From NCBI RefSeq assembly GCF_003555545.1, contig NZ_CP032157.1, positions 4,840,546 to 4,904,545 on the forward strand: a stretch of DNA of 64,000 bases, written 5' to 3'. The stretch comes from Paraflavitalea soli. Its GTDB lineage: Bacteria > Bacteroidota > Bacteroidia > Chitinophagales > Chitinophagaceae. The notes under the pieces were generated by a model that saw only the letters and a program-made list of their open reading frames with translations, did not search any database and was not told the DNA's origin. Shown piece by piece: positions 1 to 64,000 of the stretch. Within the stretch, counting starts at the first letter, position 1, and the number at the start of each line of letters is the position of its first letter. The position numbers and the translations under genes were made by a program.

Positions 1-1200
1 GACATCTTATTGAAAGATGTAACTGATAATAGCCAGGTATGGATGAGTCATGCCGACTCCGTGCTCGACCTCCCCGCCGGCTTTGAAGTATTGGCCACCA
101 CCGAAAGCATCCCCTATGCTGCTTTCAAAAAGAATGGAACCGAACTGCCCCTGTATTGTGTACAGTTTCACCCCGAAGTATACCACTCTATCGAAGGCAA
201 AAAGATTTTAAAGAATTTCCTCGTCAATATTTGTGGCTGCAAGCAGGATTGGACCTCTGCCCACTTTGTTACCGACACCGTAGCTGCCCTTAAAAAGCAG
301 ATTGGCGACCGTAAAGTGATCATGGCATTGAGCGGCGGTGTGGATTCCACCGTAGCAGCAACCCTTATTCACAAAGCCATCGGCGACCGCCTGTATGGCA
401 TTTTCGTAGACAATGGCGTATTGCGCAAAAATGAATTCCAGCAGGTACTCGACACCTATGCAACCATCGGCCTCAATGTAAAAGGTATTGACGCCAAAGA
501 ACTATTCTACCGAGAGCTGAAAGGCAAAACAGATCCTGAAGCCAAACGCAAGGTAATTGGCAAGCTCTTTATTGATGTTTTCCAGGAGGAAGCCAAAAAA
601 GTGGAAGGCGTCGGTTTACTGGGTCAGGGTACCATTTACCCCGATGTGATTGAAAGCGTATCCGTTCATGGTCCTTCCGTAACCATTAAATCACACCACA
701 ACGTAGGCGGATTACCCGATATCATGCACCTGGAACTCGTAGAACCCCTCCGCTCCCTGTTTAAGGACGAGGTACGCCGCGTAGGCGCAGAGCTGGGAAT
801 CCCTGCTAATTTGTTAAATCGTCATCCTTTCCCGGGCCCTGGCTTAGCCATTCGTATCCTGGGAGAGATCACCCCCGATAAAGTACAATTGCTCCAGGAA
901 GCCGATGACCGTTATATTCAAGGCTTAAAAGACCACCACCTGTACGACCAGGTATGGCAGGCCGGCGCCATCCTCCTGCCGGTGAAAAGCGTAGGCGTAA
1001 TGGGCGATGAGCGTACCTATGAGTTCACCGTAGCCCTGAGGGCCGTTACCTCCGTGGATGGCATGACAGCCGACTGGGCACACCTTCCCTACGATTTTCT
1101 GGCATATATTTCGAATGATATCATTAATAATGTGAAAGGGATCAACCGGGTGGTATACGATATCAGCAGCAAGCCCCCTGCAACGATTGAGTGGGAGTAA
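1..1200 (+). CDS. guaA: GMP synthase (glutamine-hydrolysing), 5' end cut by the window
   Basis: The gene makes GMP from XMP, ATP and glutamine, the last step of guanine nucleotide synthesis, in the cytoplasm. The frame is open from base 1, so the gene begins upstream; 399 residues are visible and roughly the first 110 of a usual 510-525 are missing. Seen: the end of the glutamine amidotransferase domain with the catalytic His-x-Glu in QFHPE (visible residues 57-59), the ATP pyrophosphatase P-loop SGGVDS (111-116), the [12 protein letters not shown] stretch, and the C-terminal dimerisation domain ending in [13 protein letters not shown] at 10 could be taken for a start but lies inside the amidotransferase domain. 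No clear terminator follows. Identification is secure. Confidence 0.97.
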
Positions 1201-1311
1201 CCGTCTTGGTCATAATCCTTGTGAATACAATAAAATATCTGTACTGCACAGAGCGTTATTGCCTGCAGCTATAGGAATATTGTGGAAGGGATCACTTCAT
1301 AACGAACCATC

Positions 1312-2514
1312 ATGAAAAAGAATAGACAGTTAATCTTACTCACCATCTGCGCCCTGCTGCAATGGACTATTTCTTTTTCCCAGACTGATTCACTGACCAC
1401 TCACGCCGACTCCCTTCCCAGGCGTCACCATATTGCCCTGTTTGCCCCCCTGTACCTGGATTCCGCTTTTGATGCTACCGGCCAATACCGGTATGCCAAA
1501 AGCTTCCCCAAGTTCATCAACCCCGGGCTTGAATTCTGGGAGGGCGCTCAGCTGGCCATCGATTCCATGAAAAAAGAAGGACTTCAACTGGAAGTCCACG
1601 TATATGATACCCGTGCCGCCAACAAACCATTGATGTCCCTCCTGCAAAGTGAGGAGATAAAGCAAATGGACCTGCTGATAGGCCATGTGAATGTAAATGA
1701 GGCCAACCTGCTCACACAAATAGCCGCCTCCCATACCATTCCCTTTATCAATGTGAACCTCCCCAATGAAGCAGGCGCTACCAATAACCCTTATTATGTG
1801 ATCCTCAACTCCACACTGAAGACCCAGTGTGCGGGTATTTATAAATTCCTGCAAAAGAATTTTTCCGTATCCACTATTGTGGTTTTCCGTAAGAAAGGCG
1901 CAACAGAAGATATCCTGAAAAACTATTTCACCGAAGCAGAGAAATCCACCCTTGGCCTGCCCTTGAAAATGAAATACGTAACCCTGGAGAACAATTTCAC
2001 CCAGGAAGACATCACCGACTACCTCGACAGCAACAAAACCAATGTATGCCTCGTCACCAGTCTGGATGCTTTTTTTGGCCAGCAAGTTTGCCAGCACCTG
2101 GCAGCAGTTAGCAGCAGTTACACTACTACCGTTATTGGAATGCCTACCTGGGACCAGTTTGATTTTGAAAAACCCATCTTCAAAGGCATAGAAGTATACT
2201 ACAGTACCCCATTTTACGTGAATCCTGCCGATAAACTAGCTACAGAATTGCATGATTACTTCAGAATAAATTTCTACTCACGCCCCTCTGATATGGTTTT
2301 CCGCGGTTATGAAACCGTATATCACTTTGGTCACCTCCTCTCCTCCCTTGGTAAGAACCTCAGTACAGGATTGGGCGATAAGAAATTCAAACTCTTTACA
2401 GAGTTCGATATCCAGCCCGTCATTGATAAACAAACCATGACGCTCGATTACTTCGAAAACAAGAAGCTCTACTTCATCAAGAAAGTAGACGGCCTCGTAA
2501 AAGCCGTTTATTAA
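1312..2514 (+). CDS. Periplasmic-binding-protein-like (type I fold) secreted protein
   Basis: 400 residues. A Sec signal peptide occupies about residues 1-24 (MKKNRQ, hydrophobic core, then SFSQ). The rest resembles the type I periplasmic binding fold of branched-chain amino-acid receptors: an initial strand HIALFAPLYLDSAF, a LEFWEGAQLAIDSM helix, LLIGHVN, a PFINVNLPN strand and TTVIGMPTWDQF near the C-terminal lobe. No ABC permease or ATPase lies beside it, so it may not serve transport; in Bacteroidota such folds also occur in LysM or cell-wall proteins, but no LysM repeat is seen here. It follows guaA by 111 bases and precedes the repair genes on the same strand. The fold is likely; ligand and role are unknown. 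Confidence 0.7.
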   Translation: MKKNRQLILLTICALLQWTISFSQTDSLTTHADSLPRRHHIALFAPLYLDSAFDATGQYRYAKSFPKFINPGLEFWEGAQLAIDSMKKEGLQLEVHVYDTRAANKPLMSLLQSEEIKQMDLLIGHVNVNEANLLTQIAASHTIPFINVNLPNEAGATNNPYYVILNSTLKTQCAGIYKFLQKNFSVSTIVVFRKKGATEDILKNYFTEAEKSTLGLPLKMKYVTLENNFTQEDITDYLDSNKTNVCLVTSLDAFFGQQVCQHLAAVSSSYTTTVIGMPTWDQFDFEKPIFKGIEVYYSTPFYVNPADKLATELHDYFRINFYSRPSDMVFRGYETVYHFGHLLSSLGKNLSTGLGDKKFKLFTEFDIQPVIDKQTMTLDYFENKKLYFIKKVDGLVKAVY

Positions 2515-2577
2515 CCAATTCCCTTACCGGGTCCCAAATTTGCAGGTATTCGTGTGATCCTATAAATTACGGGAATC

Positions 2578-3600
2578 ATGCCATCAATTATTGAGTTCAC
2601 CGATAAAGGTCTTTACTGCCCGGCAGGTCAATTTTATATCGACCCCTGGAAGCCTGTAGACAAGGCCTTTATTACCCATGCCCATAGCGACCATGCAAAG
2701 CCTGGCAATAAATATTATCTCTGCCACCGCGACACACTGCCCATGCTGCAGCTAAGATTGGGCGACAATCACTATCAAAGCATTGGCTGGAACGAATCCC
2801 TGTACATGAATGAGGTAAAAGTATCACTCCATCCTGCAGGTCACATCATCGGCTCCTCACAGGTAAGAGTGGAACACAAAGGAGAAGTATGGGTGGTGAG
2901 CGGCGACTACAAAACAGAGAACGATGGCATCAGTGGTGCTTTTGAACCCGTACCCTGCAATACTTTCATCACCGAATCAACCTTTGGTTTACCCATCTAT
3001 CACTGGAAACCCCAGGAAGCCATATATACAGATATCCGCAACTGGATCCACAGCAACCAATTGGCAGGCAAAACATCCGTCTTAATTGCTTATAGCCTGG
3101 GCAAGGCCCAACGCGTACTGAAAGCAGTAGCAGAGATCACCGGCAATATTTTTGTGCATGGCGCCATCTGGAACACCCACCAGGTATTGACACAAGCTGG
3201 CTGGCGCCTGCCCGATGTAATACGCGTAACACCCGAGCTTCCCAAAGAAGCCTTCAAAGGCCAGGTGGTGATCGCCCCACCCTCAGCCGATGGCACCCCC
3301 TGGATGCGCCGTTTTGCGCCTTACAGTGTAGGCGTTTGCAGCGGCTGGATGCAGGTAAGAGGACATCAGCGCAGAAGGAATGCCGATGCCGGATTTGCCC
3401 TGAGCGATCATGCAGATTGGAATGGTCTGCTGGAAGCTGTAAAAGCTACCGGTGCAGAAAAAGTATTTGTCACCCATGGATTTCAATCCGTATTCAGTCG
3501 CTACCTCAATGAACAGGGTATTGCCGCAGGAGAGGTAAAAACAGAATATGGCGCAGAAGAGGAAGAAGCAGTAACCGAACCGGAAAAGGCAGATGAGTGA
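2578..3600 (+). CDS. Ligase-associated DNA exonuclease, metallo-beta-lactamase fold
   Basis: 340 residues. The metal-binding motif HAHSDH (residues 34-39) near the N-terminus, the later HPAGHIIGSSQV, GDYKTENDG and SDHADW segments place it in the MBL/beta-CASP nuclease group. The family known as ligase-associated DNA exonuclease is encoded beside an ATP-dependent ligase, a DEXH helicase and a PdeM phosphoesterase. It presumably trims DNA ends before ligation. Its stop overlaps the start of the ligase gene by 8 bases, so the two are translationally coupled. The C-terminus is acidic (EEEEAVTEPEKADE), probably disordered. Family assignment rests on motif plus neighbourhood and is strong; the exact DNA substrate is not shown by the sequence. 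Confidence 0.92.
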   Translation: MPSIIEFTDKGLYCPAGQFYIDPWKPVDKAFITHAHSDHAKPGNKYYLCHRDTLPMLQLRLGDNHYQSIGWNESLYMNEVKVSLHPAGHIIGSSQVRVEHKGEVWVVSGDYKTENDGISGAFEPVPCNTFITESTFGLPIYHWKPQEAIYTDIRNWIHSNQLAGKTSVLIAYSLGKAQRVLKAVAEITGNIFVHGAIWNTHQVLTQAGWRLPDVIRVTPELPKEAFKGQVVIAPPSADGTPWMRRFAPYSVGVCSGWMQVRGHQRRRNADAGFALSDHADWNGLLEAVKATGAEKVFVTHGFQSVFSRYLNEQGIAAGEVKTEYGAEEEEAVTEPEKADE

Positions 3601-5242
3601 ACAGCAAAACCATACTACCACTCTCCCCACTTTAGGCGGCATGCAATTGTTTGCACAACTGGTACAGCAATTAGGCATGAGCACCAAGACCAACGACAAA
3701 CTGGAAGCCCTGGTCAATTATTTTACCCACGCCGATCCCAAAGACAGGGTGTGGGTGATTGCCCTGTTCAGCGGCCGAAGACCCAGAAGAACCGTCAACT
3801 CCACCCAACTACAAACATGGTGTGCCGAACTCATCCATCTTCCTGTATGGTTATTGGAAGAATGCTATCATACTGTAGGCGACCTATCGGAAACCATTGC
3901 CCTGCTGATTCCTGAGCAAACAGCCCTGGCCACTACAGCTGGCAAGCCATTATACTTCTATGTAGAGCAGTTCCTGCAACTGGAGAAAGCAGACGAAGCC
4001 GCTAAAAAAGAATTCATTCTCCAATCCTGGCAGGAACTTACCAGCAAGGAAAGATTTGTATTCAATAAATTATTGTCCAGCACATTTCGGGTAGGTGTAT
4101 CCCAAAATATGATGGTCAATGCACTTGCCAAGACAGTGCAACTGGAATCCAGCGTCATTGCGCACCGCATCAGCGGCAATTGGGATCCAGCTACTACCGG
4201 CTTTGAAGACCTGTTGACAGAACAGGATATATCATACGACTATTCAAAGCCTTACCCTTTTTACCTGGCCTATGCCATAGAAGAAGAAGTTTCCAACTTA
4301 GGCGCACCCGGTGAATGGCAGGCAGAATGGAAATGGGATGGCATCCGTGGACAGATCATCAAACGCAATAACCAGTTGTTTGTATGGAGCCGGGGCGAAG
4401 ACCTGATCACCGATAAATTTCCCGAGTTGGCCGCCTTGCTGGCCAAACTACCCGATGGAGTGGTCATCGATGGCGAGATACTCCCTTACAAAGATGGGCA
4501 GGTACTCAATTTTAATGTATTGCAGACGCGCATCGGGCGAAAGAATATCACCAAAAAGAATTTGCAGGAAGCACCAGCCGGATTGTTTGCCTACGACCTG
4601 CTGGAATTAAATGGCCAGGATATCCGCCATTTATCCCTCACCGAACGAAGGGCTGCTTTGGAGTCTCTGATCAGTGAAGTGCAACTACCCTTTATACAAC
4701 TCTCCCCGGTCGTTGATTTTAATAACTGGGAACAACTGACCACCCTGCGTGAACAGTCACGCAACATCAACAGTGAAGGATTGATGCTAAAGAGGAAATC
4801 CTCCGCCTACCTGGTGGGGCGCAAAAGAGGTGATTGGTGGAAATGGAAGATCGACCCACTCACTATCGATGCAGTAATGGTTTACGCACAGAAAGGCACT
4901 GGCAGAAGAAGTAACCTCTACACCGATTATACCTTTGCAGTGAAAGATGGCGATAAGCTGGTCACTTTTACCAAGGCTTATTCCGGCCTCACAGATAAGG
5001 AATTTGCCCAGGTAGATGCTTTCGTAAAAAAGAATTCGATAGAAAAGTTTGGCCCCGTACGTACCGTAAAACCAGAACTGGTATTTGAGATAGCATTTGA
5101 GGGTATTGCGTCCAGCAACCGGCACAAGTCCGGTGTAGCCCTCCGTTTTCCCCGCATCAGCCGCTGGCGTACCGACAAAAAAGCCGATGAGATCAATACC
5201 ATTGAAGACCTCCAAAAAATGCTGGCGCTATATGGGAAATGA
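3593..5242 (+). CDS. ATP-dependent DNA ligase
   Basis: 549 residues. The adenylation nucleophile is Lys247 in the KWDG motif (247-250), followed by GIRGQ; downstream nucleotidyltransferase motifs include SRGED, DGEIL, GLMLKRK and WWKWK. An N-terminal helical DNA-binding region (about 17-200) precedes the catalytic core, and an OB-fold domain (about 420-540) follows. This is the ligase of the exonuclease-ligase-helicase-PdeM repair set of Gram-negative bacteria. ATG 3593 overlaps the exonuclease stop (ATGAGTGA). An alternative ATG at 3641 would give 533 residues and starts where family members usually begin (MQLFAQLVQQLG), so the true start is uncertain. It acts on nicks in the cytoplasm, alongside the NAD-dependent LigA expected elsewhere. 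Confidence 0.95.
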   Translation: MSEQQNHTTTLPTLGGMQLFAQLVQQLGMSTKTNDKLEALVNYFTHADPKDRVWVIALFSGRRPRRTVNSTQLQTWCAELIHLPVWLLEECYHTVGDLSETIALLIPEQTALATTAGKPLYFYVEQFLQLEKADEAAKKEFILQSWQELTSKERFVFNKLLSSTFRVGVSQNMMVNALAKTVQLESSVIAHRISGNWDPATTGFEDLLTEQDISYDYSKPYPFYLAYAIEEEVSNLGAPGEWQAEWKWDGIRGQIIKRNNQLFVWSRGEDLITDKFPELAALLAKLPDGVVIDGEILPYKDGQVLNFNVLQTRIGRKNITKKNLQEAPAGLFAYDLLELNGQDIRHLSLTERRAALESLISEVQLPFIQLSPVVDFNNWEQLTTLREQSRNINSEGLMLKRKSSAYLVGRKRGDWWKWKIDPLTIDAVMVYAQKGTGRRSNLYTDYTFAVKDGDKLVTFTKAYSGLTDKEFAQVDAFVKKNSIEKFGPVRTVKPELVFEIAFEGIASSNRHKSGVALRFPRISRWRTDKKADEINTIEDLQKMLALYGK

Positions 5243-5366
5243 TGCAACCTTCCGGCTGCAGATTGCTACTTTATGACAAATATCCTCAGCCGGCGTATTG
5301 ACCGAATATTAACAGGCAAAAACGCGACGGAAATTGTAACTTAAAGGTTGAAACCGGGGAGAATCC

Positions 5367-6749
5367 ATGCGCAAATATTCCATTTTATTATTATTACTCG
5401 CAAGTGGCTTTGCATTTACCACCTGGATACAGGAGTACAATGAATATGATCCGGTGCCCATTCCGCCCAGTACACAACGCCTGGGAGGAGATGTGAACAA
5501 AGGGCTGGAATACCTGATCACCGGCGATTATGTAAAAGGCGGCATACCCTACAGCGCCTTTGTAATGGGAATGGGTAAGGACAAGCGCAACTTCTTACAG
5601 CGTGAAGGAAAGAATGAAAAGCTCCCTTATGCCTATACAGCCATCACCGCTTCCAACGGAGAGATACTCGTAGCCCCCAATTGCCTGCAATGCCACGCCC
5701 AGGAATTTGAGGACCAGTTATACATAGGAATGGGTAATACCACCATCGACTTTACCCAGAACGACAAAATGAACCTCAAGAACCTGAAGGCGCTGGAATC
5801 CTTTCTCAAACTCACTGCTCCTAAAAAATACCATGCGTCCAAATCATTTATAGAAGTGGCCAAAGCTATTGGCAACAACCTGCAAACAGACGTGCAGGGC
5901 GTTAACGCCGCCGATCGCTTAGCCGCACTCCTGGCCGCCCATCGTGATCCCGTCACTTTCACCTGGCATGATTCCGCCTTACTACAAATACCCGCGGAGG
6001 TAATTCCTACCGATGTGCCAGCCTGGTGGCTACTGAAAAAGAAAAATGCCATGTTCTACAATGGCTTTGGCAGAGGCGATTTTGGTAAGTTTCTCGGAGC
6101 TTCCAACCTGCTTACTGTCACCGATACCAGCGAATCCAATGAAGTAGATACCCATATGCCCGATCTGCTGGCCTATATCTATTCACTAAAGCCGCCCAAA
6201 TATCCGGGCACGATCGACAGTAATCTGGCCGCGGCAGGAGAAAAGGTCTTCATCAATAGTTGCTCCAAATGCCATGGCACTTATGGCGCTGCCGAAACCT
6301 ATCCCAACCTTTTGATACCTGAAGCAGTAATACAAACCGATTCCCTGTTGTTCAAAAGCAACTATTCCAATCCCCAGTTCGTGGAATGGTTCAATAAAAG
6401 CTGGTTTACCCGCGGCGACCATCCCGCCCGGCTGGAACCATTTAACGGCTACATAGCGCCGCCCCTGGATGGCATCTGGGTGACAGCCCCTTACCTCCAC
6501 AATGGATCGGTGCCTACACTCGAAGCCTTGCTCAACAGCGATCTGCGGCCTACCTATTGGTCCAGGGATTTCGACAAGCTTGTATATGATTATGAAAAAC
6601 TAGGTTGGGTATACAAGAAACAGGAACAACCGGGCAAAAACACGTACAACACTACTAAACCCGGCTATGCCAACTATGGCCATACCTTTGGCGACAAATT
6701 AACCGATGCAGACAGAAAAGCAGTGTTGGAGTACATGAAGAGATTATAA
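5367..6749 (+). CDS. Di-haem c-type cytochrome, secreted
   Basis: 460 residues with an N-terminal signal or anchor (about 1-20). Two haem c attachment sites are visible, CLQCH (106-110) and CSKCH (299-303). The C-terminal half carries PYLHNGSVPTL (about 374-384), a segment shared by di-haem cytochromes of the RoxA/di-haem oxidoreductase type. It probably works in electron transfer or as an oxidoreductase in the periplasm. It sits between the ligase gene (gap 124 bases) and a toxin-antitoxin pair, on the same strand as the repair cluster but with no evident functional link to it. Haem attachment is certain from the motifs; the substrate is unknown. Confidence 0.85.
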   Translation: MRKYSILLLLLASGFAFTTWIQEYNEYDPVPIPPSTQRLGGDVNKGLEYLITGDYVKGGIPYSAFVMGMGKDKRNFLQREGKNEKLPYAYTAITASNGEILVAPNCLQCHAQEFEDQLYIGMGNTTIDFTQNDKMNLKNLKALESFLKLTAPKKYHASKSFIEVAKAIGNNLQTDVQGVNAADRLAALLAAHRDPVTFTWHDSALLQIPAEVIPTDVPAWWLLKKKNAMFYNGFGRGDFGKFLGASNLLTVTDTSESNEVDTHMPDLLAYIYSLKPPKYPGTIDSNLAAAGEKVFINSCSKCHGTYGAAETYPNLLIPEAVIQTDSLLFKSNYSNPQFVEWFNKSWFTRGDHPARLEPFNGYIAPPLDGIWVTAPYLHNGSVPTLEALLNSDLRPTYWSRDFDKLVYDYEKLGWVYKKQEQPGKNTYNTTKPGYANYGHTFGDKLTDADRKAVLEYMKRL

Positions 6750-6877
6750 AATCATCCTTCAGCTACATAACATCATGATAACTAATACACAATACCATTC
6801 CAGACACTTCTGATTGCATCATAAAAACTACCGATCTCATTATTTTGTTACCTTTATTTGCATAAACGCAGTGTAGA

Positions 6878-7111
6878 ATGGAAAGTCTTTTATCACGCAT
6901 ATCAATAAATCCTGAAGTTTCGCATGGCAAACCTACCATCCGGAATATGAGGTATACTGTCGAATCAATAATGGAATACCTTGCCGGTGGCGATACTATT
7001 GAAGATATTCTAAGCGAGTTTCCAGACTTACAAAGGGAAGATATCCTCGCTTGCCTCGCCTATGCCACCGCTTCCATGAAATTCAAAGATATTGAGATAC
7101 CTGCTGCATGA
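6878..7111 (+). CDS. DUF433 family antitoxin-like protein
   Basis: 77 residues. The order ISINPEVSHGKPTIRNMRYTV..IMEYLAGGDTIEDILSEFPDL..EDILACLAYA is typical of DUF433, a small helix-turn-helix-like family that in many bacteria precedes a PIN-like toxin. Its last codon overlaps the next ATG by 4 bases (ATGA), so the pair is one coupled operon. Family knowledge suggests it neutralises the toxin and represses its own promoter. An imperfect -7 box (TTTATTTG) lies about 15-22 bases before the start. Local base composition looks more A+T rich than the flanking repair genes, consistent with acquisition by transfer. Confidence 0.85.
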   Translation: MESLLSRISINPEVSHGKPTIRNMRYTVESIMEYLAGGDTIEDILSEFPDLQREDILACLAYATASMKFKDIEIPAA

Positions 7112-7461
7112 GATTGAAGTTCTTTATAGATGCACATTTGCCACAATCATTAGTTTCCTTTTTTAGCGAGCATGATGTCGTTCATTCGTCTGAGCTTTCA
7201 GAAGGCAACCTGACTTCTGACAAAACAATTAACGCACTTTCAATAGCAGAACTACGGATCGTTATTACTAAAGATTCTGATTTTTACTACTCCTACCTTG
7301 CCGTCAAAGAGCCGTATAAACTGGTTCTGGTGAAACTTGGGAATATGCGCTTAAAAGACCTAAAGAAATATTTTGAGCAAAATGCTCCGCAAATAATCAC
7401 TTTAATGCAGGAAAGCTCTTTTATCATCCTTGAGCCAGAGAAAATAAGAATACTAGAATAG
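7108..7461 (+). CDS. DUF5615 family PIN-like toxin
   Basis: 117 residues. The acidic residues of a PIN-like nuclease are visible in FFIDAHLP near the N-terminus and VITKDSDF in the middle, followed by a KLGNMRLKDL segment and IITLMQE helix, as in DUF5615 proteins. These are predicted RNases paired with a DUF433 antitoxin, which is exactly the upstream gene (4-base overlap). It ends 20 bases before the DEXH helicase start. The toxin role is inferred from family and arrangement. The sequence looks intact, with no frameshift. Confidence 0.83.
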   Translation: MRLKFFIDAHLPQSLVSFFSEHDVVHSSELSEGNLTSDKTINALSIAELRIVITKDSDFYYSYLAVKEPYKLVLVKLGNMRLKDLKKYFEQNAPQIITLMQESSFIILEPEKIRILE

Positions 7462-7481
7462 CACCTGAGAGGATATACCAT

Positions 7482-9959
7482 TTGAAGCTTCATTCAACAA
7501 TAGGATACAAGATCATTCAGCAATGGCTGGCCGCCAAAGGCCATCAGCCATTTCCTTTCCAGGAAGAAACCTGGGAGCATATCATCCATCACAAAAGCGG
7601 CCTCGTCAACGCCCCTACCGGGTTTGGTAAAACATTCTCCGTATTCCTGGGCGCCGTGATCGATTTCATCAACCAGCATCCCAACAATTACCAGGCAAAA
7701 TCAAAGAATGGCCTGCAGCTCTTGTGGGTAACACCCCTGCGTGCGCTGGGAAAAGATATTGCCCGCGCCATGGAAGAGGTGATCAGCGAACTGGGTATGA
7801 ACTGGAAAGTGGGCATCCGCAATGGCGATACCGATGTAAACGAACGGCAACGGCAGAAAAGACAGATGCCGGAAGCACTTGTCATTACTCCCGAAAGCCT
7901 GCACCTGCTACTGGCCCAAAAGGGATATGCAGAAGTATTCAAATCTCTTAAAATAATAGCCATTGATGAATGGCATGAACTGATCGGCAGCAAGCGCGGT
8001 GTGCAGATCGAACTGGCCATTACCAGGATCGTGCATGTACAGCAGGCCCAGTTCAATACACATTGTTCCGTATGGGGTATCAGTGCCACCATTGGCAATC
8101 TCGATCAGGCACAGGAAGTATTGCTGGCCCCTGTGGGCGGCATTGGCGAGACCGTCAAGGCCCGCCTGCGCAAAGAAGTGGCCATTGAATCCATTGTACC
8201 CGACGAAATAGAGCAATACCCCTGGGCCGGACACTTGGGTATTAAGCTGGCCCATAAAGTACTCCCCATCATTAACGATAGCCGTACCACCCTCATCTTT
8301 ATCAATACCAGGGGCATGAGTGAAAGGTGGTACCAAACCTTATTGAATATAGCACCTGACCTGGCAGGTGCCATTGCCCTGCACCACGGCAGCATCGAGC
8401 AGGAGCTCCGCATTTGGGTGGAAGAGAACCTGCACAGTGGTAAACTCAAAGCAGTAGTATGCACCGCCAGCCTCGACCTGGGCGTAGATTTTCGCCCCGT
8501 AGAAACCGTCATCCAGGTAGGATCTCCTAAAGGCGTAGCCCGCTTTCTCCAAAGGGCCGGACGTAGCGGTCACCAGCCCGGCGAAGTAAGCAAAATTTAC
8601 TTCCTGCCTACCCATTCCCTGGAACTGGTAGAAGCAGCAGCCCTGAAATCCGCCATAGAAGAAAACTTTATTGAAAGCCGGGAGCCCATGCTCCTCTGTT
8701 ACGATGTGTTGATCCAGTTCCTCGGCACCCTGGCCATATCCGAGGGTTTCAAACCCGATGAGTTATACAAGGAGATCATTGCTACTTACTGCTATCGTGA
8801 TATGACGCCGGACGAGTGGGCAGCCCTCATCCATTTTGTAACAGCCGGCGGTACCGCCCTGCAGCAATATGATGACTATAAAAAGATAGAAGTAATAGAT
8901 GACATATACCGTATTACCAGCCGGCGCATTGCCATGAGGCACCGGTTGCACATCGGTACTATTGTGAGCGAGTCCATGATGAAAGTAAAATTCATGAGCG
9001 GCGGTTTTATTGGTGTAATTGAAGAATATTTTATCTCCCGGCTGACACCCGGCGATGTATTTACCCTCGCCGGCAGAAACCTGGAACTCGTCATGGTCAA
9101 AGACATGACAGCCATCGTACGTAAATCAAATGCCACCAAATCCATTGTTCCCAGTTGGCAGGGAGGAAGGATGCCTTTATCCGCCAACCTCGGCAAAAAA
9201 TTGCGGGAGAAGTTTAATGAGGCACTTGAACGCAGCAAAGGAACCAGGGATATTGAGTTGGAAGTATTACAACCCTTGTTCCAGTTACAGGAAGATCTTT
9301 CCCATGTGCCCAAGGCCAATGAGCTGCTGATCGAACAGATAGAAACAAAAGACGGTTTTCACTTATTCGTATTCCCCTTTGAAGGAAGGCTGGTGCATGA
9401 AGCCATGGCGGCGATACTGGCCTATCGCATCAGTAAGATTCGCCCCATCACTTTTTCCTTTGCCATGAATGACTACGGCTTTGAGCTGTTAAGCGATCAA
9501 CCCATTCCCGTAGATGATACCAATGCTTATGAACTGTTTACACCCGATGACCTGCTCGCCGATATCCAGCGAAGCGTGAATGCCACCGAAATGGCAAAAC
9601 GTAAGTTCAGGGATATTGCTGTCATCGGCGGCCTTATTTTCCAGGGCTTTCCCGGCGAACAAAAGAAAGCAAGACACCTGCAATCCTCCGCCTCCCTGCT
9701 GTTCAACGTGTTTTCAGAATACGAGCCTAAAAACCTGTTGCTCAGGCAGGCATACCAGGAAGTCCTGGACCAGCAAATGGAAGAAGTACGCCTGCGCAAT
9801 ATGCTGGAGCGGATCCAGCAATCCAATATCATACTTACTTTTCCGGAAAGATTGACCCCTTTCTGTTTCCCCATCAAAGTAGACAGCATGCGGGAAAACC
9901 TCACTTCCGAAAAACTGGAAGACCGGGTAAAGAAGATGCAACTGCAGCTTAGCAAGTAA
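7482..9959 (+). CDS. Ligase-associated DNA damage response DEXH-box helicase
   Basis: 825 residues. Walker A lies in APTGFGKTFS, the DEXH box reads DEWH within AIDEWHELIGSKRG, and motif VI is LQRAGRSGHQPG, followed by a long Lhr-like C-terminal region. This is the superfamily 2 helicase of the ligase-associated repair set, ATP-driven and cytoplasmic. The start is TTG at 7482; no ATG occurs before the conserved N-terminus, and a purine-rich GAGAGGA (7467-7473) sits 8 bases upstream, supporting the choice. In many genomes it is directly beside the ligase; here a cytochrome and a toxin-antitoxin pair intervene. Confidence 0.93.
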   Translation: MKLHSTIGYKIIQQWLAAKGHQPFPFQEETWEHIIHHKSGLVNAPTGFGKTFSVFLGAVIDFINQHPNNYQAKSKNGLQLLWVTPLRALGKDIARAMEEVISELGMNWKVGIRNGDTDVNERQRQKRQMPEALVITPESLHLLLAQKGYAEVFKSLKIIAIDEWHELIGSKRGVQIELAITRIVHVQQAQFNTHCSVWGISATIGNLDQAQEVLLAPVGGIGETVKARLRKEVAIESIVPDEIEQYPWAGHLGIKLAHKVLPIINDSRTTLIFINTRGMSERWYQTLLNIAPDLAGAIALHHGSIEQELRIWVEENLHSGKLKAVVCTASLDLGVDFRPVETVIQVGSPKGVARFLQRAGRSGHQPGEVSKIYFLPTHSLELVEAAALKSAIEENFIESREPMLLCYDVLIQFLGTLAISEGFKPDELYKEIIATYCYRDMTPDEWAALIHFVTAGGTALQQYDDYKKIEVIDDIYRITSRRIAMRHRLHIGTIVSESMMKVKFMSGGFIGVIEEYFISRLTPGDVFTLAGRNLELVMVKDMTAIVRKSNATKSIVPSWQGGRMPLSANLGKKLREKFNEALERSKGTRDIELEVLQPLFQLQEDLSHVPKANELLIEQIETKDGFHLFVFPFEGRLVHEAMAAILAYRISKIRPITFSFAMNDYGFELLSDQPIPVDDTNAYELFTPDDLLADIQRSVNATEMAKRKFRDIAVIGGLIFQGFPGEQKKARHLQSSASLLFNVFSEYEPKNLLLRQAYQEVLDQQMEEVRLRNMLERIQQSNIILTFPERLTPFCFPIKVDSMRENLTSEKLEDRVKKMQLQLSK

Positions 9960-10032
9960 TCGCAACATTTGATGTAAACCTCCTTTCCATTTCTGCCAGA
10001 TTTATTACATTAGCAGACCATAAACAGACTGC

Positions 10033-10494
10033 ATGAAAAAGAAAATACTGTTGTTCCTTTTGTTTGTCATAATAGGCATTCAATTCATCAGGCCCGATCG
10101 TAATGAATCTGTTGGCATTGTCACTACCAATGATATTACCCAGCAATACCGGATCCCGGCGGACATCAGCAATATACTCAAACGTTCCTGCAACGACTGC
10201 CATTCCAACAACACCCATTATCCCTGGTACACCAATATCCAACCTGTGGGCTGGTGGATGCAGGAACATGTGGAAGATGGCAAGCGCGACCTGAACTTTA
10301 GTGAATTCGGTACTTACAAACCCAAAGACCAGGATCATGCGATGAAGGAGATTGTGGAGGTCATTGAAAAAAATGAGATGCCATTGAACAGTTATTTATG
10401 GATGCACGGAGAAGCTAAACTCAGTGAAGAAGACAAAGCCGCGCTAATTGACTGGGCAAAGAAACTAAGGGCTGAAATAGCAGCTGTGAAATAG
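10033..10494 (+). CDS. Haem-binding domain (Haem_bd) protein
   Basis: 153 residues. An N-terminal hydrophobic segment (about 4-18) acts as signal or anchor, and a single haem c motif sits in RSCNDCHSNNTHYPWY, followed by PVGWWMQEHVEDGKRDLNFSEF. This is the small Haem_bd family common in Bacteroidota, exported and probably involved in periplasmic electron transfer. It is placed between the helicase and pdeM, 73 bases after the former. Nothing in the sequence links it to DNA repair. The family call is firm, the function unknown. Confidence 0.85.
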   Translation: MKKKILLFLLFVIIGIQFIRPDRNESVGIVTTNDITQQYRIPADISNILKRSCNDCHSNNTHYPWYTNIQPVGWWMQEHVEDGKRDLNFSEFGTYKPKDQDHAMKEIVEVIEKNEMPLNSYLWMHGEAKLSEEDKAALIDWAKKLRAEIAAVK

Positions 10495-10502
10495 CTTTTT
10501 CA

Positions 10503-10510
10503 TAACTTTG
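10503..10510 (+). promoter_or_regulatory. -7 promoter box of pdeM
   Basis: TAACTTTG matches the Bacteroidota -7 consensus TAnnTTTG at all fixed positions. It ends 9 bases before ATG 10520, so transcription would begin almost at the start codon. It also overlaps a TTG (10508) that would otherwise be a candidate start. Confidence 0.55.
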
Positions 10511-10519
10511 CCTCCATTC

Positions 10520-11185
10520 ATGCAGGTACCCGTTTCACATAAGTTATTGCAGCACCAGTTCTGGCTTTCGCCCGATCGTTGTGTTTTCTGGGAAGAAGAA
10601 AAAGCCCTGATCGTTTCAGACCTTCATTTCGGAAAAACGGGCCATTTCCGCAAACATGGTATTCCCGTTCCACAAACTGTTTATAAGAACGATCTCCAGC
10701 GCCTGGTCAATCAAATACAATACTTCCAGCCCAAACAACTAATTGTAGTAGGTGATCTCTTTCACAGCCGCGAAAACAAAGAACTGGAACTGTTCAAGAG
10801 ATGGCGCCACGATTTTCCCGCGCTACCCATCCTGCTGGTGAGGGGCAATCATGACATCCTGCACGAACAATGGTACCGCGAAGCGGCGATCGATGTCATC
10901 GAAGACTCCCTTTGCCTCAATACCCATTTTCATTTTATACATGACCTGCTGCCAGACCAAATGAATAACTCCCGGAAGCAGTTTTACTTTTCCGGTCACC
11001 TGCATCCCGGTATCCGCGTGAATGGACTGGGAAAGCAATCCCTCTCCTTCCCCTGCTTTTACTTCACCAACACGTTTTGTGTGCTGCCTGCATTCGGAGA
11101 GTTTACCGGACTCGCCATGATCAATCCCGCTGCCCATGAGAATGTCTTTGCGATCGTAAACAAACAGATCATCCAATTGCAATGA
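10520..11185 (+). CDS. pdeM: Ligase-associated DNA damage response endonuclease PdeM
   Basis: 221 residues. Calcineurin-like metallophosphoesterase motifs are in order: SDLHFGK near residue 36, VVGDLFHSREN, VRGNHD, and FSGHLHPG. The family accompanies ATP-dependent ligase, MBL exonuclease and DEXH helicase, and is named for a predicted nuclease/phosphoesterase role in DNA repair. ATG 10520 (MQVPVSHKLL) is preferred over the TTG at 10508 because the latter lies in the -7 box. The stop overlaps the next gene's ATG by 4 bases (ATGA), making a two-gene operon with the deacetylase-like hydrolase. Confidence 0.9.
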   Translation: MQVPVSHKLLQHQFWLSPDRCVFWEEEKALIVSDLHFGKTGHFRKHGIPVPQTVYKNDLQRLVNQIQYFQPKQLIVVGDLFHSRENKELELFKRWRHDFPALPILLVRGNHDILHEQWYREAAIDVIEDSLCLNTHFHFIHDLLPDQMNNSRKQFYFSGHLHPGIRVNGLGKQSLSFPCFYFTNTFCVLPAFGEFTGLAMINPAAHENVFAIVNKQIIQLQ

Positions 11186-12096
11186 GTGCACCACTCCTGA
11201 AGATCGCTTACGATCCTATCTACGCCCATCCCCTGCCCGAAGGCCACCGGTTTCCCATGCTGAAATATGAACTGATCCCCGGGCAGTTACTATATGAAGG
11301 CAGTATCAGCCCACAAAACCTGTTTGCACCAACCGCCTGTCCCGATGAAGTGGTGTTGTGGACACATGATGCCACCTACCTGGAAAAACTGCACCGGCAA
11401 ACATTATCGGCCAAAGAGCAGCGCCATATCGGCTTTCCCCAATCGCCCGCATTAACACAGCGGGAACTGGTGATTGCTCAGGGCACTATTGATTGCTGTC
11501 TATATGCTTTTGAATATGGCGTAGCGATGAATGTGGCCGGCGGCACCCACCATGCATTTGCCGACCACGGAGAGGGATTTTGCCTGCTGAATGATTTTGC
11601 CGTAGCAGCTAATTACCTGCTGCACCATCAATTAGCCTACAAAATATTGATCATTGACCTCGACGTACACCAGGGCAATGGTACCGCCCGCTTATTTGAA
11701 CATGAACCACGGGTATTCACTTTCAGTATGCATGGCGATCACAACTATCCTTTTCATAAAGAAAAAAGCGACCTCGACATCGCCTTGAAGGATGGCACGC
11801 ATGACAATATTTACCTGCCCCTGCTGGAAAATACCCTGCAAACATTGATCAGCCAGTTACAACCCGACTTTGCCTTTTTCCTCTCAGGAGTGGATATTTT
11901 AGATACAGACAAGTTTGGTAAACTAAAGGTCTCCATGCCAGGTTGCCGCCACCGCGATGAGATCGTCTTCAACATGCTGCGCCGGCATGGGATACCTTGC
12001 ACAGTGGCAATGGGCGGCGGTTATTCGCCCGATGTAAAAACTATCGTAGAAGCACATTGCAATACTTTCCGCGCAGCATTGGATATCTACTTTTAA
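11182..12096 (+). CDS. Histone-deacetylase-family (arginase-fold) amidohydrolase
   Basis: 304 residues. The zinc site and catalytic signature of the HDAC/AcuC/acetylpolyamine hydrolase family are visible: AGGTHHAF, GFCLLNDFAVAA, DLDVHQGNGTA, HNYPFHKEKSD, and LSGVDILDTDKFG. It probably removes acyl groups from an amine or protein lysine; the substrate cannot be read from sequence. It is coupled to pdeM by a 4-base overlap. A perfect 52-bp palindrome follows 35 bases after the stop, in the convergent gap to the S24 repressor. Confidence 0.9.
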   Translation: MSAPLLKIAYDPIYAHPLPEGHRFPMLKYELIPGQLLYEGSISPQNLFAPTACPDEVVLWTHDATYLEKLHRQTLSAKEQRHIGFPQSPALTQRELVIAQGTIDCCLYAFEYGVAMNVAGGTHHAFADHGEGFCLLNDFAVAANYLLHHQLAYKILIIDLDVHQGNGTARLFEHEPRVFTFSMHGDHNYPFHKEKSDLDIALKDGTHDNIYLPLLENTLQTLISQLQPDFAFFLSGVDILDTDKFGKLKVSMPGCRHRDEIVFNMLRRHGIPCTVAMGGGYSPDVKTIVEAHCNTFRAALDIYF

Positions 12097-12131
12097 TGAC
12101 TGCATCTTTAATGGACCTACCTGGAAAAAGA

Positions 12132-12183
12132 GCGACGCAATAATCAGTAATTATTAATTAATAATTACTGATTATTGCGTCGC
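12132..12183. repeat. Perfect 52-bp palindrome, copy 1
   Basis: Every base from 12132 to 12183 pairs about a centre at 12157/12158 (TTAATTAA). The outer five base pairs on each side (GCGAC/GTCGC) are specific to this copy; the inner 42 bp recur identically at 31070-31111. It lies between two convergent genes and lacks a loop or T-tract, so it is not a standard terminator. Confidence 0.95.
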
Positions 12184-12263
12184 AAACAAATGACATGCGG
12201 CTGGTACCGTTAATAAATAAGCAGTACCGCCAACCTAATGTCAATATTGCTGGTTCGATATTT

Positions 12264-13016
12264 CTAGTTCGCTTTCTTCTTCTTCAACTTACTCACCTGC
12301 TCCTGCAGATCGCTCACCACATTGGCCAGTTGATTCACATCCCAGCGTTGTTGGGTATTGGCCTTACTGATCACCATAGTAGCCTTCCACAATTCGATCA
12401 CATCTTCAGCATTGATATTATAAGGCTGGTAGGCCACATTGTCGCTGATCAGGGTGAACTTATTTCTGGCACGTGTATTTTTCAATACTCGTTTATAAAC
12501 AATGCCCTCATTACGGGAGATAACAATATAGGTATTGTTATTGCGCACATCTTCCACATCATCTACCTTTTCGCCTACTATCACAGAACCACTGGGCGTA
12601 GGCAACATAGAGTCTCCCACAATTTCAAAAGCCCGGTAAGAGCCCGGCGCCAACATAGGCAAGGTGAATGTATTCAGTTCATCCAGAAATTCCGGATCTG
12701 CATAACCAGCCAGGTAACCGGCCGCAGCCTTTACAGGCACCAGTTGGATCTCGCTGGATCCTGTTGCCATTTTCTGTGCACGTCGTTTAGCCAAGTAATT
12801 ACCCTTACTATCCCCCAGGTCTTTCAACAACAATTCATCCAGCGTCAGCTTAAACATTTCACCCACTTGTTCCAGCACTTCAATACGAGGATCGGCTCTT
12901 TCCTCCTCGTAAGCGCCCAGTAAGGAACGCTTGATGCCCAGTTTATTGGAGAACTCTTCCTGGGTCCACCCCCGCAACTTACGAAGGTACTTCAGGTTTT
13001 TACCAGCTATTGCCAT
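12264..13016 (-). CDS. XRE-type HTH / S24 (LexA/CI-like) transcriptional repressor
   Basis: 250 residues. An HTH_3 domain spans about 7-62 (KYLRKLRGWTQEEFSNKLGI). A LexA-like S24 domain spans about 125-210, with the nucleophile Ser136 in GDSMLPT and the general-base Lys175 in GIVYKRV. An Ala-Gly pair at 99-100 (VKAAAGYLAGY) lies where LexA-type proteins self-cleave. The C-terminus (about 215-250) is Lys-rich and coiled-coil-like. It converges with the pdeM operon and is divergent from a cytochrome gene. Its promoter region has a dyad AGTAAAAATACT (13034-13045), a possible autoregulatory operator. It could be a damage-responsive regulator; no phage genes are nearby. Confidence 0.88.
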   Translation of the reverse strand: MAIAGKNLKYLRKLRGWTQEEFSNKLGIKRSLLGAYEEERADPRIEVLEQVGEMFKLTLDELLLKDLGDSKGNYLAKRRAQKMATGSSEIQLVPVKAAAGYLAGYADPEFLDELNTFTLPMLAPGSYRAFEIVGDSMLPTPSGSVIVGEKVDDVEDVRNNNTYIVISRNEGIVYKRVLKNTRARNKFTLISDNVAYQPYNINAEDVIELWKATMVISKANTQQRWDVNQLANVVSDLQEQVSKLKKKKAN

Positions 13017-13064
13017 AGACTAATAATTTTAGCAGTAAAAATACTAACTATTTTATCATTCAAC

Positions 13065-13072
13065 CAAATATA
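13065..13072 (-). promoter_or_regulatory. -7 promoter box of the S24 repressor
   Basis: On the minus strand this reads TATATTTG, a full match to TAnnTTTG, about 48 bases before the ATG. A short dyad AGTAAAAATACT (13034-13045) lies in the predicted 5' leader and could be the repressor's own operator. No good -33 TTTG is seen. Confidence 0.45.
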
Positions 13073-13267
13073 TTTTTGTCACGACTGGGTGATCTGGATT
13101 AAATGTTACTTAAACCTTTAAAAGTAAGCCACCACTAACCACTTGCCTCTCCCCCTCAATTCACTACTCCTATTCAACAATCCATCCGCTTCCGTTTTCA
13201 GGCCCGCCAGGAAATGATAAGTTTTGTCTCCGGAAATCTTAACCACATAACCATACAACATACACCG

Positions 13268-14245
13268 ATGAAGTTGTTAAAGAAGATACTGAAATGGACA
13301 GGGATCGTTATTCTTTCCTTGTTCCTGATATTGGCCATCACCGTGGCCTGCCGGCAAAACCTGCACTTCGATGCCCCCTATCCCGATATCCGGGCCTCTA
13401 CCGACAGCAGCATCGTGGCCCGCGGCAGGTACCTGGCATACGGTCCCGGTCATTGTGCCGATTGTCACCGCGCAGAAGGTTCACAAGCTTTGATGTTAAA
13501 AGGGGAAGATGTGCCCCTCACCGGCGGCATGCCATTTAAATTACCCATCGCCAACATTTATGTCAGGAATATTACGCCCGATATGGAAACAGGCATCGGT
13601 AAGTTGACCGATCAGCAAATTGCCCGCCTGTTAAGGTATGGTGTACGCCCCGATGGAACTGCCGTGCTCGACTTCATGCCTTTTCACGATGCCACCGATG
13701 AAGACCTCACTGCCATCATTTCTTTCCTGCGGAGCCAAAAACCAGTCAAACATAAAGTACCTGATCACGAGGTTTTTCTGCTGGGCAAAGTAGTAAAGGC
13801 CTTTATGATAAAACCAGTAGGCCCCAGCATGCCCGTGCGCAAAAGCATTCCGCGCGATACAACCGCTGTTTACGGTAAGTACCTCGCCAATAGTATTGCC
13901 AACTGCGTAGGCTGCCATACCAACCGCGATCTCACAACCGGCGCCATGATCGGAGAACCTTTTTCCGGCGGCTTTCCCATGGAATCGATTATTGATCCTG
14001 AAAACTACGCCGTGCTGACACCCAACCTTACACCCGATCCCACCACCGGTAAATTGTACGGCTGGTCACAGGATCAGTTTGTAAAACGGTTCCGCCAGGG
14101 AAGGATCATTCCCCACAGCCCCATGCCCTGGCCTTCTTTTTCCCGCATGAGTGATGATGAGCTCAAAGCTCTTTATAATTACCTGCAAACCCTTAAACCG
14201 GTAAAAAATGAGGTCAAAGAGGTAGTAACAGCCTTAAAAAAGTAA
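13268..14245 (+). CDS. Di-haem cytochrome c
   Basis: 325 residues. An N-terminal membrane anchor or signal (about 5-28, ending ITVAC, a weak lipobox) is followed by two cytochrome c domains with CADCH (63-67) and CVGCH (213-217). Methionine ligands are plausible in GGMPFKLP and GGFPMESI. Such proteins often pass electrons to alcohol or sugar dehydrogenases, but none is adjacent. ATG 13268 (MKLLKKILKW) is chosen over an upstream in-frame ATG at 13214, because it begins directly with a basic and hydrophobic signal. A strong hairpin terminator follows. Confidence 0.87.
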   Translation: MKLLKKILKWTGIVILSLFLILAITVACRQNLHFDAPYPDIRASTDSSIVARGRYLAYGPGHCADCHRAEGSQALMLKGEDVPLTGGMPFKLPIANIYVRNITPDMETGIGKLTDQQIARLLRYGVRPDGTAVLDFMPFHDATDEDLTAIISFLRSQKPVKHKVPDHEVFLLGKVVKAFMIKPVGPSMPVRKSIPRDTTAVYGKYLANSIANCVGCHTNRDLTTGAMIGEPFSGGFPMESIIDPENYAVLTPNLTPDPTTGKLYGWSQDQFVKRFRQGRIIPHSPMPWPSFSRMSDDELKALYNYLQTLKPVKNEVKEVVTALKK

Positions 14246-14282
14246 CCTTTTAAAGGGTTTAGCAGCTAATAATCAATCACAG

Positions 14283-14316
14283 CAGCAAAGCACCCCGCGT
14301 GCTTTGCTGACTTTTT
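14283..14316 (+). terminator. Intrinsic terminator of the cytochrome c gene
   Basis: An 11-bp perfect stem (14283-14293 with 14299-14309) closes a 5-base loop and is followed by ACTTTTTG. Confidence 0.8.
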
Positions 14317-14741
14317 GCCCTTATCAGGGCCCATAAATTACCCAAAACATGTAAAGCTGGCGCGCGCCCAAAAAAAGATTTTTACCCATCCGCATTACTT
14401 TGGGTGTCCCGCCCGCCCATCCAGGTCGCCAGGTAAGCCCTAAAGCTGGTACCAGCTACCTGATTTTGACACATTAACATTTTTATTTTTTTGTATCCCG
14501 GCTTAAAATGAGCAGGCTGTATCCGCTCAAAACCTTGCCTGCTGCGGGTAAGCACTTAGATCGCAAAAATATCCTGCAGATGGAGCGCCGCTAACTACCA
14601 ACCGGTCAACCAGCAGCACTCACTCCCACCGCTTTTCCTTACCTTTGACGTCCTGTCAAATTGGCTCGTTATCAAAGTATAGCACCTTTTTTGACGGCTA
14701 GAGATTCATTAATCTTGTAAACATCTCAACCAGCTATAATC
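14317..14741. other. Intergenic region upstream of secA
   Basis: About 425 bases without a credible ORF. It contains a self-complementary AGCTGGTACCAGCT (14444-14457) flanked by CAGGTA and TACCTG, a full -7 box TACCTTTG at 14640-14647, and a second weaker box (TAATCTTG, 14710-14717) with TTG 16 bases upstream. No known structured RNA was recognised; the SRP and tmRNA core motifs were looked for and not seen. Confidence 0.6.
14640..14647 (+). promoter_or_regulatory. Candidate -7 promoter box of secA
   Basis: TACCTTTG fits TAnnTTTG exactly and would give a leader of roughly 90 bases for secA. No clear -33 TTTG precedes it. An imperfect alternative sits at 14710-14717. Confidence 0.4.
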
Positions 14742-17700
14742 ATGTTAGGTTTTTTATCGAAAATGTTCGGAGGCAGCAAGTCGGAGAAGGATATTAAAAA
14801 TATTCAGCCCATTGTGCAGCAGGTTAACCAACACTTTGCTGCCTACCAATCCCTGTCCAATGACCAGTTAAGGAATAAAACACAGGAATTCCGTCAGCGC
14901 ATAAAAGCCCATCTGCAAAAGATCGATGACGAAATTGCCGCCCTGAATAAGCAGGCCGAAGAACTGGACTTTAGCGATATCAATGGCAAGGACACCATCT
15001 ACCAGCAGGTTGATGTGTTGATCAAAGACCGGGATAAACAAATAGAAGAAGTGCTGAAGGAGATCCTGCCGGAAGCCTTTGCTGTAGTGAAAGAGACAGC
15101 CCGCCGGTTTAAAGAAAATACAACCATCTCAGCCACGGCCACTCAATTGGATCGTGATCTGAGCGTAATCCCCGCAAAGAGGGAATATATCCGCATTGAA
15201 GGTGATCAGGCTATCTTTAAAAATACCTGGACCGCCGGCGGCGCACCCGTTACCTGGAATATGGTGCATTACGATGTACAGCTGATCGGTGGTACGGTAC
15301 TGCACGAAGGAAAGATCGCTGAAATGGCAACGGGTGAAGGTAAAACACTCGTATCTACCCTGCCTGCCTATCTCAACGCTTTGGCCGGTGAGGGCGTTCA
15401 CATTGTAACGGTGAACGACTACCTCGCAAAACGTGACTCCGAATGGAACGGCACCATCTTCGAATGGCTTGGACTCGTAGTAGACTGTATTGACAAACAC
15501 CAGCCCAATAGTCCCGAAAGACGCAAAGCTTACCAGGCCGATATTACTTATGGTACCAACAACGAATTTGGTTTTGACTACCTGCGTGATAACATGGTGC
15601 ACACACCGGAAGAAATGGTACAGCGCAAACACCATTTTGCCATGGTCGATGAGGTGGATAGCGTATTGATCGATGACGCCCGTACCCCTTTGATCATTTC
15701 AGGTCCTGTACCCCGTGGCGATGATCAGCAATACCATGTACTGAAGGGCCGCGTGGAAACGTTGGTAGGCATGCAAAAACAGGTGACCAACAAGTACCTC
15801 AACGAAGCAAAGAAATTATTTGAAAGCGGAGATGATGAACCCAAGAGTGGTGGTTTGGCCCTGATGCGTGCTTATCGTGGCTTACCCAAGAACAGCGCCC
15901 TGATCAAGTTCCTGAGTGAACCAGGCGTACGCGTGAAGCTCCAGAAATCAGAGAACTATTACCTGGCCGACCAGCAAAAGCAAATGCCTACGGTAGACCA
16001 GGAATTGTATTTCCATATCGACGAAAAGAACAACCAGGTTGAATTAACCGATAAAGGTATTCAGGCCATTACAAAAGCCGGAGAAGACCCTGAATTCTTT
16101 GTACTGCCTGATATTGGCGTGCAACTGGCCGAAATTGAGAAAGAAGTAACGGACAGTGAAGAAAAGCTGCAACGCAAAGAAAGTGTATTGAATGATTACA
16201 CCATCAAGGCCGACCGTATCCATACTGTTCAGCAATTATTGAAAGCCTATACCCTGTTCGATAAGGATGTGGAATACGTAGTGTTGGATGGACAGGTGAA
16301 GATCGTAGACGAACAAACCGGTCGTATCCTGGATGGACGTCGTTACAGCGATGGTTTGCACCAGGCCATTGAAGCCAAGGAAAATGTAAAGATCGAAGCG
16401 GCTACCCAAACCTATGCCACCATCACCTTGCAGAACTTCTTCCGGATGTATCACAAGCTGGCCGGCATGACTGGTACCGCTATTACAGAAGCCGGTGAGT
16501 TCTGGGATATCTACAAGCTCGATGTGGTGACTGTTCCTACCAATGTTACAGCCATCCGTAAAGACCACGAAGACCTGGTCTATAAAACGAAACGCGAGAA
16601 ATACAAGGCCGTTATTGATGAAATAGAAAAACTGCGCGGTGAAGGTCGCCCCGTACTGGTAGGTACCACCTCCGTAGAAGTAAGTGAATTGCTGAGCAAA
16701 ATGATGACCGGTAAGAAGATCCCGCACAATGTATTGAACGCAAAACAACACGCCCGTGAAGCACAGGTGGTAGCAGAAGCTGGTTTAGCCGGCGCCATCA
16801 CCATCGCCACCAACATGGCCGGTCGTGGTACAGATATCAAGCTGGGACCTGGTGTGAAAGAAGCAGGTGGTTTGGCCATCATTGGTACAGAACGCCACGA
16901 AAGCCGCCGAGTAGACAGGCAGTTGCGTGGTCGTGCGGGACGCCAGGGAGATCCCGGTACTACACAGTTCTATGTATCACTGGAAGATGAACTGATGCGT
17001 TTGTTCGGCAGTGAGCGTATCGCCTCTATCATGGACCGCTTTGGATACAAAGAAGGCGAAGTGATCCAGCACAGCATGGTGACCAAGAGCATCGAGCGTG
17101 CACAGAAAAAAGTAGAAGAAAATAACTTCGGTATACGTAAGCGCTTGCTGGAATATGATGACGTAATGAACAAACAGCGTAACGTGATCTATAAGAAGCG
17201 TAACCACGCCCTGTTTGGCGACCGCCTGGCGCTTGACCTTGACAATGCCTTTTATATTGTAGCAGAAAGCCTCATCAGTGGTTTCCAGGAGCAAAGTGAT
17301 TATGAAGGCTTCAAAATGGCCGCCATTGTAAACTTTGGTATTGACAGCACCATCACCGAAGAAGAGTTTGGCAAAGGCAACGCCGTTCAGCTGGCCGATA
17401 AACTGTACAATGAAGCGATCACCCGTTACCAACGCAAGCTGGCCGATGTTCAGCAGCAGGCTGTACCGGTGTTCAAAAACATCCGTACATCCCAGGGCAA
17501 TCATATCGAAAATGTGGTAGTTCCCTTTACCGATGGTAAGAAAGGCATGCAGGTGCTGGCCAACCTGAATAAAACAGTGGAGACAGAAGGACGTGAGCTC
17601 ACCAATGCGCTCGAGCGTCAGATCACACTGGCCATCATCGATGATGCCTGGAAAGAACACCTGCGGTCTATGGACGACCTGAAGCAGAGTGTACAAACCG

Positions 17701-18077
17701 CCTACCTGGAACAGAAAGATCCCCTGGTGATCTATAAGATCACCGCCTTCGACCTGTTCAAACGTATGGATAGCGACGTAAACAAGGACATTATCAGTTT
17801 CCTCTGCCACGCCAATATCCCGGTTGAGCAAAACAATGGTCAGCAGATCAAGGAAGGACGCGAAGAGAAAACCGATATGAGCCGCATGCAGGCCAATAAG
17901 GAAGACATAGACCGCAGAGGCGATGATTATGCAGCCAATGAGAATGATTACTTTGACCCTTCCAATCCCCCTGTAAAGCAGGAGCCGGTGCGGGTAGGAC
18001 CTAAAGTAGGACGTAATGATCTATGTCCTTGTGGTAGCGGTAAGAAGTTTAAGAACTGCCACGGTAAAGACGCATAA
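14742..18077 (+). CDS. secA: Preprotein translocase ATPase SecA
   Basis: 1,111 residues. SecA drives Sec-dependent export at the SecYEG channel by ATP hydrolysis. Seen: Walker A in MATGEGKT (195-202), the DEVDSVLIDDARTP box, GTDIKLGPGVKEAGGLAIIGTERHESRRVDRQLRGR region of the second motor domain, and a zinc-binding SEC-C tail with Cys1095, Cys1097, Cys1106 and His1107. It is about 200 residues longer than E. coli SecA; the extra length lies partly in an insertion after the first nucleotide domain (around 345-430) and in the C-terminal linker, as usual in Bacteroidota. It is followed by a clear terminator and stands alone. Confidence 0.98.
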   Translation: MLGFLSKMFGGSKSEKDIKNIQPIVQQVNQHFAAYQSLSNDQLRNKTQEFRQRIKAHLQKIDDEIAALNKQAEELDFSDINGKDTIYQQVDVLIKDRDKQIEEVLKEILPEAFAVVKETARRFKENTTISATATQLDRDLSVIPAKREYIRIEGDQAIFKNTWTAGGAPVTWNMVHYDVQLIGGTVLHEGKIAEMATGEGKTLVSTLPAYLNALAGEGVHIVTVNDYLAKRDSEWNGTIFEWLGLVVDCIDKHQPNSPERRKAYQADITYGTNNEFGFDYLRDNMVHTPEEMVQRKHHFAMVDEVDSVLIDDARTPLIISGPVPRGDDQQYHVLKGRVETLVGMQKQVTNKYLNEAKKLFESGDDEPKSGGLALMRAYRGLPKNSALIKFLSEPGVRVKLQKSENYYLADQQKQMPTVDQELYFHIDEKNNQVELTDKGIQAITKAGEDPEFFVLPDIGVQLAEIEKEVTDSEEKLQRKESVLNDYTIKADRIHTVQQLLKAYTLFDKDVEYVVLDGQVKIVDEQTGRILDGRRYSDGLHQAIEAKENVKIEAATQTYATITLQNFFRMYHKLAGMTGTAITEAGEFWDIYKLDVVTVPTNVTAIRKDHEDLVYKTKREKYKAVIDEIEKLRGEGRPVLVGTTSVEVSELLSKMMTGKKIPHNVLNAKQHAREAQVVAEAGLAGAITIATNMAGRGTDIKLGPGVKEAGGLAIIGTERHESRRVDRQLRGRAGRQGDPGTTQFYVSLEDELMRLFGSERIASIMDRFGYKEGEVIQHSMVTKSIERAQKKVEENNFGIRKRLLEYDDVMNKQRNVIYKKRNHALFGDRLALDLDNAFYIVAESLISGFQEQSDYEGFKMAAIVNFGIDSTITEEEFGKGNAVQLADKLYNEAITRYQRKLADVQQQAVPVFKNIRTSQGNHIENVVVPFTDGKKGMQVLANLNKTVETEGRELTNALERQITLAIIDDAWKEHLRSMDDLKQSVQTAYLEQKDPLVIYKITAFDLFKRMDSDVNKDIISFLCHANIPVEQNNGQQIKEGREEKTDMSRMQANKEDIDRRGDDYAANENDYFDPSNPPVKQEPVRVGPKVGRNDLCPCGSGKKFKNCHGKDA

Positions 18078-18095
18078 GTATTCAGTTATAATATT

Positions 18096-18127
18096 AAAAA
18101 GCATTCACGCAAGTGAGTGCTTTTTTT
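18096..18127 (+). terminator. Intrinsic terminator of secA
   Basis: A stem of 13 bp (18096-18108 with 18113-18125, one G-T pair) has loop GCAA-type spacing and ends in a run of seven T. Confidence 0.88.
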
Positions 18128-18144
18128 ATGCTATCTTCAGCAGG

Positions 18145-18657
18145 ATGATTACCATCGAAAAATACGACTCCCTTTCGCCTGCCATTAAAGAAACACTGCA
18201 CCATTATATCCAGGCTGAATTTGGCCATATTCCCATCGTACAGGAAACCACCTGGGCTCAACCCGACTGGACAATTTTGCAAACAGAGGACGATATGATC
18301 GTAACCTTCTTCAACATTATTGAACGGCAGGTATTGCTGGATGGAAGACCCTCTAAAATAGCGGGCATTAATAACGTGATCACTCCCCCTCCTTTTCGGG
18401 GAAAAGGATATTCTTCTCAGGCACTTAACAGCACCACTGAATTCCTGTTCAATGAACTCAAAAGCGAACATGCTTTATTGCTTTGTGCCGATGCCATGAT
18501 CCCCTTCTATAACAGGCTTGGATGGTATACCGTCAACAGTACCGTTTATATTGAGCAGCCATCCGGCAGGAAATTATGGACTGCCAATACCATGCTGCTA
18601 AGCCCCGGTAAAGCAATAACACCCGCAGTCATCGACCTGCAGGGAACACCCTGGTAA
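18145..18657 (+). CDS. GNAT family N-acetyltransferase
   Basis: 170 residues. The acetyl-CoA binding loop reads FRGKGYSSQAL, preceded by the NNVITPP strand and followed by LLLCADAMIPFYNRLGWYTV, the usual GNAT motif B. The acceptor substrate is unknown. ATG 18145 is chosen because any longer version would run back through the secA terminator. The nitrilase gene follows after 21 bases on the same strand, so the two may be co-transcribed. Confidence 0.82.
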   Translation: MITIEKYDSLSPAIKETLHHYIQAEFGHIPIVQETTWAQPDWTILQTEDDMIVTFFNIIERQVLLDGRPSKIAGINNVITPPPFRGKGYSSQALNSTTEFLFNELKSEHALLLCADAMIPFYNRLGWYTVNSTVYIEQPSGRKLWTANTMLLSPGKAITPAVIDLQGTPW

Positions 18658-18678
18658 GAACTTAAAAACACAAAAGCC

Positions 18679-19632
18679 ATGAACAACTTAAAAATAGCCA
18701 CCGCACAATTTGAAAATAAAAGCGGCGACAAAGCATACAACCTTTCTGTCATTGATCAACTTGCTGCAAAAGCAGCATCACAAGGCGCTCAGGCAGTAGC
18801 TTTTCATGAATGTTCCATCACCGGCTATACTTTTGCCCGCCAGCTTTCCAAAGAACAAATGCTGGCCATTGCAGAACCCATACCAGATGGGGAGAGCATT
18901 AAAGCATTGCAGGCCATCGCCGCCAAACATAATATAGCCATCCTGGCCGGCCTGTTTGAAAAAGACGATCAGGACAACCTGTTCAAAGCCTATGTATGCG
19001 TTGATAAGAATGGACTGATTGCCAAATACAGGAAACTACATCCCTTTATCAATCCTTACCTCACACCGGGCGACCAATACTGTGTATTTGACCTCTACGG
19101 CTGGAAATGCGGTATCCTCATCTGCTACGACAACAATATCGTTGAAAACGTAAGAGCTACCCGACTGCTGGGTGCCCAGGTGATCTTTATGCCGCATGTA
19201 ACCATGTGTACTCCCTCCACCCGTCCCGGCGCAGGTTTTGTATCGCCCTCCCTTTGGGAGAACCGCGAAGCAGACCCCACTTCCCTGCGTCTCGAATTTG
19301 ATGGCATGAAAGGACGCGACTGGCTCATGAAATGGTTACCCGCACGCGCTTATGACAATGCCATATATGCTGTTTTCTCCAACCCTATCGGCATGGATGA
19401 TGACCAGCTAAAGAACGGCTGCTCCATGATCATTGATCCTTTTGGCGATGTCATTGCAGAATGCCGCACCCTGGGCGATGATATCATCACCGCCACCCTC
19501 ACCCCTGAAAAACTCACCCAGGCAGGCGGCCACCGTTATATCAAAGCCCGCCGGCCTGAATTATACCGCGATATTATCGGCCAGGAGCATCTATCGGAGC
19601 AAAAAGTGGTATGGCTGGATGACAAAGTTTAA
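18679..19632 (+). CDS. Nitrilase-superfamily carbon-nitrogen hydrolase
   Basis: 317 residues. The Glu-Lys-Cys triad is intact: Glu44 in FHECSITGY, Lys119 in KYRKLHPF and Cys149 in ILICYDNN. The family cleaves C-N bonds in amides, nitriles or carbamoyl compounds in the cytoplasm. The sequence resembles the aliphatic amidase/carbamoylputrescine amidase-like branches, but the substrate cannot be fixed. It sits 21 bases after a GNAT gene and 48 before a membrane protein. Confidence 0.88.
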   Translation: MNNLKIATAQFENKSGDKAYNLSVIDQLAAKAASQGAQAVAFHECSITGYTFARQLSKEQMLAIAEPIPDGESIKALQAIAAKHNIAILAGLFEKDDQDNLFKAYVCVDKNGLIAKYRKLHPFINPYLTPGDQYCVFDLYGWKCGILICYDNNIVENVRATRLLGAQVIFMPHVTMCTPSTRPGAGFVSPSLWENREADPTSLRLEFDGMKGRDWLMKWLPARAYDNAIYAVFSNPIGMDDDQLKNGCSMIIDPFGDVIAECRTLGDDIITATLTPEKLTQAGGHRYIKARRPELYRDIIGQEHLSEQKVVWLDDKV

Positions 19633-19680
19633 TACGTATCCCCTTGCCTGCTTTTACCGATTGCCGTACCTTCATTGCCG

Positions 19681-20598
19681 ATGAGAAGGCCATTTTTCCA
19701 TGCCATAACCCGGTTTATTTTCTTTGGTAATTATTTCTATGGCATCTGTGCCGTGGCACTTTCCATGGAAGCCTCTCTGCAACAGCAGTATCCTCTCAAT
19801 AGCCTGTTGTATTACACCATTGTTTTCTGTGCTACCATTCTTTATTATACCAGGGCCTATATTACGGAGGTAACCGTGGAGACCACCAACAAAAGGACCA
19901 ACTGGTACATACAGTTTAAACGTTGGATATTCTTCTCCCAGATCATGCTCACCATCATTGTGGCAGTATGCAGCAGTATCTTTCTGTACCACAACTGGAC
20001 GCACCTGCGCTGGCAGCCCTGGTTAACCTGGATACTGATCATCATTTTCCCGGCAACGGCCGCCCTGTATTATGGCTTTAACCATCCCAGGCTCGGCAGG
20101 TTCAGCCTGCGCAAGTCGGGCTGGTTAAAACCCTTTGTGATCGGCTTTTCCTGGGCCGGGCTCGTCACTGTTTATCCCGTCTTGTGTTACAGCATTGAGC
20201 AAGGACTCGTCTTTCAACCTTCCCTCATAGGTTTGTTCCTCTTTATCAAGAACTTCATGTTCATCACCGTTCTGTGTATCATGTTTGATATCAAGGACTA
20301 TGCAGTAGATTACAACTACCAGCTCAAAACATTTGTAGTGAAGGTAGGCCTGCGCAAGACCATCTTCTATATCCTCATCCCCCTGTGTGTAATTGGCCTG
20401 GTCAGCTTCATCGCATTTGCCATCGCCCGCCATTTTCACATTATGAAAATAGCGCTCAACCTCATCCCCTTCATATCCCTCATTGCAGTCGCCTGGTCTA
20501 TGCACCGGCGAAGACCCATTCTCTACTACCTTTTTATCATTGACGGCCTCATGCTGGTCAAAGCATTGTGTGGCTCCGTGGCCATGATCTTTTTTTAG
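19681..20598 (+). CDS. Polytopic membrane protein, UbiA-prenyltransferase-like
   Basis: 305 residues with about eight hydrophobic segments. The segment MFDIKDYAVDYNYQLKT has the D-x2-D-x3-D-x6-T spacing of the second Asp-rich motif of UbiA prenyltransferases. The first Asp-rich motif (NxxxDxxxD) is not seen; its expected place reads YYTRAYITEV. It may be a diverged or inactive UbiA relative. ATG 19681 is preferred to a TTG six bases earlier. The neighbours do not indicate a quinone pathway. Confidence 0.55.
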   Translation: MRRPFFHAITRFIFFGNYFYGICAVALSMEASLQQQYPLNSLLYYTIVFCATILYYTRAYITEVTVETTNKRTNWYIQFKRWIFFSQIMLTIIVAVCSSIFLYHNWTHLRWQPWLTWILIIIFPATAALYYGFNHPRLGRFSLRKSGWLKPFVIGFSWAGLVTVYPVLCYSIEQGLVFQPSLIGLFLFIKNFMFITVLCIMFDIKDYAVDYNYQLKTFVVKVGLRKTIFYILIPLCVIGLVSFIAFAIARHFHIMKIALNLIPFISLIAVAWSMHRRRPILYYLFIIDGLMLVKALCGSVAMIFF

Positions 20599-20666
20599 CA
20601 TAGATCAAATGATGGAGTGCAAAGCAACGGCCGGGTAAGGAACACTGTCAGCATTAAAACATCTTT

Positions 20667-21083
20667 ATGAAACGGTATACTACCCACGCTGCCTGGCTTT
20701 TCATAGCCAGCCTGGTCTTTATTGCCTGTTCCAAAAATGGTTCCCGCCAACCGGAACTGACCGGTACCTGGAATTGGACGCTTACCAACGGGGGCATTGC
20801 TCCCATGCAGTCTACACCAGCTTCCACAGGCATCAGGAAGAGCTTAATAATTAACAGCGACAAGACCTTCAAAGTATATATAAACGATACCCTTCGTCTC
20901 ACAGGAACTTATACCACAGAAACAGGAAGATGCATTCATGACCATACCAACAAACAGTTCTATAACTTTTCAAACTATATGTTTGCCTGCACGATAGAAA
21001 AGTTGACGGCCGATTCACTGATATTCGCAGAAGAAGCCTATGATGGATTAGGTTATTATTATACCAGGGTGTCTGGTAATTAA
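20667..21083 (+). CDS. Small lipoprotein, lipocalin-like
   Basis: 138 residues. A lipoprotein signal peptide ends at VFIACSKNG (Cys about 21). The mature part begins with ELTGTWNWT, continues with KSLIINSDKTFKVYINDTLRLTGTYT, and ends ADSLIFAEEAYDGLGYYYTRV, a pattern of short strands seen in lipocalin-like Bacteroidota lipoproteins. It is presumably anchored in the outer or inner membrane. Function unknown. It stands alone. Confidence 0.65.
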   Translation: MKRYTTHAAWLFIASLVFIACSKNGSRQPELTGTWNWTLTNGGIAPMQSTPASTGIRKSLIINSDKTFKVYINDTLRLTGTYTTETGRCIHDHTNKQFYNFSNYMFACTIEKLTADSLIFAEEAYDGLGYYYTRVSGN

Positions 21084-21236
21084 TAATCAGCCCAATTAAC
21101 CCACCCGGTAAACAGTAAATTTGACATTTATTTTAATCCATTAACAAACAATATCTTATACCGTAATTTCCGCAGTTTCACTAAGTAAGAACCCGTAAGA
21201 ACCTGCACAATATTTCCGGTATTGATAACCGCCGAT

Positions 21237-21244
21237 TATCTTTG
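21237..21244 (+). promoter_or_regulatory. -7 promoter box of the membrane HTH regulator
   Basis: TATCTTTG is a full match to TAnnTTTG and lies 80 bases before ATG 21325. A TTG at 21222-21224 is too close to be the -33 element. Confidence 0.45.
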
Positions 21245-21324
21245 TGTACAGTTACCCCTAAGTTCACAACAAGCCGGTGGCACCGGCTTTGCTTACGGAG
21301 TACCCTAATGATAGTTCTACAACC

Positions 21325-21939
21325 ATGAGTCTTGGAAACAAAGTATTAAGTGCCAGGAAGAGTAAAGGCCTTACGCAGGAACAACTGGCAGAGAGAGCAA
21401 CGATCACCGTACGCACTGTTCAACGCATTGAAAGCAATGACAGCATCCCCCGTGATTATACCCTCAAAGCCATCGCTGCGGCGCTTAACATGCCTTTGGA
21501 AGAGTTCATTTCTGTAAGAACATGCCTCAGGGTCAGCAATGAACCCACCTTTTTACAAGAAGGCCGCCCGGCCGAACGCCAGGAAAGCTGCCACTTTCTC
21601 CAGCTACTCAACCTGTCTGCCTTTGCTTATCTCGTAGTGCCTTTTATACATTTCCTTATTCCCATCTTCCTGTTGAAGAAAAGAAAAGAAAAGGATAATA
21701 CCCTCCAAACCACTGGTCAGCGCATCATTCGCCAACAGATCTGGTGGACCGTCAGCACCCATTTTCTCCTCCTGTTAACCCTCATTTATAACCTGGTACA
21801 AGCCACCTGGTTCGAAAAAACCAACCTGCTCAACTACCTCTGGATCTTTGCAGGCATGTATGTACTCAACGCTTTCATCATCTTCTTTACCGCATTAAAG
21901 ATCAGGCATACCAGCCGGGCCTCCTATATAAATAACTGA
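21325..21939 (+). CDS. XRE-type HTH regulator fused to a membrane domain (DUF4870-like)
   Basis: 204 residues. Residues about 5-63 form an HTH_3 domain (NKVLSARKSKGLTQEQLAE, TVRTVQRIES). After a linker, the C-terminal half has about three transmembrane segments, with FIHFLIPIFLLKKRKEK and RIIRQQIWWTVSTHFLLLL resembling DUF4870. This makes a membrane-tethered DNA-binding protein. ATG 21325 begins exactly at the HTH; the upstream in-frame TTG at 21277 adds no conserved sequence. The target genes are unknown. Confidence 0.78.
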   Translation: MSLGNKVLSARKSKGLTQEQLAERATITVRTVQRIESNDSIPRDYTLKAIAAALNMPLEEFISVRTCLRVSNEPTFLQEGRPAERQESCHFLQLLNLSAFAYLVVPFIHFLIPIFLLKKRKEKDNTLQTTGQRIIRQQIWWTVSTHFLLLLTLIYNLVQATWFEKTNLLNYLWIFAGMYVLNAFIIFFTALKIRHTSRASYINN

Positions 21940-22025
21940 TTATCATATAATGTCGGGCAAGTGTCGGGTCAATGACAGGCAGGTGTCGGCAGCTTTAAGG
22001 CGTCCATGAGGGTATCTTACACCTC

Positions 22026-22979
22026 ATGAAAAAACAGTTATTACCCACCTGCCTGCTATTCCTTTTTCTATTCCAGTATACCCGGGCCCAGGTGCCTCCA
22101 CCCATTCCGGCCAATCAATTGATATTCCCGGCAGGCACCCATATCCTGCCCCTCCAATGGAAAGGCGACAGCCTGCACAGCCAATGGGAGCCCCAGGCAG
22201 GCCTCCTGATCCCTGTTACCATTCCCGGCTGTCCCAAAACATGGTATATGCAGTTTGATACCGGCTCCCCCTATTCACTTTTTTATGGGGATAAGCTGCA
22301 GGCCATCTACCGGCGCTACCCATCTATGGCCAACCTTCGGCAAGTGGGCGATACCCTGACCAACTTTTCCTTTAAAGCCGGCCCCCTCCCCATCACCGCC
22401 AGGCAAATAGCCGTACAGTCATTCGACAGCAGTGGCATTGACTGGAGCAATAAACATAGCCTTCCCATTATTGGTACCCTGGGTACTGACCTGATTGACA
22501 ATAAGGCCGTAGCCATCGATTATCGCCGCAAACAGTTGATCATAAGCGATAGCCTGCCTGTTGCTTACAGGAAAGCTCCGCCTGTCAGTTTCACCTACGC
22601 CATGCGCCGTATTTTATTGCCTGCCGTTATCAGGGGCCAAAAGACGATCCTGTATTTTGATTCCGGCTCCAGCGCTTTCGAACTGCTCACAAACAAAGCC
22701 ACCTGCCTGCAACTGGCCATTGATACGGCTGCAGTTATTCAATATCCCGTACAGTCATGGGGTAAAACCTTAATAGCCAATACAGTCGCTACCAACGACA
22801 GCATCACCCTGGCAGGCAAAGCCATACCCATCCGCCGCATCACCTGGGTAGAAGGCGTTAATGACTCACAGGTAAGCCAGATGATGAAAATGGGAATAGG
22901 GGGCATGACTGGCAACAAGTTGTTTTTACACAATATATTGGTGTTGGATACACGCAGCAGGCAATTCAGGCTGTTTTGA
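22026..22979 (+). CDS. Secreted two-lobed aspartyl protease-like protein
   Basis: 317 residues. A signal peptide occupies about 1-21 (FLFLFQYTRAQ). Two retropepsin/pepsin-type active-site motifs are visible: FDTGSPYSLF with Asp78 and FDSGSSAFEL with Asp212. After the first comes IIGTLGTDLIDNKAVAIDYRRKQLII, the usual second strand block of such domains. Two motifs about 135 residues apart in one chain suggest a bilobed enzyme of pepsin-like architecture, or a tandem retropepsin fold. Activity is inferred, not shown. An imperfect -7 box sits just before the ATG. Confidence 0.72.
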   Translation: MKKQLLPTCLLFLFLFQYTRAQVPPPIPANQLIFPAGTHILPLQWKGDSLHSQWEPQAGLLIPVTIPGCPKTWYMQFDTGSPYSLFYGDKLQAIYRRYPSMANLRQVGDTLTNFSFKAGPLPITARQIAVQSFDSSGIDWSNKHSLPIIGTLGTDLIDNKAVAIDYRRKQLIISDSLPVAYRKAPPVSFTYAMRRILLPAVIRGQKTILYFDSGSSAFELLTNKATCLQLAIDTAAVIQYPVQSWGKTLIANTVATNDSITLAGKAIPIRRITWVEGVNDSQVSQMMKMGIGGMTGNKLFLHNILVLDTRSRQFRLF

Positions 22980-23036
22980 TGGGCAGGGCCATACAGGCAT
23001 CAATCAAATTCAGTATATTTAAGCAAAGACAGTCAC

Positions 23037-23717
23037 ATGAGAAAGATAACTGCAGCGTTCTCCCTGCTGATAATAACTGCGTTTGCACAAGCCCAGGGTT
23101 TGGGCAGCGATGCCAGGTCAGCTGGCCGCCCTGTAGCCATGAGCCGCTTACCGGATATCCCCGACGATGAAACAGTGCGCATCAAATTCCTGAACCAGGA
23201 ATGGGCACCCGGTAAGGTGACCTTTAAAAATGGCGCCCCCGACATGAAAGTGCCCCTCCTCTTTGATGAATTTGGAGAGAAGTTGTATTACCTGCAGGGT
23301 GGTACCACCATGGAATTCAACAATCCCATCGCTTCCTTCAAAATACTGCTGCTCATAAAAGGTGATAGCACTTATGTTACTTTCAGGAATGGGTTTGCGC
23401 CCATTCATAAAAACACCGGAGAAACATTTTACCAGGTGGTGGTTGATGGGAAATTTCAATTGCTGAAATGCAAGGCTAAGACCATCGCTCTTTACAAAGA
23501 CGAAGTACCGGAGGAACAGCGGAAGGAATCCATTAAAGAATTGATGTATGCCGTATTTCCTGATGGGCAAATAGTGATCATCAAAAAAGACAAGGACTAT
23601 CTCTACAACCTTCCGAAATACGGGGATACCATCCGGCAGTTGGCTGAGTCCAAAAAACTGAAGCTAAAGCAGGAAAAGGATATCGTAGAACTATTTGAAT
23701 ACCTCAATGAACAATAA
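23037..23717 (+). CDS. Secreted protein of unknown function
   Basis: 226 residues. A signal peptide (about 1-20, LLIITAFAQAQ) is clear. The mature protein contains repeating beta-rich stretches (VRIKFLNQEWAPGKVTFKNG, VTFRNGFAPIHKNTGETFYQVVVDGKFQLLKCK) and a Lys-rich C-terminus (KKLKLKQEKDIVELFEYLNEQ). No family is recognised. It follows the protease-like gene by 57 bases, so co-expression is possible. Confidence 0.6.
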   Translation: MRKITAAFSLLIITAFAQAQGLGSDARSAGRPVAMSRLPDIPDDETVRIKFLNQEWAPGKVTFKNGAPDMKVPLLFDEFGEKLYYLQGGTTMEFNNPIASFKILLLIKGDSTYVTFRNGFAPIHKNTGETFYQVVVDGKFQLLKCKAKTIALYKDEVPEEQRKESIKELMYAVFPDGQIVIIKKDKDYLYNLPKYGDTIRQLAESKKLKLKQEKDIVELFEYLNEQ

Positions 23718-23837
23718 TACTGCCCAACAACTTCCCCAACTACACCTTTATTGAGTTAACAAATAAGTAGACATTTTGTAAATCAGTAATACCTGCTGCT
23801 GGCATCTCTTATGCATATACCGTTCTAAACATTCGTT

Positions 23838-24350
23838 ATGGGCGATATACAAAACCTCAGCGATAAGGATGCTATTAAGAAAATGCAGGAGCTGGGCAGC
23901 GGAGAAACCTGCCTCTTTTGCACATTTGGAGAAGGGGAGGACGAAGACCTGCAATTCAGGCCTATGAGTACGTTGGCTATTGATGATAATGGCCATTGCT
24001 GGTTTTTCAGTGACCGGCGAAGTGCTAAAGACGAACAGATCGATGAGTATAATAAAGTATACCTCCTTTATTCCAACCCCGGCAAGCAAAACTATATGGC
24101 TATTGAGGGAAGTGCTATCGTGTCACGCGATCAGGCGAAGATCGATGAGTTATGGAACCCGATAGCCAAAGCCTGGTTTAAAGACGGCAAAGACGATCCA
24201 TATATCAGTGTGATCGAAGTCACACCACACAAAGCACACTACTGGGATACCAAACACGGTAAAATGATCTCTTTCCTGAAAATACTGGCTGCTGCGGTAA
24301 CCGGCAAAACCATGGATGATGGCGTGGAAGGAAAACTACAGGTGCCATAA
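23838..24350 (+). CDS. Pyridoxamine 5'-phosphate oxidase-like (general stress protein 26-type) protein
   Basis: 170 residues. The split-barrel flavin-binding pattern is visible: FRPMSTLAIDDNGHCWFFSDRRSAK, VYLLYSNPGKQNYMAIEGSAIVSRDQAK, and VIEVTPHKAHYWDTKHGKM. Members bind FMN, FAD or F420 and are often stress-induced. There is no signal peptide, so it is cytoplasmic. It stands alone. Confidence 0.82.
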   Translation: MGDIQNLSDKDAIKKMQELGSGETCLFCTFGEGEDEDLQFRPMSTLAIDDNGHCWFFSDRRSAKDEQIDEYNKVYLLYSNPGKQNYMAIEGSAIVSRDQAKIDELWNPIAKAWFKDGKDDPYISVIEVTPHKAHYWDTKHGKMISFLKILAAAVTGKTMDDGVEGKLQVP

Positions 24351-24451
24351 AGTACTGATCCATACTTCTTTTTCATCATTCCACGCAACACATATAACCA
24401 AATCAGTACAGTCAACGTATTTTGTGAACACATCACTAAATCATAAAATAC

Positions 24452-25186
24452 ATGACCGGAAAATATGTAGCTGTATTGACCTTATTATTATTGATTTCGC
24501 TCGGATTATCCGCTAGCGTGACCGACACTTTCTACATTAAAGATGCCGCCCAAAAGCTCCTTCCCTCCGAAAGGAAGTACCTGCAATACACCGAGACCAG
24601 GGATGGGCTGATCCAATTTGGTTCCATACTGACCCGCTCGATCCAAAAAACCAAATATGGTCCACAGGATGTCTTCCTGGTGATACAAACCTATCAAGGC
24701 CCCAAAGACATTAACAGAGATTCCAGCTATTGTGATCTGCATACTCTACTTCCTCTGGCCTATCACACCAACATACAATCAGACCAATACCAGGAAAAGG
24801 TCATATTCTCCAATGGCAAAATAGATAATACCATTACCTTTAGGGACAGCACACAGCAGTTTACAAAACCTGCTACTGGTTTTTACAATAGTGTAACAAC
24901 CGATGAATTGATCACCCTGCTGCCCTTACAGGAAAAGAAGCAGTTTATTTTTAAGAATGTAAATACCGGCTTACACTATTTTGAATATGCCACAGTGGTA
25001 GAAGTGGAAGGAAAAGAAGAGATCAATTTACCGGCATCGGGGAAAGCGATGTGCTGGAGATTGCGCGTAACCACCGGAAGTACTTACACCATTCAATGGT
25101 ACACTATCAAAGGGCAGCAGCAGTTAAAGAAAAAGTTCATTCTTAAAAACGGCAATGCATTTATCAGGGTGGCCATGATAGCCTGA
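24452..25186 (+). CDS. Secreted protein of unknown function
   Basis: 244 residues. A signal peptide covers about 1-21 (LTLLLLISLGLSAS). The rest is beta-rich with no recognised domain: LTRSIQKTKYGPQDVFLVIQTYQ, QEKVIFSNGKIDNTITFRDSTQ, and LHYFEYATVVEVEGKEEINLP. It precedes the NUDIX gene by 25 bases on the same strand. Confidence 0.58.
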   Translation: MTGKYVAVLTLLLLISLGLSASVTDTFYIKDAAQKLLPSERKYLQYTETRDGLIQFGSILTRSIQKTKYGPQDVFLVIQTYQGPKDINRDSSYCDLHTLLPLAYHTNIQSDQYQEKVIFSNGKIDNTITFRDSTQQFTKPATGFYNSVTTDELITLLPLQEKKQFIFKNVNTGLHYFEYATVVEVEGKEEINLPASGKAMCWRLRVTTGSTYTIQWYTIKGQQQLKKKFILKNGNAFIRVAMIA

Positions 25187-25211
25187 TAAAGGCACTCAAA
25201 ATCATTGGTCT

Positions 25212-25652
25212 ATGCAACCCAGGAAAGAAATATTACCGGCAGTTGCCGCCATAATTTTCAACAACAAAGGAGAGGTACTATTACAGCGCCGCAGGGATGT
25301 AGGCACCTGGGGTGTTATATCGGGCCATGTGGAATTTGGAGAAAGTGTAACAGAGGCCATCCTCCGCGAAGTACAGGAAGAAACAGACACCACAGCTTCC
25401 ATTAAAAGGCTGATAGGTATTTATTCATCCCCCCTGTCACAAACCTATCAATACACCGGCAGAACCGTTCAATACGTAACCTCTTACTTTGAGGTCGATC
25501 TATTAGCAGATATTCCTCCCCATTTCTCCAATGAAGAAACGGCCGAGCTCCGTTACTTTCCAACCGATGCCATTCCGGCAGAACTGGCCCTGGTAAATCC
25601 CTATTGGCTACAGGATGCGATGAATACCCAGGCTGGCCCTTTTATGCGCTGA
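25212..25652 (+). CDS. NUDIX hydrolase
   Basis: 146 residues. The Nudix box begins GHVEFGESVTEAILREVQEE (x5 and x7 spacings correct); the usual Gly after EE-x is Asp here. The family hydrolyses nucleoside diphosphates linked to another moiety; the substrate is unknown. It is cytoplasmic and ends about 100 bases before a hairpin that terminates the convergent amidohydrolase operon. Confidence 0.88.
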   Translation: MQPRKEILPAVAAIIFNNKGEVLLQRRRDVGTWGVISGHVEFGESVTEAILREVQEETDTTASIKRLIGIYSSPLSQTYQYTGRTVQYVTSYFEVDLLADIPPHFSNEETAELRYFPTDAIPAELALVNPYWLQDAMNTQAGPFMR

Positions 25653-25686
25653 GCCTCAATGTCAGAGTTTACCCCGCTCTGCAGGG

Positions 25687-25731
25687 CTGAGCCTGTCGAA
25701 GCCATCTTAATACACCCTTCGACAAGCTCAG
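25687..25731. repeat. Inverted repeat CTGAGCCTGTCGAAG / CTTCGACAAGCTCAG
   Basis: Arms 25687-25701 and 25717-25731 pair with one mismatch around a 15-base loop. A partial copy of the left arm (CAGCCTGTCGAAGGG) is found at 36224-36238. Sequences of this kind are dispersed in many bacterial genomes. Confidence 0.75.
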
Positions 25732-25752
25732 GGTGACATACTAAAAACAAAA

Positions 25753-25780
25753 AGGGTGAGCCGCTTAAGCAGCCCACCCT
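25753..25780 (-). terminator. Terminator of the amidohydrolase operon; member of the GGTGRGYCGCCCT hairpin family
   Basis: A 14-bp stem with two mismatches centres on TTAA. Read on the minus strand it is followed by a T-rich tract (complement of ACAAAAA), which suits termination of the gene ending at 25801. It is one of five related hairpins in this window. Confidence 0.75.
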
Positions 25781-25800
25781 GTCATAGAGAACGGATTAAC

Positions 25801-27111
25801 TTATTTTAATCCATATTTGTACTTGTAGCGCTCGTACAATTGCTTGTGCTTGTCCGTAAGGTTTAATTCACGGCCCTGGATGAATGCCTGCAGAATGATA
25901 TTGCTGCGCATATCCAGCAGATCACCATCACATACCAGCAGGTTAGCATCTTTACCGGTTTCAATAGAACCGGTTTTTTCAGCTACCCCTAATATTTTGG
26001 CCGCATTGAGTGACACAGCTGCCAAGGCCTCCTCTTTGGTCAGTCCATAAGCTGCCGCGGTACCGGCATTAAAAGCCAGGTTACGCTGACGGGTATTGCC
26101 ATCATCATCATTGATAGCAAACAACACACCAGCTTTTTGCAAAGCAGCCGGCGTCTTATAAGGTTGGTCAACATCGTCATCCACCATCGTGGGCAAATTG
26201 TGCATCTGATCCAGGACTACCGCAATATTATTTTGCTTCAGCAGATCAGCGATCTGGTAGCTTTCAGAGCCACCTACAATCACCACATCAAACCCAAATT
26301 CCTTCGCAAAGTCAATAGCGATCAGCATTTCCTTTACAATGTTGCAATGCACAAAGAATTTCTGCTTTTTGCTGAATAATCCTTTAACCGCTTCATACTT
26401 TAAATTGGTTTCTTCATGCGTTCCTTCCTGGTAGTATGCTTTGGCTTCCCGGAAAAATACTTTTACGTTTTCTACCTGGTCCAGGGCACGCTTCACAGGA
26501 TCACCGGTAGGTTGCTGACCTCCAAAACGGCCAAAACCACCCCGGCCGCCGCCACGCAACATCAGCGAAGGCATGCGGAAGTGTATACCATTATCTGCTA
26601 AGTAGCTGGCATCTTCCCAATTCCACGCATCCAGCTGCACCACCGAAGAGCTGCCGGACAGGATACCGCCATCGGGTGTTATATTGGCCAGCAGGATACC
26701 ATTGTTGCGCAAAGTATTTGTCACCTTTGAATCCGTATTGTAAGCAACCAGCGACCGGATATTGGGGTTCATCTGCCCCAACTCCGTATCATCGTTCGTA
26801 GCCCGTACACTGCCTACCTCTACCAGGCCAACATTGGACTGCGATAAAATAAGACCGGGATAAATATGCTTGCCTTTGCAGTCAATGACTTTCACATCGG
26901 CAATAGCAGCCGTAGGGCGAACGTCCACGATCTTGCCCTTGGAAAACAAGACCATGCCATTTTCGATCACTTGTCCGTTACCCACATGCACCGTAGCATT
27001 GGTGAGTGCAATAGTTTGTGCCTGCGCGGGAGCAGGATATACCGTTTCCTGTGCGGAAACACTGGTAACGATCCAGCTGCCCATTAATATCGTGAAGAAT
27101 ATTCTTTTCAT
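25801..27111 (-). CDS. Secreted amidohydrolase-family protein with a degenerate metal site
   Basis: 436 residues. A signal peptide spans about 1-20 (GSWIVTSVSAQ). The amidohydrolase fold is evident from the beta-sandwich start (IALTNATVHVGNGQVIENG), GKHIYPGLI, and the C-terminal GLTKEEALAAVSLNAAKILGV..GSIETGKDANLLV. The first metal ligand pair HxH is replaced by Gln91-Ser-Asn93, so the enzyme may be inactive or use another mechanism. It follows the 1,025-residue paralogue by 21 bases in one operon and may form a complex with it. The hydrolysed bond, if any, is unknown. Confidence 0.82.
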   Translation of the reverse strand: MKRIFFTILMGSWIVTSVSAQETVYPAPAQAQTIALTNATVHVGNGQVIENGMVLFSKGKIVDVRPTAAIADVKVIDCKGKHIYPGLILSQSNVGLVEVGSVRATNDDTELGQMNPNIRSLVAYNTDSKVTNTLRNNGILLANITPDGGILSGSSSVVQLDAWNWEDASYLADNGIHFRMPSLMLRGGGRGGFGRFGGQQPTGDPVKRALDQVENVKVFFREAKAYYQEGTHEETNLKYEAVKGLFSKKQKFFVHCNIVKEMLIAIDFAKEFGFDVVIVGGSESYQIADLLKQNNIAVVLDQMHNLPTMVDDDVDQPYKTPAALQKAGVLFAINDDDGNTRQRNLAFNAGTAAAYGLTKEEALAAVSLNAAKILGVAEKTGSIETGKDANLLVCDGDLLDMRSNIILQAFIQGRELNLTDKHKQLYERYKYKYGLK

Positions 27112-27132
27112 AATTCAGTTCGTTTACAGGGA

Positions 27133-30100
27133 TTATTTGTTTGCGTTAAGAACCTCAGCTTCCTCTTCTGTAATAGCCAGCAATCCATGACTGTGGTAGT
27201 GATCTGTACAGGTAAGGATCACTTCATAGCGGGGTCTTGGACGTCCAAAACCACCACCGGGAGCGCCACCACCTGCTCCAGGCGCACGTTTTGCAGCTGC
27301 CAGCTTTTGGATCAGCCTGGTTCTTTCTGCCTGTATTTGGGCACGCAGTTCCTTATCACGCTCACGATCAAAGAAGATAGTACCATCCACAATGGTTTTT
27401 TCGGCCACTGCATAAATGCTCAATGGGTTATTGCTCCACAGTACCAGGTCAGCATCCTTACCCACCTTAATACTTCCTACTTTATCATCCACATGCAGCA
27501 TCTTAGCAGGGTTGAGCGTTACCATCTTCAACGCTTCCTCTTCCGTTACACCACCATACTTCACGATCTTACCAGCTTCCTGGTTCAGGCGGCGTGCCAT
27601 TTCAGCATCATCCGAATTGATAGCCACATTCAGGCCTACCCTTTGCATGATCGCAGCATTGTAAGGAATGGCATCCACAACTTCCATCTTGTACTGCCAC
27701 CAGTCGCTGAAAGTAGAAGCATTTACGCCATGTGCTTTCATCTTATCCGCTACTTTATAGCCTTCCAGGATATGCGTGAAAGTATTGATGGGGAAACCAA
27801 ATTTCTCTGCTACCCGCATCGTGGATGTGATCTCACTTTGTACATAAGAGTGGCAGGTAATGAAGCGCTTCTTATTCATGATCTCTACCAAGGCATCCAG
27901 TTCCAGGTCACGGCGTACACCAGGCTTTTTGGCCTTCAGCGCACTCTCGTAATCTTTGGCGCGTTGGAAAGCATCCGTAAGCACCTGCTCTACACCCATC
28001 CGTGTATCGGGGAAACGGTTATTGTTTTGTGAGCTGCTGCGTTTTACGTTTTCACCCAGGGCGAATTTGATAAAAGGATCAGCCCCTTTGAACTTCAGTT
28101 CTTCATCATTAGCGCCCCAGCGCAGCTTGATCAGCTGTGTTTGTCCACCGATCGTATTGGCAGATCCGTGCAGGATATGAGAAGTAGTAACACCACCGCT
28201 CAACTGGCGGTAGATATTGATATCCTCGGGGTTGAGGTTGTCAGCAATGCGCACTTCAGAAGTTACACTCTGTGCACCTTCGTTAATAGAACCAGCCGCA
28301 ATATGCGAGTGCTCATCAATTATACCAGGCGTTAAATGCTTGCCGGTGCCATCAATGACCTTAACGCCGGCAGCAGCAGACAGGTTCTTCCCGATCTTCG
28401 AGATCTTACCACCTGTTACCAGCACATCTGTACCTTCCAGCTTACCATCTTTCTCATTGGTCCATACCGTAGCATTCTTAATGAGGATCGTTTCCTGTTT
28501 AGGCACTTCTTCCGCACCATAGGCCAGGAAAGGGAACGTTACCTTGCCCAGTTGCAAAGGCTGCTTGGGTCTTGCACTGTCAGCTTTCGCAACCCCTGCT
28601 TTTTCAAAATTCGCTGTCCAGGTAAATTTATTACCGGCGCCATCACGACCTGCACCATTCCATACCCCACCACCGGCTACACCACTCATCACAGTCTCAG
28701 TAGCTCTTGGGCCACGACCTTCCGTAAAGCTCAGCTTCACCAGTTTTCCGTCGTAAGTATATTTACCAGTAAGCGTATCTTTTTCAATAAAAGAAGCTGT
28801 ACCGCCGTCTTTCAGTTCAACCGCCCATGTTTTGGTACCGCTGGCCGTATTGGCTACCAGCTTATAAGTGCCCTTTACATCATACCAGCCATCTTCTTTC
28901 ACAGCGTATTTATGTCCCTGTACCCAGTTTTGGTACACCACTGTTTTTTCCTGGAAGATAGGGCCTGAGGTGATCAGGAAATTGGCTAGTTTACCGGCGT
29001 CCAGGCTGCCTGCTTTATCAGCAATACCCAGCAAGCTGGCCGGTGTTTTGGTCAATGCTTCCAGTGCCTTTGTTTCTGTGAGGCCATATTCAATGGCTTT
29101 GCGCAGATTGGCCAGAAATTCGCCCACAGCGCTCAGATCGGAAGTGGTAAGACAAAAAGTGATCCCTGCTTTTTCAAAAGCGGCAGGATTGGAGGGCGCC
29201 AGTTCCCAATGCTTCATATCATCAAGACCTGTGAAACGTACATCGTTGGGATCATCCACATCCATGGCTGCAGGATAGTTCAGCGGCAGGATAAATGACG
29301 CTTTCGTATCCGTCATTTCTTTGATGCGCTGGTACTCATTACCACCGCCCTTGATGATGTATTGTACACCAAATTCATCGCCAATGCGATCGGCACGCAA
29401 AACATTCCATTTGTCATTGGCTTCAAATATCTGTGGCAGGCCCTGGTTGTCATTCCAGGCTTTGAGTGTAAGGTTCATTCCTTCTTTAGACGGGTTGGTC
29501 TTATACCAGGCCGCGTCAATATAGCTTTGGCGCAACAAAGCGATCACCCCCATCATTGAGCTGGGGTAGCTTTGTGTAGAAGCTCCTTTATTCAGTGAAT
29601 AATGGGCAGAAGCTTTTTCTTTTACCATTACCAGGTTTTCCTTCTCATCGGCCAGGGTTACAATAACACCTGTACCCCGGGCAATGCCATCTTTCTGGTG
29701 CGTCAATACCGTACCAAAACCTATATCACGCAAGGTTTTGGCCTTTGCTTCATCAGCATTGAACAGCTTGGCAGCCTCCACATCAGCATGGATAGCCTGG
29801 TTCCAGCCAAAAGCCCCTTTCTGGTTCGATGTCAGCTGTGCAGGAGCACTGAAGTTAAAACCACCCAATTGACGGGTGGGTGCTGTAATACCATAATCCG
29901 AATAGGCATCAATAAAGGAAGGGTAAATAAACTTACCATTACAGTCCACCACTACCGCATCTTTGGGAGCAGCCAGGTTGGCGCCCACGGAAACGATCTT
30001 TCCATCCTTGATCACCAGCGTAGCGTTGGTAAGGGTGGTTTGAGCGTCTTTTACGATTGTTGCATTGGTAAAGGCATAATAGCCATTCTTGGGATCAGCC

Positions 30101-30210
30101 ACCCCATTCACGGGAAAAGTGGTCTGGGCCAGTGCAGAAAATTTTAAAGCGAGTAACAGTCCCATCAGGGAAAGCGATCTCCCTGGCGGACGAAGCTTGA
30201 GTTTTCTCAT
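27133..30210 (-). CDS. Secreted double amidohydrolase
   Basis: 1,025 residues. A signal peptide covers about 1-29. An N-terminal amidohydrolase domain (about 45-440) has lost the HxH pair (Tyr103-Ser-Asp105 in FIDAYSDYGI). A middle beta-rich segment (about 445-560) follows. The C-terminal amidohydrolase domain (about 580-985) has an intact site, His634-Ser-His636 in IIDEHSHIAAG, and ends NPAKMLHVDDKVGSIKVGKDADLVLW. A Gly/Pro/Arg-rich linker (about 985-1,000) leads to a short tail. It is the first gene of a two-gene minus operon with its shorter paralogue. It acts in the periplasm or outside; substrate unknown, imidazolonepropionase- or prolidase-like by fold. Confidence 0.85.
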   Translation of the reverse strand: MRKLKLRPPGRSLSLMGLLLALKFSALAQTTFPVNGVADPKNGYYAFTNATIVKDAQTTLTNATLVIKDGKIVSVGANLAAPKDAVVVDCNGKFIYPSFIDAYSDYGITAPTRQLGGFNFSAPAQLTSNQKGAFGWNQAIHADVEAAKLFNADEAKAKTLRDIGFGTVLTHQKDGIARGTGVIVTLADEKENLVMVKEKASAHYSLNKGASTQSYPSSMMGVIALLRQSYIDAAWYKTNPSKEGMNLTLKAWNDNQGLPQIFEANDKWNVLRADRIGDEFGVQYIIKGGGNEYQRIKEMTDTKASFILPLNYPAAMDVDDPNDVRFTGLDDMKHWELAPSNPAAFEKAGITFCLTTSDLSAVGEFLANLRKAIEYGLTETKALEALTKTPASLLGIADKAGSLDAGKLANFLITSGPIFQEKTVVYQNWVQGHKYAVKEDGWYDVKGTYKLVANTASGTKTWAVELKDGGTASFIEKDTLTGKYTYDGKLVKLSFTEGRGPRATETVMSGVAGGGVWNGAGRDGAGNKFTWTANFEKAGVAKADSARPKQPLQLGKVTFPFLAYGAEEVPKQETILIKNATVWTNEKDGKLEGTDVLVTGGKISKIGKNLSAAAGVKVIDGTGKHLTPGIIDEHSHIAAGSINEGAQSVTSEVRIADNLNPEDINIYRQLSGGVTTSHILHGSANTIGGQTQLIKLRWGANDEELKFKGADPFIKFALGENVKRSSSQNNNRFPDTRMGVEQVLTDAFQRAKDYESALKAKKPGVRRDLELDALVEIMNKKRFITCHSYVQSEITSTMRVAEKFGFPINTFTHILEGYKVADKMKAHGVNASTFSDWWQYKMEVVDAIPYNAAIMQRVGLNVAINSDDAEMARRLNQEAGKIVKYGGVTEEEALKMVTLNPAKMLHVDDKVGSIKVGKDADLVLWSNNPLSIYAVAEKTIVDGTIFFDRERDKELRAQIQAERTRLIQKLAAAKRAPGAGGGAPGGGFGRPRPRYEVILTCTDHYHSHGLLAITEEEAEVLNANK

Positions 30211-30366
30211 ATGCTGGTTGGTTTTTATTTGTACAGAAAAGGTCCAATTTAGACAAATGCACTAATTTAGACCACGTAAAAATTGCCTGACCGGCAAATA
30301 ACCTCCATGAGACGTTTATAGCGACCGTTTCCTGCTCATGAATTATTAAAATTGCTTATTTCTGCT

Positions 30367-31041
30367 ATGAATATCGCCCGCTATATCGACCATACACTGC
30401 TCAAACCCACTACCTCCTCAGATGAGGTAAAAAAACTATGTGAGGAGGCCGCCAGCTATGGCTTTGCTGCAGTATGCGTTCCTCCACCCTTCGTAAGACT
30501 GGCCAAAAAATATTTATCAGGCAGTAACGTTAAAGTGGCAACCGTCATTGGTTTCCCTTTTGGCTATTCCGTGGCAGCTGCCAAACAGGCAGAAGCCGAG
30601 CAGGCCATCGTAGATGGGGCCGACGAACTGGATGTGGTGATCAACCTGGTAGCTCTCAAAGCAGGCAATACCGGCTACCTCGAATCGGAGATACAACCCA
30701 TCATCGACGCAGCCCACCAGGCCCAACGCCTGGTAAAGGTGATCATAGAAAGTGGCATATTGTTGGCAGAAGAGATCATACAGTGTTGTACTTTATACGC
30801 AGATGCAGGTGTAGATTTTGTTAAAACTTCTACCGGCTATGCCGAAAAAGGTGCCAGCGTGGAAGCCGTGCAACTGATGCGCAAACATTTACCGTCTACC
30901 GTTCAGATCAAGGCTTCCGGCGGTATCAGAACTTACGCTTTTGCCAAAGAGTTGATCGATGCCGGCGCTACGCGCCTGGGATGCAGTGCCAGCGTAGCCA
31001 TTGTAACAGGAGAAAAGGAAAGCAGCACCGGAGGATATTAA
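30367..31041 (+). CDS. deoC: Deoxyribose-phosphate aldolase
   Basis: 224 residues. The enzyme splits 2-deoxyribose 5-phosphate into glyceraldehyde 3-phosphate and acetaldehyde in deoxynucleoside catabolism. Seen: the Schiff-base Lys153 in VDFVKTSTGY, Asp89 in DELDVVIN, the second active-site lysine in IKASGGIRT, and IDHTLLKPTT at the start. Length matches the family. ATG 30367 is preferred over an in-frame TTG 15 bases earlier. No other deo gene lies here. Copy 2 of the 42-bp palindrome starts 29 bases after the stop. Confidence 0.96.
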   Translation: MNIARYIDHTLLKPTTSSDEVKKLCEEAASYGFAAVCVPPPFVRLAKKYLSGSNVKVATVIGFPFGYSVAAAKQAEAEQAIVDGADELDVVINLVALKAGNTGYLESEIQPIIDAAHQAQRLVKVIIESGILLAEEIIQCCTLYADAGVDFVKTSTGYAEKGASVEAVQLMRKHLPSTVQIKASGGIRTYAFAKELIDAGATRLGCSASVAIVTGEKESSTGGY

Positions 31042-31069
31042 TAAAAAGTGAGCAACACCATCATACTTC

Positions 31070-31111
31070 GCAATAATCAGTAATTATTAATTAATAATTA
31101 CTGATTATTGC
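31070..31111. repeat. Perfect 42-bp palindrome, copy 2
   Basis: Bases 31070-31111 pair completely about a centre at 31090/31091. The sequence is identical to the inner 42 bp of the palindrome at 12132-12183. It lies between deoC and a SPOR-domain gene, both on the plus strand. Confidence 0.95.
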
Positions 31112-31137
31112 CCTTGAGAACATAACCTGACTTATTT

Positions 31138-31569
31138 ATGAAGAACCTTATTGCGATATTGTCCTTATTGATCTGCATTCAATCATTCGGACAAACCGAT
31201 ACCAGCTCAGTGATCGTTCACAAAGATGCACGCATTGACATGCTCGTAAAAAAGCAGGTAGAGATCAATGAGATCACCACCCGCAATGCCCGGCGTTTTG
31301 TGCCAGGTTTCCGCATCCTGGTCGTCAATACCAATGATCGCAATAAAGCCCTTAGCGCCAAATCAAAATTATACCAGCAGTTTCCCGACCTCACCGTATA
31401 CCTCATGTACCAGGCCCCCTTCTACAAATTGAAAGCCGGTAACTTCAAAGAACGCAAAGACGCAGATGATTACCTGCCCAATATCCAGCGCCTGTTCCCT
31501 ACCGGTGTATATGTGGTAAGAGATACCATTGAAGTGAATCCCGATCCATCGGCGTCCGAAAAACCGTAA
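31138..31569 (+). CDS. Secreted SPOR-domain protein
   Basis: 143 residues. A signal peptide covers about 1-18 (LICIQSFGQ). The C-terminal part matches a SPOR domain: GFRILVVNTNDRNKALSAKSKLYQQFPDLTVYLMYQAPFYKLKAGNFKERKDADDYLPNI. SPOR domains bind denuded peptidoglycan glycans, often at the division septum. It has no other domain. An inverted repeat follows the stop. Confidence 0.85.
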   Translation: MKNLIAILSLLICIQSFGQTDTSSVIVHKDARIDMLVKKQVEINEITTRNARRFVPGFRILVVNTNDRNKALSAKSKLYQQFPDLTVYLMYQAPFYKLKAGNFKERKDADDYLPNIQRLFPTGVYVVRDTIEVNPDPSASEKP

Positions 31570-31636
31570 GTCCGTAAGTCGGAAAGATTTTTGTGCACCT
31601 TCTTCCGGACTTCCAGACTTTTCTGACTTTCGGACT
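31569..31636. repeat. Inverted repeat with AGTCCG arms
   Basis: AGTCCGTAAGTC (31569-31580) pairs with GACTTTCGGACT (31625-31636), one mismatch; extra partial arms (CTTCCGGACTT) lie inside. It could act as a terminator of the SPOR gene but has no closing T-tract. Confidence 0.45.
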
Positions 31637-31643
31637 ATTAGGC

Positions 31644-31651
31644 TATTTTTG
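31644..31651 (+). promoter_or_regulatory. -7 promoter box 4 bases before the M20 peptidase ATG
   Basis: TATTTTTG fits TAnnTTTG exactly and ends 4 bases before ATG 31656, which implies a leaderless or nearly leaderless mRNA. Confidence 0.5.
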
Positions 31652-31655
31652 AGGC

Positions 31656-32846
31656 ATGAGTAGCCTGAAAGAAAAAATACAAAGCCTGGCTAATTCTTAT
31701 GCGCCGGGTTTTATAGATATACGGCATCATTTACATGCCCATCCTGAGCTTAGTTACCAGGAAGTTGAAACCTCTCAGTTCATACAGCAAAAACTACAGG
31801 AATTTGGTATCCCATACCAGGTAATGGCCACTACTGGTGTAGTAGGATTGATCAAAGGCAGAAATCCTGATAAAAGGATCATTGCCCTGCGTGCAGATAT
31901 TGATGCCCTCCCCATATTGGAAGAGAACAATGTTCCCTATAAGTCTACCCGCGAGGGTGTCATGCATGCCTGCGGCCATGATGTACATACCACCTGCCTG
32001 TTGGGCGCCGCTAAAATATTGCAGGAATTAAGGGATGAATGGGAGGGAACTGTAAAACTCATCTTCCAGCCTGGTGAAGAACGCAACCCCGGCGGGGCCA
32101 GTATCCTCATCAAAGAAGGCGTATTGACCAATCCTGCGCCGGAAGCCATTTTCGGATTGCATGTACACCCCCAGCTGGCCGTGGGCCAACTTAGTTTCCG
32201 CGGCGGACAGGTAATGGCCAGCGCCGATGAGATCTATATCACCATCAAAGGCAAGGGTGGGCACGCAGCAGCGCCCCATTTAACCGTTGATACCATCCTG
32301 ATCGCCTCTCACCTTATTGTGAGCCTGCAGCAGATCATCAGCCGCAACAGGAATCCCCTTTCCCCTTCAGTACTGTCTATTTGCTCCATACAAGGCGGTC
32401 ATACTACCAATGTGATACCCAGTGAAGTAAAGCTGATGGGCACTTTCCGTGCCCTGGATGAGGCATGGCGCTTTAAAGCCCATGAACTGATCCGTAGCAA
32501 CGCCGTGGGACTGGTACATGCTATGGGTGGTGAAATAGACCTGCACATCGACGTGGGTTACCCTACCGTCTACAACCATGAGGCCCTGAATGCTACCGCC
32601 CGTAAGCTGGCCGAGGATTATATGGGTGCAGAACACGTAGAGACCACCGAAATGCGGATGGGTGCAGAAGACTTTGGCTACTATACCCAACTGATCCCTG
32701 GTTGCTTTTACAGATTGGGCGTAATGAATGAAGCCAAAGGCATCACTTCCGGCGTACATACCCCTACCTTCAACATTGACGAAAGTGCTATTGAAACAGG
32801 TATGGGCATGATGGCCTGGTTGGGTGCCAGTGCAAGTATGGAATAA
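31656..32846 (+). CDS. M20-family amidohydrolase/peptidase
   Basis: 396 residues, cytoplasmic (no signal peptide). The two-metal site is visible in MHACGHDVHTT and FQPGEERNPGGA, with GKGGHAAAPH in the lid domain and RMGAEDFGYY near the C-terminus. This is the N-acyl-amino-acid / IAA-amino-acid hydrolase type of M20 enzyme, which cleaves acyl-amino-acid amides. It is followed after 12 bases by a secreted CocE/NonD hydrolase, probably in one operon, which fits peptide use as a nutrient. Confidence 0.92.
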   Translation: MSSLKEKIQSLANSYAPGFIDIRHHLHAHPELSYQEVETSQFIQQKLQEFGIPYQVMATTGVVGLIKGRNPDKRIIALRADIDALPILEENNVPYKSTREGVMHACGHDVHTTCLLGAAKILQELRDEWEGTVKLIFQPGEERNPGGASILIKEGVLTNPAPEAIFGLHVHPQLAVGQLSFRGGQVMASADEIYITIKGKGGHAAAPHLTVDTILIASHLIVSLQQIISRNRNPLSPSVLSICSIQGGHTTNVIPSEVKLMGTFRALDEAWRFKAHELIRSNAVGLVHAMGGEIDLHIDVGYPTVYNHEALNATARKLAEDYMGAEHVETTEMRMGAEDFGYYTQLIPGCFYRLGVMNEAKGITSGVHTPTFNIDESAIETGMGMMAWLGASASME

Positions 32847-32858
32847 TCAACCTATCAT

Positions 32859-34682
32859 ATGTCAAAACTAACTGCCACGATCTTCCTGCTATTGCTAGGC
32901 GCCATCATCACACAGGCGCAAAATCCTGCAGATAGCAAATATGACCGCCAGGAACTAATGATCCCTATGCGCGATGGGGTGAAGCTCAATACCGTGATCT
33001 TTACACCCAAAGCAGCTACAGAGAAATATCCCTTCCTGCTCAGGCGTACTCCGTATGGTGTAAGCGGCGCCGGGGCCCCGGATAAAGGCGCTTATGTGAA
33101 AGACCTGGCCGATGACGGTTACATCTTTGTATACCAGGACATCCGTGGCCGCTACAAAAGCGAAGGTAAGTTTGAAATGCAGCGCTTCAGCCGCAATAAG
33201 AAAGATCCCAAAGCCATTGATGAAAGCACCGACACCTACGACACCTTCGAATGGCTGCTAAAGAACATACCCAACAACAATGGCAAAGCTGGCATGTATG
33301 GTATTTCCTATGATGGATGGACAACCATGCAGGGGGCTATTGACCCCCATCCTGCCCTCATAGCTGTATCAGAACAAGCCACCCCTTCCGATATGTGGCT
33401 GGGTGACGACTTCCATCACAATGGAGCCTTCCGGCTCAGCTATGGCTTTGAATATGCCTTCATGGAAGAAGCTGCCAAAACCGACAGCCTGTTCGCATTC
33501 GGCATGCATGACCTCTACGACTGGTACCTGCAATTGGGCTCCCTGGCTAATGTCAACAAAAAGTATTTCCATAACCATATTCCCACCTGGAATGATTTTG
33601 CCAGCCATCCCCATTATGATGCTTTCTGGCAAAAACAATCATTGGCTTACCGGCTCGATTCGCCGCGCGTGTACACCATGCATGTGGCCGGCTGGTGGGA
33701 CCAGGAAGATTTTTATGGTCCGCAAAAAGCCTATGAAGTACTGGAGAAAAAAGACAGAAGTCACAAGAACTATATTGTAGCTGGCCCCTGGAATCACGGA
33801 GGCTGGGCAGGCGGCCCCGGCAATACCCTCGGCAATATCAACTTCGACAAAGAGACCGGCCCTACCTTCCGCAAAGACATCCAGGCCCGCTGGTTTGCTT
33901 ACCACCTCAAAGGAAAAGGAGATGGCAATTTTGCAGAAGCTATCACATTCCAGACCGGCTCCAATGTGTGGAAGAACTATACCAGTTGGCCACCGGCAGA
34001 AGCTGTGAAACAAAACCTCTATTTCCATCCCAACGGACAGCTTTCTTTCGACAAGCCATCGGCCCCGAAAGCATTTGACAGCTATGTGTCTGATCCCGCC
34101 CATCCCGTACCTTATCGCTCAAGACCAATAGAGCAAACCTATGGCCCCGGTTCACGCTGGCGCACCTGGCTTACCGAAGACCAGCGCTTTGTGCACAATC
34201 GTCCCGATGTATTGAGCTGGCAAACGGATGTATTACAGGAAGACATGGCCATCACTGGTCAGTTATGGGCCAGATTGTTTGCTGCTACTACTGGCAGCGA
34301 TGTAGACTGGGTGGTGAAATTGATTGATGTATATCCTGCTGAATATCCCCAGGATCGTAAAATGGGAGGCTATCAGTTCATGGTGTCCAACGATGTATTC
34401 CGTGGCCGTTACCGCAAAAGCTTTGAGCACCCGGAACCCATCGTCCCCAACAAAGTCGAGACCTATAATATCGACCTGCACACCATCAACCATGTATTCA
34501 AGAAAGGGCACCGCATCATGGTGCAGGTACAAAGCAGCTGGTTTCCCATCATCGACCGCAACCCACAAAAATATGTGCCTAATATTTTTGAGGCCAAAGA
34601 AACAGATTTTCAGGCGGCTACCCATTCCATTTACCGCTCGGCACAGTTCCCTTCACACATTGAACTATCAGTGATGAAGTAA
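32859..34682 (+). CDS. Secreted CocE/NonD-family hydrolase (X-Pro dipeptidyl-peptidase S15-like)
   Basis: 607 residues. A signal peptide covers about 1-20 (LLLGAIITQAQ). The nucleophile elbow reads GMYGISYDGWTT (GxSxxG), preceded by FVYQDIRGRYKSEG; the C-terminal jelly-roll is of the X-Pro dipeptidase type (DVYPAEYP, GHRIMVQVQSSWFP). Members cleave acyl esters or X-Pro dipeptides outside the cytoplasm. It lies 12 bases after the M20 gene. A family hairpin follows 20 bases after the stop. Confidence 0.92.
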   Translation: MSKLTATIFLLLLGAIITQAQNPADSKYDRQELMIPMRDGVKLNTVIFTPKAATEKYPFLLRRTPYGVSGAGAPDKGAYVKDLADDGYIFVYQDIRGRYKSEGKFEMQRFSRNKKDPKAIDESTDTYDTFEWLLKNIPNNNGKAGMYGISYDGWTTMQGAIDPHPALIAVSEQATPSDMWLGDDFHHNGAFRLSYGFEYAFMEEAAKTDSLFAFGMHDLYDWYLQLGSLANVNKKYFHNHIPTWNDFASHPHYDAFWQKQSLAYRLDSPRVYTMHVAGWWDQEDFYGPQKAYEVLEKKDRSHKNYIVAGPWNHGGWAGGPGNTLGNINFDKETGPTFRKDIQARWFAYHLKGKGDGNFAEAITFQTGSNVWKNYTSWPPAEAVKQNLYFHPNGQLSFDKPSAPKAFDSYVSDPAHPVPYRSRPIEQTYGPGSRWRTWLTEDQRFVHNRPDVLSWQTDVLQEDMAITGQLWARLFAATTGSDVDWVVKLIDVYPAEYPQDRKMGGYQFMVSNDVFRGRYRKSFEHPEPIVPNKVETYNIDLHTINHVFKKGHRIMVQVQSSWFPIIDRNPQKYVPNIFEAKETDFQAATHSIYRSAQFPSHIELSVMK

Positions 34683-34701
34683 TGGTCTTTTGACAGGCAC
34701 C

Positions 34702-34755
34702 AAGGTGGGTCGCTCTGCAGCGCTGCATACGCCGGGCGGCAGAGCGACTCACCTT
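34702..34755. repeat. GGTGRGYCGCCCT-family hairpin, copy 2
   Basis: AAGGTGGGTCGCTCTGC (34702-34718) pairs with 34739-34755 over 17 bp, one G-T pair; loop of 20 bases. It follows the CocE gene in a convergent gap. Confidence 0.85.
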
Positions 34756-34808
34756 AAACGGGTGGCCCGTAGAGGACGCACCCCCAGGCCGCACAAAGCA
34801 TAAAAAAA

Positions 34809-34830
34809 GGGGCAGGTAAAGACCTCCCCC
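34809..34830 (-). terminator. Terminator of the 141-residue unknown gene
   Basis: A 9-bp G+C-rich stem with one mismatch (34809-34817 with 34822-34830) is followed on the minus strand by seven T (complement of AAAAAAA, 34802-34808). Confidence 0.8.
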
Positions 34831-34876
34831 GTGTTAACAAAAGTCAACTGCGTATAGAAATAAATCGTTTATCGGC

Positions 34877-35302
34877 TTAACAAATTTCAAACATCACCTT
34901 ATTGGCAAGCCCTGCCTCTCCTTCATTGGCTTCATAAAATTTCACGCTATCTTCTTCACACTGCAGGGTAAACAATAAGCGCTGCCGCTCCTGCCCCGTT
35001 TGCACCGGCTCGGTTTCATACACAATACTGCGTACCGTATAATCACTGTTCATGGTGCAATCGACCTGCTTCACCTTATTGGCAAAACGCACTTCCTGCC
35101 CATCGGGCAATAAATAATGCAGGTAAATGGTCTCCTGGTCTACCCAGATATCCGTAAGCACCGAAGCGGTACTTTCCAGCTTGCCGCCAGGCCCTACCCT
35201 GAACTGCTTTTCACTATGCAGGTGCAGGGGCTCCCTCATTCCATGCTGAACCTGGCTGCCAAACAGCAGGCAACCGATGTGATCTACAATTTCTTTTTTC
35301 AT
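34877..35302 (-). CDS. Protein of unknown function, 141 residues
   Basis: No signal peptide. The sequence is charged and beta-rich, with ASVLTDIWVDQETIYLHYLLPDGQEVRFANKV and LLFTLQCEEDSVKFYEANEGEAGLANKVMFEIC. No family is recognised. It is the last of three small minus-strand genes and has its own terminator. Both this and the next gene are probably single transcription units, since the gap upstream is 78 bases. Confidence 0.55.
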   Translation of the reverse strand: MKKEIVDHIGCLLFGSQVQHGMREPLHLHSEKQFRVGPGGKLESTASVLTDIWVDQETIYLHYLLPDGQEVRFANKVKQVDCTMNSDYTVRSIVYETEPVQTGQERQRLLFTLQCEEDSVKFYEANEGEAGLANKVMFEIC

Positions 35303-35380
35303 GCTGTATATGCTTTAAGATGAACCTGGCGACCGTACCAGGCAATGTGATTACCTTACTCATGCGACAATACGCCAGGT

Positions 35381-35809
35381 CTACTTTTCTTCGTATTTAT
35401 TGACCAGCACCCTTATCTTCTTTCCATCCAGGCGGGCCATTTCCACTATTATCTGAAGTTTACCCTCTTTGGCTTCTATCGTCATACTGCCTTCTGAGGT
35501 TTCTCCGCTATCCGGTTTTTGAAACTCCACTTTATAGACCGCTTTACCTTCTTTGTAGATCTCTTTCCATTCGCAGGTAGTGCTCTTGATCGTGGCCGTC
35601 ATGGCGCTCATCCGCTCATTTACATTAATGGTGATACTCTCTTTGGTAAAATCAATGACCAGCGCATCCGTCTTATTGTTGACTACCTCGCCCTCCGGGC
35701 TGATCATTTCCTGTTTGTCGGAAGTGTACGTAACTTTCTTATCGCATTGAGCGATACCGGCTGTGGCAGCCAGCAGAAGAATGGCAAGTGAAAGGAGCAT
35801 TTTTTTCAT
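35381..35809 (-). CDS. Secreted protein of unknown function, 142 residues
   Basis: A signal peptide covers about 1-20 (MKKMLLSLAILLLAATAGIA). The mature part is lysine-rich and beta-stranded (DALVIDFTKESITINVN, EGSMTIEAKEGKLQIIVEM) without a recognised domain. Only Cys22 and one later Cys are present, so a disulfide is possible. Function unknown. Confidence 0.58.
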   Translation of the reverse strand: MKKMLLSLAILLLAATAGIAQCDKKVTYTSDKQEMISPEGEVVNNKTDALVIDFTKESITINVNERMSAMTATIKSTTCEWKEIYKEGKAVYKVEFQKPDSGETSEGSMTIEAKEGKLQIIVEMARLDGKKIRVLVNKYEEK

Positions 35810-35978
35810 GGCTATACTTTTAGTTTTAGTGTATCAAGGGTGCCCCGGCATCCGGGTTGTATATCAATTTGTGTGCTGAGACAATCATTTCAGGATGTAG
35901 GTTACAGCATATTCCAGAATCCAGGGAATTCTTTCCACCAACCCGGCCAACGGCATGACAAACAGGCCTTATGGCAGG

Positions 35979-36197
35979 TCAAAAATTAAGCAGTTCCAAC
36001 CTGTTTAGCATACCCGACGACTCAATGATCCCATCATAATCATCGTCCCTTTCTCTTTCCACTGCACCCGCTGTCTCCATCTGCCCTGCAGAATATTCAT
36101 AGTGGACCGGTCCGGCTGCTGCCTGTTCCTCCTTCGCACCGCGTGGCACAAAAAAGGAAGTCACCAGCAATACAACAATTAGAACCAGGAATCTCAT
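35979..36197 (-). CDS. Small secreted or membrane-anchored peptide, 72 residues
   Basis: ATG at 36197 gives a hydrophobic N-terminus (MRFLVLIVVLLVTSFFVP) and an acidic, probably unstructured tail (ERERDDDYDGIIESSG). A longer version starting with GTG at 36242 runs into the repeat at 36224-36238 and is less likely. No family is recognised. It lies just downstream of the ABC operon. Confidence 0.45.
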   Translation of the reverse strand: MRFLVLIVVLLVTSFFVPRGAKEEQAAAGPVHYEYSAGQMETAGAVERERDDDYDGIIESSGMLNRLELLNF

Positions 36198-36223
36198 AAC
36201 AAACCTTTTAATGATTAAGCTGT

Positions 36224-36238
36224 CAGCCTGTCGAAGGG
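36224..36238. repeat. Partial copy of the CAGCCTGTCGAAGGG repeat
   Basis: Matches the left arm of the inverted repeat at 25687-25731 with small differences. It abuts the hairpin at 36244-36276. Confidence 0.5.
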
Positions 36239-36243
36239 CCACA

Positions 36244-36276
36244 AGGGTGGGTCGCCCTTAAAGGGCGGCTCACCCT
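36244..36276 (-). terminator. GGTGRGYCGCCCT-family hairpin, copy 3, after the ABC operon
   Basis: A 16-bp stem (36244-36259 with 36261-36276, two G-T pairs) has almost no loop. It lies 9 bases after the stop of the last gene of the minus operon, so it probably ends or protects that transcript. Confidence 0.75.
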
Positions 36277-36284
36277 GATAATTT

Positions 36285-37049
36285 TCACCCCCTCTCCTTC
36301 CGCTTCACCGTATCCCAGAAGGCCAGCAACAGCACGCCCACAAACCATACATAAGAATAATATTGGTGTGTCTGATCCCCTTTATTCAGGTTTCTGAAAT
36401 AGGTAAGCGCCGTATAGGCATAGGGATAAATATGGATCTTTTCCCACTCAATGATCATGAGTGCAGTGATCAGCAAGGCCAGCCCGATACCTACCGGAGC
36501 GATGTAATTCCTCAGGCGCAGACTTAGCCAGTATTGAATAGCCGTCACAGCCAGGATCGAAGCATACATCTTGCCCGTTATGATCAACATATCCTTCCAG
36601 GGAATGGCCGTATCGAAAAAAGTATAGCCGCTCACCACTATATTGGCAGTATATCCCGTTAGGATCATAAAGCAATTAAACAATAAAAGGGAGGCCAAAA
36701 TCAGCAGGTGAATAACCAGGAATTTGGAAAAGAAGACATCTGCATAACTGCGTGGTGAGGCGTACACCTGCTTCCAGGTATTGTTACGGTATTCAATTTG
36801 CACTACCAGGCTGGTCACCAGTATTACATACATGGGCAAAAAGAAAGCAGCAGCGGGCTGCCAGCTCATATTCATATAACTACGCCATGCATCTGTCTTC
36901 AACTTTTGCGCAAAATGTTCCGGTTTAGATACCAGCATCAGGAAGGAAACAATGGATACAAAGGCACTGGCCAACAAGGTGAGCCAATAGGCAGCCGTTT
37001 TACGGCATTTCCACAATTCCACTTTCGTATTGATAATAAAAGAGGCCAT
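36285..37049 (-). CDS. ABC-2-type transporter permease
   Basis: 254 residues with six predicted transmembrane segments. SFIINTKVELWKCRKTAAYWLTLLASAF begins the protein, and VEYRNNTWKQVYASPRSYADVFFSKF is the usual amphipathic region of ABC-2 permeases. It is the last gene of the six-gene operon, starting 2 bases after the preceding ATPase gene, with which it presumably pairs. Confidence 0.82.
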   Translation of the reverse strand: MASFIINTKVELWKCRKTAAYWLTLLASAFVSIVSFLMLVSKPEHFAQKLKTDAWRSYMNMSWQPAAAFFLPMYVILVTSLVVQIEYRNNTWKQVYASPRSYADVFFSKFLVIHLLILASLLLFNCFMILTGYTANIVVSGYTFFDTAIPWKDMLIITGKMYASILAVTAIQYWLSLRLRNYIAPVGIGLALLITALMIIEWEKIHIYPYAYTALTYFRNLNKGDQTHQYYSYVWFVGVLLLAFWDTVKRKERG

Positions 37050-37051
37050 GA

Positions 37052-37963
37052 TTATTCGGATGTGATTTGAATAAATAAGTTTTCCAGGTCATTTTGCGTA
37101 AGCCCCAGGTGATATACTTCCACCCCCTGCTCTATGAGCGTTCTGTTCAACAACGCCACTTTTTCCCTGCTCTCAAAATGTACCAGCAGTTTGGTGCCAT
37201 TCACTTCCTTCACCGGAAAATGGCCGTTCAATACCTTTTGCGCTTTTGCCGTATCGTTCACTTCTATTTCGATGGCCGACTGCTTTGATTTCAATCGCTG
37301 CAGATCCTGCAAAGGCCCCTGGAACAACAGTTTTCCTTTATTGATAATCCCTACATGCGTGGCCATCTTTTCTACCTCAGCCAGCATATGGCTCGATACA
37401 AGGATGGTCTTGCCTTGTTCCCGGTTCAGCATTTTGATCAGTTCACGCGTCTCAATGATCCCGCTGGGGTCCAGTCCATTGGTAGGCTCATCCAATATCA
37501 ACAGTTCCGGATCATGCAACAGCGCAATAGCGATCGACAGTCGCTGCTTCATACCCAATGAATAGGCTTTGGCCTTCTTATTGGCCGCATCCGTAAGCCT
37601 TACCATCTCCAGCACTTCATCGATCCTTTTCTTCGGGCATTGGTAAGAAAGACGGAACATTTCCAGGTTCTGCCTGCCTGTAAGGTGCAGGTACAATGAC
37701 GGCTGCTCTATCAATGACCCCAATCTGCGCAGGATCTCGATCCGCTGTTGGGCCAGTTCTTTTCCAAACAGGGTGATACTACCTTCCTGCTTCCTGAGCA
37801 GGCCCAGTATCAGCCGCAGGGTGGTTGTTTTACCGGCCCCATTGGGTCCCAGAAAACCATAGATGCTTCCTTTAGGGACCTGTAAACTTAACTGTTGAAG
37901 GATGGGTTGCCCGGACCGGAACAAAAAGTCCAGTCGCTGGGTCTCAATAATATAATTACTCAT
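37052..37963 (-). CDS. ABC transporter ATP-binding protein
   Basis: 303 residues. Walker A is FLGPNGAGKTTTLRL, the signature region is YSLGMKQRLSIAIALL, Walker B is LLILDEPTNGLDP, and the H-loop lies in ILVSSHMLAEV. The C-terminal extension after about 220 is usual in drug- or lantibiotic-type exporters. It sits between the DUF2807-like gene (1-base gap) and its permease. The exported substrate is unknown. Confidence 0.93.
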   Translation of the reverse strand: MSNYIIETQRLDFLFRSGQPILQQLSLQVPKGSIYGFLGPNGAGKTTTLRLILGLLRKQEGSITLFGKELAQQRIEILRRLGSLIEQPSLYLHLTGRQNLEMFRLSYQCPKKRIDEVLEMVRLTDAANKKAKAYSLGMKQRLSIAIALLHDPELLILDEPTNGLDPSGIIETRELIKMLNREQGKTILVSSHMLAEVEKMATHVGIINKGKLLFQGPLQDLQRLKSKQSAIEIEVNDTAKAQKVLNGHFPVKEVNGTKLLVHFESREKVALLNRTLIEQGVEVYHLGLTQNDLENLFIQITSE

Positions 37964-37964
37964 G

Positions 37965-38687
37965 TTATTCTGTTGAAGTAATGGTTGCTTTGCGCAGGTT
38001 ATGGCCTTTTAATGAAAATGTGGAAACGCTATCCGTTTGTATGCTGAGCTTACCAAAGAAGGCCTCACCTTCTTCCAGCCTCGAATTCTGCAGGTTTGCT
38101 TCTAATGTGTTTACGTGTATAAAGCCATCAAACCGCAAGAGAGAGCCCTGGCCGGCATTTACCCTGATGGCATCATAGAAGGTGGCATCTGCATCCCGCT
38201 GGCCATTTTCAAAGGCCAGGTCTGTTTCGGACAGTTGAAAATTATAAACAGGTTTCAAAGCGCCAGGGTCGGCTATGTTTTTAACTACTATATGGCTGTT
38301 TACAGCATGGATACTGTCTACATTGGGAATAAAAAGTTCAATATGACCATAAGCCATCTGAGTTTTGCTGTTGCGATCTTTCCGGGAAGTATCTGCTTCC
38401 ACATACAATACACCATTCTCTAATCGCCACTTTACTTCTTCTTCACCGCCCTTCCAGATCTCCAGTCTGGCCGAATCGGAAGGAATGATCATGATATTAT
38501 TCAACTCGCTGATAGAAATGCTTTTAATAGTTCCCTGTAGCCTGTGCACATCACTCCAGTCATTGACCGGGTCTCTTTTTACCGTATTCCCATTGGCATA
38601 TTTAACCCGTACCAGCGTAAACAGGCTGCAAAAAACAAGGATCGTGACAAGAAATAGTCCAGTTAATATTTTATTACTCGTTCTCAT
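37965..38687 (-). CDS. Membrane-anchored DUF2807-like protein
   Basis: 240 residues. One N-terminal transmembrane segment (about 9-26) is followed by an extracytoplasmic beta-helix-like region with repeated strands (IELFIPNVDSIHAVNSHIVVKNI, LLRFDGFIHVNTLEANLQNSRLEEGEAFFG), resembling the DUF2807 putative auto-transporter head domain. Its place inside an ABC operon after a GntR gene suggests a role in sensing or protecting against the substrate. Function unknown. Confidence 0.6.
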   Translation of the reverse strand: MRTSNKILTGLFLVTILVFCSLFTLVRVKYANGNTVKRDPVNDWSDVHRLQGTIKSISISELNNIMIIPSDSARLEIWKGGEEEVKWRLENGVLYVEADTSRKDRNSKTQMAYGHIELFIPNVDSIHAVNSHIVVKNIADPGALKPVYNFQLSETDLAFENGQRDADATFYDAIRVNAGQGSLLRFDGFIHVNTLEANLQNSRLEEGEAFFGKLSIQTDSVSTFSLKGHNLRKATITSTE

Positions 38688-38705
38688 GTTACTGAGTTAT
38701 GCGGG

Positions 38706-39077
38706 TTAAGCGAAATGTTGTTGTTTATATTTTTCATACCAGGGCTTCAGGTCTTCCGGCGTCATACCCAGCAGGTACATATTACGGAAAAGCTGTGGCA
38801 GGTCTTTTTCCGTAAACTCCAGTTTGCGGTAGGCTATGGCCTGCTTCAAGGCGCCCGGTGATACGAAATAACCAATGCCCCGCTGGTTGTAAATGATCTC
38901 CTGTTGTTGCAGGAATTCGAACGTGCGCATCACGGTATTGGGGTTTACTTCCAGCTGTACTGCCAGCTCACGAACCGAAGGCACCCTTTCTTCAGGCTTC
39001 CATTCCTGCAGCAGTATCTTCTCGCACACATAGTCTGCGATCTGTAAGTATATAGCTTGCGATTCTCTGAATTGCAT
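38706..39077 (-). CDS. GntR-family transcriptional regulator, YtrA type
   Basis: 123 residues. A winged HTH covers about 10-78 (AIYLQIADYVCEKIL, RVPSVRELAVQLEVNPNTVMRTFEFLQQQEIIYNQRGIGYFV). The C-terminal part is only a short helical stretch, which defines the YtrA subfamily, whose members usually control the ABC operon that contains them. A palindromic operator overlaps the promoter of this operon (40811-40832), matching autoregulation. It follows the first permease gene by 19 bases. Confidence 0.92.
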   Translation of the reverse strand: MQFRESQAIYLQIADYVCEKILLQEWKPEERVPSVRELAVQLEVNPNTVMRTFEFLQQQEIIYNQRGIGYFVSPGALKQAIAYRKLEFTEKDLPQLFRNMYLLGMTPEDLKPWYEKYKQQHFA

Positions 39078-39096
39078 AATAATTTGTTTACGTTGG

Positions 39097-39954
39097 TTAA
39101 ATCTCTTTTTCCTTTAACCTGAAGTAAGTGACCAACCAGAATACAGGCGCCAACAAATACTTGAAGTAACCGAAAAACACATCGCCGGTCCAGGAAGGCA
39201 GCATAATAACCTGTTGCCCCCATGTATTACCTGGTCCTGGTAAATTGAACTCAGTAAAATTGCCTCTAAAACCGCCCTCTGGTAATATGTTTGACAATAT
39301 CTGCCCCACCAGGAAGATAAAGAACAGGATTATCAGCAATAGGGCAATGGTGGTCTTAATAAAACTATAATTGGGGAAATAAATGGAGCCCAATGCATAA
39401 GCCCCCTGTACAGAAAAGAATATTAACAAAGTAAGCATTAACGCATTGAACGGATTAGTGTTTTCATGTGGCTGAAATCTGCCAAAAACATTTGCTAAGA
39501 TTGCCGGCTTAAATGTGCTACCCTCCGAATGGTCCTTTTCCCACCTGGCCTGTTGAATGGCATTATGCACATGCACCATAATAAAATCGACGATATAGAA
39601 AATAACGGTGTAGCAAACAAAAAAGATCACTATACAATAAAGCATCATCACCAGCACCTTTTCCAGATGGGAAGCAGGTACGGCCAAAAAATTAAGTGCT
39701 TTGGATTTATTGCCAAGATCGCTGAAGAGCATACTGGCAAAGAGTGAGCCGGTAAGGAAAAGACCTACATAGTAGGTGATGATCTGGCCTTCACGGTTCA
39801 TAGCTCCACTTCCATCTACCAGCATCAGGAAGCCATACCACAGCAACAGTAATGAGCCGATGGCTGCCAGCGAAAGCGTATATTTATTCCGGTTGTCGCC
39901 CCAGTGCTTACGCACCAGCAGCCCCCAGCGTTGAAGATCAAAAACCTGGTTCAT
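39097..39954 (-). CDS. ABC transporter membrane subunit
   Basis: 285 residues with about six transmembrane segments (SLLLLWYGFLMLV, YYVGLFLTGSLFASMLF, VMMLYCIVIFFVCYTVIFYIVDFIM, and others). It resembles ABC-2 family permeases of Bacteroidota. It starts 9 bases after the upstream ATPase gene (40797-39964), which is its likely partner. Confidence 0.72.
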   Translation of the reverse strand: MNQVFDLQRWGLLVRKHWGDNRNKYTLSLAAIGSLLLLWYGFLMLVDGSGAMNREGQIITYYVGLFLTGSLFASMLFSDLGNKSKALNFLAVPASHLEKVLVMMLYCIVIFFVCYTVIFYIVDFIMVHVHNAIQQARWEKDHSEGSTFKPAILANVFGRFQPHENTNPFNALMLTLLIFFSVQGAYALGSIYFPNYSFIKTTIALLLIILFFIFLVGQILSNILPEGGFRGNFTEFNLPGPGNTWGQQVIMLPSWTGDVFFGYFKYLLAPVFWLVTYFRLKEKEI

Positions 39955-39963
39955 GATAGTTGT

Positions 39964-40797
39964 TTAAGAATTAAAAGCGGATTGAATGGGTTGACGGTTA
40001 GTAACAATGGCCTTGTACAGCAGTTCAAGATCTATCCTGCTCTCTTCACCATCCATATTGGGGGTAATGATCGCATTGCCACGCAGGGAACTTTCACTGT
40101 ACAAAGCATGTCTTACTTCCTCCTGGTCGAATGAAATACGGAACGACAACTTGCGGGAGATATCTTCGATGGTCTGGTCAAACAGGATCGCACCCTCATC
40201 GATAATGGTGATCCGGTCTATCAGGTTTTCCAGGTCCTTTACCTGGTGGGTACTGATGATCACACATTTGTTTTCATCGATAGCACCGGCCATAACCTTG
40301 CGAAACTGGCTTTTACTCATGATATCCAATCCATTGGTTGGCTCGTCCATCAACAACACGGAAGTATTGCAGGCAAGGCCAAAACTGATGAGTACTTTCT
40401 TTTTCTGCCCATAACTCATACTCTCGAGTTTGGTATCGACCGGGATCTCAAACTCCAGGATATATTTGCCAAACTGTTGCTGATTGAAACGGGGATAAAA
40501 GGGCGATAGGTTATTCACCAGTTGCTGCAGGGGAATATTGGGCAGGTAAAACTCTTCGGGTACCATAAATACTTCCTGCAAAAAGGCCGGCTGGCGCTTG
40601 CCCGGCTCAAAGCCCATTACATCAATACTGCCCTGGTCGGGAAACAAAAGGCCCGCAATATTGCGCAGCAGGGTCGACTTGCCTGTGCCATTCTTGCCCA
40701 GTAAGCCGTAAATATGGCCGGGTTGTAACTGCAGGCTCAATCCCGTAAATACCTTTTTCTTACGGTAGCCAAAGTGCAATTGTTGAATATTGACCAT
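39964..40797 (-). CDS. ABC transporter ATP-binding protein, first gene of the operon
   Basis: 277 residues. Walker A is LLGKNGTGKSTLLRN, the signature region is MSYGQKKKVLISFGL, Walker B is VLLMDEPTNGLD, and the H-loop lies in IISTHQVKDLE. It is of the YhcG/YtrB type often found with a GntR/YtrA regulator. The promoter and operator just upstream indicate that the six-gene operon starts here. Confidence 0.93.
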   Translation of the reverse strand: MVNIQQLHFGYRKKKVFTGLSLQLQPGHIYGLLGKNGTGKSTLLRNIAGLLFPDQGSIDVMGFEPGKRQPAFLQEVFMVPEEFYLPNIPLQQLVNNLSPFYPRFNQQQFGKYILEFEIPVDTKLESMSYGQKKKVLISFGLACNTSVLLMDEPTNGLDIMSKSQFRKVMAGAIDENKCVIISTHQVKDLENLIDRITIIDEGAILFDQTIEDISRKLSFRISFDQEEVRHALYSESSLRGNAIITPNMDGEESRIDLELLYKAIVTNRQPIQSAFNS

Positions 40798-40810
40798 GTT
40801 TGGTGTTTTA

Positions 40811-40832
40811 GTGTACTACTTAAATAGTACAC
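40811..40832. promoter_or_regulatory. GntR operator: 8-bp inverted repeat
   Basis: GTGTACTA (40811-40818) and TAGTACAC (40825-40832) are perfect inverted arms around CTTAAA. The last base overlaps the -7 box of the minus-strand promoter, and the dyad covers the expected transcription start, so a bound dimer would block transcription. Confidence 0.85.
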
Positions 40833-40862
40833 AAACATACCAATACTGCTCCAACTTCCAAA
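40832..40862 (-). promoter_or_regulatory. Promoter of the six-gene ABC operon
   Basis: On the minus strand, TTTG (40862-40859), a 19-base spacer and TATGTTTG (40839-40832) reproduce the Bacteroidota -33/-7 promoter. The start of transcription should fall near 40826, inside the operator. Confidence 0.82.
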
Positions 40863-41396
40863 TCTTTTTTAGAATTTTCTCTTACCGTTTATCCATTTGC
40901 AGTGTTATGCATTTACAATCAATCGATTAAGACTACTAACTCATTTTTATCCAGGTAAGATCTTAATACACAGGAACCTGCCTTGTACCCTATCCAGCTG
41001 TATGGCCCCGCCATCGTAAGATCTTCCCTTATTGTCTTTTGATTCGTACCATATCCGGTTCTGGTATACGGATAAACCGTAGATAAGCCGTATATAACCT
41101 GTATATAAGCCGTAGATAAGCTGTCCTTTTAAGAGACGGCTTATCTACGGCTTAGCTATGACTTAAGATTAAATTAATTACTACTTACCCCAAAACAAGA
41201 GTTGAATAAGGGGCGCTCAAGACCGGAGAAACCCACCCAGTGGGCTTACCAATATTAGCCTTGTCTTTACCTAACTGGCAGATTAACACCTGTCTATTAT
41301 AATTACCTTAAATTGCACGCCTGTTTTTATGGCGGGAAGGCCAATCAACCAAATATCCCAAACCACCCTTCCCAGCCCTCTGATTAAAATATAAGT
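40863..41396. other. Divergent intergenic region between the ABC operon and maeB
   Basis: About 530 bases with no credible gene. It holds the 11-bp tandem repeats and inverted copy (41077-41153). Nothing else is recognised; no clear -7 box is seen directly before maeB. Confidence 0.65.
41077..41153. repeat. Four 11-bp tandem repeats facing an inverted copy
   Basis: Consecutive units at 41077, 41088, 41099 and 41110 read CCGTAGATAAG, CCGTATATAAC, CTGTATATAAG and CCGTAGATAAG. An inverted copy (CTTATCTACGG) is at 41140-41150. Bases 41107-41125 and 41135-41153 form a 19-bp stem with one mismatch and a 9-base loop. Confidence 0.92.
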
Positions 41397-43724
41397 ATGA
41401 AAAAAGAATTTATTAGAGAACAGGCGCTGGAGTACCATGCCAAAGGAAGACCCGGTAAAATAGAAGTAATCCCCACCAAAGAGACCAAAACCCAAAGAGA
41501 CCTCTCTCTTGCCTACTCGCCCGGAGTAGCCGAACCTTGCAGAGAAATTGAAGCCAACCCGGAAGCAGTTTATAAATACACCGCCAAAGGCAACCTGGTA
41601 GGCGTGATCAGCAATGGCACCGCTGTACTGGGCCTGGGAGATATTGGTCCCGAGGCCGGCAAACCCGTGATGGAAGGCAAGGGCGTACTCTTCAAAATAT
41701 TTGCCGATATCGACGTATTTGATATTGAGATCAATGAGAAAGACCCCGAAAAGTTTGTACAGATCGTGAAAGCGCTGGAGCCCACTTTCGGAGGTATCAA
41801 CCTGGAAGATATCAAGGCGCCTGAATGCTTTTACATTGAGCAAAAGCTGAAGGAGCAGATGAAGATACCGGTGATGCACGACGACCAGCATGGCACCGCC
41901 ATCATCAGCGCGGCCGCCCTGCTCAACGCTGTGGAGATCCAAAAGAAAAAAATAGAGAAGGCAAAGTTTGTAGTGAACGGAGCCGGCGCTTCGGCCATGG
42001 CCTGTACCAAACTGTACATAGCGCTGGGTGCTAAGAAAGAGAACATCCGGATGTTTGACAGCAAGGGGCTTATTCATGAAAGCCGTACGGACCTGGATGA
42101 TATGAAGAAAGAATTCCTGAGTACCGGTAAAAATCTCTCCCTCACGGAAGCCCTGGTAGATGCCGATGTATTTATAGGTCTCAGTAAAGGAAATGTACTC
42201 AGTGCCGAAATGGTGAAGTCAATGGCCAAAAATCCCATTGTATTTGCCATGGCCAATCCCGATCCGGAGATCACTTACGAAGCAGCTACCTCCGCCCGCA
42301 AGGATATCATCATGGCCACGGGCCGCAGTGATTATCCCAACCAGGTAAACAATGTACTGGGATTTCCCTTCATTTTCCGCGGCGCGCTCGACGTACGTGC
42401 CACACAGATCAACGAAGCCATGAAGCTGGCTGCTGTAAAAGCGCTGGCCGAACTGGCACGCACACCTGTACCCGATATTGTAAACCTGGCCTATAACCAG
42501 AACAACCTGGCATTTGGCCCCGAATATATTATTCCCAAACCGGTTGACCCTCGTCTCTTATCTACCGTAGCACCTGCCGTGGCCAAAGCTGCTATCGAAA
42601 GCGGTGTAGCACAGATAAAGATCGACAATTGGGAAGCCTATGCTATTGAACTGGAAAAACGCCTTGGTCAGGACAACCAGGTAATGCGTATCCTGGGCAA
42701 TAAAGCCCGCCGCGATCCAAAACGTATTGTCTTTGCCGAAGCAGATAACCAGAAGATCCTGAAAGCTGCCCAGATCGCATTTGAGGAAGGCATTGCCTAT
42801 CCCATACTGCTGGGTGATGAGAAAAAGATACGTGCCATTGCCAATGCTATGAAGATCGACCTGGATGATATGCCCATTATTGATCCACGCAGTGACGATT
42901 ATGAGGAGCGCAGGAAGATCTATGGCGACCTGTTCTTTGAAAAAAGAAAACGCCGCGGTGTAAACCGGTATGAGGCTACCAAGATGATGAAGGACCGCAA
43001 CTATTTTGGCACCATGATGGTGGAAACCGGCGATGCCGAAGGGATGATCTCGGGCCTTACCCGTAATTATCCTGAAACCATTCGTCCGGCCCTGCAGGTG
43101 ATCGGGACGGAGCCTGGCGTAAAGAAGATTGCCGGTATGTACCTGTTGCTTACCAAACGCGGCCCCATCTTTATGGCCGATACCACGGTCAACTTCAACC
43201 CCACAGCGGAAGAGCTGGCTGATATTACCCTGATGGCAGCCCAGGAAGTAAGGAATTTCAACCTGGTGCCCCGCATTGCTATGCTCAGCTATTCCAACTT
43301 TGGCAGCAGTGACTCACCCGAAGCCAAGCTGGTATCAAAAGCGCGTGATATAGTAAAGCAGAAAGACCCTGGTTTAATTGTAGATGGTGAAATGCAGGCC
43401 AGTATTGCCTTTAACCAGGAGATCATGAAAGAAAGCTATCCTTTCAGTGAACTGATCGATCAGGAAGTGAATACCCTCATTTTCCCCAACCTGGCAGCCG
43501 GCAACGTGGCATACAATTTACTGAAAGAAGTAGGGGGTGCAGAAGCCATTGGCCCCATCCTGCTGGGATTGAAGAAACCGGTGCATATCCTGCAGCTGGG
43601 CAGCTCAGTAAGGAGCATTTACAATATGGCATTGATCACGGTGATCGATGCACAACTGAAATGTAAGGGCAATGCGGGTGAGGCCAGCCAAAAACCTCAT
43701 TGGTGGAAGAAGGCAAAAAAATAA
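41397..43724 (+). CDS. maeB: NADP-dependent malic enzyme with C-terminal phosphotransacetylase-like domain
   Basis: 775 residues. It decarboxylates malate to pyruvate, yielding NADPH. The malic enzyme part (about 1-420) shows [48 protein letters not shown] and [10 protein letters not shown]. The C-terminal part (about 430-765) resembles phosphotransacetylase ([45 protein letters not shown]) and in the family regulates the enzyme by acetyl-CoA rather than acting as a catalyst. A weak hairpin follows the stop. It is transcribed away from the ABC operon. Confidence 0.95.
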
Positions 43725-43732
43725 ACAAGGAC

Positions 43733-43746
43733 GCCCTCATAAGGGC
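43733..43746 (+). terminator. Weak hairpin after maeB
   Basis: GCCCT/AGGGC stem of 5 bp around CATA, followed by ATTCTT. It is short for a terminator. Confidence 0.35.
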
Positions 43747-43816
43747 ATTCTTACACATTTAACGAGGCGAAGTGGTCAATACTCAGTTAGTTGGCTTATT
43801 ATTGTAGTAAGAATCT

Positions 43817-44560
43817 ATGACACTATTTACCGAATTTGGCCGCTACCTGTTGATGATTAAAGGCATGTTCTCCAAGCCGGAGAACGGCAAGATGTATTGG
43901 AAGGAATTCATGCACCAATGCGGTGAGATAGGTATTGGCTCCCTGGGTATCGTAGTGTTGATCTCCTTCTTCATCGGGGCGGTATCAACGCTGCAAACAG
44001 CTTACCAGTTGGTAAGCCCCATTATCCCCAGGAGCACCATTGCACAGATCGTGCGTGATACCATCATCCTGGAGTTTGCTCCTACCCTGGTCTGTATTGT
44101 ACTGGCCGGTGTAATAGGCAGTAAAATAGCCAGTGAGCTGGGCAATATGCGCGTGAGCGAACAAATAGATGCACTGGAGATCATGGGTATCAATACCAAG
44201 ACCTACCTGGTATTGCCCAAGATAGTGGCCGCATTGCTTACCATCCCCATGCTGATCATTATTGCAGGCGGACTGGGCATCTGGGGCGGCAGGCTGGCAG
44301 GCACCCTGTCGGGCATTCTTTCTCCCCAGGAATTCGATACTGGACTCTTAAATGCTTTTGTACCGTACAATGTGTTCTTTGCGTTGATAAAAGCCTATGT
44401 TTTTGCATTCATCATTTCCAGCATCTCTGCTTTTTATGGCTACCATGTGAATGGCGGCGCGCTGGAGATCGGCAGGGCCAGTACCAAATCGGTAGTCGTT
44501 AGTTGTATCTCTATACTATTTGCTGATTATATATTGTCGCAATTATTGTTAAGCAATTAA
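43817..44560 (+). CDS. MlaE-family lipid ABC transporter permease
   Basis: 247 residues with about five transmembrane segments. Typical family stretches are GIGSLGIVVLISFFIGAVSTLQTAYQL, EFAPTLVCIVLAGVIGSKIASELGNMRVSEQIDALEIMGI and the C-terminal SISAFYGYHVNGGALEIGRASTKSVV. It moves phospholipids between membranes in the Mla/MCE systems. Its ATPase follows after 48 bases; an MCE-domain (MlaD) gene is not present next to them here. Confidence 0.93.
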   Translation: MTLFTEFGRYLLMIKGMFSKPENGKMYWKEFMHQCGEIGIGSLGIVVLISFFIGAVSTLQTAYQLVSPIIPRSTIAQIVRDTIILEFAPTLVCIVLAGVIGSKIASELGNMRVSEQIDALEIMGINTKTYLVLPKIVAALLTIPMLIIIAGGLGIWGGRLAGTLSGILSPQEFDTGLLNAFVPYNVFFALIKAYVFAFIISSISAFYGYHVNGGALEIGRASTKSVVVSCISILFADYILSQLLLSN

Positions 44561-44573
44561 AGGTAAACAGGTG

Positions 44574-44595
44574 AACTGCCGGGCAACCGGCAGTT
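44574..44595 (+). other. GCAA-tetraloop hairpin between the permease and ATPase genes
   Basis: AACTGCCGG (44574-44582) and CCGGCAGTT (44587-44595) form a 9-bp perfect stem closed by GCAA. It ends 13 bases before the ATPase ATG; no T-tract of a terminator follows, so a role in RNA stability or translation of the second gene is more likely. Confidence 0.7.
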
Positions 44596-44608
44596 TCATC
44601 TTTAGCAT

Positions 44609-45418
44609 ATGATAGAAGTAAAAGATATCAAGAAGGGCTTTGGAGAAAAGCAGGTGCTTAAAGGCGTCAATGTGAAAATGGAAGCCGGTAAGTGCAACCT
44701 GATCATTGGCGCCAGCGGCAGTGGCAAAACGGTATTCATGAAATGCCTGGTAGGCCTTTTTGAACCCGATGAAGGCGAGATCCTGTACAATGGTATCAAC
44801 TTCCTCACCATGGATGATGAGCAGCGCAAGGATATCCGCAAGCAGATCGGTATGCTGTTTCAGGGTTCTGCTTTATTTGATAGCCAGACGGTGGAACAGA
44901 ACATTATGTTCCCGCTCGACATGTTCACCAAAGACAACTATGCCACCAAGCTGAAGCGGGTAAATGAAGTGCTGGACCGTGTGAAGCTGAAAGATGTCAA
45001 CAAGAAATTCCCGGCAGAGCTGAGTGGTGGTATGAAAAAACGGGTGGGTATTGCCCGCGCCATCGTGCTCAATCCCAAATACCTGTTTTGCGATGAACCC
45101 AACTCGGGCCTTGATCCCCAAACATCCCTGGTCATCGATAAGCTGATCAAAGAGATCACCGTGGAATATGAGATTACCACCATTGTCAATACGCACGATA
45201 TGAACAGCGTAATGGAAATTGGTGATCACATCATTTACATGCACCAGGGGCAGAAAGAGTGGGAAGGCAATAATAAAGAGATCATCTTCAGTAAAAATGA
45301 ATTGCTCAATGAATTCATCTTCGCTTCTGAATTCTTAAAGGACGCCAAAGACATGCGTATGCTGGAACAAACCGGCAAGATCGATAATGACAGGAATATG
45401 GATGAAATGATCAAATGA
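44609..45418 (+). CDS. MlaF-like ABC transporter ATP-binding protein
   Basis: 269 residues. Walker A is IIGASGSGKTVFMK, the signature region is ELSGGMKKRVGIARAI, Walker B is YLFCDEPNSGLDPQTS, and the H-loop is NTHDMNSVME. It powers the MlaE-type permease encoded just upstream. The C-terminal tail (about 240-269) is acidic and Met-rich. The stop touches the end of the convergent GNAT-DUF2000 gene. Confidence 0.93.
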   Translation: MIEVKDIKKGFGEKQVLKGVNVKMEAGKCNLIIGASGSGKTVFMKCLVGLFEPDEGEILYNGINFLTMDDEQRKDIRKQIGMLFQGSALFDSQTVEQNIMFPLDMFTKDNYATKLKRVNEVLDRVKLKDVNKKFPAELSGGMKKRVGIARAIVLNPKYLFCDEPNSGLDPQTSLVIDKLIKEITVEYEITTIVNTHDMNSVMEIGDHIIYMHQGQKEWEGNNKEIIFSKNELLNEFIFASEFLKDAKDMRMLEQTGKIDNDRNMDEMIK

Positions 45419-46303
45419 TCACTTATATAATTCCAGCTTGCGGGTCAGCCTGTTGATCGTTGTTTTATCACCATATACTGCTATGCCACTGTAATTGATC
45501 TCCGCTTCTTCCAATCCTTCCAGCGAAGCTTTGTAGGTCTCATAACTACGCGCTGTTTGTGCAACTTCGGATAGATCAATAACGAGCAGCCCACCTTGCT
45601 GTTTTGCTTCTCCACAAATTCGTTTTATATCCTCCCTGGTAGCTTTCAACATAGGCAGGGGAATCCAGGTAAGCCCTGCATGCCTGCCGCCGGAAGCATT
45701 TTGCAGGTCTTCTGCTATCATATAAGGCAGTTTATTACCCAATGATGCACCCAGCACAGCGGCTGTATTAATGGCCAGCCCGGCCGGCAGATCGCTGGCA
45801 ATGATCATCACCGCCTTCATCAGGTCCTGCAGGTGGATCTCCATTTTAATATCAGCCCGTTCATATTCTGTGGGCGGTAATGGCACTTCAATAAAGCCCA
45901 GTTTCTTATAGAGGTGTATGGCAGGCTGGAGACGGGTATTGGACAACAATTCTACTTTCTTGATACCAAGTTCTTTGGCCTTATCGATACAGGCTTTGCC
46001 CAGTGCGTAACCAATGCCTTTACCCTGTACCGTTTCCGATACCGCCATCTTGGCCAGTTCAAATACCCGCTGGTTTACCTTGATCAGCGCACAGGCACCC
46101 ACTACAGCGCCTTCCCAAAGGGCCATGAAAATAAATCCTCCCTTGTTAAGGATGTATCCTTCCGGATCATTGAGCGCCCGGTTATCAGCCTCTTCCAGGC
46201 GGAAATACCGGGTGATCCATGCCTGGTTCAACTGGCGGAATGCTTCCCGGTGTGCGGGCTCATAAGGCACGATCTTCAACTGCTGATCTACTGCTGTAAG
46301 CAT
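45419..46303 (-). CDS. GNAT acetyltransferase fused to DUF2000
   Basis: 294 residues. The N-terminal half (about 8-158) is a GNAT domain with acetyl-CoA loop QGKGIGYALG (93-102) and LYKKLGFIEV. The C-terminal half (about 162-294) is DUF2000-like, starting MKAVMIIASDLPAGLAINTAAVLGASLG and including LPYMIAEDL and YSGIAVYGDK. The ATG at 46303 is chosen because it begins the GNAT fold and has a -7 box 15 bases upstream; a longer frame back to 46444 would overlap the HxlR gene. The acceptor substrate is unknown. Confidence 0.82.
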   Translation of the reverse strand: MLTAVDQQLKIVPYEPAHREAFRQLNQAWITRYFRLEEADNRALNDPEGYILNKGGFIFMALWEGAVVGACALIKVNQRVFELAKMAVSETVQGKGIGYALGKACIDKAKELGIKKVELLSNTRLQPAIHLYKKLGFIEVPLPPTEYERADIKMEIHLQDLMKAVMIIASDLPAGLAINTAAVLGASLGNKLPYMIAEDLQNASGGRHAGLTWIPLPMLKATREDIKRICGEAKQQGGLLVIDLSEVAQTARSYETYKASLEGLEEAEINYSGIAVYGDKTTINRLTRKLELYK

Positions 46304-46318
46304 AATTTCCTTTTGATG

Positions 46319-46326
46319 CAAAGTTA
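46319..46326 (-). promoter_or_regulatory. -7 promoter box of the GNAT-DUF2000 gene
   Basis: On the minus strand this reads TAACTTTG, a full match to TAnnTTTG, 15 bases before ATG 46303. Its position supports the short start. Confidence 0.6.
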
Positions 46327-46370
46327 CCGGCGGCGGAAAAGATGGGCAATAACGAACAAATGGTGATGGT

Positions 46371-46688
46371 TTAGCGAAGCTGGTTTTCATGCTGTTCGCC
46401 CCAGAACCACATTTGTTTGATAATGGGACACACCGTAGCACCATAAGGGGTGATGGAATACTGTACTTTCAGGGGCGGCTTGTGGCCTGTAACCGCCTTG
46501 GCAATGATGCCCTCCCCTTCCAGCTCTTTCAATTGCTTGATCAGGATACGCTCGCTCATTAGAGGAAACTTTCGCCTGATCTCGCTGTAGCGACGGTTCT
46601 TATCGGACAAATAGATCAATATCTTCACTTTGTACTTGCCCTTGATCACCTGTAAAAAAGTATCAATAGGACTATAAATGGCAGCCAT
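46371..46688 (-). CDS. HxlR-family winged-helix transcriptional regulator
   Basis: 105 residues. The winged-helix core is visible in LQVIKGKYKVKILIYLSDKNRRYSEIRRKFPLMSERILIKQLKELEGEGIIAKAV and the wing VQYSITPYGATVCPII. HxlR proteins are dimeric, redox- or ligand-responsive regulators. It lies 67 bases upstream of the GNAT-DUF2000 gene on the same strand, and may regulate it. The sucD promoter is divergent. Confidence 0.92.
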   Translation of the reverse strand: MAAIYSPIDTFLQVIKGKYKVKILIYLSDKNRRYSEIRRKFPLMSERILIKQLKELEGEGIIAKAVTGHKPPLKVQYSITPYGATVCPIIKQMWFWGEQHENQLR

Positions 46689-46832
46689 AACACTGGTATT
46701 AAATTATTCTTAATATCGGACCTATCAGGCTCTCTTTCACCCCGTTAAAGGGCTTTGGGCCTGTATTTAAGCGCGTAGGATTTACGATTCAGGGCCTGGG
46801 ATTTTACCTCCCTACATATGCACTTTATGCCT

Positions 46833-46840
46833 TACTTTTG
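46833..46840 (+). promoter_or_regulatory. -7 promoter box of sucD
   Basis: TACTTTTG fits TAnnTTTG. It lies 27 bases before the ATG at 46868. Confidence 0.6.
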
Positions 46841-46867
46841 CCCCTCCTGAATTTATAAATCACGACT

Positions 46868-47743
46868 ATGAGCATATTAGTTAACAAACAATCAAAGATA
46901 CTGGTGCAAGGCTTTACCGGTACGGAAGGCACTTTTCATGCTACGCAAATGATCGAATACGGAACGAATGTGGTAGGCGGCGTTACGCCCAATAAAGGCG
47001 GCACTACCCACCTGGATCGCCCTGTTTTCAATACAGTAGCTGAAGCTGTACATACTACAGGCGCTAATGTATCGATCATATTTGTACCTCCCGCTTTTGC
47101 AGCCGACGCTATTATGGAAGCCGCTGAAGCTGGTATTGGCCTCGTGGTTTGTATTACTGAAGGTATTCCTGTACAGGACATGGTAAAAGCTAAACTGTTC
47201 CTGCAGAGTACCGGCACAAGACTGATCGGTCCCAACTGTCCCGGTGTGATCACTGCCGGCGAATGCAAAGTAGGCATCATGCCCGGTTTTGTATTCAAAA
47301 AAGGCAAGATCGGTATCGTTTCCAAATCCGGAACGCTTACCTATGAAGCTTCTGACCAGGTTGCCAAGGCCGGCTTAGGTGTTTCTACCGCAGTAGGTAT
47401 CGGTGGCGATCCCATCATTGGTACTACTACCAAAGAAGCCCTGGAAATGTTCATGAACGATCCAGAAACTGAAGGTATCGTGATGATCGGAGAAATTGGT
47501 GGTGGCATGGAAGCAGAAGCCGCCCGCTGGTACAAAGAGCAAAAGGTGAAAAAACCGGTAGTAGGTTTCATCGCCGGTCAAACCGCTCCTCCCGGACGCC
47601 GCATGGGCCACGCCGGCGCCATCGTAGGCGGTGCAGAAGATACAGCTGCCGCAAAAATGGCCATCATGGAAGAGTGCGGGATCAATGTAGTATCAAGCCC
47701 GGCAGATATTGGCGCTACTATGGCCAGGATCATCAAGAAGTAA
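46868..47743 (+). CDS. sucD: Succinate-CoA ligase, alpha subunit
   Basis: 291 residues. It is the CoA-binding, phosphorylated subunit of succinyl-CoA synthetase in the citric acid cycle. Seen: the CoA-binding Rossmann start [30 protein letters not shown], and the phosphorylated His248 in GHAGAIVGG. Length is typical. The beta subunit gene (sucC) is not adjacent, so it must be encoded elsewhere. A family hairpin follows the stop. Confidence 0.97.
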
Positions 47744-47764
47744 ATTAACTTTCTTACAATAAGT

Positions 47765-47803
47765 AAAATGGTGAGCCACCTTGCAAAGGTGACCCACCAT
47801 TTT
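47765..47803 (+). terminator. GGTGRGYCGCCCT-family hairpin, copy 4, terminator of sucD
   Basis: An 18-bp stem (47765-47782 with 47786-47803) has two mismatches and a GCA loop, preceded by A-rich and followed by T-rich sequence (TTTTGCTTTTG). Confidence 0.82.
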
Positions 47804-47946
47804 GCTTTTGGCACTTGTGGCTCACTCCTTGTCATTGCCTTTCTGATATATTGCTCTACTTTTGCTATACCCCGTAATATCAAAAGCCCCGGACAGTGCC
47901 GGGGCCATCGATTTAATCCATCACTTTAAACACGTAGAAACTTTAG

Positions 47947-48726
47947 TTATTTGAACTGCCGGATAAAATTGGCCAGGTCATCCTTACTGCTGCTGAATGA
48001 GAATACTTCATACAGTATGAAATAATCCTGTTTATTCACGGTATTCTTGTAGGCATATTTGGCCAGGTCGAGCTTATAGTTGTCGAAAGAATACATCTGC
48101 AACAATTGCTTTACCTGGTCGGCGGTAAAATAATTCTGGTCGATCACCTGCTTGGCAATGGTAACCCTTGAGTTGTCGAAACGCTCATTGGTAAGGGTGG
48201 CCTTGAGGGCTGCAAAGGACTGATCGCTCATAGGACGACCATACCTGTTATCATTATCAGGGTAGGGGTCGCGGCCCGGGTTGCGATCAGGACGATCAGG
48301 ATTGCGGCCGGGATACCTGTCACGATCATTATTCTGATCATAGTTGTCCGTATTCACATAGTTGGGATCTTTCATGGACAACTCATCAAACAATACCCTT
48401 CCAAACCGGTTGATCACAATATCAATATGATATTGAGGCCTTACATTCATGTTTTTCTGAAAGATGAGGGTTTGCTTTTTGATGCCATAACTGACTGAGC
48501 TTTTGATAGGAGCAGCATACACTTTGATGGCGTGAAAACCTGCCGATACAGCCGGGATGAGCAAAAAGTCGTCACCATCATTAGCACGGTTGCTGACCTG
48601 TTTCCCATCTACTTCCACTATGATGCGGTTGCTGCTAAGATTGGTAACACTCACTTTTCCATCATTGGGATGAGCAAAAGTGGTATAGGTAATCACCAGT
48701 AAAGCAAGGGTAAAAATCTTTTTCAT
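47947..48726 (-). CDS. Secreted DUF4476-domain protein
   Basis: 259 residues. A signal peptide covers about 1-18 (TLALLVITYTTFA). The first part (about 20-130) is beta-rich (RIIVEVDGKQVSNRAND). A low-complexity Asp/Arg/Pro/Asn linker lies at about 130-165 (DRYPGRNPDRPDRNPGRD). The DUF4476 domain (about 168-258) shows SFAALKATLTNERFDNSRVTIAKQVIDQNYFTADQVKQLLQMYSFDNYKLDLAKYAY. Function of the domain is unknown. It is divergent from the macroglobulin gene. Confidence 0.87.
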   Translation of the reverse strand: MKKIFTLALLVITYTTFAHPNDGKVSVTNLSSNRIIVEVDGKQVSNRANDGDDFLLIPAVSAGFHAIKVYAAPIKSSVSYGIKKQTLIFQKNMNVRPQYHIDIVINRFGRVLFDELSMKDPNYVNTDNYDQNNDRDRYPGRNPDRPDRNPGRDPYPDNDNRYGRPMSDQSFAALKATLTNERFDNSRVTIAKQVIDQNYFTADQVKQLLQMYSFDNYKLDLAKYAYKNTVNKQDYFILYEVFSFSSSKDDLANFIRQFK

Positions 48727-48935
48727 ATAGACCTCCTGTTGGTTGTTTAGGGTTTGATGCCAGGACGCACAGATCGTTTAGCGAGAATATGTTAAAGGAT
48801 TGCTATTTCAGCCATAGGGTCGTTTGGTGTATGAAATTGGATTAAAAACTGCATCATAACAGGGTAGCACGCAGTTTAAAACGCCCAAAGGTGCAAAATA
48901 TTGCAGATTGTATAACTTGTATAAAATTTGATGGT

Positions 48936-51900
48936 ATGCCTGTTAAAAAGGTCTTTCTCTTAGTATTAGCCACATTATCTCTGTTTACAGTAACCGCCCA
49001 GCAAAAAATGAATACCTACGACAAAGCCTGGAAGAAAATCGACAGCCTCATTCAGGAAAAAGGACTGCCTGCATCTGCCCTCACGGAAGTGAATAAGGTA
49101 TATGCACAAGCGCAAAAAGAAAAGAACGATGCACAGCTCATCAAAGCCCTGATATACCGTGCCCAGTTGCGCGCTATAAAAGAAGAAGCGGCAGGCCCTA
49201 AAAGTATTGCCGATATGGAAGCGGAAATAGCCAAAGCCACAGAGCCGGCGCGCTCCATCATTCAAAGCATTACTGCCGGCATGTACTGGAGCTATTTCCA
49301 GCAAAACCGGTGGAAGCTCTACAACCGTACAGCCACCGTCAACTTCAATAAAGCCGATATCGCCACCTGGAGTACTGATGATTTTCATAAGAAGATCGGC
49401 GAACTGTATTTGGCTTCTTTGAAGAACGAAAAGTTGCTACAGCAAACCAAACTGGAGCCTTTTGATCCCATCATTCAAAAAGGGAAAGCCCGTTACCTGC
49501 GTCCTACCTTGTTTGACCTGCTGGCTACCCATGCACTCAACTATTTCAAAACAGATGAAAGGAATATCACCAAACCGGCCAATGCTTTTGAGATCGATGA
49601 TCCCGCGGCTTTTGGAGATGCCCGGTCATTTGCCACACACCGGTTCGTCATCACAGACAGCAGCTCTCTCCATGCCAAAGCATTGCAACTATACCAGCGC
49701 CTGACCCAATTTCACCTCAATGACGCCAAGCCCGATGCCCTGATAGACATCAGCATCGAACGCCTGGTGTTTGTGAACAGCTACGCTGTACTGGACAACA
49801 AAGAAGCGCTATACCGGAAAGCCCTGGAACAGATCACGACAGCCCACGGCAGCTTACCGATCGCAGCCCAGGCCTGGTACCTGCTGGCCTATACCTATGC
49901 CGCAGAAGCCGGCCAGTATGATGCCTTAAAAGATACCACCCATCGTTTTGCCTATTTGAAGGCCAAGGATATCTGTGAACAGGTGGTGCAGCAAAAAGAT
50001 TCCAGCGAAGGCAAGGCCAATTGCATTAACCTCCTCACCAGCATACAACGCCAGGAGATCAACCTGCAAACGGAGCGGGTAAATATACCAGCCCAGCCCT
50101 TCAGGATACTCGTCACTTACCGCAATGTAACGCAGCTTCATTTCAGGGTGGTGAAGATGGATAAAAAGACCAGGGAAAGCCTGGGTACGGATACCTGGAA
50201 TGATGAGTATTGGAAAAAGCTGATCAATCTGCCGGTGATCAAATCCTTCACACAAAGCTTACCCGATACCAAAGATTACCAGCAACACCGCACAGAGATC
50301 AAGGCAGATGGCCTTCCTGTAGGGGAATATGCTTTCCTGATCAGTGCCAACAACAATTTCAGCCTCACCAAAAACCCACTGGCGGTACAATCATTTTATG
50401 TATCCAACCTTTCTTATATCAATAAAGGCAATGATTATTTTGTACTGGACCGGGAAACCGGCGCTCCCATTGCCCGGGCAGCCGTACAGGTGTGGTATCG
50501 TTCTTATGATTACAATGCCCGTAAAGAGGTAGAACGCCAGGGAGAAAATGTGTTCTCCGACAAGAATGGCTACTTTATGTTGTATCCTCCCAAGACCAAT
50601 AGCAATAATTATTTCCGTATAGAGGTATCTACCAAAGAAGATCATTTATCACTGGATGAATACCAGTATAACTACCAACGGCCTGAACAAGGACCGGCTA
50701 AAGCCTTTAACCAGACCTACCTGTTTACCGACCGTTCTATTTACCGGCCTGGTCAAATAGTATATTTCAAAGGCATTGTGATCAACCAACGGGAGGCATC
50801 CGGTCAAAATGCCATCGTGGCCAACTTCTCTACTACCCTGGCCCTGTTTGATGTAAACGGACAGCAGGTAGACTCGATCAAGGTGACCACTAATGCCTAT
50901 GGCTCTTATTCCGGTAAATTTACCCTGCCCGCGAATGTGTTGAATGGTTCATTCCGCATCCAGGATATGAAGACCAATGGCAACAATAACTTTTCAGTAG
51001 AGGAATACAAACGCCCTAAATTCCAAACAGAGATCGCCAAACCTGCCGGCAGCTACCAGCTCAACGACAGCATCAAAGTGACCGGCACAGCCAAAGCCTA
51101 TGCCGGCAACAATATAGATGGTGCTTCTGTACAATACCGCGTGGTGCGCAAAACGATCATGCCGATGTGGATATATGGCTACGGCAGGAAAATATGGCCG
51201 CCGTACAGTCGTGAAGAAGTAGAGATTGCCCATGGCACTACTACGACCAAAACGGACGGCAGCTTTGATATCACTTTCAAAGCCCTGCCCGACCTGAGCG
51301 TTGACAAAAAAGACCAGCCTACTTTCCATTACGAAGTAAGTGCTGATGTGACCGATATCAACGGTGAAACAAGAAGTGGCAGCACGTCTGTATCCGTAGC
51401 TTACCAGGCGCTCCAATTGAATGTGGACGTTCCAGCCAAACTGTATGCAGACAGCCTTAAGAACATCAAGGTAAATACCACCAACTTCAACAACCTGTTT
51501 GAGCAGGCTTCCGTAACCCTTACTATCCACCAACTGAAAGTGCCCACCCGCATATTCCGTACCCGCTATTGGGAGCAGCCCGACCAGTTTGTGATGACAC
51601 AACAGGAATACAATGCAGCCTTCCCCTATGATATTTACAAGAATGAAAACGAGGTTGCTACCTGGGCTAAAGGGGAGAAAGTACTGGAGGTTACTGATAC
51701 CACTACCGTCAACGGAAAGTTTGTCCTGGGCAAAACCTCCTTACCTGCCGGCTGGTATGTAATAGAAGCTATTACGAAGGATAAATTTGGAGAGGTAGTA
51801 AAAGACATTCAATATGTACAGTTGTACAATAAATCAGTTGCCACCAACCCATTGGCGTTTGGTAGTATTGAAGCAGATAAGACAACCTACGAACCAGGAG

Positions 51901-54900
51901 AAACTGCCAGCTATCAACTGACGAGCAACCTGGACAATGTTTTCATGATCCATGATATTGGCCGGAAAGATGCCAAAGAAGAAAGGAAGTTCATCACCCT
52001 TAATCAGAACAGTCCTTCTTTTGAAATACCTATTTCAGAAAATGATCGTGGAGGGCTGGGTGTGCAGATCGCTTTTGTGAAGCACAACCGGGTATACAGC
52101 AACAGTCTGCAGTTCAATGTACCTTATAGTAATAAGGACCTAACGATTGCTTATACTACCTACCGCGATAAAACATTGCCCGGTAGCACAGAAAAATGGA
52201 AAGTAAAGATCAGTGGTTATAAAGGCGACCAGGTGGCTGCTGAAATGTTAACGACGATGTATGATGCTTCGCTGGATCAGTTTCAATCCCATAACTGGCA
52301 AAAGCCATTCATATGGAGTAATTACAACCAGCAGGCTTATTGGACGGGTGATGTATGCTTCCGCCAGGTACAATCGCAGGAACACTATGATCGCGATGTA
52401 ACCTCAGCCTGGTTTGACAAATCATATGATCACCTGATCACCAATGATATGTCGATGGGTGGCGGACAGCAGATAAGACTCAGGGGAACTAAGTCGATGA
52501 GAAATGATGCAGCCATTGAAAGGAATTTAAGTATGGAAGCAGCGGCAGCACCGGTAGCCGCAATGATGAAAAAGGTACCTGGTATGCAAGTAGATGCGAA
52601 AGATGAAATGGTTGTTCAGGGAGAAGAAATAAAGAAGGACGGTTGGATGGGCGGGATAGGCTTAACAGGAACTAAAGAAAAGGAGAAAGCTACAGCACCT
52701 CCTGTACAGCCCCGCAAGAACTTTAATGAGACGGCCTTCTTCTTCCCCGACCTGCGTACCGATGCGGAGGGCAACGTAGAGTTTTCCTTTACCATGCCTG
52801 AAGCACTCACGCAGTGGAAGTGGATGACCCTGGCCCATACCAAAGAACTGGCGTTTGGCTACAGTGAGAAAAACATCATCACGCAGAAGGAGCTGATGGT
52901 ACAGCCCAATGCGCCCCGTTTTATGCGTGAAGGGGACCGGATGGACTTCAGCGGTAAGATCGTCAACCTCAGCAGCAAGGAACTCACCGGACAAGTGGAA
53001 CTGCAGCTCATCGATCCCACCACCAACCAATCGGTGGATGGCTGGTTCCGCAATGTGTTCCCCAACCAGTTCTTTACTGTGGGTGCCGGTCAAAGTATTC
53101 CCGTTAGTTTCTCTTTGGAGATACCTTATCAATACAATAAGCCTGTCACCTACCGGCTGGTAGCTTCTACCAAGGCAGGCGCCAATGAAAGCGCGCTGAG
53201 TGATGGGGAAGAAAACATGCTGCCCGTAGTCAGCAACCGGATGCTGGTAACAGAAAGCCTGCCTTTGCCGGTACGCGGCATCGGCACCAAAAACTTCACC
53301 TTCGATAAACTCCTGAAAAGCGGAGCAAGTGAAACACTCAATCAACATGCATTGACGGTTGAGTTTACCAGCAACCCGGCCTGGTATGCCGTGCAGGCCC
53401 TGCCCTACCTCATGGAATATCCCTATGAGTGTGCCGAGCAGGTATTCAACCGCTATTATGCCAATACACTGGCTACTTCTATTGCCGGTTCCTCACCCCG
53501 CATCAAAGCCATCTTTGATCGCTGGAGAACGACTGACACGGCTGCCCTGCTCAGCAACCTGCAGAAGAATGAGGAACTGAAGTCAGTCCTGCTCCAGGAG
53601 ACTCCCTGGGTGCTGGAAGCAAAAACCGAAGCACAACAAAAAAGGAATATCGCCCTGTTGTTTGACATGGTAAGGATGAGCAGGGAACAAGCATCTTCCC
53701 TTGGCCAGCTGCAGGATATGCAAAGCTCCAATGGCGGTTTTGTATGGTTCCAGGGCGGGCCTGATGACCGGTACATTACGCAGTACATCCTTACAGGGAT
53801 CGGGCACCTCAATAAGTTGAAGGCATTGAAGAGTAATGATAAGATCGCAGCCATCATAAAAGCAGCCATTCCTTACCTGGACAAGGCATTGAAGAAAGAT
53901 TATGAGGACCTGCTGAAGAACAATAAGCAGAAAGAACCAGTGGAAGCGCTCAGCAGCATACAGATCCAATACCTGTACATGCGCAGCTTCTTCCCGGAAA
54001 TGGCGGTACCAGCAGAGGCTGCCAAAGCCTATAACTACTTCCGCAGGCAGGCGCAACTGCACTGGTTAAAACAAAGCAAGTACATGCAGGGCATGATCGC
54101 CCTGGCACTCAACCGCACAGGCGATGCCAAAACAGCCACCGGTATTGTGGCTTCCCTGAAGCAAAATGCGCTGGTGCATGAAGAGATGGGCATGTACTGG
54201 AAAGACCTGTCTGGCGGATACTATTGGTACCAGAGTCCTATCGAAAGCCAGGCCTTGCTGATAGAGACCTTTACGGAAGTAACCAAAGATGCCAAAGCGG
54301 TAGCCGATATGAAAGCCTGGCTGCTGAAGCAGAAGCAAACGCAGAACTGGAAAACGACCAAAGCAACGGCCGATGCCTGCTATGCGCTCCTGCTTCAAGG
54401 TACCGACTGGCTTACCAATACCCCGGAAGTGCAGATCAGCCTGGGCAGTTATACCATCCGCAGTGCTGACCAGGTACAGGAAGCGGGCACGGGTTACTTC
54501 AAGAAAGTGATCGACGGCAAGGACGTAAAACCAGAGATGGGTACTATCAAAGTAGCGGTATCAAGTGCAGCACCAGCTGCGGGCGAATCAGTATCCTGGG
54601 GAGCTGTGTACTGGCAGTACTTTGAGAACCTGGATAAAATTACTACGGCCGCCACTCCGCTCAAGCTGAGCAAAAAGCTGTTTGTAGAAAAACTCACTGA
54701 TCGCGGGCCGGTATTACAACCAGTCAATGAAGGAGATGCCTTGCATGTGGGAGATAAAGTGAAAGTGCGCATCGAGTTGCGGGCCGACCGCAATATGGAG
54801 TATGTGCACATGAAGGATATGCGGGGCGCCTGCATGGAACCGGTCAACGTACTGAGCAGCTACAAATGGCAGGGCGGACTGGGTTATTATGAAACCACCA

Positions 54901-55082
54901 AAGATGCCAGCACCAACTTCTTCTTTGGTTACCTGCCCAAGGGCACCTGGGTATTTGAATACAGCCTGTTTGTAACCCATACCGGTACCTTCAGCAATGG
55001 GGTGACCAGTATCCAGTGTATGTATGCCCCTGAATTTACCAGTCATTCGGAAGGTGTAAAGGTGAATGTAGAACCGAAATAA
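48936..55082 (+). CDS. Alpha-2-macroglobulin family protein, giant, secreted
   Basis: 2,048 residues. Signal peptide about 1-22 (LLVLATLSLFTVTAQ), no lipobox. Macroglobulin-like beta domains fill about 400-1,150, a bait-like variable region with TonB-plug-like pieces about 1,175-1,250, then FNETAFFFPDLRTDAEGNVEFSF, a thioester region with Cys1499 and Gln1502 in YPYECAEQ, and an alpha-helical thioester domain (SSNGGFVWFQGG). CAEQ keeps the Cys and Gln of the CxEQ motif. Such proteins trap proteases in the periplasm. The expected partner gene for penicillin-binding protein 1C is not adjacent. ATG 48936 is chosen over an upstream GTG because it starts the signal peptide. Confidence 0.9.
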   Translation: MPVKKVFLLVLATLSLFTVTAQQKMNTYDKAWKKIDSLIQEKGLPASALTEVNKVYAQAQKEKNDAQLIKALIYRAQLRAIKEEAAGPKSIADMEAEIAKATEPARSIIQSITAGMYWSYFQQNRWKLYNRTATVNFNKADIATWSTDDFHKKIGELYLASLKNEKLLQQTKLEPFDPIIQKGKARYLRPTLFDLLATHALNYFKTDERNITKPANAFEIDDPAAFGDARSFATHRFVITDSSSLHAKALQLYQRLTQFHLNDAKPDALIDISIERLVFVNSYAVLDNKEALYRKALEQITTAHGSLPIAAQAWYLLAYTYAAEAGQYDALKDTTHRFAYLKAKDICEQVVQQKDSSEGKANCINLLTSIQRQEINLQTERVNIPAQPFRILVTYRNVTQLHFRVVKMDKKTRESLGTDTWNDEYWKKLINLPVIKSFTQSLPDTKDYQQHRTEIKADGLPVGEYAFLISANNNFSLTKNPLAVQSFYVSNLSYINKGNDYFVLDRETGAPIARAAVQVWYRSYDYNARKEVERQGENVFSDKNGYFMLYPPKTNSNNYFRIEVSTKEDHLSLDEYQYNYQRPEQGPAKAFNQTYLFTDRSIYRPGQIVYFKGIVINQREASGQNAIVANFSTTLALFDVNGQQVDSIKVTTNAYGSYSGKFTLPANVLNGSFRIQDMKTNGNNNFSVEEYKRPKFQTEIAKPAGSYQLNDSIKVTGTAKAYAGNNIDGASVQYRVVRKTIMPMWIYGYGRKIWPPYSREEVEIAHGTTTTKTDGSFDITFKALPDLSVDKKDQPTFHYEVSADVTDINGETRSGSTSVSVAYQALQLNVDVPAKLYADSLKNIKVNTTNFNNLFEQASVTLTIHQLKVPTRIFRTRYWEQPDQFVMTQQEYNAAFPYDIYKNENEVATWAKGEKVLEVTDTTTVNGKFVLGKTSLPAGWYVIEAITKDKFGEVVKDIQYVQLYNKSVATNPLAFGSIEADKTTYEPGETASYQLTSNLDNVFMIHDIGRKDAKEERKFITLNQNSPSFEIPISENDRGGLGVQIAFVKHNRVYSNSLQFNVPYSNKDLTIAYTTYRDKTLPGSTEKWKVKISGYKGDQVAAEMLTTMYDASLDQFQSHNWQKPFIWSNYNQQAYWTGDVCFRQVQSQEHYDRDVTSAWFDKSYDHLITNDMSMGGGQQIRLRGTKSMRNDAAIERNLSMEAAAAPVAAMMKKVPGMQVDAKDEMVVQGEEIKKDGWMGGIGLTGTKEKEKATAPPVQPRKNFNETAFFFPDLRTDAEGNVEFSFTMPEALTQWKWMTLAHTKELAFGYSEKNIITQKELMVQPNAPRFMREGDRMDFSGKIVNLSSKELTGQVELQLIDPTTNQSVDGWFRNVFPNQFFTVGAGQSIPVSFSLEIPYQYNKPVTYRLVASTKAGANESALSDGEENMLPVVSNRMLVTESLPLPVRGIGTKNFTFDKLLKSGASETLNQHALTVEFTSNPAWYAVQALPYLMEYPYECAEQVFNRYYANTLATSIAGSSPRIKAIFDRWRTTDTAALLSNLQKNEELKSVLLQETPWVLEAKTEAQQKRNIALLFDMVRMSREQASSLGQLQDMQSSNGGFVWFQGGPDDRYITQYILTGIGHLNKLKALKSNDKIAAIIKAAIPYLDKALKKDYEDLLKNNKQKEPVEALSSIQIQYLYMRSFFPEMAVPAEAAKAYNYFRRQAQLHWLKQSKYMQGMIALALNRTGDAKTATGIVASLKQNALVHEEMGMYWKDLSGGYYWYQSPIESQALLIETFTEVTKDAKAVADMKAWLLKQKQTQNWKTTKATADACYALLLQGTDWLTNTPEVQISLGSYTIRSADQVQEAGTGYFKKVIDGKDVKPEMGTIKVAVSSAAPAAGESVSWGAVYWQYFENLDKITTAATPLKLSKKLFVEKLTDRGPVLQPVNEGDALHVGDKVKVRIELRADRNMEYVHMKDMRGACMEPVNVLSSYKWQGGLGYYETTKDASTNFFFGYLPKGTWVFEYSLFVTHTGTFSNGVTSIQCMYAPEFTSHSEGVKVNVEPK

Positions 55083-55099
55083 ATGCAAGAGGTTCTTTT

Positions 55100-55146
55100 A
55101 GAGGTGACACCTTTCGTTTGCGACGCGAGCGAAAGGTGTCACCTCT
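55100..55146. repeat. Perfect 17-bp hairpin after the macroglobulin gene
   Basis: AGAGGTGACACCTTTCG (55100-55116) pairs exactly with 55130-55146; the loop is 13 bases. It sits 17 bases after the stop and just before copy 5 of the dispersed hairpin family. Confidence 0.85.
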
Positions 55147-55153
55147 ACAACGA

Positions 55154-55206
55154 AAGGTGAGTCGCCCTGCAGCGCGGCAAAGCAGTCCCGCAGGGCGGCC
55201 CACCTT
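55154..55206. repeat. GGTGRGYCGCCCT-family hairpin, copy 5
   Basis: AAGGTGAGTCGCCCTGC (55154-55170) pairs with 55190-55206 over 17 bp with one mismatch and one G-T pair; loop of 19 bases. Confidence 0.85.
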
Positions 55207-55259
55207 CTTACATTTTAGTCTTATTACCAGCAGGCCACTCTTTGAAAGGGTGGCCTGCT

Positions 55260-55267
55260 TATTTTTG
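55260..55267 (+). promoter_or_regulatory. -7 promoter box 4 bases before the FAD oxidoreductase ATG
   Basis: TATTTTTG fits TAnnTTTG exactly. A TTTG lies 15 bases upstream (55241-55244), short for a -33 element. The gap to ATG 55272 is 4 bases, so the mRNA would be leaderless or almost so. Confidence 0.5.
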
Positions 55268-55271
55268 CACC

Positions 55272-56327
55272 ATGTATACAGACTTCCTCATTGTAGGACA
55301 AGGCATTTGCGGAACTTTTTTAAGCTGGTACCTGCAGCAGGCCGGCTATTCCTTTACGATCATTGATCAGCCACAGGCCAATACAGCTTCCAAAGTAGCA
55401 GCAGGCATCATCAACCCTGTTACCGGCAGGCGTATTGTAAAAACCTGGCTTATTGATGAAGTGATGCCCTTTGCTCAGGAAGCTTATACAGCCTTGGGCG
55501 CATCATTGAACACCACGGTCATCGAGCAGAAGAGCATCGTTGATTTTTATGCAACGCCCCAAATGAAGCTCGCCTTCGAGAAGAAGTATGAAGAAGATCC
55601 CCAATACTTATCCCTGCCGGCAGACCTTTATCACTGGCATGCTTTGTTCAACTATGATTTTGGTTATGGAGAGATCAATCCCTGTTATCTTATCAAACTG
55701 CAGAATATCTTGCCTGCCTACCGGGCACAACTGGAACAACAGCAATTGCTGAGAGAAGAACTATTTGAAGCCGACCAATTGCAGGTGAGGCCCGATGGCA
55801 TTACTTATAAAGACATTACGGCTTCCCGCATCATCTTTAGCGATGGCATTGCAGCCGCTCAAAATCCTTATTTTAAGAACCTGCCTTTTGCCCCCAATAA
55901 AGGCGAAGCCGTATGGGTGGAGATCAACGACCTGCCCACTACCCATATATTCAAAAAAGGATTTAACCTGGTACCCTGGAAAGACAATATCTTCTGGCTG
56001 GGGTCTACCTACCTCTGGGAGTTTGACAACGACCTGCCTACACCGGGCTTCCGCCAGTTTGCCCATAACTGGCTCTTACAAACCATCAAGCTGCCTTTCA
56101 AGCTACTTGACCATATGGCGGCTGTACGGCCTGCCACCCTGGAGCGCCGGCCCTTTGTGGGCTTTCACCCGCAGCACCCTGCGGTAGGGATCTTTAATGG
56201 TATGGGCACCAAGGGCTGTTCATTAGCTCCCTGGTTTGCTCACCAGTGGGTGCAGTCCATCAAAGAAGGTACGCCGCTCGACCCGCTGGCCGATGTGAAG
56301 CGGTTTCAAAGGGTGCTGGCCAGATAA
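55272..56327 (+). CDS. FAD-dependent oxidoreductase (DAO family)
   Basis: 351 residues. The N-terminal FAD-binding Rossmann motif is FLIVGQGICGTFLSWYLQQAG, followed by ASKVAAGIINPVTGRR; the C-terminal segment FNGMGTKGCSLAPWFA completes the FAD site. The D-amino-acid oxidase/glycine oxidase-like fold deaminates or demethylates amines, but the substrate is unknown. ATG 55272 fits both the Rossmann start and the promoter; an in-frame upstream start (55242) would contain the promoter. Confidence 0.88.
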   Translation: MYTDFLIVGQGICGTFLSWYLQQAGYSFTIIDQPQANTASKVAAGIINPVTGRRIVKTWLIDEVMPFAQEAYTALGASLNTTVIEQKSIVDFYATPQMKLAFEKKYEEDPQYLSLPADLYHWHALFNYDFGYGEINPCYLIKLQNILPAYRAQLEQQQLLREELFEADQLQVRPDGITYKDITASRIIFSDGIAAAQNPYFKNLPFAPNKGEAVWVEINDLPTTHIFKKGFNLVPWKDNIFWLGSTYLWEFDNDLPTPGFRQFAHNWLLQTIKLPFKLLDHMAAVRPATLERRPFVGFHPQHPAVGIFNGMGTKGCSLAPWFAHQWVQSIKEGTPLDPLADVKRFQRVLAR

Positions 56328-56443
56328 GCGAGCGCCTTTCTCCACTCACAAGCAGATGAATCTCCCACTCGCTCCTTAAGTCATTCACGTACAATAGATA
56401 ACCAATCACTCATTTTGAGGGGTTATTTATTTGTACCGTTTTA

Positions 56444-56451
56444 TATTTTTG
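56444..56451 (+). promoter_or_regulatory. -7 promoter box before the small membrane protein
   Basis: TATTTTTG fits TAnnTTTG exactly and lies 38 bases before GTG 56490. Confidence 0.45.
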
Positions 56452-56489
56452 CATCGTTCACCACCCTTTGTCATTTAAACTTTATTGCC

Positions 56490-56912
56490 GTGTCACAGGA
56501 GTCTAAGGAACTCTATGTAGTTCCCGCTAAGTTCCGCAAGATGGAAAACCTGCACATTCTTTTCTGGCTGGTAAAAGACCTTTGCTGGTGCCTGGCATTC
56601 AAACCACTGGGCATGGTCATGATCGCTCCCACCCTGCTGGTAGCTATCTGGATCACCTGGAAAAACCGGCATATTGTGGCGGAGCTCGCGCATAACCTGG
56701 CCATTACCATCTGGATCACTGCCAATTCAATTTGGATGATCGCAGAGTTTTATGCAGTAGATGAAAAGGTAAAGCCCTATTGCATTATCCCCTTCTCCCT
56801 GGGAATTTTAATACTCCTTTATTATTACCTTATTTACGCACCCTTACAACGCAAGAAAGAAAATACAGCAACGCTACAGGTATCGGTAGCACCTGTAGCG
56901 GAAGAAGTTTAA
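56490..56912 (+). CDS. Small membrane protein of unknown function
   Basis: 140 residues from GTG 56490. Three or four transmembrane segments are predicted (DLCWCLAFKPLGMVMIAPTLLVAIWITW, NLAITIWITANSIWMIAEFYAV, CIIPFSLGILILLYYYLIYAPL). No family is recognised. A longer version from TTG 56415 would span the promoter box and is rejected; ATG 56541 is a possible shorter start. The convergent M90 peptidase gene ends 31 bases beyond the stop. Confidence 0.6.
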   Translation: MSQESKELYVVPAKFRKMENLHILFWLVKDLCWCLAFKPLGMVMIAPTLLVAIWITWKNRHIVAELAHNLAITIWITANSIWMIAEFYAVDEKVKPYCIIPFSLGILILLYYYLIYAPLQRKKENTATLQVSVAPVAEEV

Positions 56913-56942
56913 ATTATTGGAAGGCAAGTAAAGATCAGATCA

Positions 56943-57791
56943 CTAGGCGGCTATTTTTTTGTTGGCAGCATTGACTATCACGCAGGGGTCCTGGCGAAGC
57001 AGCAGGCTCATAGCTTTGTACAGCTCGGGCAATTCATGGCGCATGCGGATAGGATTCTCAAAGAATACTTCCACACTTACTGCCCAAAACTCATGGTAGT
57101 TAACCCCGGCATATTCACCCAGCATGTTTCTGGCGCCCTGCTGCATAGATTCAAAGATAGGACGGGCCACTTTGGAGAAATTCTTAAATTCTTTCTTAAA
57201 GTGTTTATCTTCTTCCGTTTGCGTAATGAAGTTTACCCACGCCAATGCATGTCCCATTTCATGTAATCCTACATTACAATTAGGTGACTCACCTTTAATG
57301 CCTTTCAGGAAATTATCCCAGGATAAATAAATACCACTTAAGTCCACATGTCCCATGAAGGGACGGGAATAAAATCCATAATGGTAATCGTCCTTGATCA
57401 CATAGATATCCCTGAAATAGTTGAGTTGATATTTATCCAGTCCAAAAGTGAGTTGCACAGAAGCTGCACTGATCAGGATGGGCATTTCAGCGCTTTCGCT
57501 GACCTCTATATAATGGAATTTTTTTGCCTTATGGAACAGGTAGGTGCGAAACAGGAATTTGTGTTGCTCTTCCAGGCTCAACCTGTTATAATAGCGTATA
57601 TAACGGGAAACAATCGAGTGGTAAAAAGTCTCTTGTGTGAGAAAGGTCTTGTACTGACGTTTAACTAACAGGCGGTTGATCCATTCACTCACCGGATTAT
57701 GGAGAATGAGGATGCTTGAAACCACCAGGAAAATGATCAGAATTTCCATAAGGGTCCATTTTTTCTTTTTGTGAATAGGTACGCGAGCCAC
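56943..57791 (-). CDS. Membrane-anchored zinc peptidase, M90 (MtfA-like)
   Basis: 282 residues. An N-terminal transmembrane segment (about 14-32) precedes the catalytic domain with HEMGH (177-181) and a likely zinc-ligand Glu in YHEFWAVSVEVFFENP (234-245). E. coli MtfA is a soluble aminopeptidase acting on the Mlc glucose regulator; here the membrane anchor differs. GTG 57791 is the upstream start; ATG at residue 15 (MEILIIF) is an alternative. A close paralogue lies directly upstream on the same strand after a 179-base gap. Confidence 0.87.
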   Translation of the reverse strand: MARVPIHKKKKWTLMEILIIFLVVSSILILHNPVSEWINRLLVKRQYKTFLTQETFYHSIVSRYIRYYNRLSLEEQHKFLFRTYLFHKAKKFHYIEVSESAEMPILISAASVQLTFGLDKYQLNYFRDIYVIKDDYHYGFYSRPFMGHVDLSGIYLSWDNFLKGIKGESPNCNVGLHEMGHALAWVNFITQTEEDKHFKKEFKNFSKVARPIFESMQQGARNMLGEYAGVNYHEFWAVSVEVFFENPIRMRHELPELYKAMSLLLRQDPCVIVNAANKKIAA

Positions 57792-57970
57792 GGATTGGTT
57801 TCACAAAGTTTGGATTAGAAAAAACGGTCTTTCGGGAGATGGAAGTTACAAGATCAATTGGGGGTTCAATTCGTAAGCGGGTATCTTAACCCGGGAACAA
57901 AATAGAAACAATAGTTGATAAATGAAAGCCCTGGCAAATAATTTTATAGCCTTATTATAATACCCTGAAT

Positions 57971-58936
57971 TTAAACATTTTCCACCGGACTAAGAAGTAT
58001 ATTACGAGTCAATGTATCCTGATTTAACACCAAACACATAGCTGCATATAACTCAGGCAATTGTATTTTGAAGGAGGTAGGACGTTCAAAAAAATTCTCT
58101 ACGCACACGGCCCAAAACTCTTCGTACCGGCTGGCAGCATAACGACCCAGGAAACCGCCGGAAACATCAGATTGCATATTTTCAAATACAACACGGCCAG
58201 TCTCCGAAAAGCGAATGAACCTGTTGTGAAAACCATCATCACGTCCATCGTCCACATTGAAATTCACATAAGCCAACGCATGCGCCATTTCGTGAAGACC
58301 TACATTATCTCCATCCATGTAGTTGTCGTACCCTTTGAGAAAATTGGCCCATGACAGGTAAATACCTTCGGAAGTCACATGCCCCTGGAAAGGCACGCTG
58401 TTGAAACCAAAGTGATAGTCATGATGCATTACATAAATCTTCTCAAAATGATCCATCAGGTAATGCTCCAACCCAAAAGTGAGTTGCACGGCAGTAGCAC
58501 TGATCAGCAAAGGCATCCGCTCTTCAGGTTCTATTTCAACATATTCAAATTGCTTGGTGGTCATAAATACCACGGTCCTGCGAACAAATCTTTCCTGCTG
58601 CCCGGGCGGCAAACTACGATAATAAGGCATGTATTGCAGAAGTATCGCATGGTAGTCTGGCTGTCGGTCATCAAATACGGCCTTGGCCTTATGCGAATAA
58701 AAAAACAAGCGTAAGCGCCGGAATATGTGGGGGAAAAACAACCTGATCAGCAATACACTCATAAAAATGGCAAATAACCAGTTACCCATCCAATCGGCCA
58801 CCTGTTTCTGCTCCCCCATCGGTGCCCTTACTGTTTTGAATGGGCTGACGGTTATACCCTGGCCAGGCCCCTCTAATGGCAGGTAAAAGGTATCCCCATT
58901 GGCACCTATGAATATATAAGTAGAATCCTGCGGCAT
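57971..58936 (-). CDS. Membrane-anchored zinc peptidase, M90 (MtfA-like), paralogue
   Basis: 321 residues. The N-terminus (about 1-48) is soluble and unlike its neighbour. A transmembrane segment lies at about 51-70 (GNWLFAIFMSVLLIRLFF). The zinc site HEMAH (215-219) is followed by YEEFWAVCVENFFERP. It shares with the downstream gene the segments LLISATAVQLTFGL and GIYLSWANFLKG, so the pair arose by duplication. The gap of 179 bases leaves room for separate promoters. Substrate unknown. Confidence 0.87.
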   Translation of the reverse strand: MPQDSTYIFIGANGDTFYLPLEGPGQGITVSPFKTVRAPMGEQKQVADWMGNWLFAIFMSVLLIRLFFPHIFRRLRLFFYSHKAKAVFDDRQPDYHAILLQYMPYYRSLPPGQQERFVRRTVVFMTTKQFEYVEIEPEERMPLLISATAVQLTFGLEHYLMDHFEKIYVMHHDYHFGFNSVPFQGHVTSEGIYLSWANFLKGYDNYMDGDNVGLHEMAHALAYVNFNVDDGRDDGFHNRFIRFSETGRVVFENMQSDVSGGFLGRYAASRYEEFWAVCVENFFERPTSFKIQLPELYAAMCLVLNQDTLTRNILLSPVENV

Positions 58937-58999
58937 GAGCTGTGAAAATAATCATTTCCGGTCCCCATGGTCAGCAGCGGAAGGATGCCTGTTTTCTGT

Positions 59000-59007
59000 T
59001 ACCTTTG
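59000..59007 (+). promoter_or_regulatory. Candidate -7 promoter box of aspS
   Basis: TACCTTTG fits TAnnTTTG and would give a leader of about 150 bases before ATG 59167. No -33 TTTG is seen at the expected place. Confidence 0.4.
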
Positions 59008-59166
59008 CCGCTCACTGATCAAAAGTGACCATTTTGAATTTGAATATTGACTATTAACTGTTTATGGATACCTGGCTGCACACACCAGCTTCAGTAACAG
59101 GTTTTGTAAACAACGCTTTGCTTCAATATTCATTGTAAACAGCATAACATAAAATAAACAATAGGC

Positions 59167-60996
59167 ATGTACAGAACGCATACCTGTGGCGAACTACGGT
59201 TAGCACAGGCCGGCCAGGAAATAACCCTCGCCGGTTGGATACAGACGGTCAGGAAATTCGGCAGCATCACTTTCGCTGATCTGCGCGACCGGTACGGCAT
59301 CACCCAACTGTTATTCGGAGAAGAATTGAATGGCCAGTTGGATCAACAACCGCTGGGCCGCGAATTTGTGATCCAGGTAACGGGATTGGTGGCCGAACGT
59401 ACCAATAAGAACCCCAACCTGGCTACCGGAGATATCGAGATCAAAGTGAAAACTTTCACTATCCTCAATAAATCAGTAACACCTCCCTTTACCATACAGG
59501 ATGATACCGATGGAGGCGATGACCTGCGCATGAAGTACCGGTACCTCGATTTGCGTCGCAATGCCGTGAAAAAGAACCTGGAGCTGCGCTATTCAGTAAA
59601 CCGCGCCGCCCGGAACTACCTGCATGAACAGCAATTCATGGACGTAGAGACTCCCTTTCTCATCAAGAGTACGCCGGAAGGTGCGCGCGACTTTGTAGTG
59701 CCCTCCCGTATGAACCCCGGTCAGTTCTATGCGCTGCCCCAATCACCACAAACCTTCAAACAATTGCTGATGGTTAGCGGCTATGACCGCTACTACCAGG
59801 TAGTGAAGTGTTTCCGTGATGAGGACCTTCGTGCAGACCGCCAGCCGGAGTTTACGCAGATCGACTGCGAAATGAGTTTTGTGGAACAGGAGGATATTCT
59901 CAACATGTTTGAAGGAATGATCAAACATATCTTCAAAGCAGTAAAGGGAATTGACTATACCGATAAGGTGCAGCGCATGAGCTGGGAAGAAGCCATGTGG
60001 CAGTATGGTAATGACAAACCGGATATCCGCTTTGGTATGTCCCTGCTGAATATTAAATCAGCTTTCTCTGAAGAATATTCCCTGTTGGCAAAGAAAGACC
60101 TGATCGCAGGTACTGATTTCAAAGTATTCAACGATGCGGAGACGGTGGTAGCCATTGCCGTTCCCGGCTGCGCCGAATATACCCGTAAGCAGACAGATGA
60201 GCTTACAGACTGGGTAAAACGGCCACAGATCGGCATGCAGGGACTTGTATTCATCAAGTGTAATGCGGATGGTACGTACAAGAGCAGTGTAGATAAATTC
60301 TTTACGGAAGATAAACTGAAAGCCATAGCCGATGCAGCAGGCGCCAAAGCCGGCGACCTGGTATTGATACTGGCAGGCCTGGAAGAAAGAACACGCAAAG
60401 CCATCAGTGAACTGCGCCTGGAAATGGGTGAAAGATTGGGATTGCGTAAAAAAGATGAGTTCAGGTTATTGTGGGTATTAGATTTCCCGCTGTTTGAATA
60501 CAGTGAAGATGACAATCGCTGGGTAGCGCGCCACCACCCCTTTACAGCACCTAAGCCCGACCAGATACAGGTGATGATCAACAATAACCCGCTTATTGAA
60601 AATGCAGCGGAGTACCTGAAGCATCCTTATGCCAATATCAAGGCCAATGCCTATGATATGGTATTGAATGGTAATGAGATCGGGGGCGGTTCTATCCGCA
60701 TTTTCCAGCGCGATCTGCAGGAGAAAATGTTTGCTGCCCTGGGCATGAGTAAAGAAGAAGCCTTACACAAATTTGGTTTCCTGCTGGGTGCCTTTGAATA
60801 TGGTGCACCTCCGCATGGTGGTATTGCATTCGGTTTTGACCGGCTTTGTGCGATCCTGGGTGGCAGCGAAAGCATCCGTGACTTTATCGCATTTCCCAAG
60901 AACAACAGTGGCAGGGATGTGATGCTGGATGCACCCGCAACAATTGACAATAAACAACTGGACGAATTACAGATCAAACTGAATCCTAAGGCCTGA
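59167..60996 (+). CDS. aspS: Aspartyl-tRNA synthetase
   Basis: 609 residues. It charges tRNA-Asp with aspartate. The anticodon-binding OB fold is N-terminal ([30 protein letters not shown]). Class II motif 2 is [18 protein letters not shown], and motif 3 is [15 protein letters not shown]; the GAD insertion of the bacterial type lies at about 300-420. Length is typical for the bacterial (discriminating or not) form. A strong terminator follows. Confidence 0.97.
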
Positions 60997-61042
60997 TCAA
61001 AAACGGCAGGGAGGGATTAAAAGAAGATTGCTTACAATATTC

Positions 61043-61085
61043 AAGGTACAAGTTGCAGTTACTGTAGCTTGTACCTTTTGTTTTT
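61043..61085 (+). terminator. Intrinsic terminator of aspS
   Basis: A 16-bp stem (61043-61058 with 61062-61077, two G-T pairs) has a TTA loop and is followed by TTGTTTTT. Confidence 0.9.
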
Positions 61086-61120
61086 ACGCTAAGGAAAAGA
61101 AGAGTAAATAGTGTCTATAC

Positions 61121-61780
61121 TTAATCGATTAGTTTGTTACGCATACCATACATAATGAGGCCTGCAATGGTCTTAGCCCCTACTTTGGACTTCATATTCT
61201 GCCGGATGGTTTCTACTGTGCGTGGACTTAAAAAGATCTCCTTGGATATTTCTTCCGTGGTTTTGTCTTCGGCCAGCAACTTCAGTATGCGGATCTCCTT
61301 GTCGGAAAACTTAACAGGATTGGGATAGAACTGGCGTACCTGTTTTTTGGTTTGGAGCTTCGATAATACTGCTTTGTTGACCAAGTCATTAAAGTAGAAA
61401 TCATCGTTCATGCAGGTGAGAATAGCCTGGTAGATCTCGTCGGGATCAGAAGTTTTGGTGAGATAGGCATTGGCGCCCATTTCCATCATTTTGGTGATCA
61501 TTTCCTGGTCATCATACATGGTGAGCACAATGATCTTCACGTCGCTGTATTCTTTGCGAAGGATTCCAATGGCATTCACCCCATCTACTTCGGGCATTCG
61601 AATGTCCATCAGCAGTACATCGGGTTTCTTAAGCTGCATTTTATGCATCAGGTCCTTGCCATCTTCGGCTTCCCAGAGGATTTTTAGGTAATCCTTACCT
61701 TTCAGAGCCATTCTAATACCATCACGGAAGATTTTGTGGTCATCCGCGAGTGAAACTTTAATTACCAGTTCAGCACTCAT
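61121..61780 (-). CDS. NarL/FixJ-type response regulator
   Basis: 219 residues. The receiver domain (about 7-125) has Asp13-Asp14 and the phosphoacceptor Asp59 in LLMDIRMPEVDG, plus a conserved Lys in YLTKTSDPDE. The LuxR-type HTH spans about 152-212 (KFSDKEIRILKLLAEDKTTEEISKEIFLSPRTVETIRQNMKSKVGAKT). No histidine kinase is adjacent on this strand; the partial kinase-like gene at the right edge is over 2 kb away. The signal is unknown. Confidence 0.94.
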   Translation of the reverse strand: MSAELVIKVSLADDHKIFRDGIRMALKGKDYLKILWEAEDGKDLMHKMQLKKPDVLLMDIRMPEVDGVNAIGILRKEYSDVKIIVLTMYDDQEMITKMMEMGANAYLTKTSDPDEIYQAILTCMNDDFYFNDLVNKAVLSKLQTKKQVRQFYPNPVKFSDKEIRILKLLAEDKTTEEISKEIFLSPRTVETIRQNMKSKVGAKTIAGLIMYGMRNKLID

Positions 61781-62681
61781 AGTTGTAGGCGGGTTTGGCT
61801 TATTAACGGGTTATCAGGCTACATTATATCCAGGTTTGGTACAATACTATAATTGCCAGGGGGGCATTCCGCTACAAACTCACAAGGCTTCCCTGTGCAG
61901 GCAATTTCGTGTAAAAAAACTACCTGAGCTGCACAACAATAGTTAGTTGATTATTATCAATCGGAGTTTTTCGAACCGGGATATTGAATTTCTACGTCCG
62001 ACCGTGTAATTACTGAACGTATATAAATGAGCAAAAGTGCGCTTGACCCTTATAATGTATCCGGTTATTTTTGTTTTGAAGTTGATTGATCGATGGATAG
62101 GCAACCTCTCACATCCAATGTCCTGAGTTACCGTCCAGAAATAATTTCCATTTATCTTATGAAAACCACCGTCAAATCCAATATCAGTCAACTTCTCTCT
62201 TCCTGTTTGTTGATGCTGCCCTGATCGCCGTTGTTGAGCGTATCCTTCCTTTAGGTTCTGATTCTACCGAAAAATAATCATCTTTTCCGGAAAATACTGT
62301 TTAAAAGCCGGGAAGCAAAAAACAGCACAATATTTGTAGCATATCCTGACCTGGCAGTCCCGTTTTTAAAATCCATTTCTCAAATAGGGTTCCCACTTAT
62401 CCACATTTCAACTCCAATTGTTAATAACCCCGCGCAATCTAGTAACTCTACCTACCCTTCTTGCACATTATACGTTAGTAAAAATACTAGATATATTTCG
62501 CGCTTTTACCCATTTTTGCCTCGTACAGTTACGCTTCAATTCCTCGCAAATCCACTACCCTATTGAATTGCAGGCAATTTAAACCATTTTAGGCATGAAT
62601 GCTACCCGTTGTCCACCTTTTTTTTTTGGAGGTTTTTTGGTGCTCCAAACTACTATTCTAAACCTCTAAAAACTTACTACT
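61781..62681. other. Gene-poor 0.9 kb region
   Basis: No gene of normal size is supported on either strand. Two tiny plus-strand frames exist: 62159-62224 (21 residues, MKTTVKSNISQLLSSCLLML...) and 62595-62669 (24 residues, MNATRCPPFFFGGFLVLQTT...). Near the right end, TTGGAG (62626-62631) and CTCCAA (62643-62648) form a small hairpin with an adjoining run of ten T. None is convincing as a gene. Confidence 0.55.
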
Positions 62682-63056
62682 ATGATCCAAAATGAACTCA
62701 TTACCAAGCGCCCGACGGCGGCTATCGGTGAGGAAATTGGTTACGAACTGGGCACTGAATTCATCTCTAACTTCCGGAATGCCAACCCCAATGATCAACT
62801 TTCTTATGTGATTGGCAAAAACATCATCGAGCAGATCCTGGCTCAACCTGGTTGCGAAGGCATCCATTTTTACAATGCTATCAATGAGCATGGTAAAAAA
62901 ACGTTGGTTTACGTAGGTATCGACAAAGACGGCAAGAACATTTTCGAATACACTGCTGTAAATAACGAAGGTAATATTACGAACGAAGCCGGCACTGTAG
63001 GCGACCGTACTGATGACGGCGGCGAGTCTTGGTGGAAATGGATCTTCGGTTGGTAA
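62682..63056 (+). CDS. Protein of unknown function with a Trp-rich C-terminus
   Basis: 124 residues, no signal peptide or membrane segment. The N-terminal half is helical (AAIGEEIGYELGTEFISNFRNANPNDQLSYVIGKNIIEQIL); the second half is beta-rich (KKTLVYVGIDKDGKNIFEYTAVNNEG) and ends in ESWWKWIFGW. No family is recognised. It lies between the gene-poor region and a membrane protein, 71 bases upstream of the latter. Confidence 0.65.
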   Translation: MIQNELITKRPTAAIGEEIGYELGTEFISNFRNANPNDQLSYVIGKNIIEQILAQPGCEGIHFYNAINEHGKKTLVYVGIDKDGKNIFEYTAVNNEGNITNEAGTVGDRTDDGGESWWKWIFGW

Positions 63057-63079
63057 AAAAACTCTTTTTTCCTGATTAC

Positions 63080-63110
63080 TTGACTATTAAGCAAATGCCT
63101 TTTATATTTG
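63080..63110 (+). promoter_or_regulatory. Promoter of the polytopic membrane protein
   Basis: TTG (63080-63082), a 20-base spacer and TATATTTG (63103-63110) match the Bacteroidota promoter. The coding start at 63128 is 17 bases further. Confidence 0.65.
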
Positions 63111-63127
63111 AGAAACTTTAAAAGGCT

Positions 63128-63820
63128 TTGTTTACCAAAAATATACTTAAAATATTAAGTGGATTTTCGGCAATCTTGCCCATAGTCTTTTTTCTTTTGT
63201 TCCTTAAAAGGAATAATGAAAAGAAACTATGGGTAATTTTTGCATATGTAGTACTATCTTTTCTTACAGATATTACGAATGGTTCTTTACCCAAAGATTC
63301 ACAGGTAAAATTCTATTTCTTTAGTTTTTTTACGTTAATAGAATACACACTGTTTTCAATATTCCTGTATCTTAACTTCAAATCGAAAACGATAAAAGTG
63401 TTGATCCTGAGCGCCATCCCCTTATTTTATATTTTGGTGGCCTATTCCATAGTCAATAAGGATCAGTCTAAAAATTTTGACGCCATCCCGGCTTCTTTGG
63501 AATCTATTCTCATTATCATTTTCTGTGTTTGCTTTTTCTTTGAACAGATCAGGGATATGGAAATATCCTTTATCTATTCTTCCAAAACCTTTTGGATCAT
63601 TGTAGCCATCCTGGTATATATGTCGGCTACCTTCTTTTTATTTATTTCAGCAGTGTTCTTATCCCAGGAGGAAAGAGCAGCTTACTGGTTCATCAACCTG
63701 ATCTCTAACCTGATCAAAAACATATTATTAACCATAGCATTTATAATACCGAATTATAAGCCGCGGCCTTTAGATGAACGGCCTTTTGACGATGAGCTAT
63801 TCGAGAAGCCGGCTCTCTAA
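63128..63820 (+). CDS. Polytopic membrane protein of unknown function
   Basis: 230 residues from TTG 63128, with about seven transmembrane segments (ILSGFSAILPIVFFLLFL, LWVIFAYVVLSFLTDIT, FFSFFTLIEYTLFSIFLYL, and others) and a charged C-terminal tail (KPRPLDERPFDDELFEKPAL). TTG is supported by a promoter just upstream and by the absence of an earlier ATG. It precedes a probable sensor kinase by 35 bases, so it could be part of a signalling unit. No family is recognised. Confidence 0.7.
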   Translation: MFTKNILKILSGFSAILPIVFFLLFLKRNNEKKLWVIFAYVVLSFLTDITNGSLPKDSQVKFYFFSFFTLIEYTLFSIFLYLNFKSKTIKVLILSAIPLFYILVAYSIVNKDQSKNFDAIPASLESILIIIFCVCFFFEQIRDMEISFIYSSKTFWIIVAILVYMSATFFLFISAVFLSQEERAAYWFINLISNLIKNILLTIAFIIPNYKPRPLDERPFDDELFEKPAL

Positions 63821-63855
63821 CCCATTAAACCAACCCCGCCCCCAAGGCGCCACCC

Positions 63856-64000
63856 ATGTTCTTTCTGCAAATCAATAACCCCGACAGCCCTGTTTCCCTG
63901 GTACTATTCTTTGGTACAGTGGGCATGCTGGCGCTCACCATTGGGCTTATTGTATTTATTATATTCCACCAACGAAAGGTGATCCGCTACCAGATGCGTC
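63856..64000 (+). CDS. N-terminus of a membrane protein, probably a sensor histidine kinase, cut by the window
   Basis: The first 48 residues are visible from ATG 63856: a short polar start (MFFLQINNPDSPVS), one transmembrane segment (LVLFFGTVGMLALTIGLIVFIIFHQ) and a basic stretch RKVIRYQMR. This order is common in Bacteroidota sensor kinases, but the kinase domain lies beyond the window, so the identity is inferred. It follows the polytopic membrane gene by 35 bases. Confidence 0.5.
   Translation, partial: MFFLQINNPDSPVSLVLFFGTVGMLALTIGLIVFIIFHQRKVIRYQMR

Follow-up and report, generated by a model that had tools for sequence, protein, structure and literature searches.

The 11-bp repeat array before maeB of Paraflavitalea soli is one copy of a dispersed intergenic element

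A row of adjacent 11-bp repeats with an inverted counterpart lies before maeB in Paraflavitalea soli, and it raises the question of whether such an array belongs to maeB, as the operator of a neighbouring gene would, or is something more general. We found it to be one copy of a dispersed intergenic repeat of approximately 121 bp (length by reading), which consists of five units, an AT-rich centre and an inverted arm of at most five units, all in one 11-bp register. Paraflavitalea has a whole class of such arrays, of which the element is a member, and the family of the maeB array is also present in Chitinophaga.

Architecture of the array before maeB

The window, meaning the whole stretch of 64,000 nucleotides of contig NZ_CP032157.1 that was analysed, contains the array in a divergent gap of 599 bp (40798-41396). 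The left neighbour of the gap is an ABC-transporter gene on the minus strand (39964-40797) and the right one is maeB on the plus strand (41397-43724), for which a domain search gave malic enzyme and phosphate acetyltransferase domains. The first arm consists of five contiguous 11-bp units on the plus strand (41071-41125), which read in order GATAAACCGTA, GATAAGCCGTA, TATAACCTGTA, TATAAGCCGTA and GATAAGCTGTc, with the consensus GATAAGCCGTA. It was identified from the sequence, from the alignment of the copies in the P. soli genome and from Tandem Repeats Finder, where its score of 67 was the highest among the 26 rows in the window. The pattern GATAAGCYGTA with at most one mismatch had nine matches in the window (1.85 expected), six of them inside the array. 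An AT-rich centre of 11 bp follows (CCTTTTAAGAG, 41125-41135), and the other copies of the genome have similar centres. The second arm is on the minus strand. Its inner part has two inverted units (41136-41157, tandem- and inverted-repeat analysis) and its outer part has, by eye, three remnants in 11-bp phase with little beyond TTA in common (41158-41190); this outer part is plainer in other copies, such as those at loci L050 and L197. The copy alignment also has a weak similarity on the plus strand upstream of the array (41050-41070) to some of the eight copies of the genome, with a consensus of approximately CCATATnCGGTTCTnGTTTTnGG.

The preliminary description of this locus had rightly reported adjacent 11-bp units and an inversion, but counted four units where there are five, and its span of 41077-41153 contained the array while missing the start of unit 1. 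The inverted copy that it took to be single is present and is part of two good units, with the phased TTA remnants extending to 41190. It also placed the array correctly in a divergent gap before maeB, although its 0.5 kb for that gap falls short of the measured length, and the hairpin it gave as 19 bp exists as a pairing of 20 bp with one mismatch (41106-41125 with 41135-41154).

This hairpin is predicted to be strong on either strand (z about -6). Folding of the 121-base stretch around it gave z = -6.1 on the plus strand, which none of 200 shuffles equalled. Such values would suit a transcribed RNA hairpin, that is, a terminator, an attenuator or a small RNA. Nevertheless, we consider this reading very improbable, both from the palindrome scores of the wider class given below and because neither neighbouring gene ends in a divergent gap. 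When 40798-41500 was searched against Rfam with E values up to 5, the 10 matches, mostly to microRNA models, all scored below the gathering scores of their families.

In the alignment of five species, a block before maeB on the plus strand (41243-41397) aligns in all five, and we infer that it is probably the promoter region of maeB. The array sits outside this block, within a fast-changing spacer. At the other end of the gap, directly before the ABC operon, there is a 44-bp near-palindrome (40800-40843), the core of which, GTGTACTACTTAAATAGTACACA, is identical in all five aligned species. Since a gene of a GntR-family regulator (PF00392, 38706-39077), presumably of the YtrA type, sits in the same minus-strand cluster as the ABC operon, the near-palindrome is probably the operator of that regulator.

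A dispersed family within a class of 11-bp arrays

A pattern search of the 8.44-Mb P. soli genome with at most three mismatches gave 64 matches, 39 of them in eight clusters, and the reversed pattern gave 4. Each cluster is a copy of one and the same element, has five units and is located in a gap between called ORFs. The array before maeB is not particular to that gene, being a member of a dispersed family; the proposal of the preliminary description to look for the unit elsewhere proved fruitful, as P. soli has seven further copies and more were found in Paraflavitalea and Chitinophaga. An exact 20-mer of a unit pair occurs in 33 stretches from a collection of 84,980 species' genomes, from which records of the P. 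soli genome were possibly excluded, and all 33 come from Chitinophaga, Paraflavitalea or one Bacteroidota MAG. All eight P. soli copies lie between 4408732 and 7831698 (4.4-7.8 Mb) of the 8.44-Mb record G000. As to a replichore or orientation pattern of the copies, the GC skew of the sampled stretches was so noisy that it gave no position for the replication origin.

In the alignment of the eight copies, most have the identical variant at the identical unit. Whole elements were therefore copied, since local slippage does not yield variants that match unit by unit. The mean identity among the eight copies is 0.94, compared to 0.84, 0.87 and 0.90 for three orthologous pairs of the family; copies within the genome are more alike than orthologous ones, so whole elements have been copied or homogenised, that is, kept alike or renewed. 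The family also prefers one unit number. Over 44 copies, in a count across species, it is five in 33, four in 5 and six in 3, and the remaining 3 continue through the centre. The count omits duplicates of other loci (L181, L182, L184, L191, L195, L196 and L198) and one array truncated by the locus end (L185).

The surroundings of the copies bear on the reading of the array as an operator, comparable to a CarH/MerR or OmpR-type array, through which a single regulator would control maeB or a regulon. In what was available of the source, CarH/CarA operators consist of 3-5 tandem 11-bp direct repeats, some degenerate, over up to approximately 55 bp, with one DNA-binding domain or protomer per 11-bp repeat and the motif nnnnTnnACAn (PMC9304148). 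The maeB array is like them in its tandem 11-bp direct repeats. It differs, as far as that source goes, in having no nnnnTnnACAn (by reading, the 11-bp period is present in the units and TnnACA is missing), in its inverted second arm, and in its dispersal beside genes that look unrelated, as judged for seven of the eight P. soli copies from translations read by eye. The repeats of the plasmid R1 parC site form two blocks of five. In the available part of PMC9426499 they are, like those before maeB, 11-bp direct repeats, bound by ParR with one protomer per repeat, and ten repeats flank the promoter according to the title of Dam and Gerdes cited there. However, parC is a plasmid partition site beside parM, whereas the present element has many chromosomal copies with inverted arms. 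Together with the different units before maeB in sister species (see below), the operator reading is left with a very small probability.

The family is part of a wider class. In 800 kb of the P. soli genome chosen by coordinate, we found 14 arrays of period 11, compared to 0 in locally shuffled sequence; for periods 10 and 12 the same sample had 0 and 3 arrays, respectively. A sample of 464 kb had 12 or 13 arrays, depending on the merging of neighbouring matches. The units differ widely (TTATAGAGCTC, ATACTGAAGGT, CCTTATCGAGA, CATCCTAGGGT and others), and the other array families are likewise multi-copy. Copy numbers of the 14 arrays lie between 3.0 and 16.6, half of them (7) at 4.6-5.7, and by eye one array family extends over approximately 15 units. 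Therefore, five units are a strong mode of the maeB-array family (33 of 44 copies) and a weaker mode of the class (7 of 14 arrays), and the conservation of unit number that the preliminary description had put up for checking is seen in most copies of the family across species and does not extend to the whole class. In a set of 41 arrays, the narrow lengths of which are partly favoured by the detection window, the palindrome score exceeded that of every shuffle in 21 and was no higher than the top shuffle in 20. A plain inverted copy or hairpin is thus not a general rule, which also argues against the transcribed RNA hairpin. By eye, several arrays rather have two arms with different units around a short centre, in a single 11-bp register.

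Could the rhythm alone be what counts? On a reading as a strong DNA-gyrase site or another DNA-wrapping site, only bending in helical phase would matter and the letters would be free as long as the 11-bp rhythm stays. The length and plan of the element do recall the E. coli gyrase motif, which the available part of PMC6379681 describes as 130 bp with a 36-bp centre, two 47-bp arms and a GC periodicity of 10.75 bp; both have about 130 bp, two periodic arms and a rhythm of about 11 bp. The unit of the maeB-array family also tends to an AT-rich half and a GC-rich half (p = 0.09 when taken alone). If bending or gyrase wrapping alone were at work, AT and GC should fall on opposite sides of the helix; over 18 unit sets, this segregation was no greater than in permuted units (p = 0.17). 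Moreover, the gyrase motif, as described in that part, is a degenerate GC rhythm without repeated units, whereas here the periodic arms reach an 11-bp centre instead of a 36-bp one, and bending does not require exact unit repetition. We thus regard this reading as improbable, if slightly less so than the RNA hairpin and the operator.

Placement and frequency were also compared. None of 18 copies of the maeB-array family lies between convergent genes (p = 0.10; L052, at a contig end, was left out). This does not hold for the class, since four arrays of other families in the 800-kb sample were called convergent, including those of L250 and L275, where the convergent neighbour is an inserted IS3 gene. 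Arrays were present in 10 of 77 P. soli gaps, a fraction that is inflated because 5 of the 21 P. soli stretches were picked for related pattern matches. Of 37 gaps with a length of 230 bp or more in 260 kb sampled from other genera of the same bacterial family, one had an array.

Arrays based on heptamers (periods 7, 14 and 21) also occur in the P. soli genome, for example at L074 (approximately 15890), L076 (approximately 9384), L078 (approximately 819) and L066 (approximately 393). Those of period 7 are commoner than the 11-bp ones (24 versus 14 in 800 kb), and the copy number of heptamer arrays spreads from 3.6 to 19.6. Two further dispersed repeats were seen. One, at L041 (approximately 3457-3586), may lie within a gene. 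The other has GAGGAGG-type units (L072, approximately 15840; L075, approximately 14500-14720; L266, approximately 14200) and is 76-83% alike over up to 250 bp, with GGGACGAA motifs in L072.

These counts bear on the reading of the array as a neutral minisatellite, in which slippage would make the direct units and hairpin-primed template switching would make and correct the inverted arm, neither being selected. Heptamer arrays being common, the variation of copy number across the whole class and the position of the maeB-gap array in a fast-changing spacer are all in its favour, as is the fact, shown below, that units within one array change together. Nevertheless, heptamer arrays spread widely in copy number while the maeB-array family is at five in most copies, period 11 outnumbers periods 10 and 12, and the variants that the eight loci have in common unit by unit are not given by local slippage. 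Several gaps also recur across species. In our ranking this reading comes third, as a rather unlikely one.

Recurrence at the same gaps in sister species

In order to locate the corresponding gaps in four sister species (G001-G004), flanking DNA was used, and six of the eight family gaps of P. soli were compared (maeB, L041, L042, L043, L044 and L047; L045 and L046 were left out). For five of them (all but L043), a sister array was present in 12 of 13 cases located by two flanks and in 5 of 7 located by one. Gap L043 had an array in none of the four sister species, each located by one flank, and for the six gaps together the values are 12 of 13 and 5 of 11, or 17 of 24, where some of the two-sided gaps (L042 in G002 and L047 in G004) are without a gene that is present between the flank matches in P. 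soli. As arrays occur in 10 of 77 P. soli gaps, some matches between species are to be expected. As a control, 19 random gaps with a minimum length of 230 bp were drawn from the sister genomes G001, G003 and G004, G002 being left out, and 2 had an array, which gives p = 4.8e-6 for the two-flank cases and p = 1.3e-4 for all family cases. At gap L069, which belongs to another array family, one of the three two-sided sister gaps contained an array and the single one-sided gap did not; with L069 included, the comparison is 18 of 28 versus 2 of 19 (p = 2.8e-4). Arrays thus recur at several gaps across species. Two gaps of the window that are free of arrays were likewise free of them at the orthologous loci of relatives, and one of these gaps aligns throughout and may be coding. 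At L235 and L236 arrays are present, but these are matches elsewhere in the genome and not orthologous gaps.

The arrays recur without their letters. Only 3 of the 17 sister arrays have the P. soli unit (L041 in G003, L042 in G003 and L042 in G001) and 1 has its variant. In the maeB gap, the unit is GATAAGCCGTA in P. soli, GATACAGCATA in G004, GATGCAGCATA in G002 and CATCCTAGGGT in G003, while in G001, by reading, two units left over from one family occur along with a different array. At L069 the unit core reads AGCG throughout the five-unit array of P. soli and AGAG throughout the five units of G002. Between species, all units of an array change in concert.

Recurrence and replacement could also come from a non-autonomous mobile element, MITE- or REPIN-like, whose arms would be bound by a transposase or recombinase from another locus and which would have no host function; reoccupied gaps would then be tolerated sites or the result of insertion into older arrays. 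Such an origin is possible, though we hold it to be doubtful, and it ranks second. The eight P. soli copies are dispersed, intergenic and without coding capacity, as those of a MITE are, and dispersal was in blocks with common variants. The outer ends TCAGGAAG...CTTCCTGA match in 3 of 7 aligned Chitinophaga copies (L187, L192 and L200), some Chitinophaga copies have flanks in common, and a given array family turns up at different gaps from one species to another. The mixed content of the maeB gap in G001 points the same way, as does the L069 gap, which is without an array and only 24 bp long in G004 and 63 bp in G001. A 2.4-kb duplicated segment, furthermore, bears an array together with an IS3-type transposase. 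On the other hand, no target-site duplication or clean empty site was seen, the sister flanks being too diverged and the L069 boundaries unclean, and a terminal inverted repeat beyond the arms is not apparent in the eight P. soli copies. Neither of the two Y1 transposase loci has an 11-bp array within approximately 1.5 kb, and the two ends of the 2.4-kb duplication are a terminator-like hairpin and a point approximately 100 bp from the array. Finally, arrays in 12 of 13 shared two-sided gaps are not predicted by chance insertion alone.

Two specific candidates were rejected. The genome has two Y1_Tnp loci that could have indicated a REP/RAYT system, and the surroundings of each, approximately 3 kb, contain no 11-bp array. 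A transposon bounded by the array was considered for the duplication of L250 (14858-17288; G000 3314858-3317288) and L275 (381-2804; G000 6400381-6402804), and the 2.4-kb segment does not end at the array. The two copies of this segment have 95% identity, with the IS3-type transposase (rve) beside the 11-bp array and the terminator-like hairpin at the far end.

Among the matches listed, the closest described system that we met is BrickBuilt of Porphyromonas gingivalis, a MITE with a 23-nt minisatellite unit and a leader and a tail with small inverted-repeat ends, the unit number of which differs between strains according to the available part of PMC4596501; as a MITE with a minisatellite it lends support to the mobile reading. 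It resembles the 11-bp element in being an intergenic tandem minisatellite within a small dispersed element of Bacteroidota, in its predicted long stem-loops and in having several loci common to strains (PMC4596501). The present element differs from what is described there in its 11-bp units, mostly five in the maeB-array family, and in having, at one and the same gap, different unit sequences in different species. REPs, palindromes of 20-40 bp linked to RAYT transposases in what was available of PMC3733652 and PMC3116915, share with the element, as do BIMEs and REPINs, the plan of short dispersed intergenic palindromes in many copies. Unlike REPs so described, the 11-bp arrays have approximately 121 bp and do not adjoin the Y1 transposase loci of the genome. 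By comparison with these descriptions, we file the array as a dispersed intergenic repeat element outside any named family; a published description of such arrays was not among the matches listed in a literature search without most subscription journals.

A possible protein-binding platform

The reading that we place first, tentatively and ahead of a purely selfish element and neutral slippage, is a platform to which a protein would bind cooperatively, one subunit for each helical turn, and which has spread as a repeat element. An 11-bp step near one helical turn, rows that are often of five and two arms in register suit such cooperative binding. Cooperative binding had already been suggested for this array in the preliminary description; the mostly five units of the family and the 11-bp phase kept across differing units agree with it. 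The hairpin is not general. Each arm would then be a row of putative binding sites, and the bound subunits would form a cooperative nucleoprotein complex. The unit sequences are too different for a single sequence-specific protein to read them all easily. As mainly the geometry is kept, the array families may be read by different related proteins, or by one protein of loose specificity. Within spacers the arrays may serve as architectural or insulating blocks, at the present locus separating the ABC-transporter gene from the divergent maeB. Renewal would come about through replacement of an old array by a copy from its own family or a different one.

A more far-reaching version, which we offer as a speculation of low probability, is that the arrays are a bacterial counterpart of satellite turnover, in which co-evolving proteins would read units spaced by one helical turn, and sites would persist while the recognition sequence is swapped wholesale from a library of array families.

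In practice, such arrays should not be taken for operators of the neighbouring gene. If the pattern holds, geometry separates from sequence in these spacers, where the gaps and the 11-bp rhythm persist while the letters turn over. The arrays would then point to an undescribed chromosome-organising or regulatory complex in Bacteroidota, or to a mobile element of unusual site fidelity.
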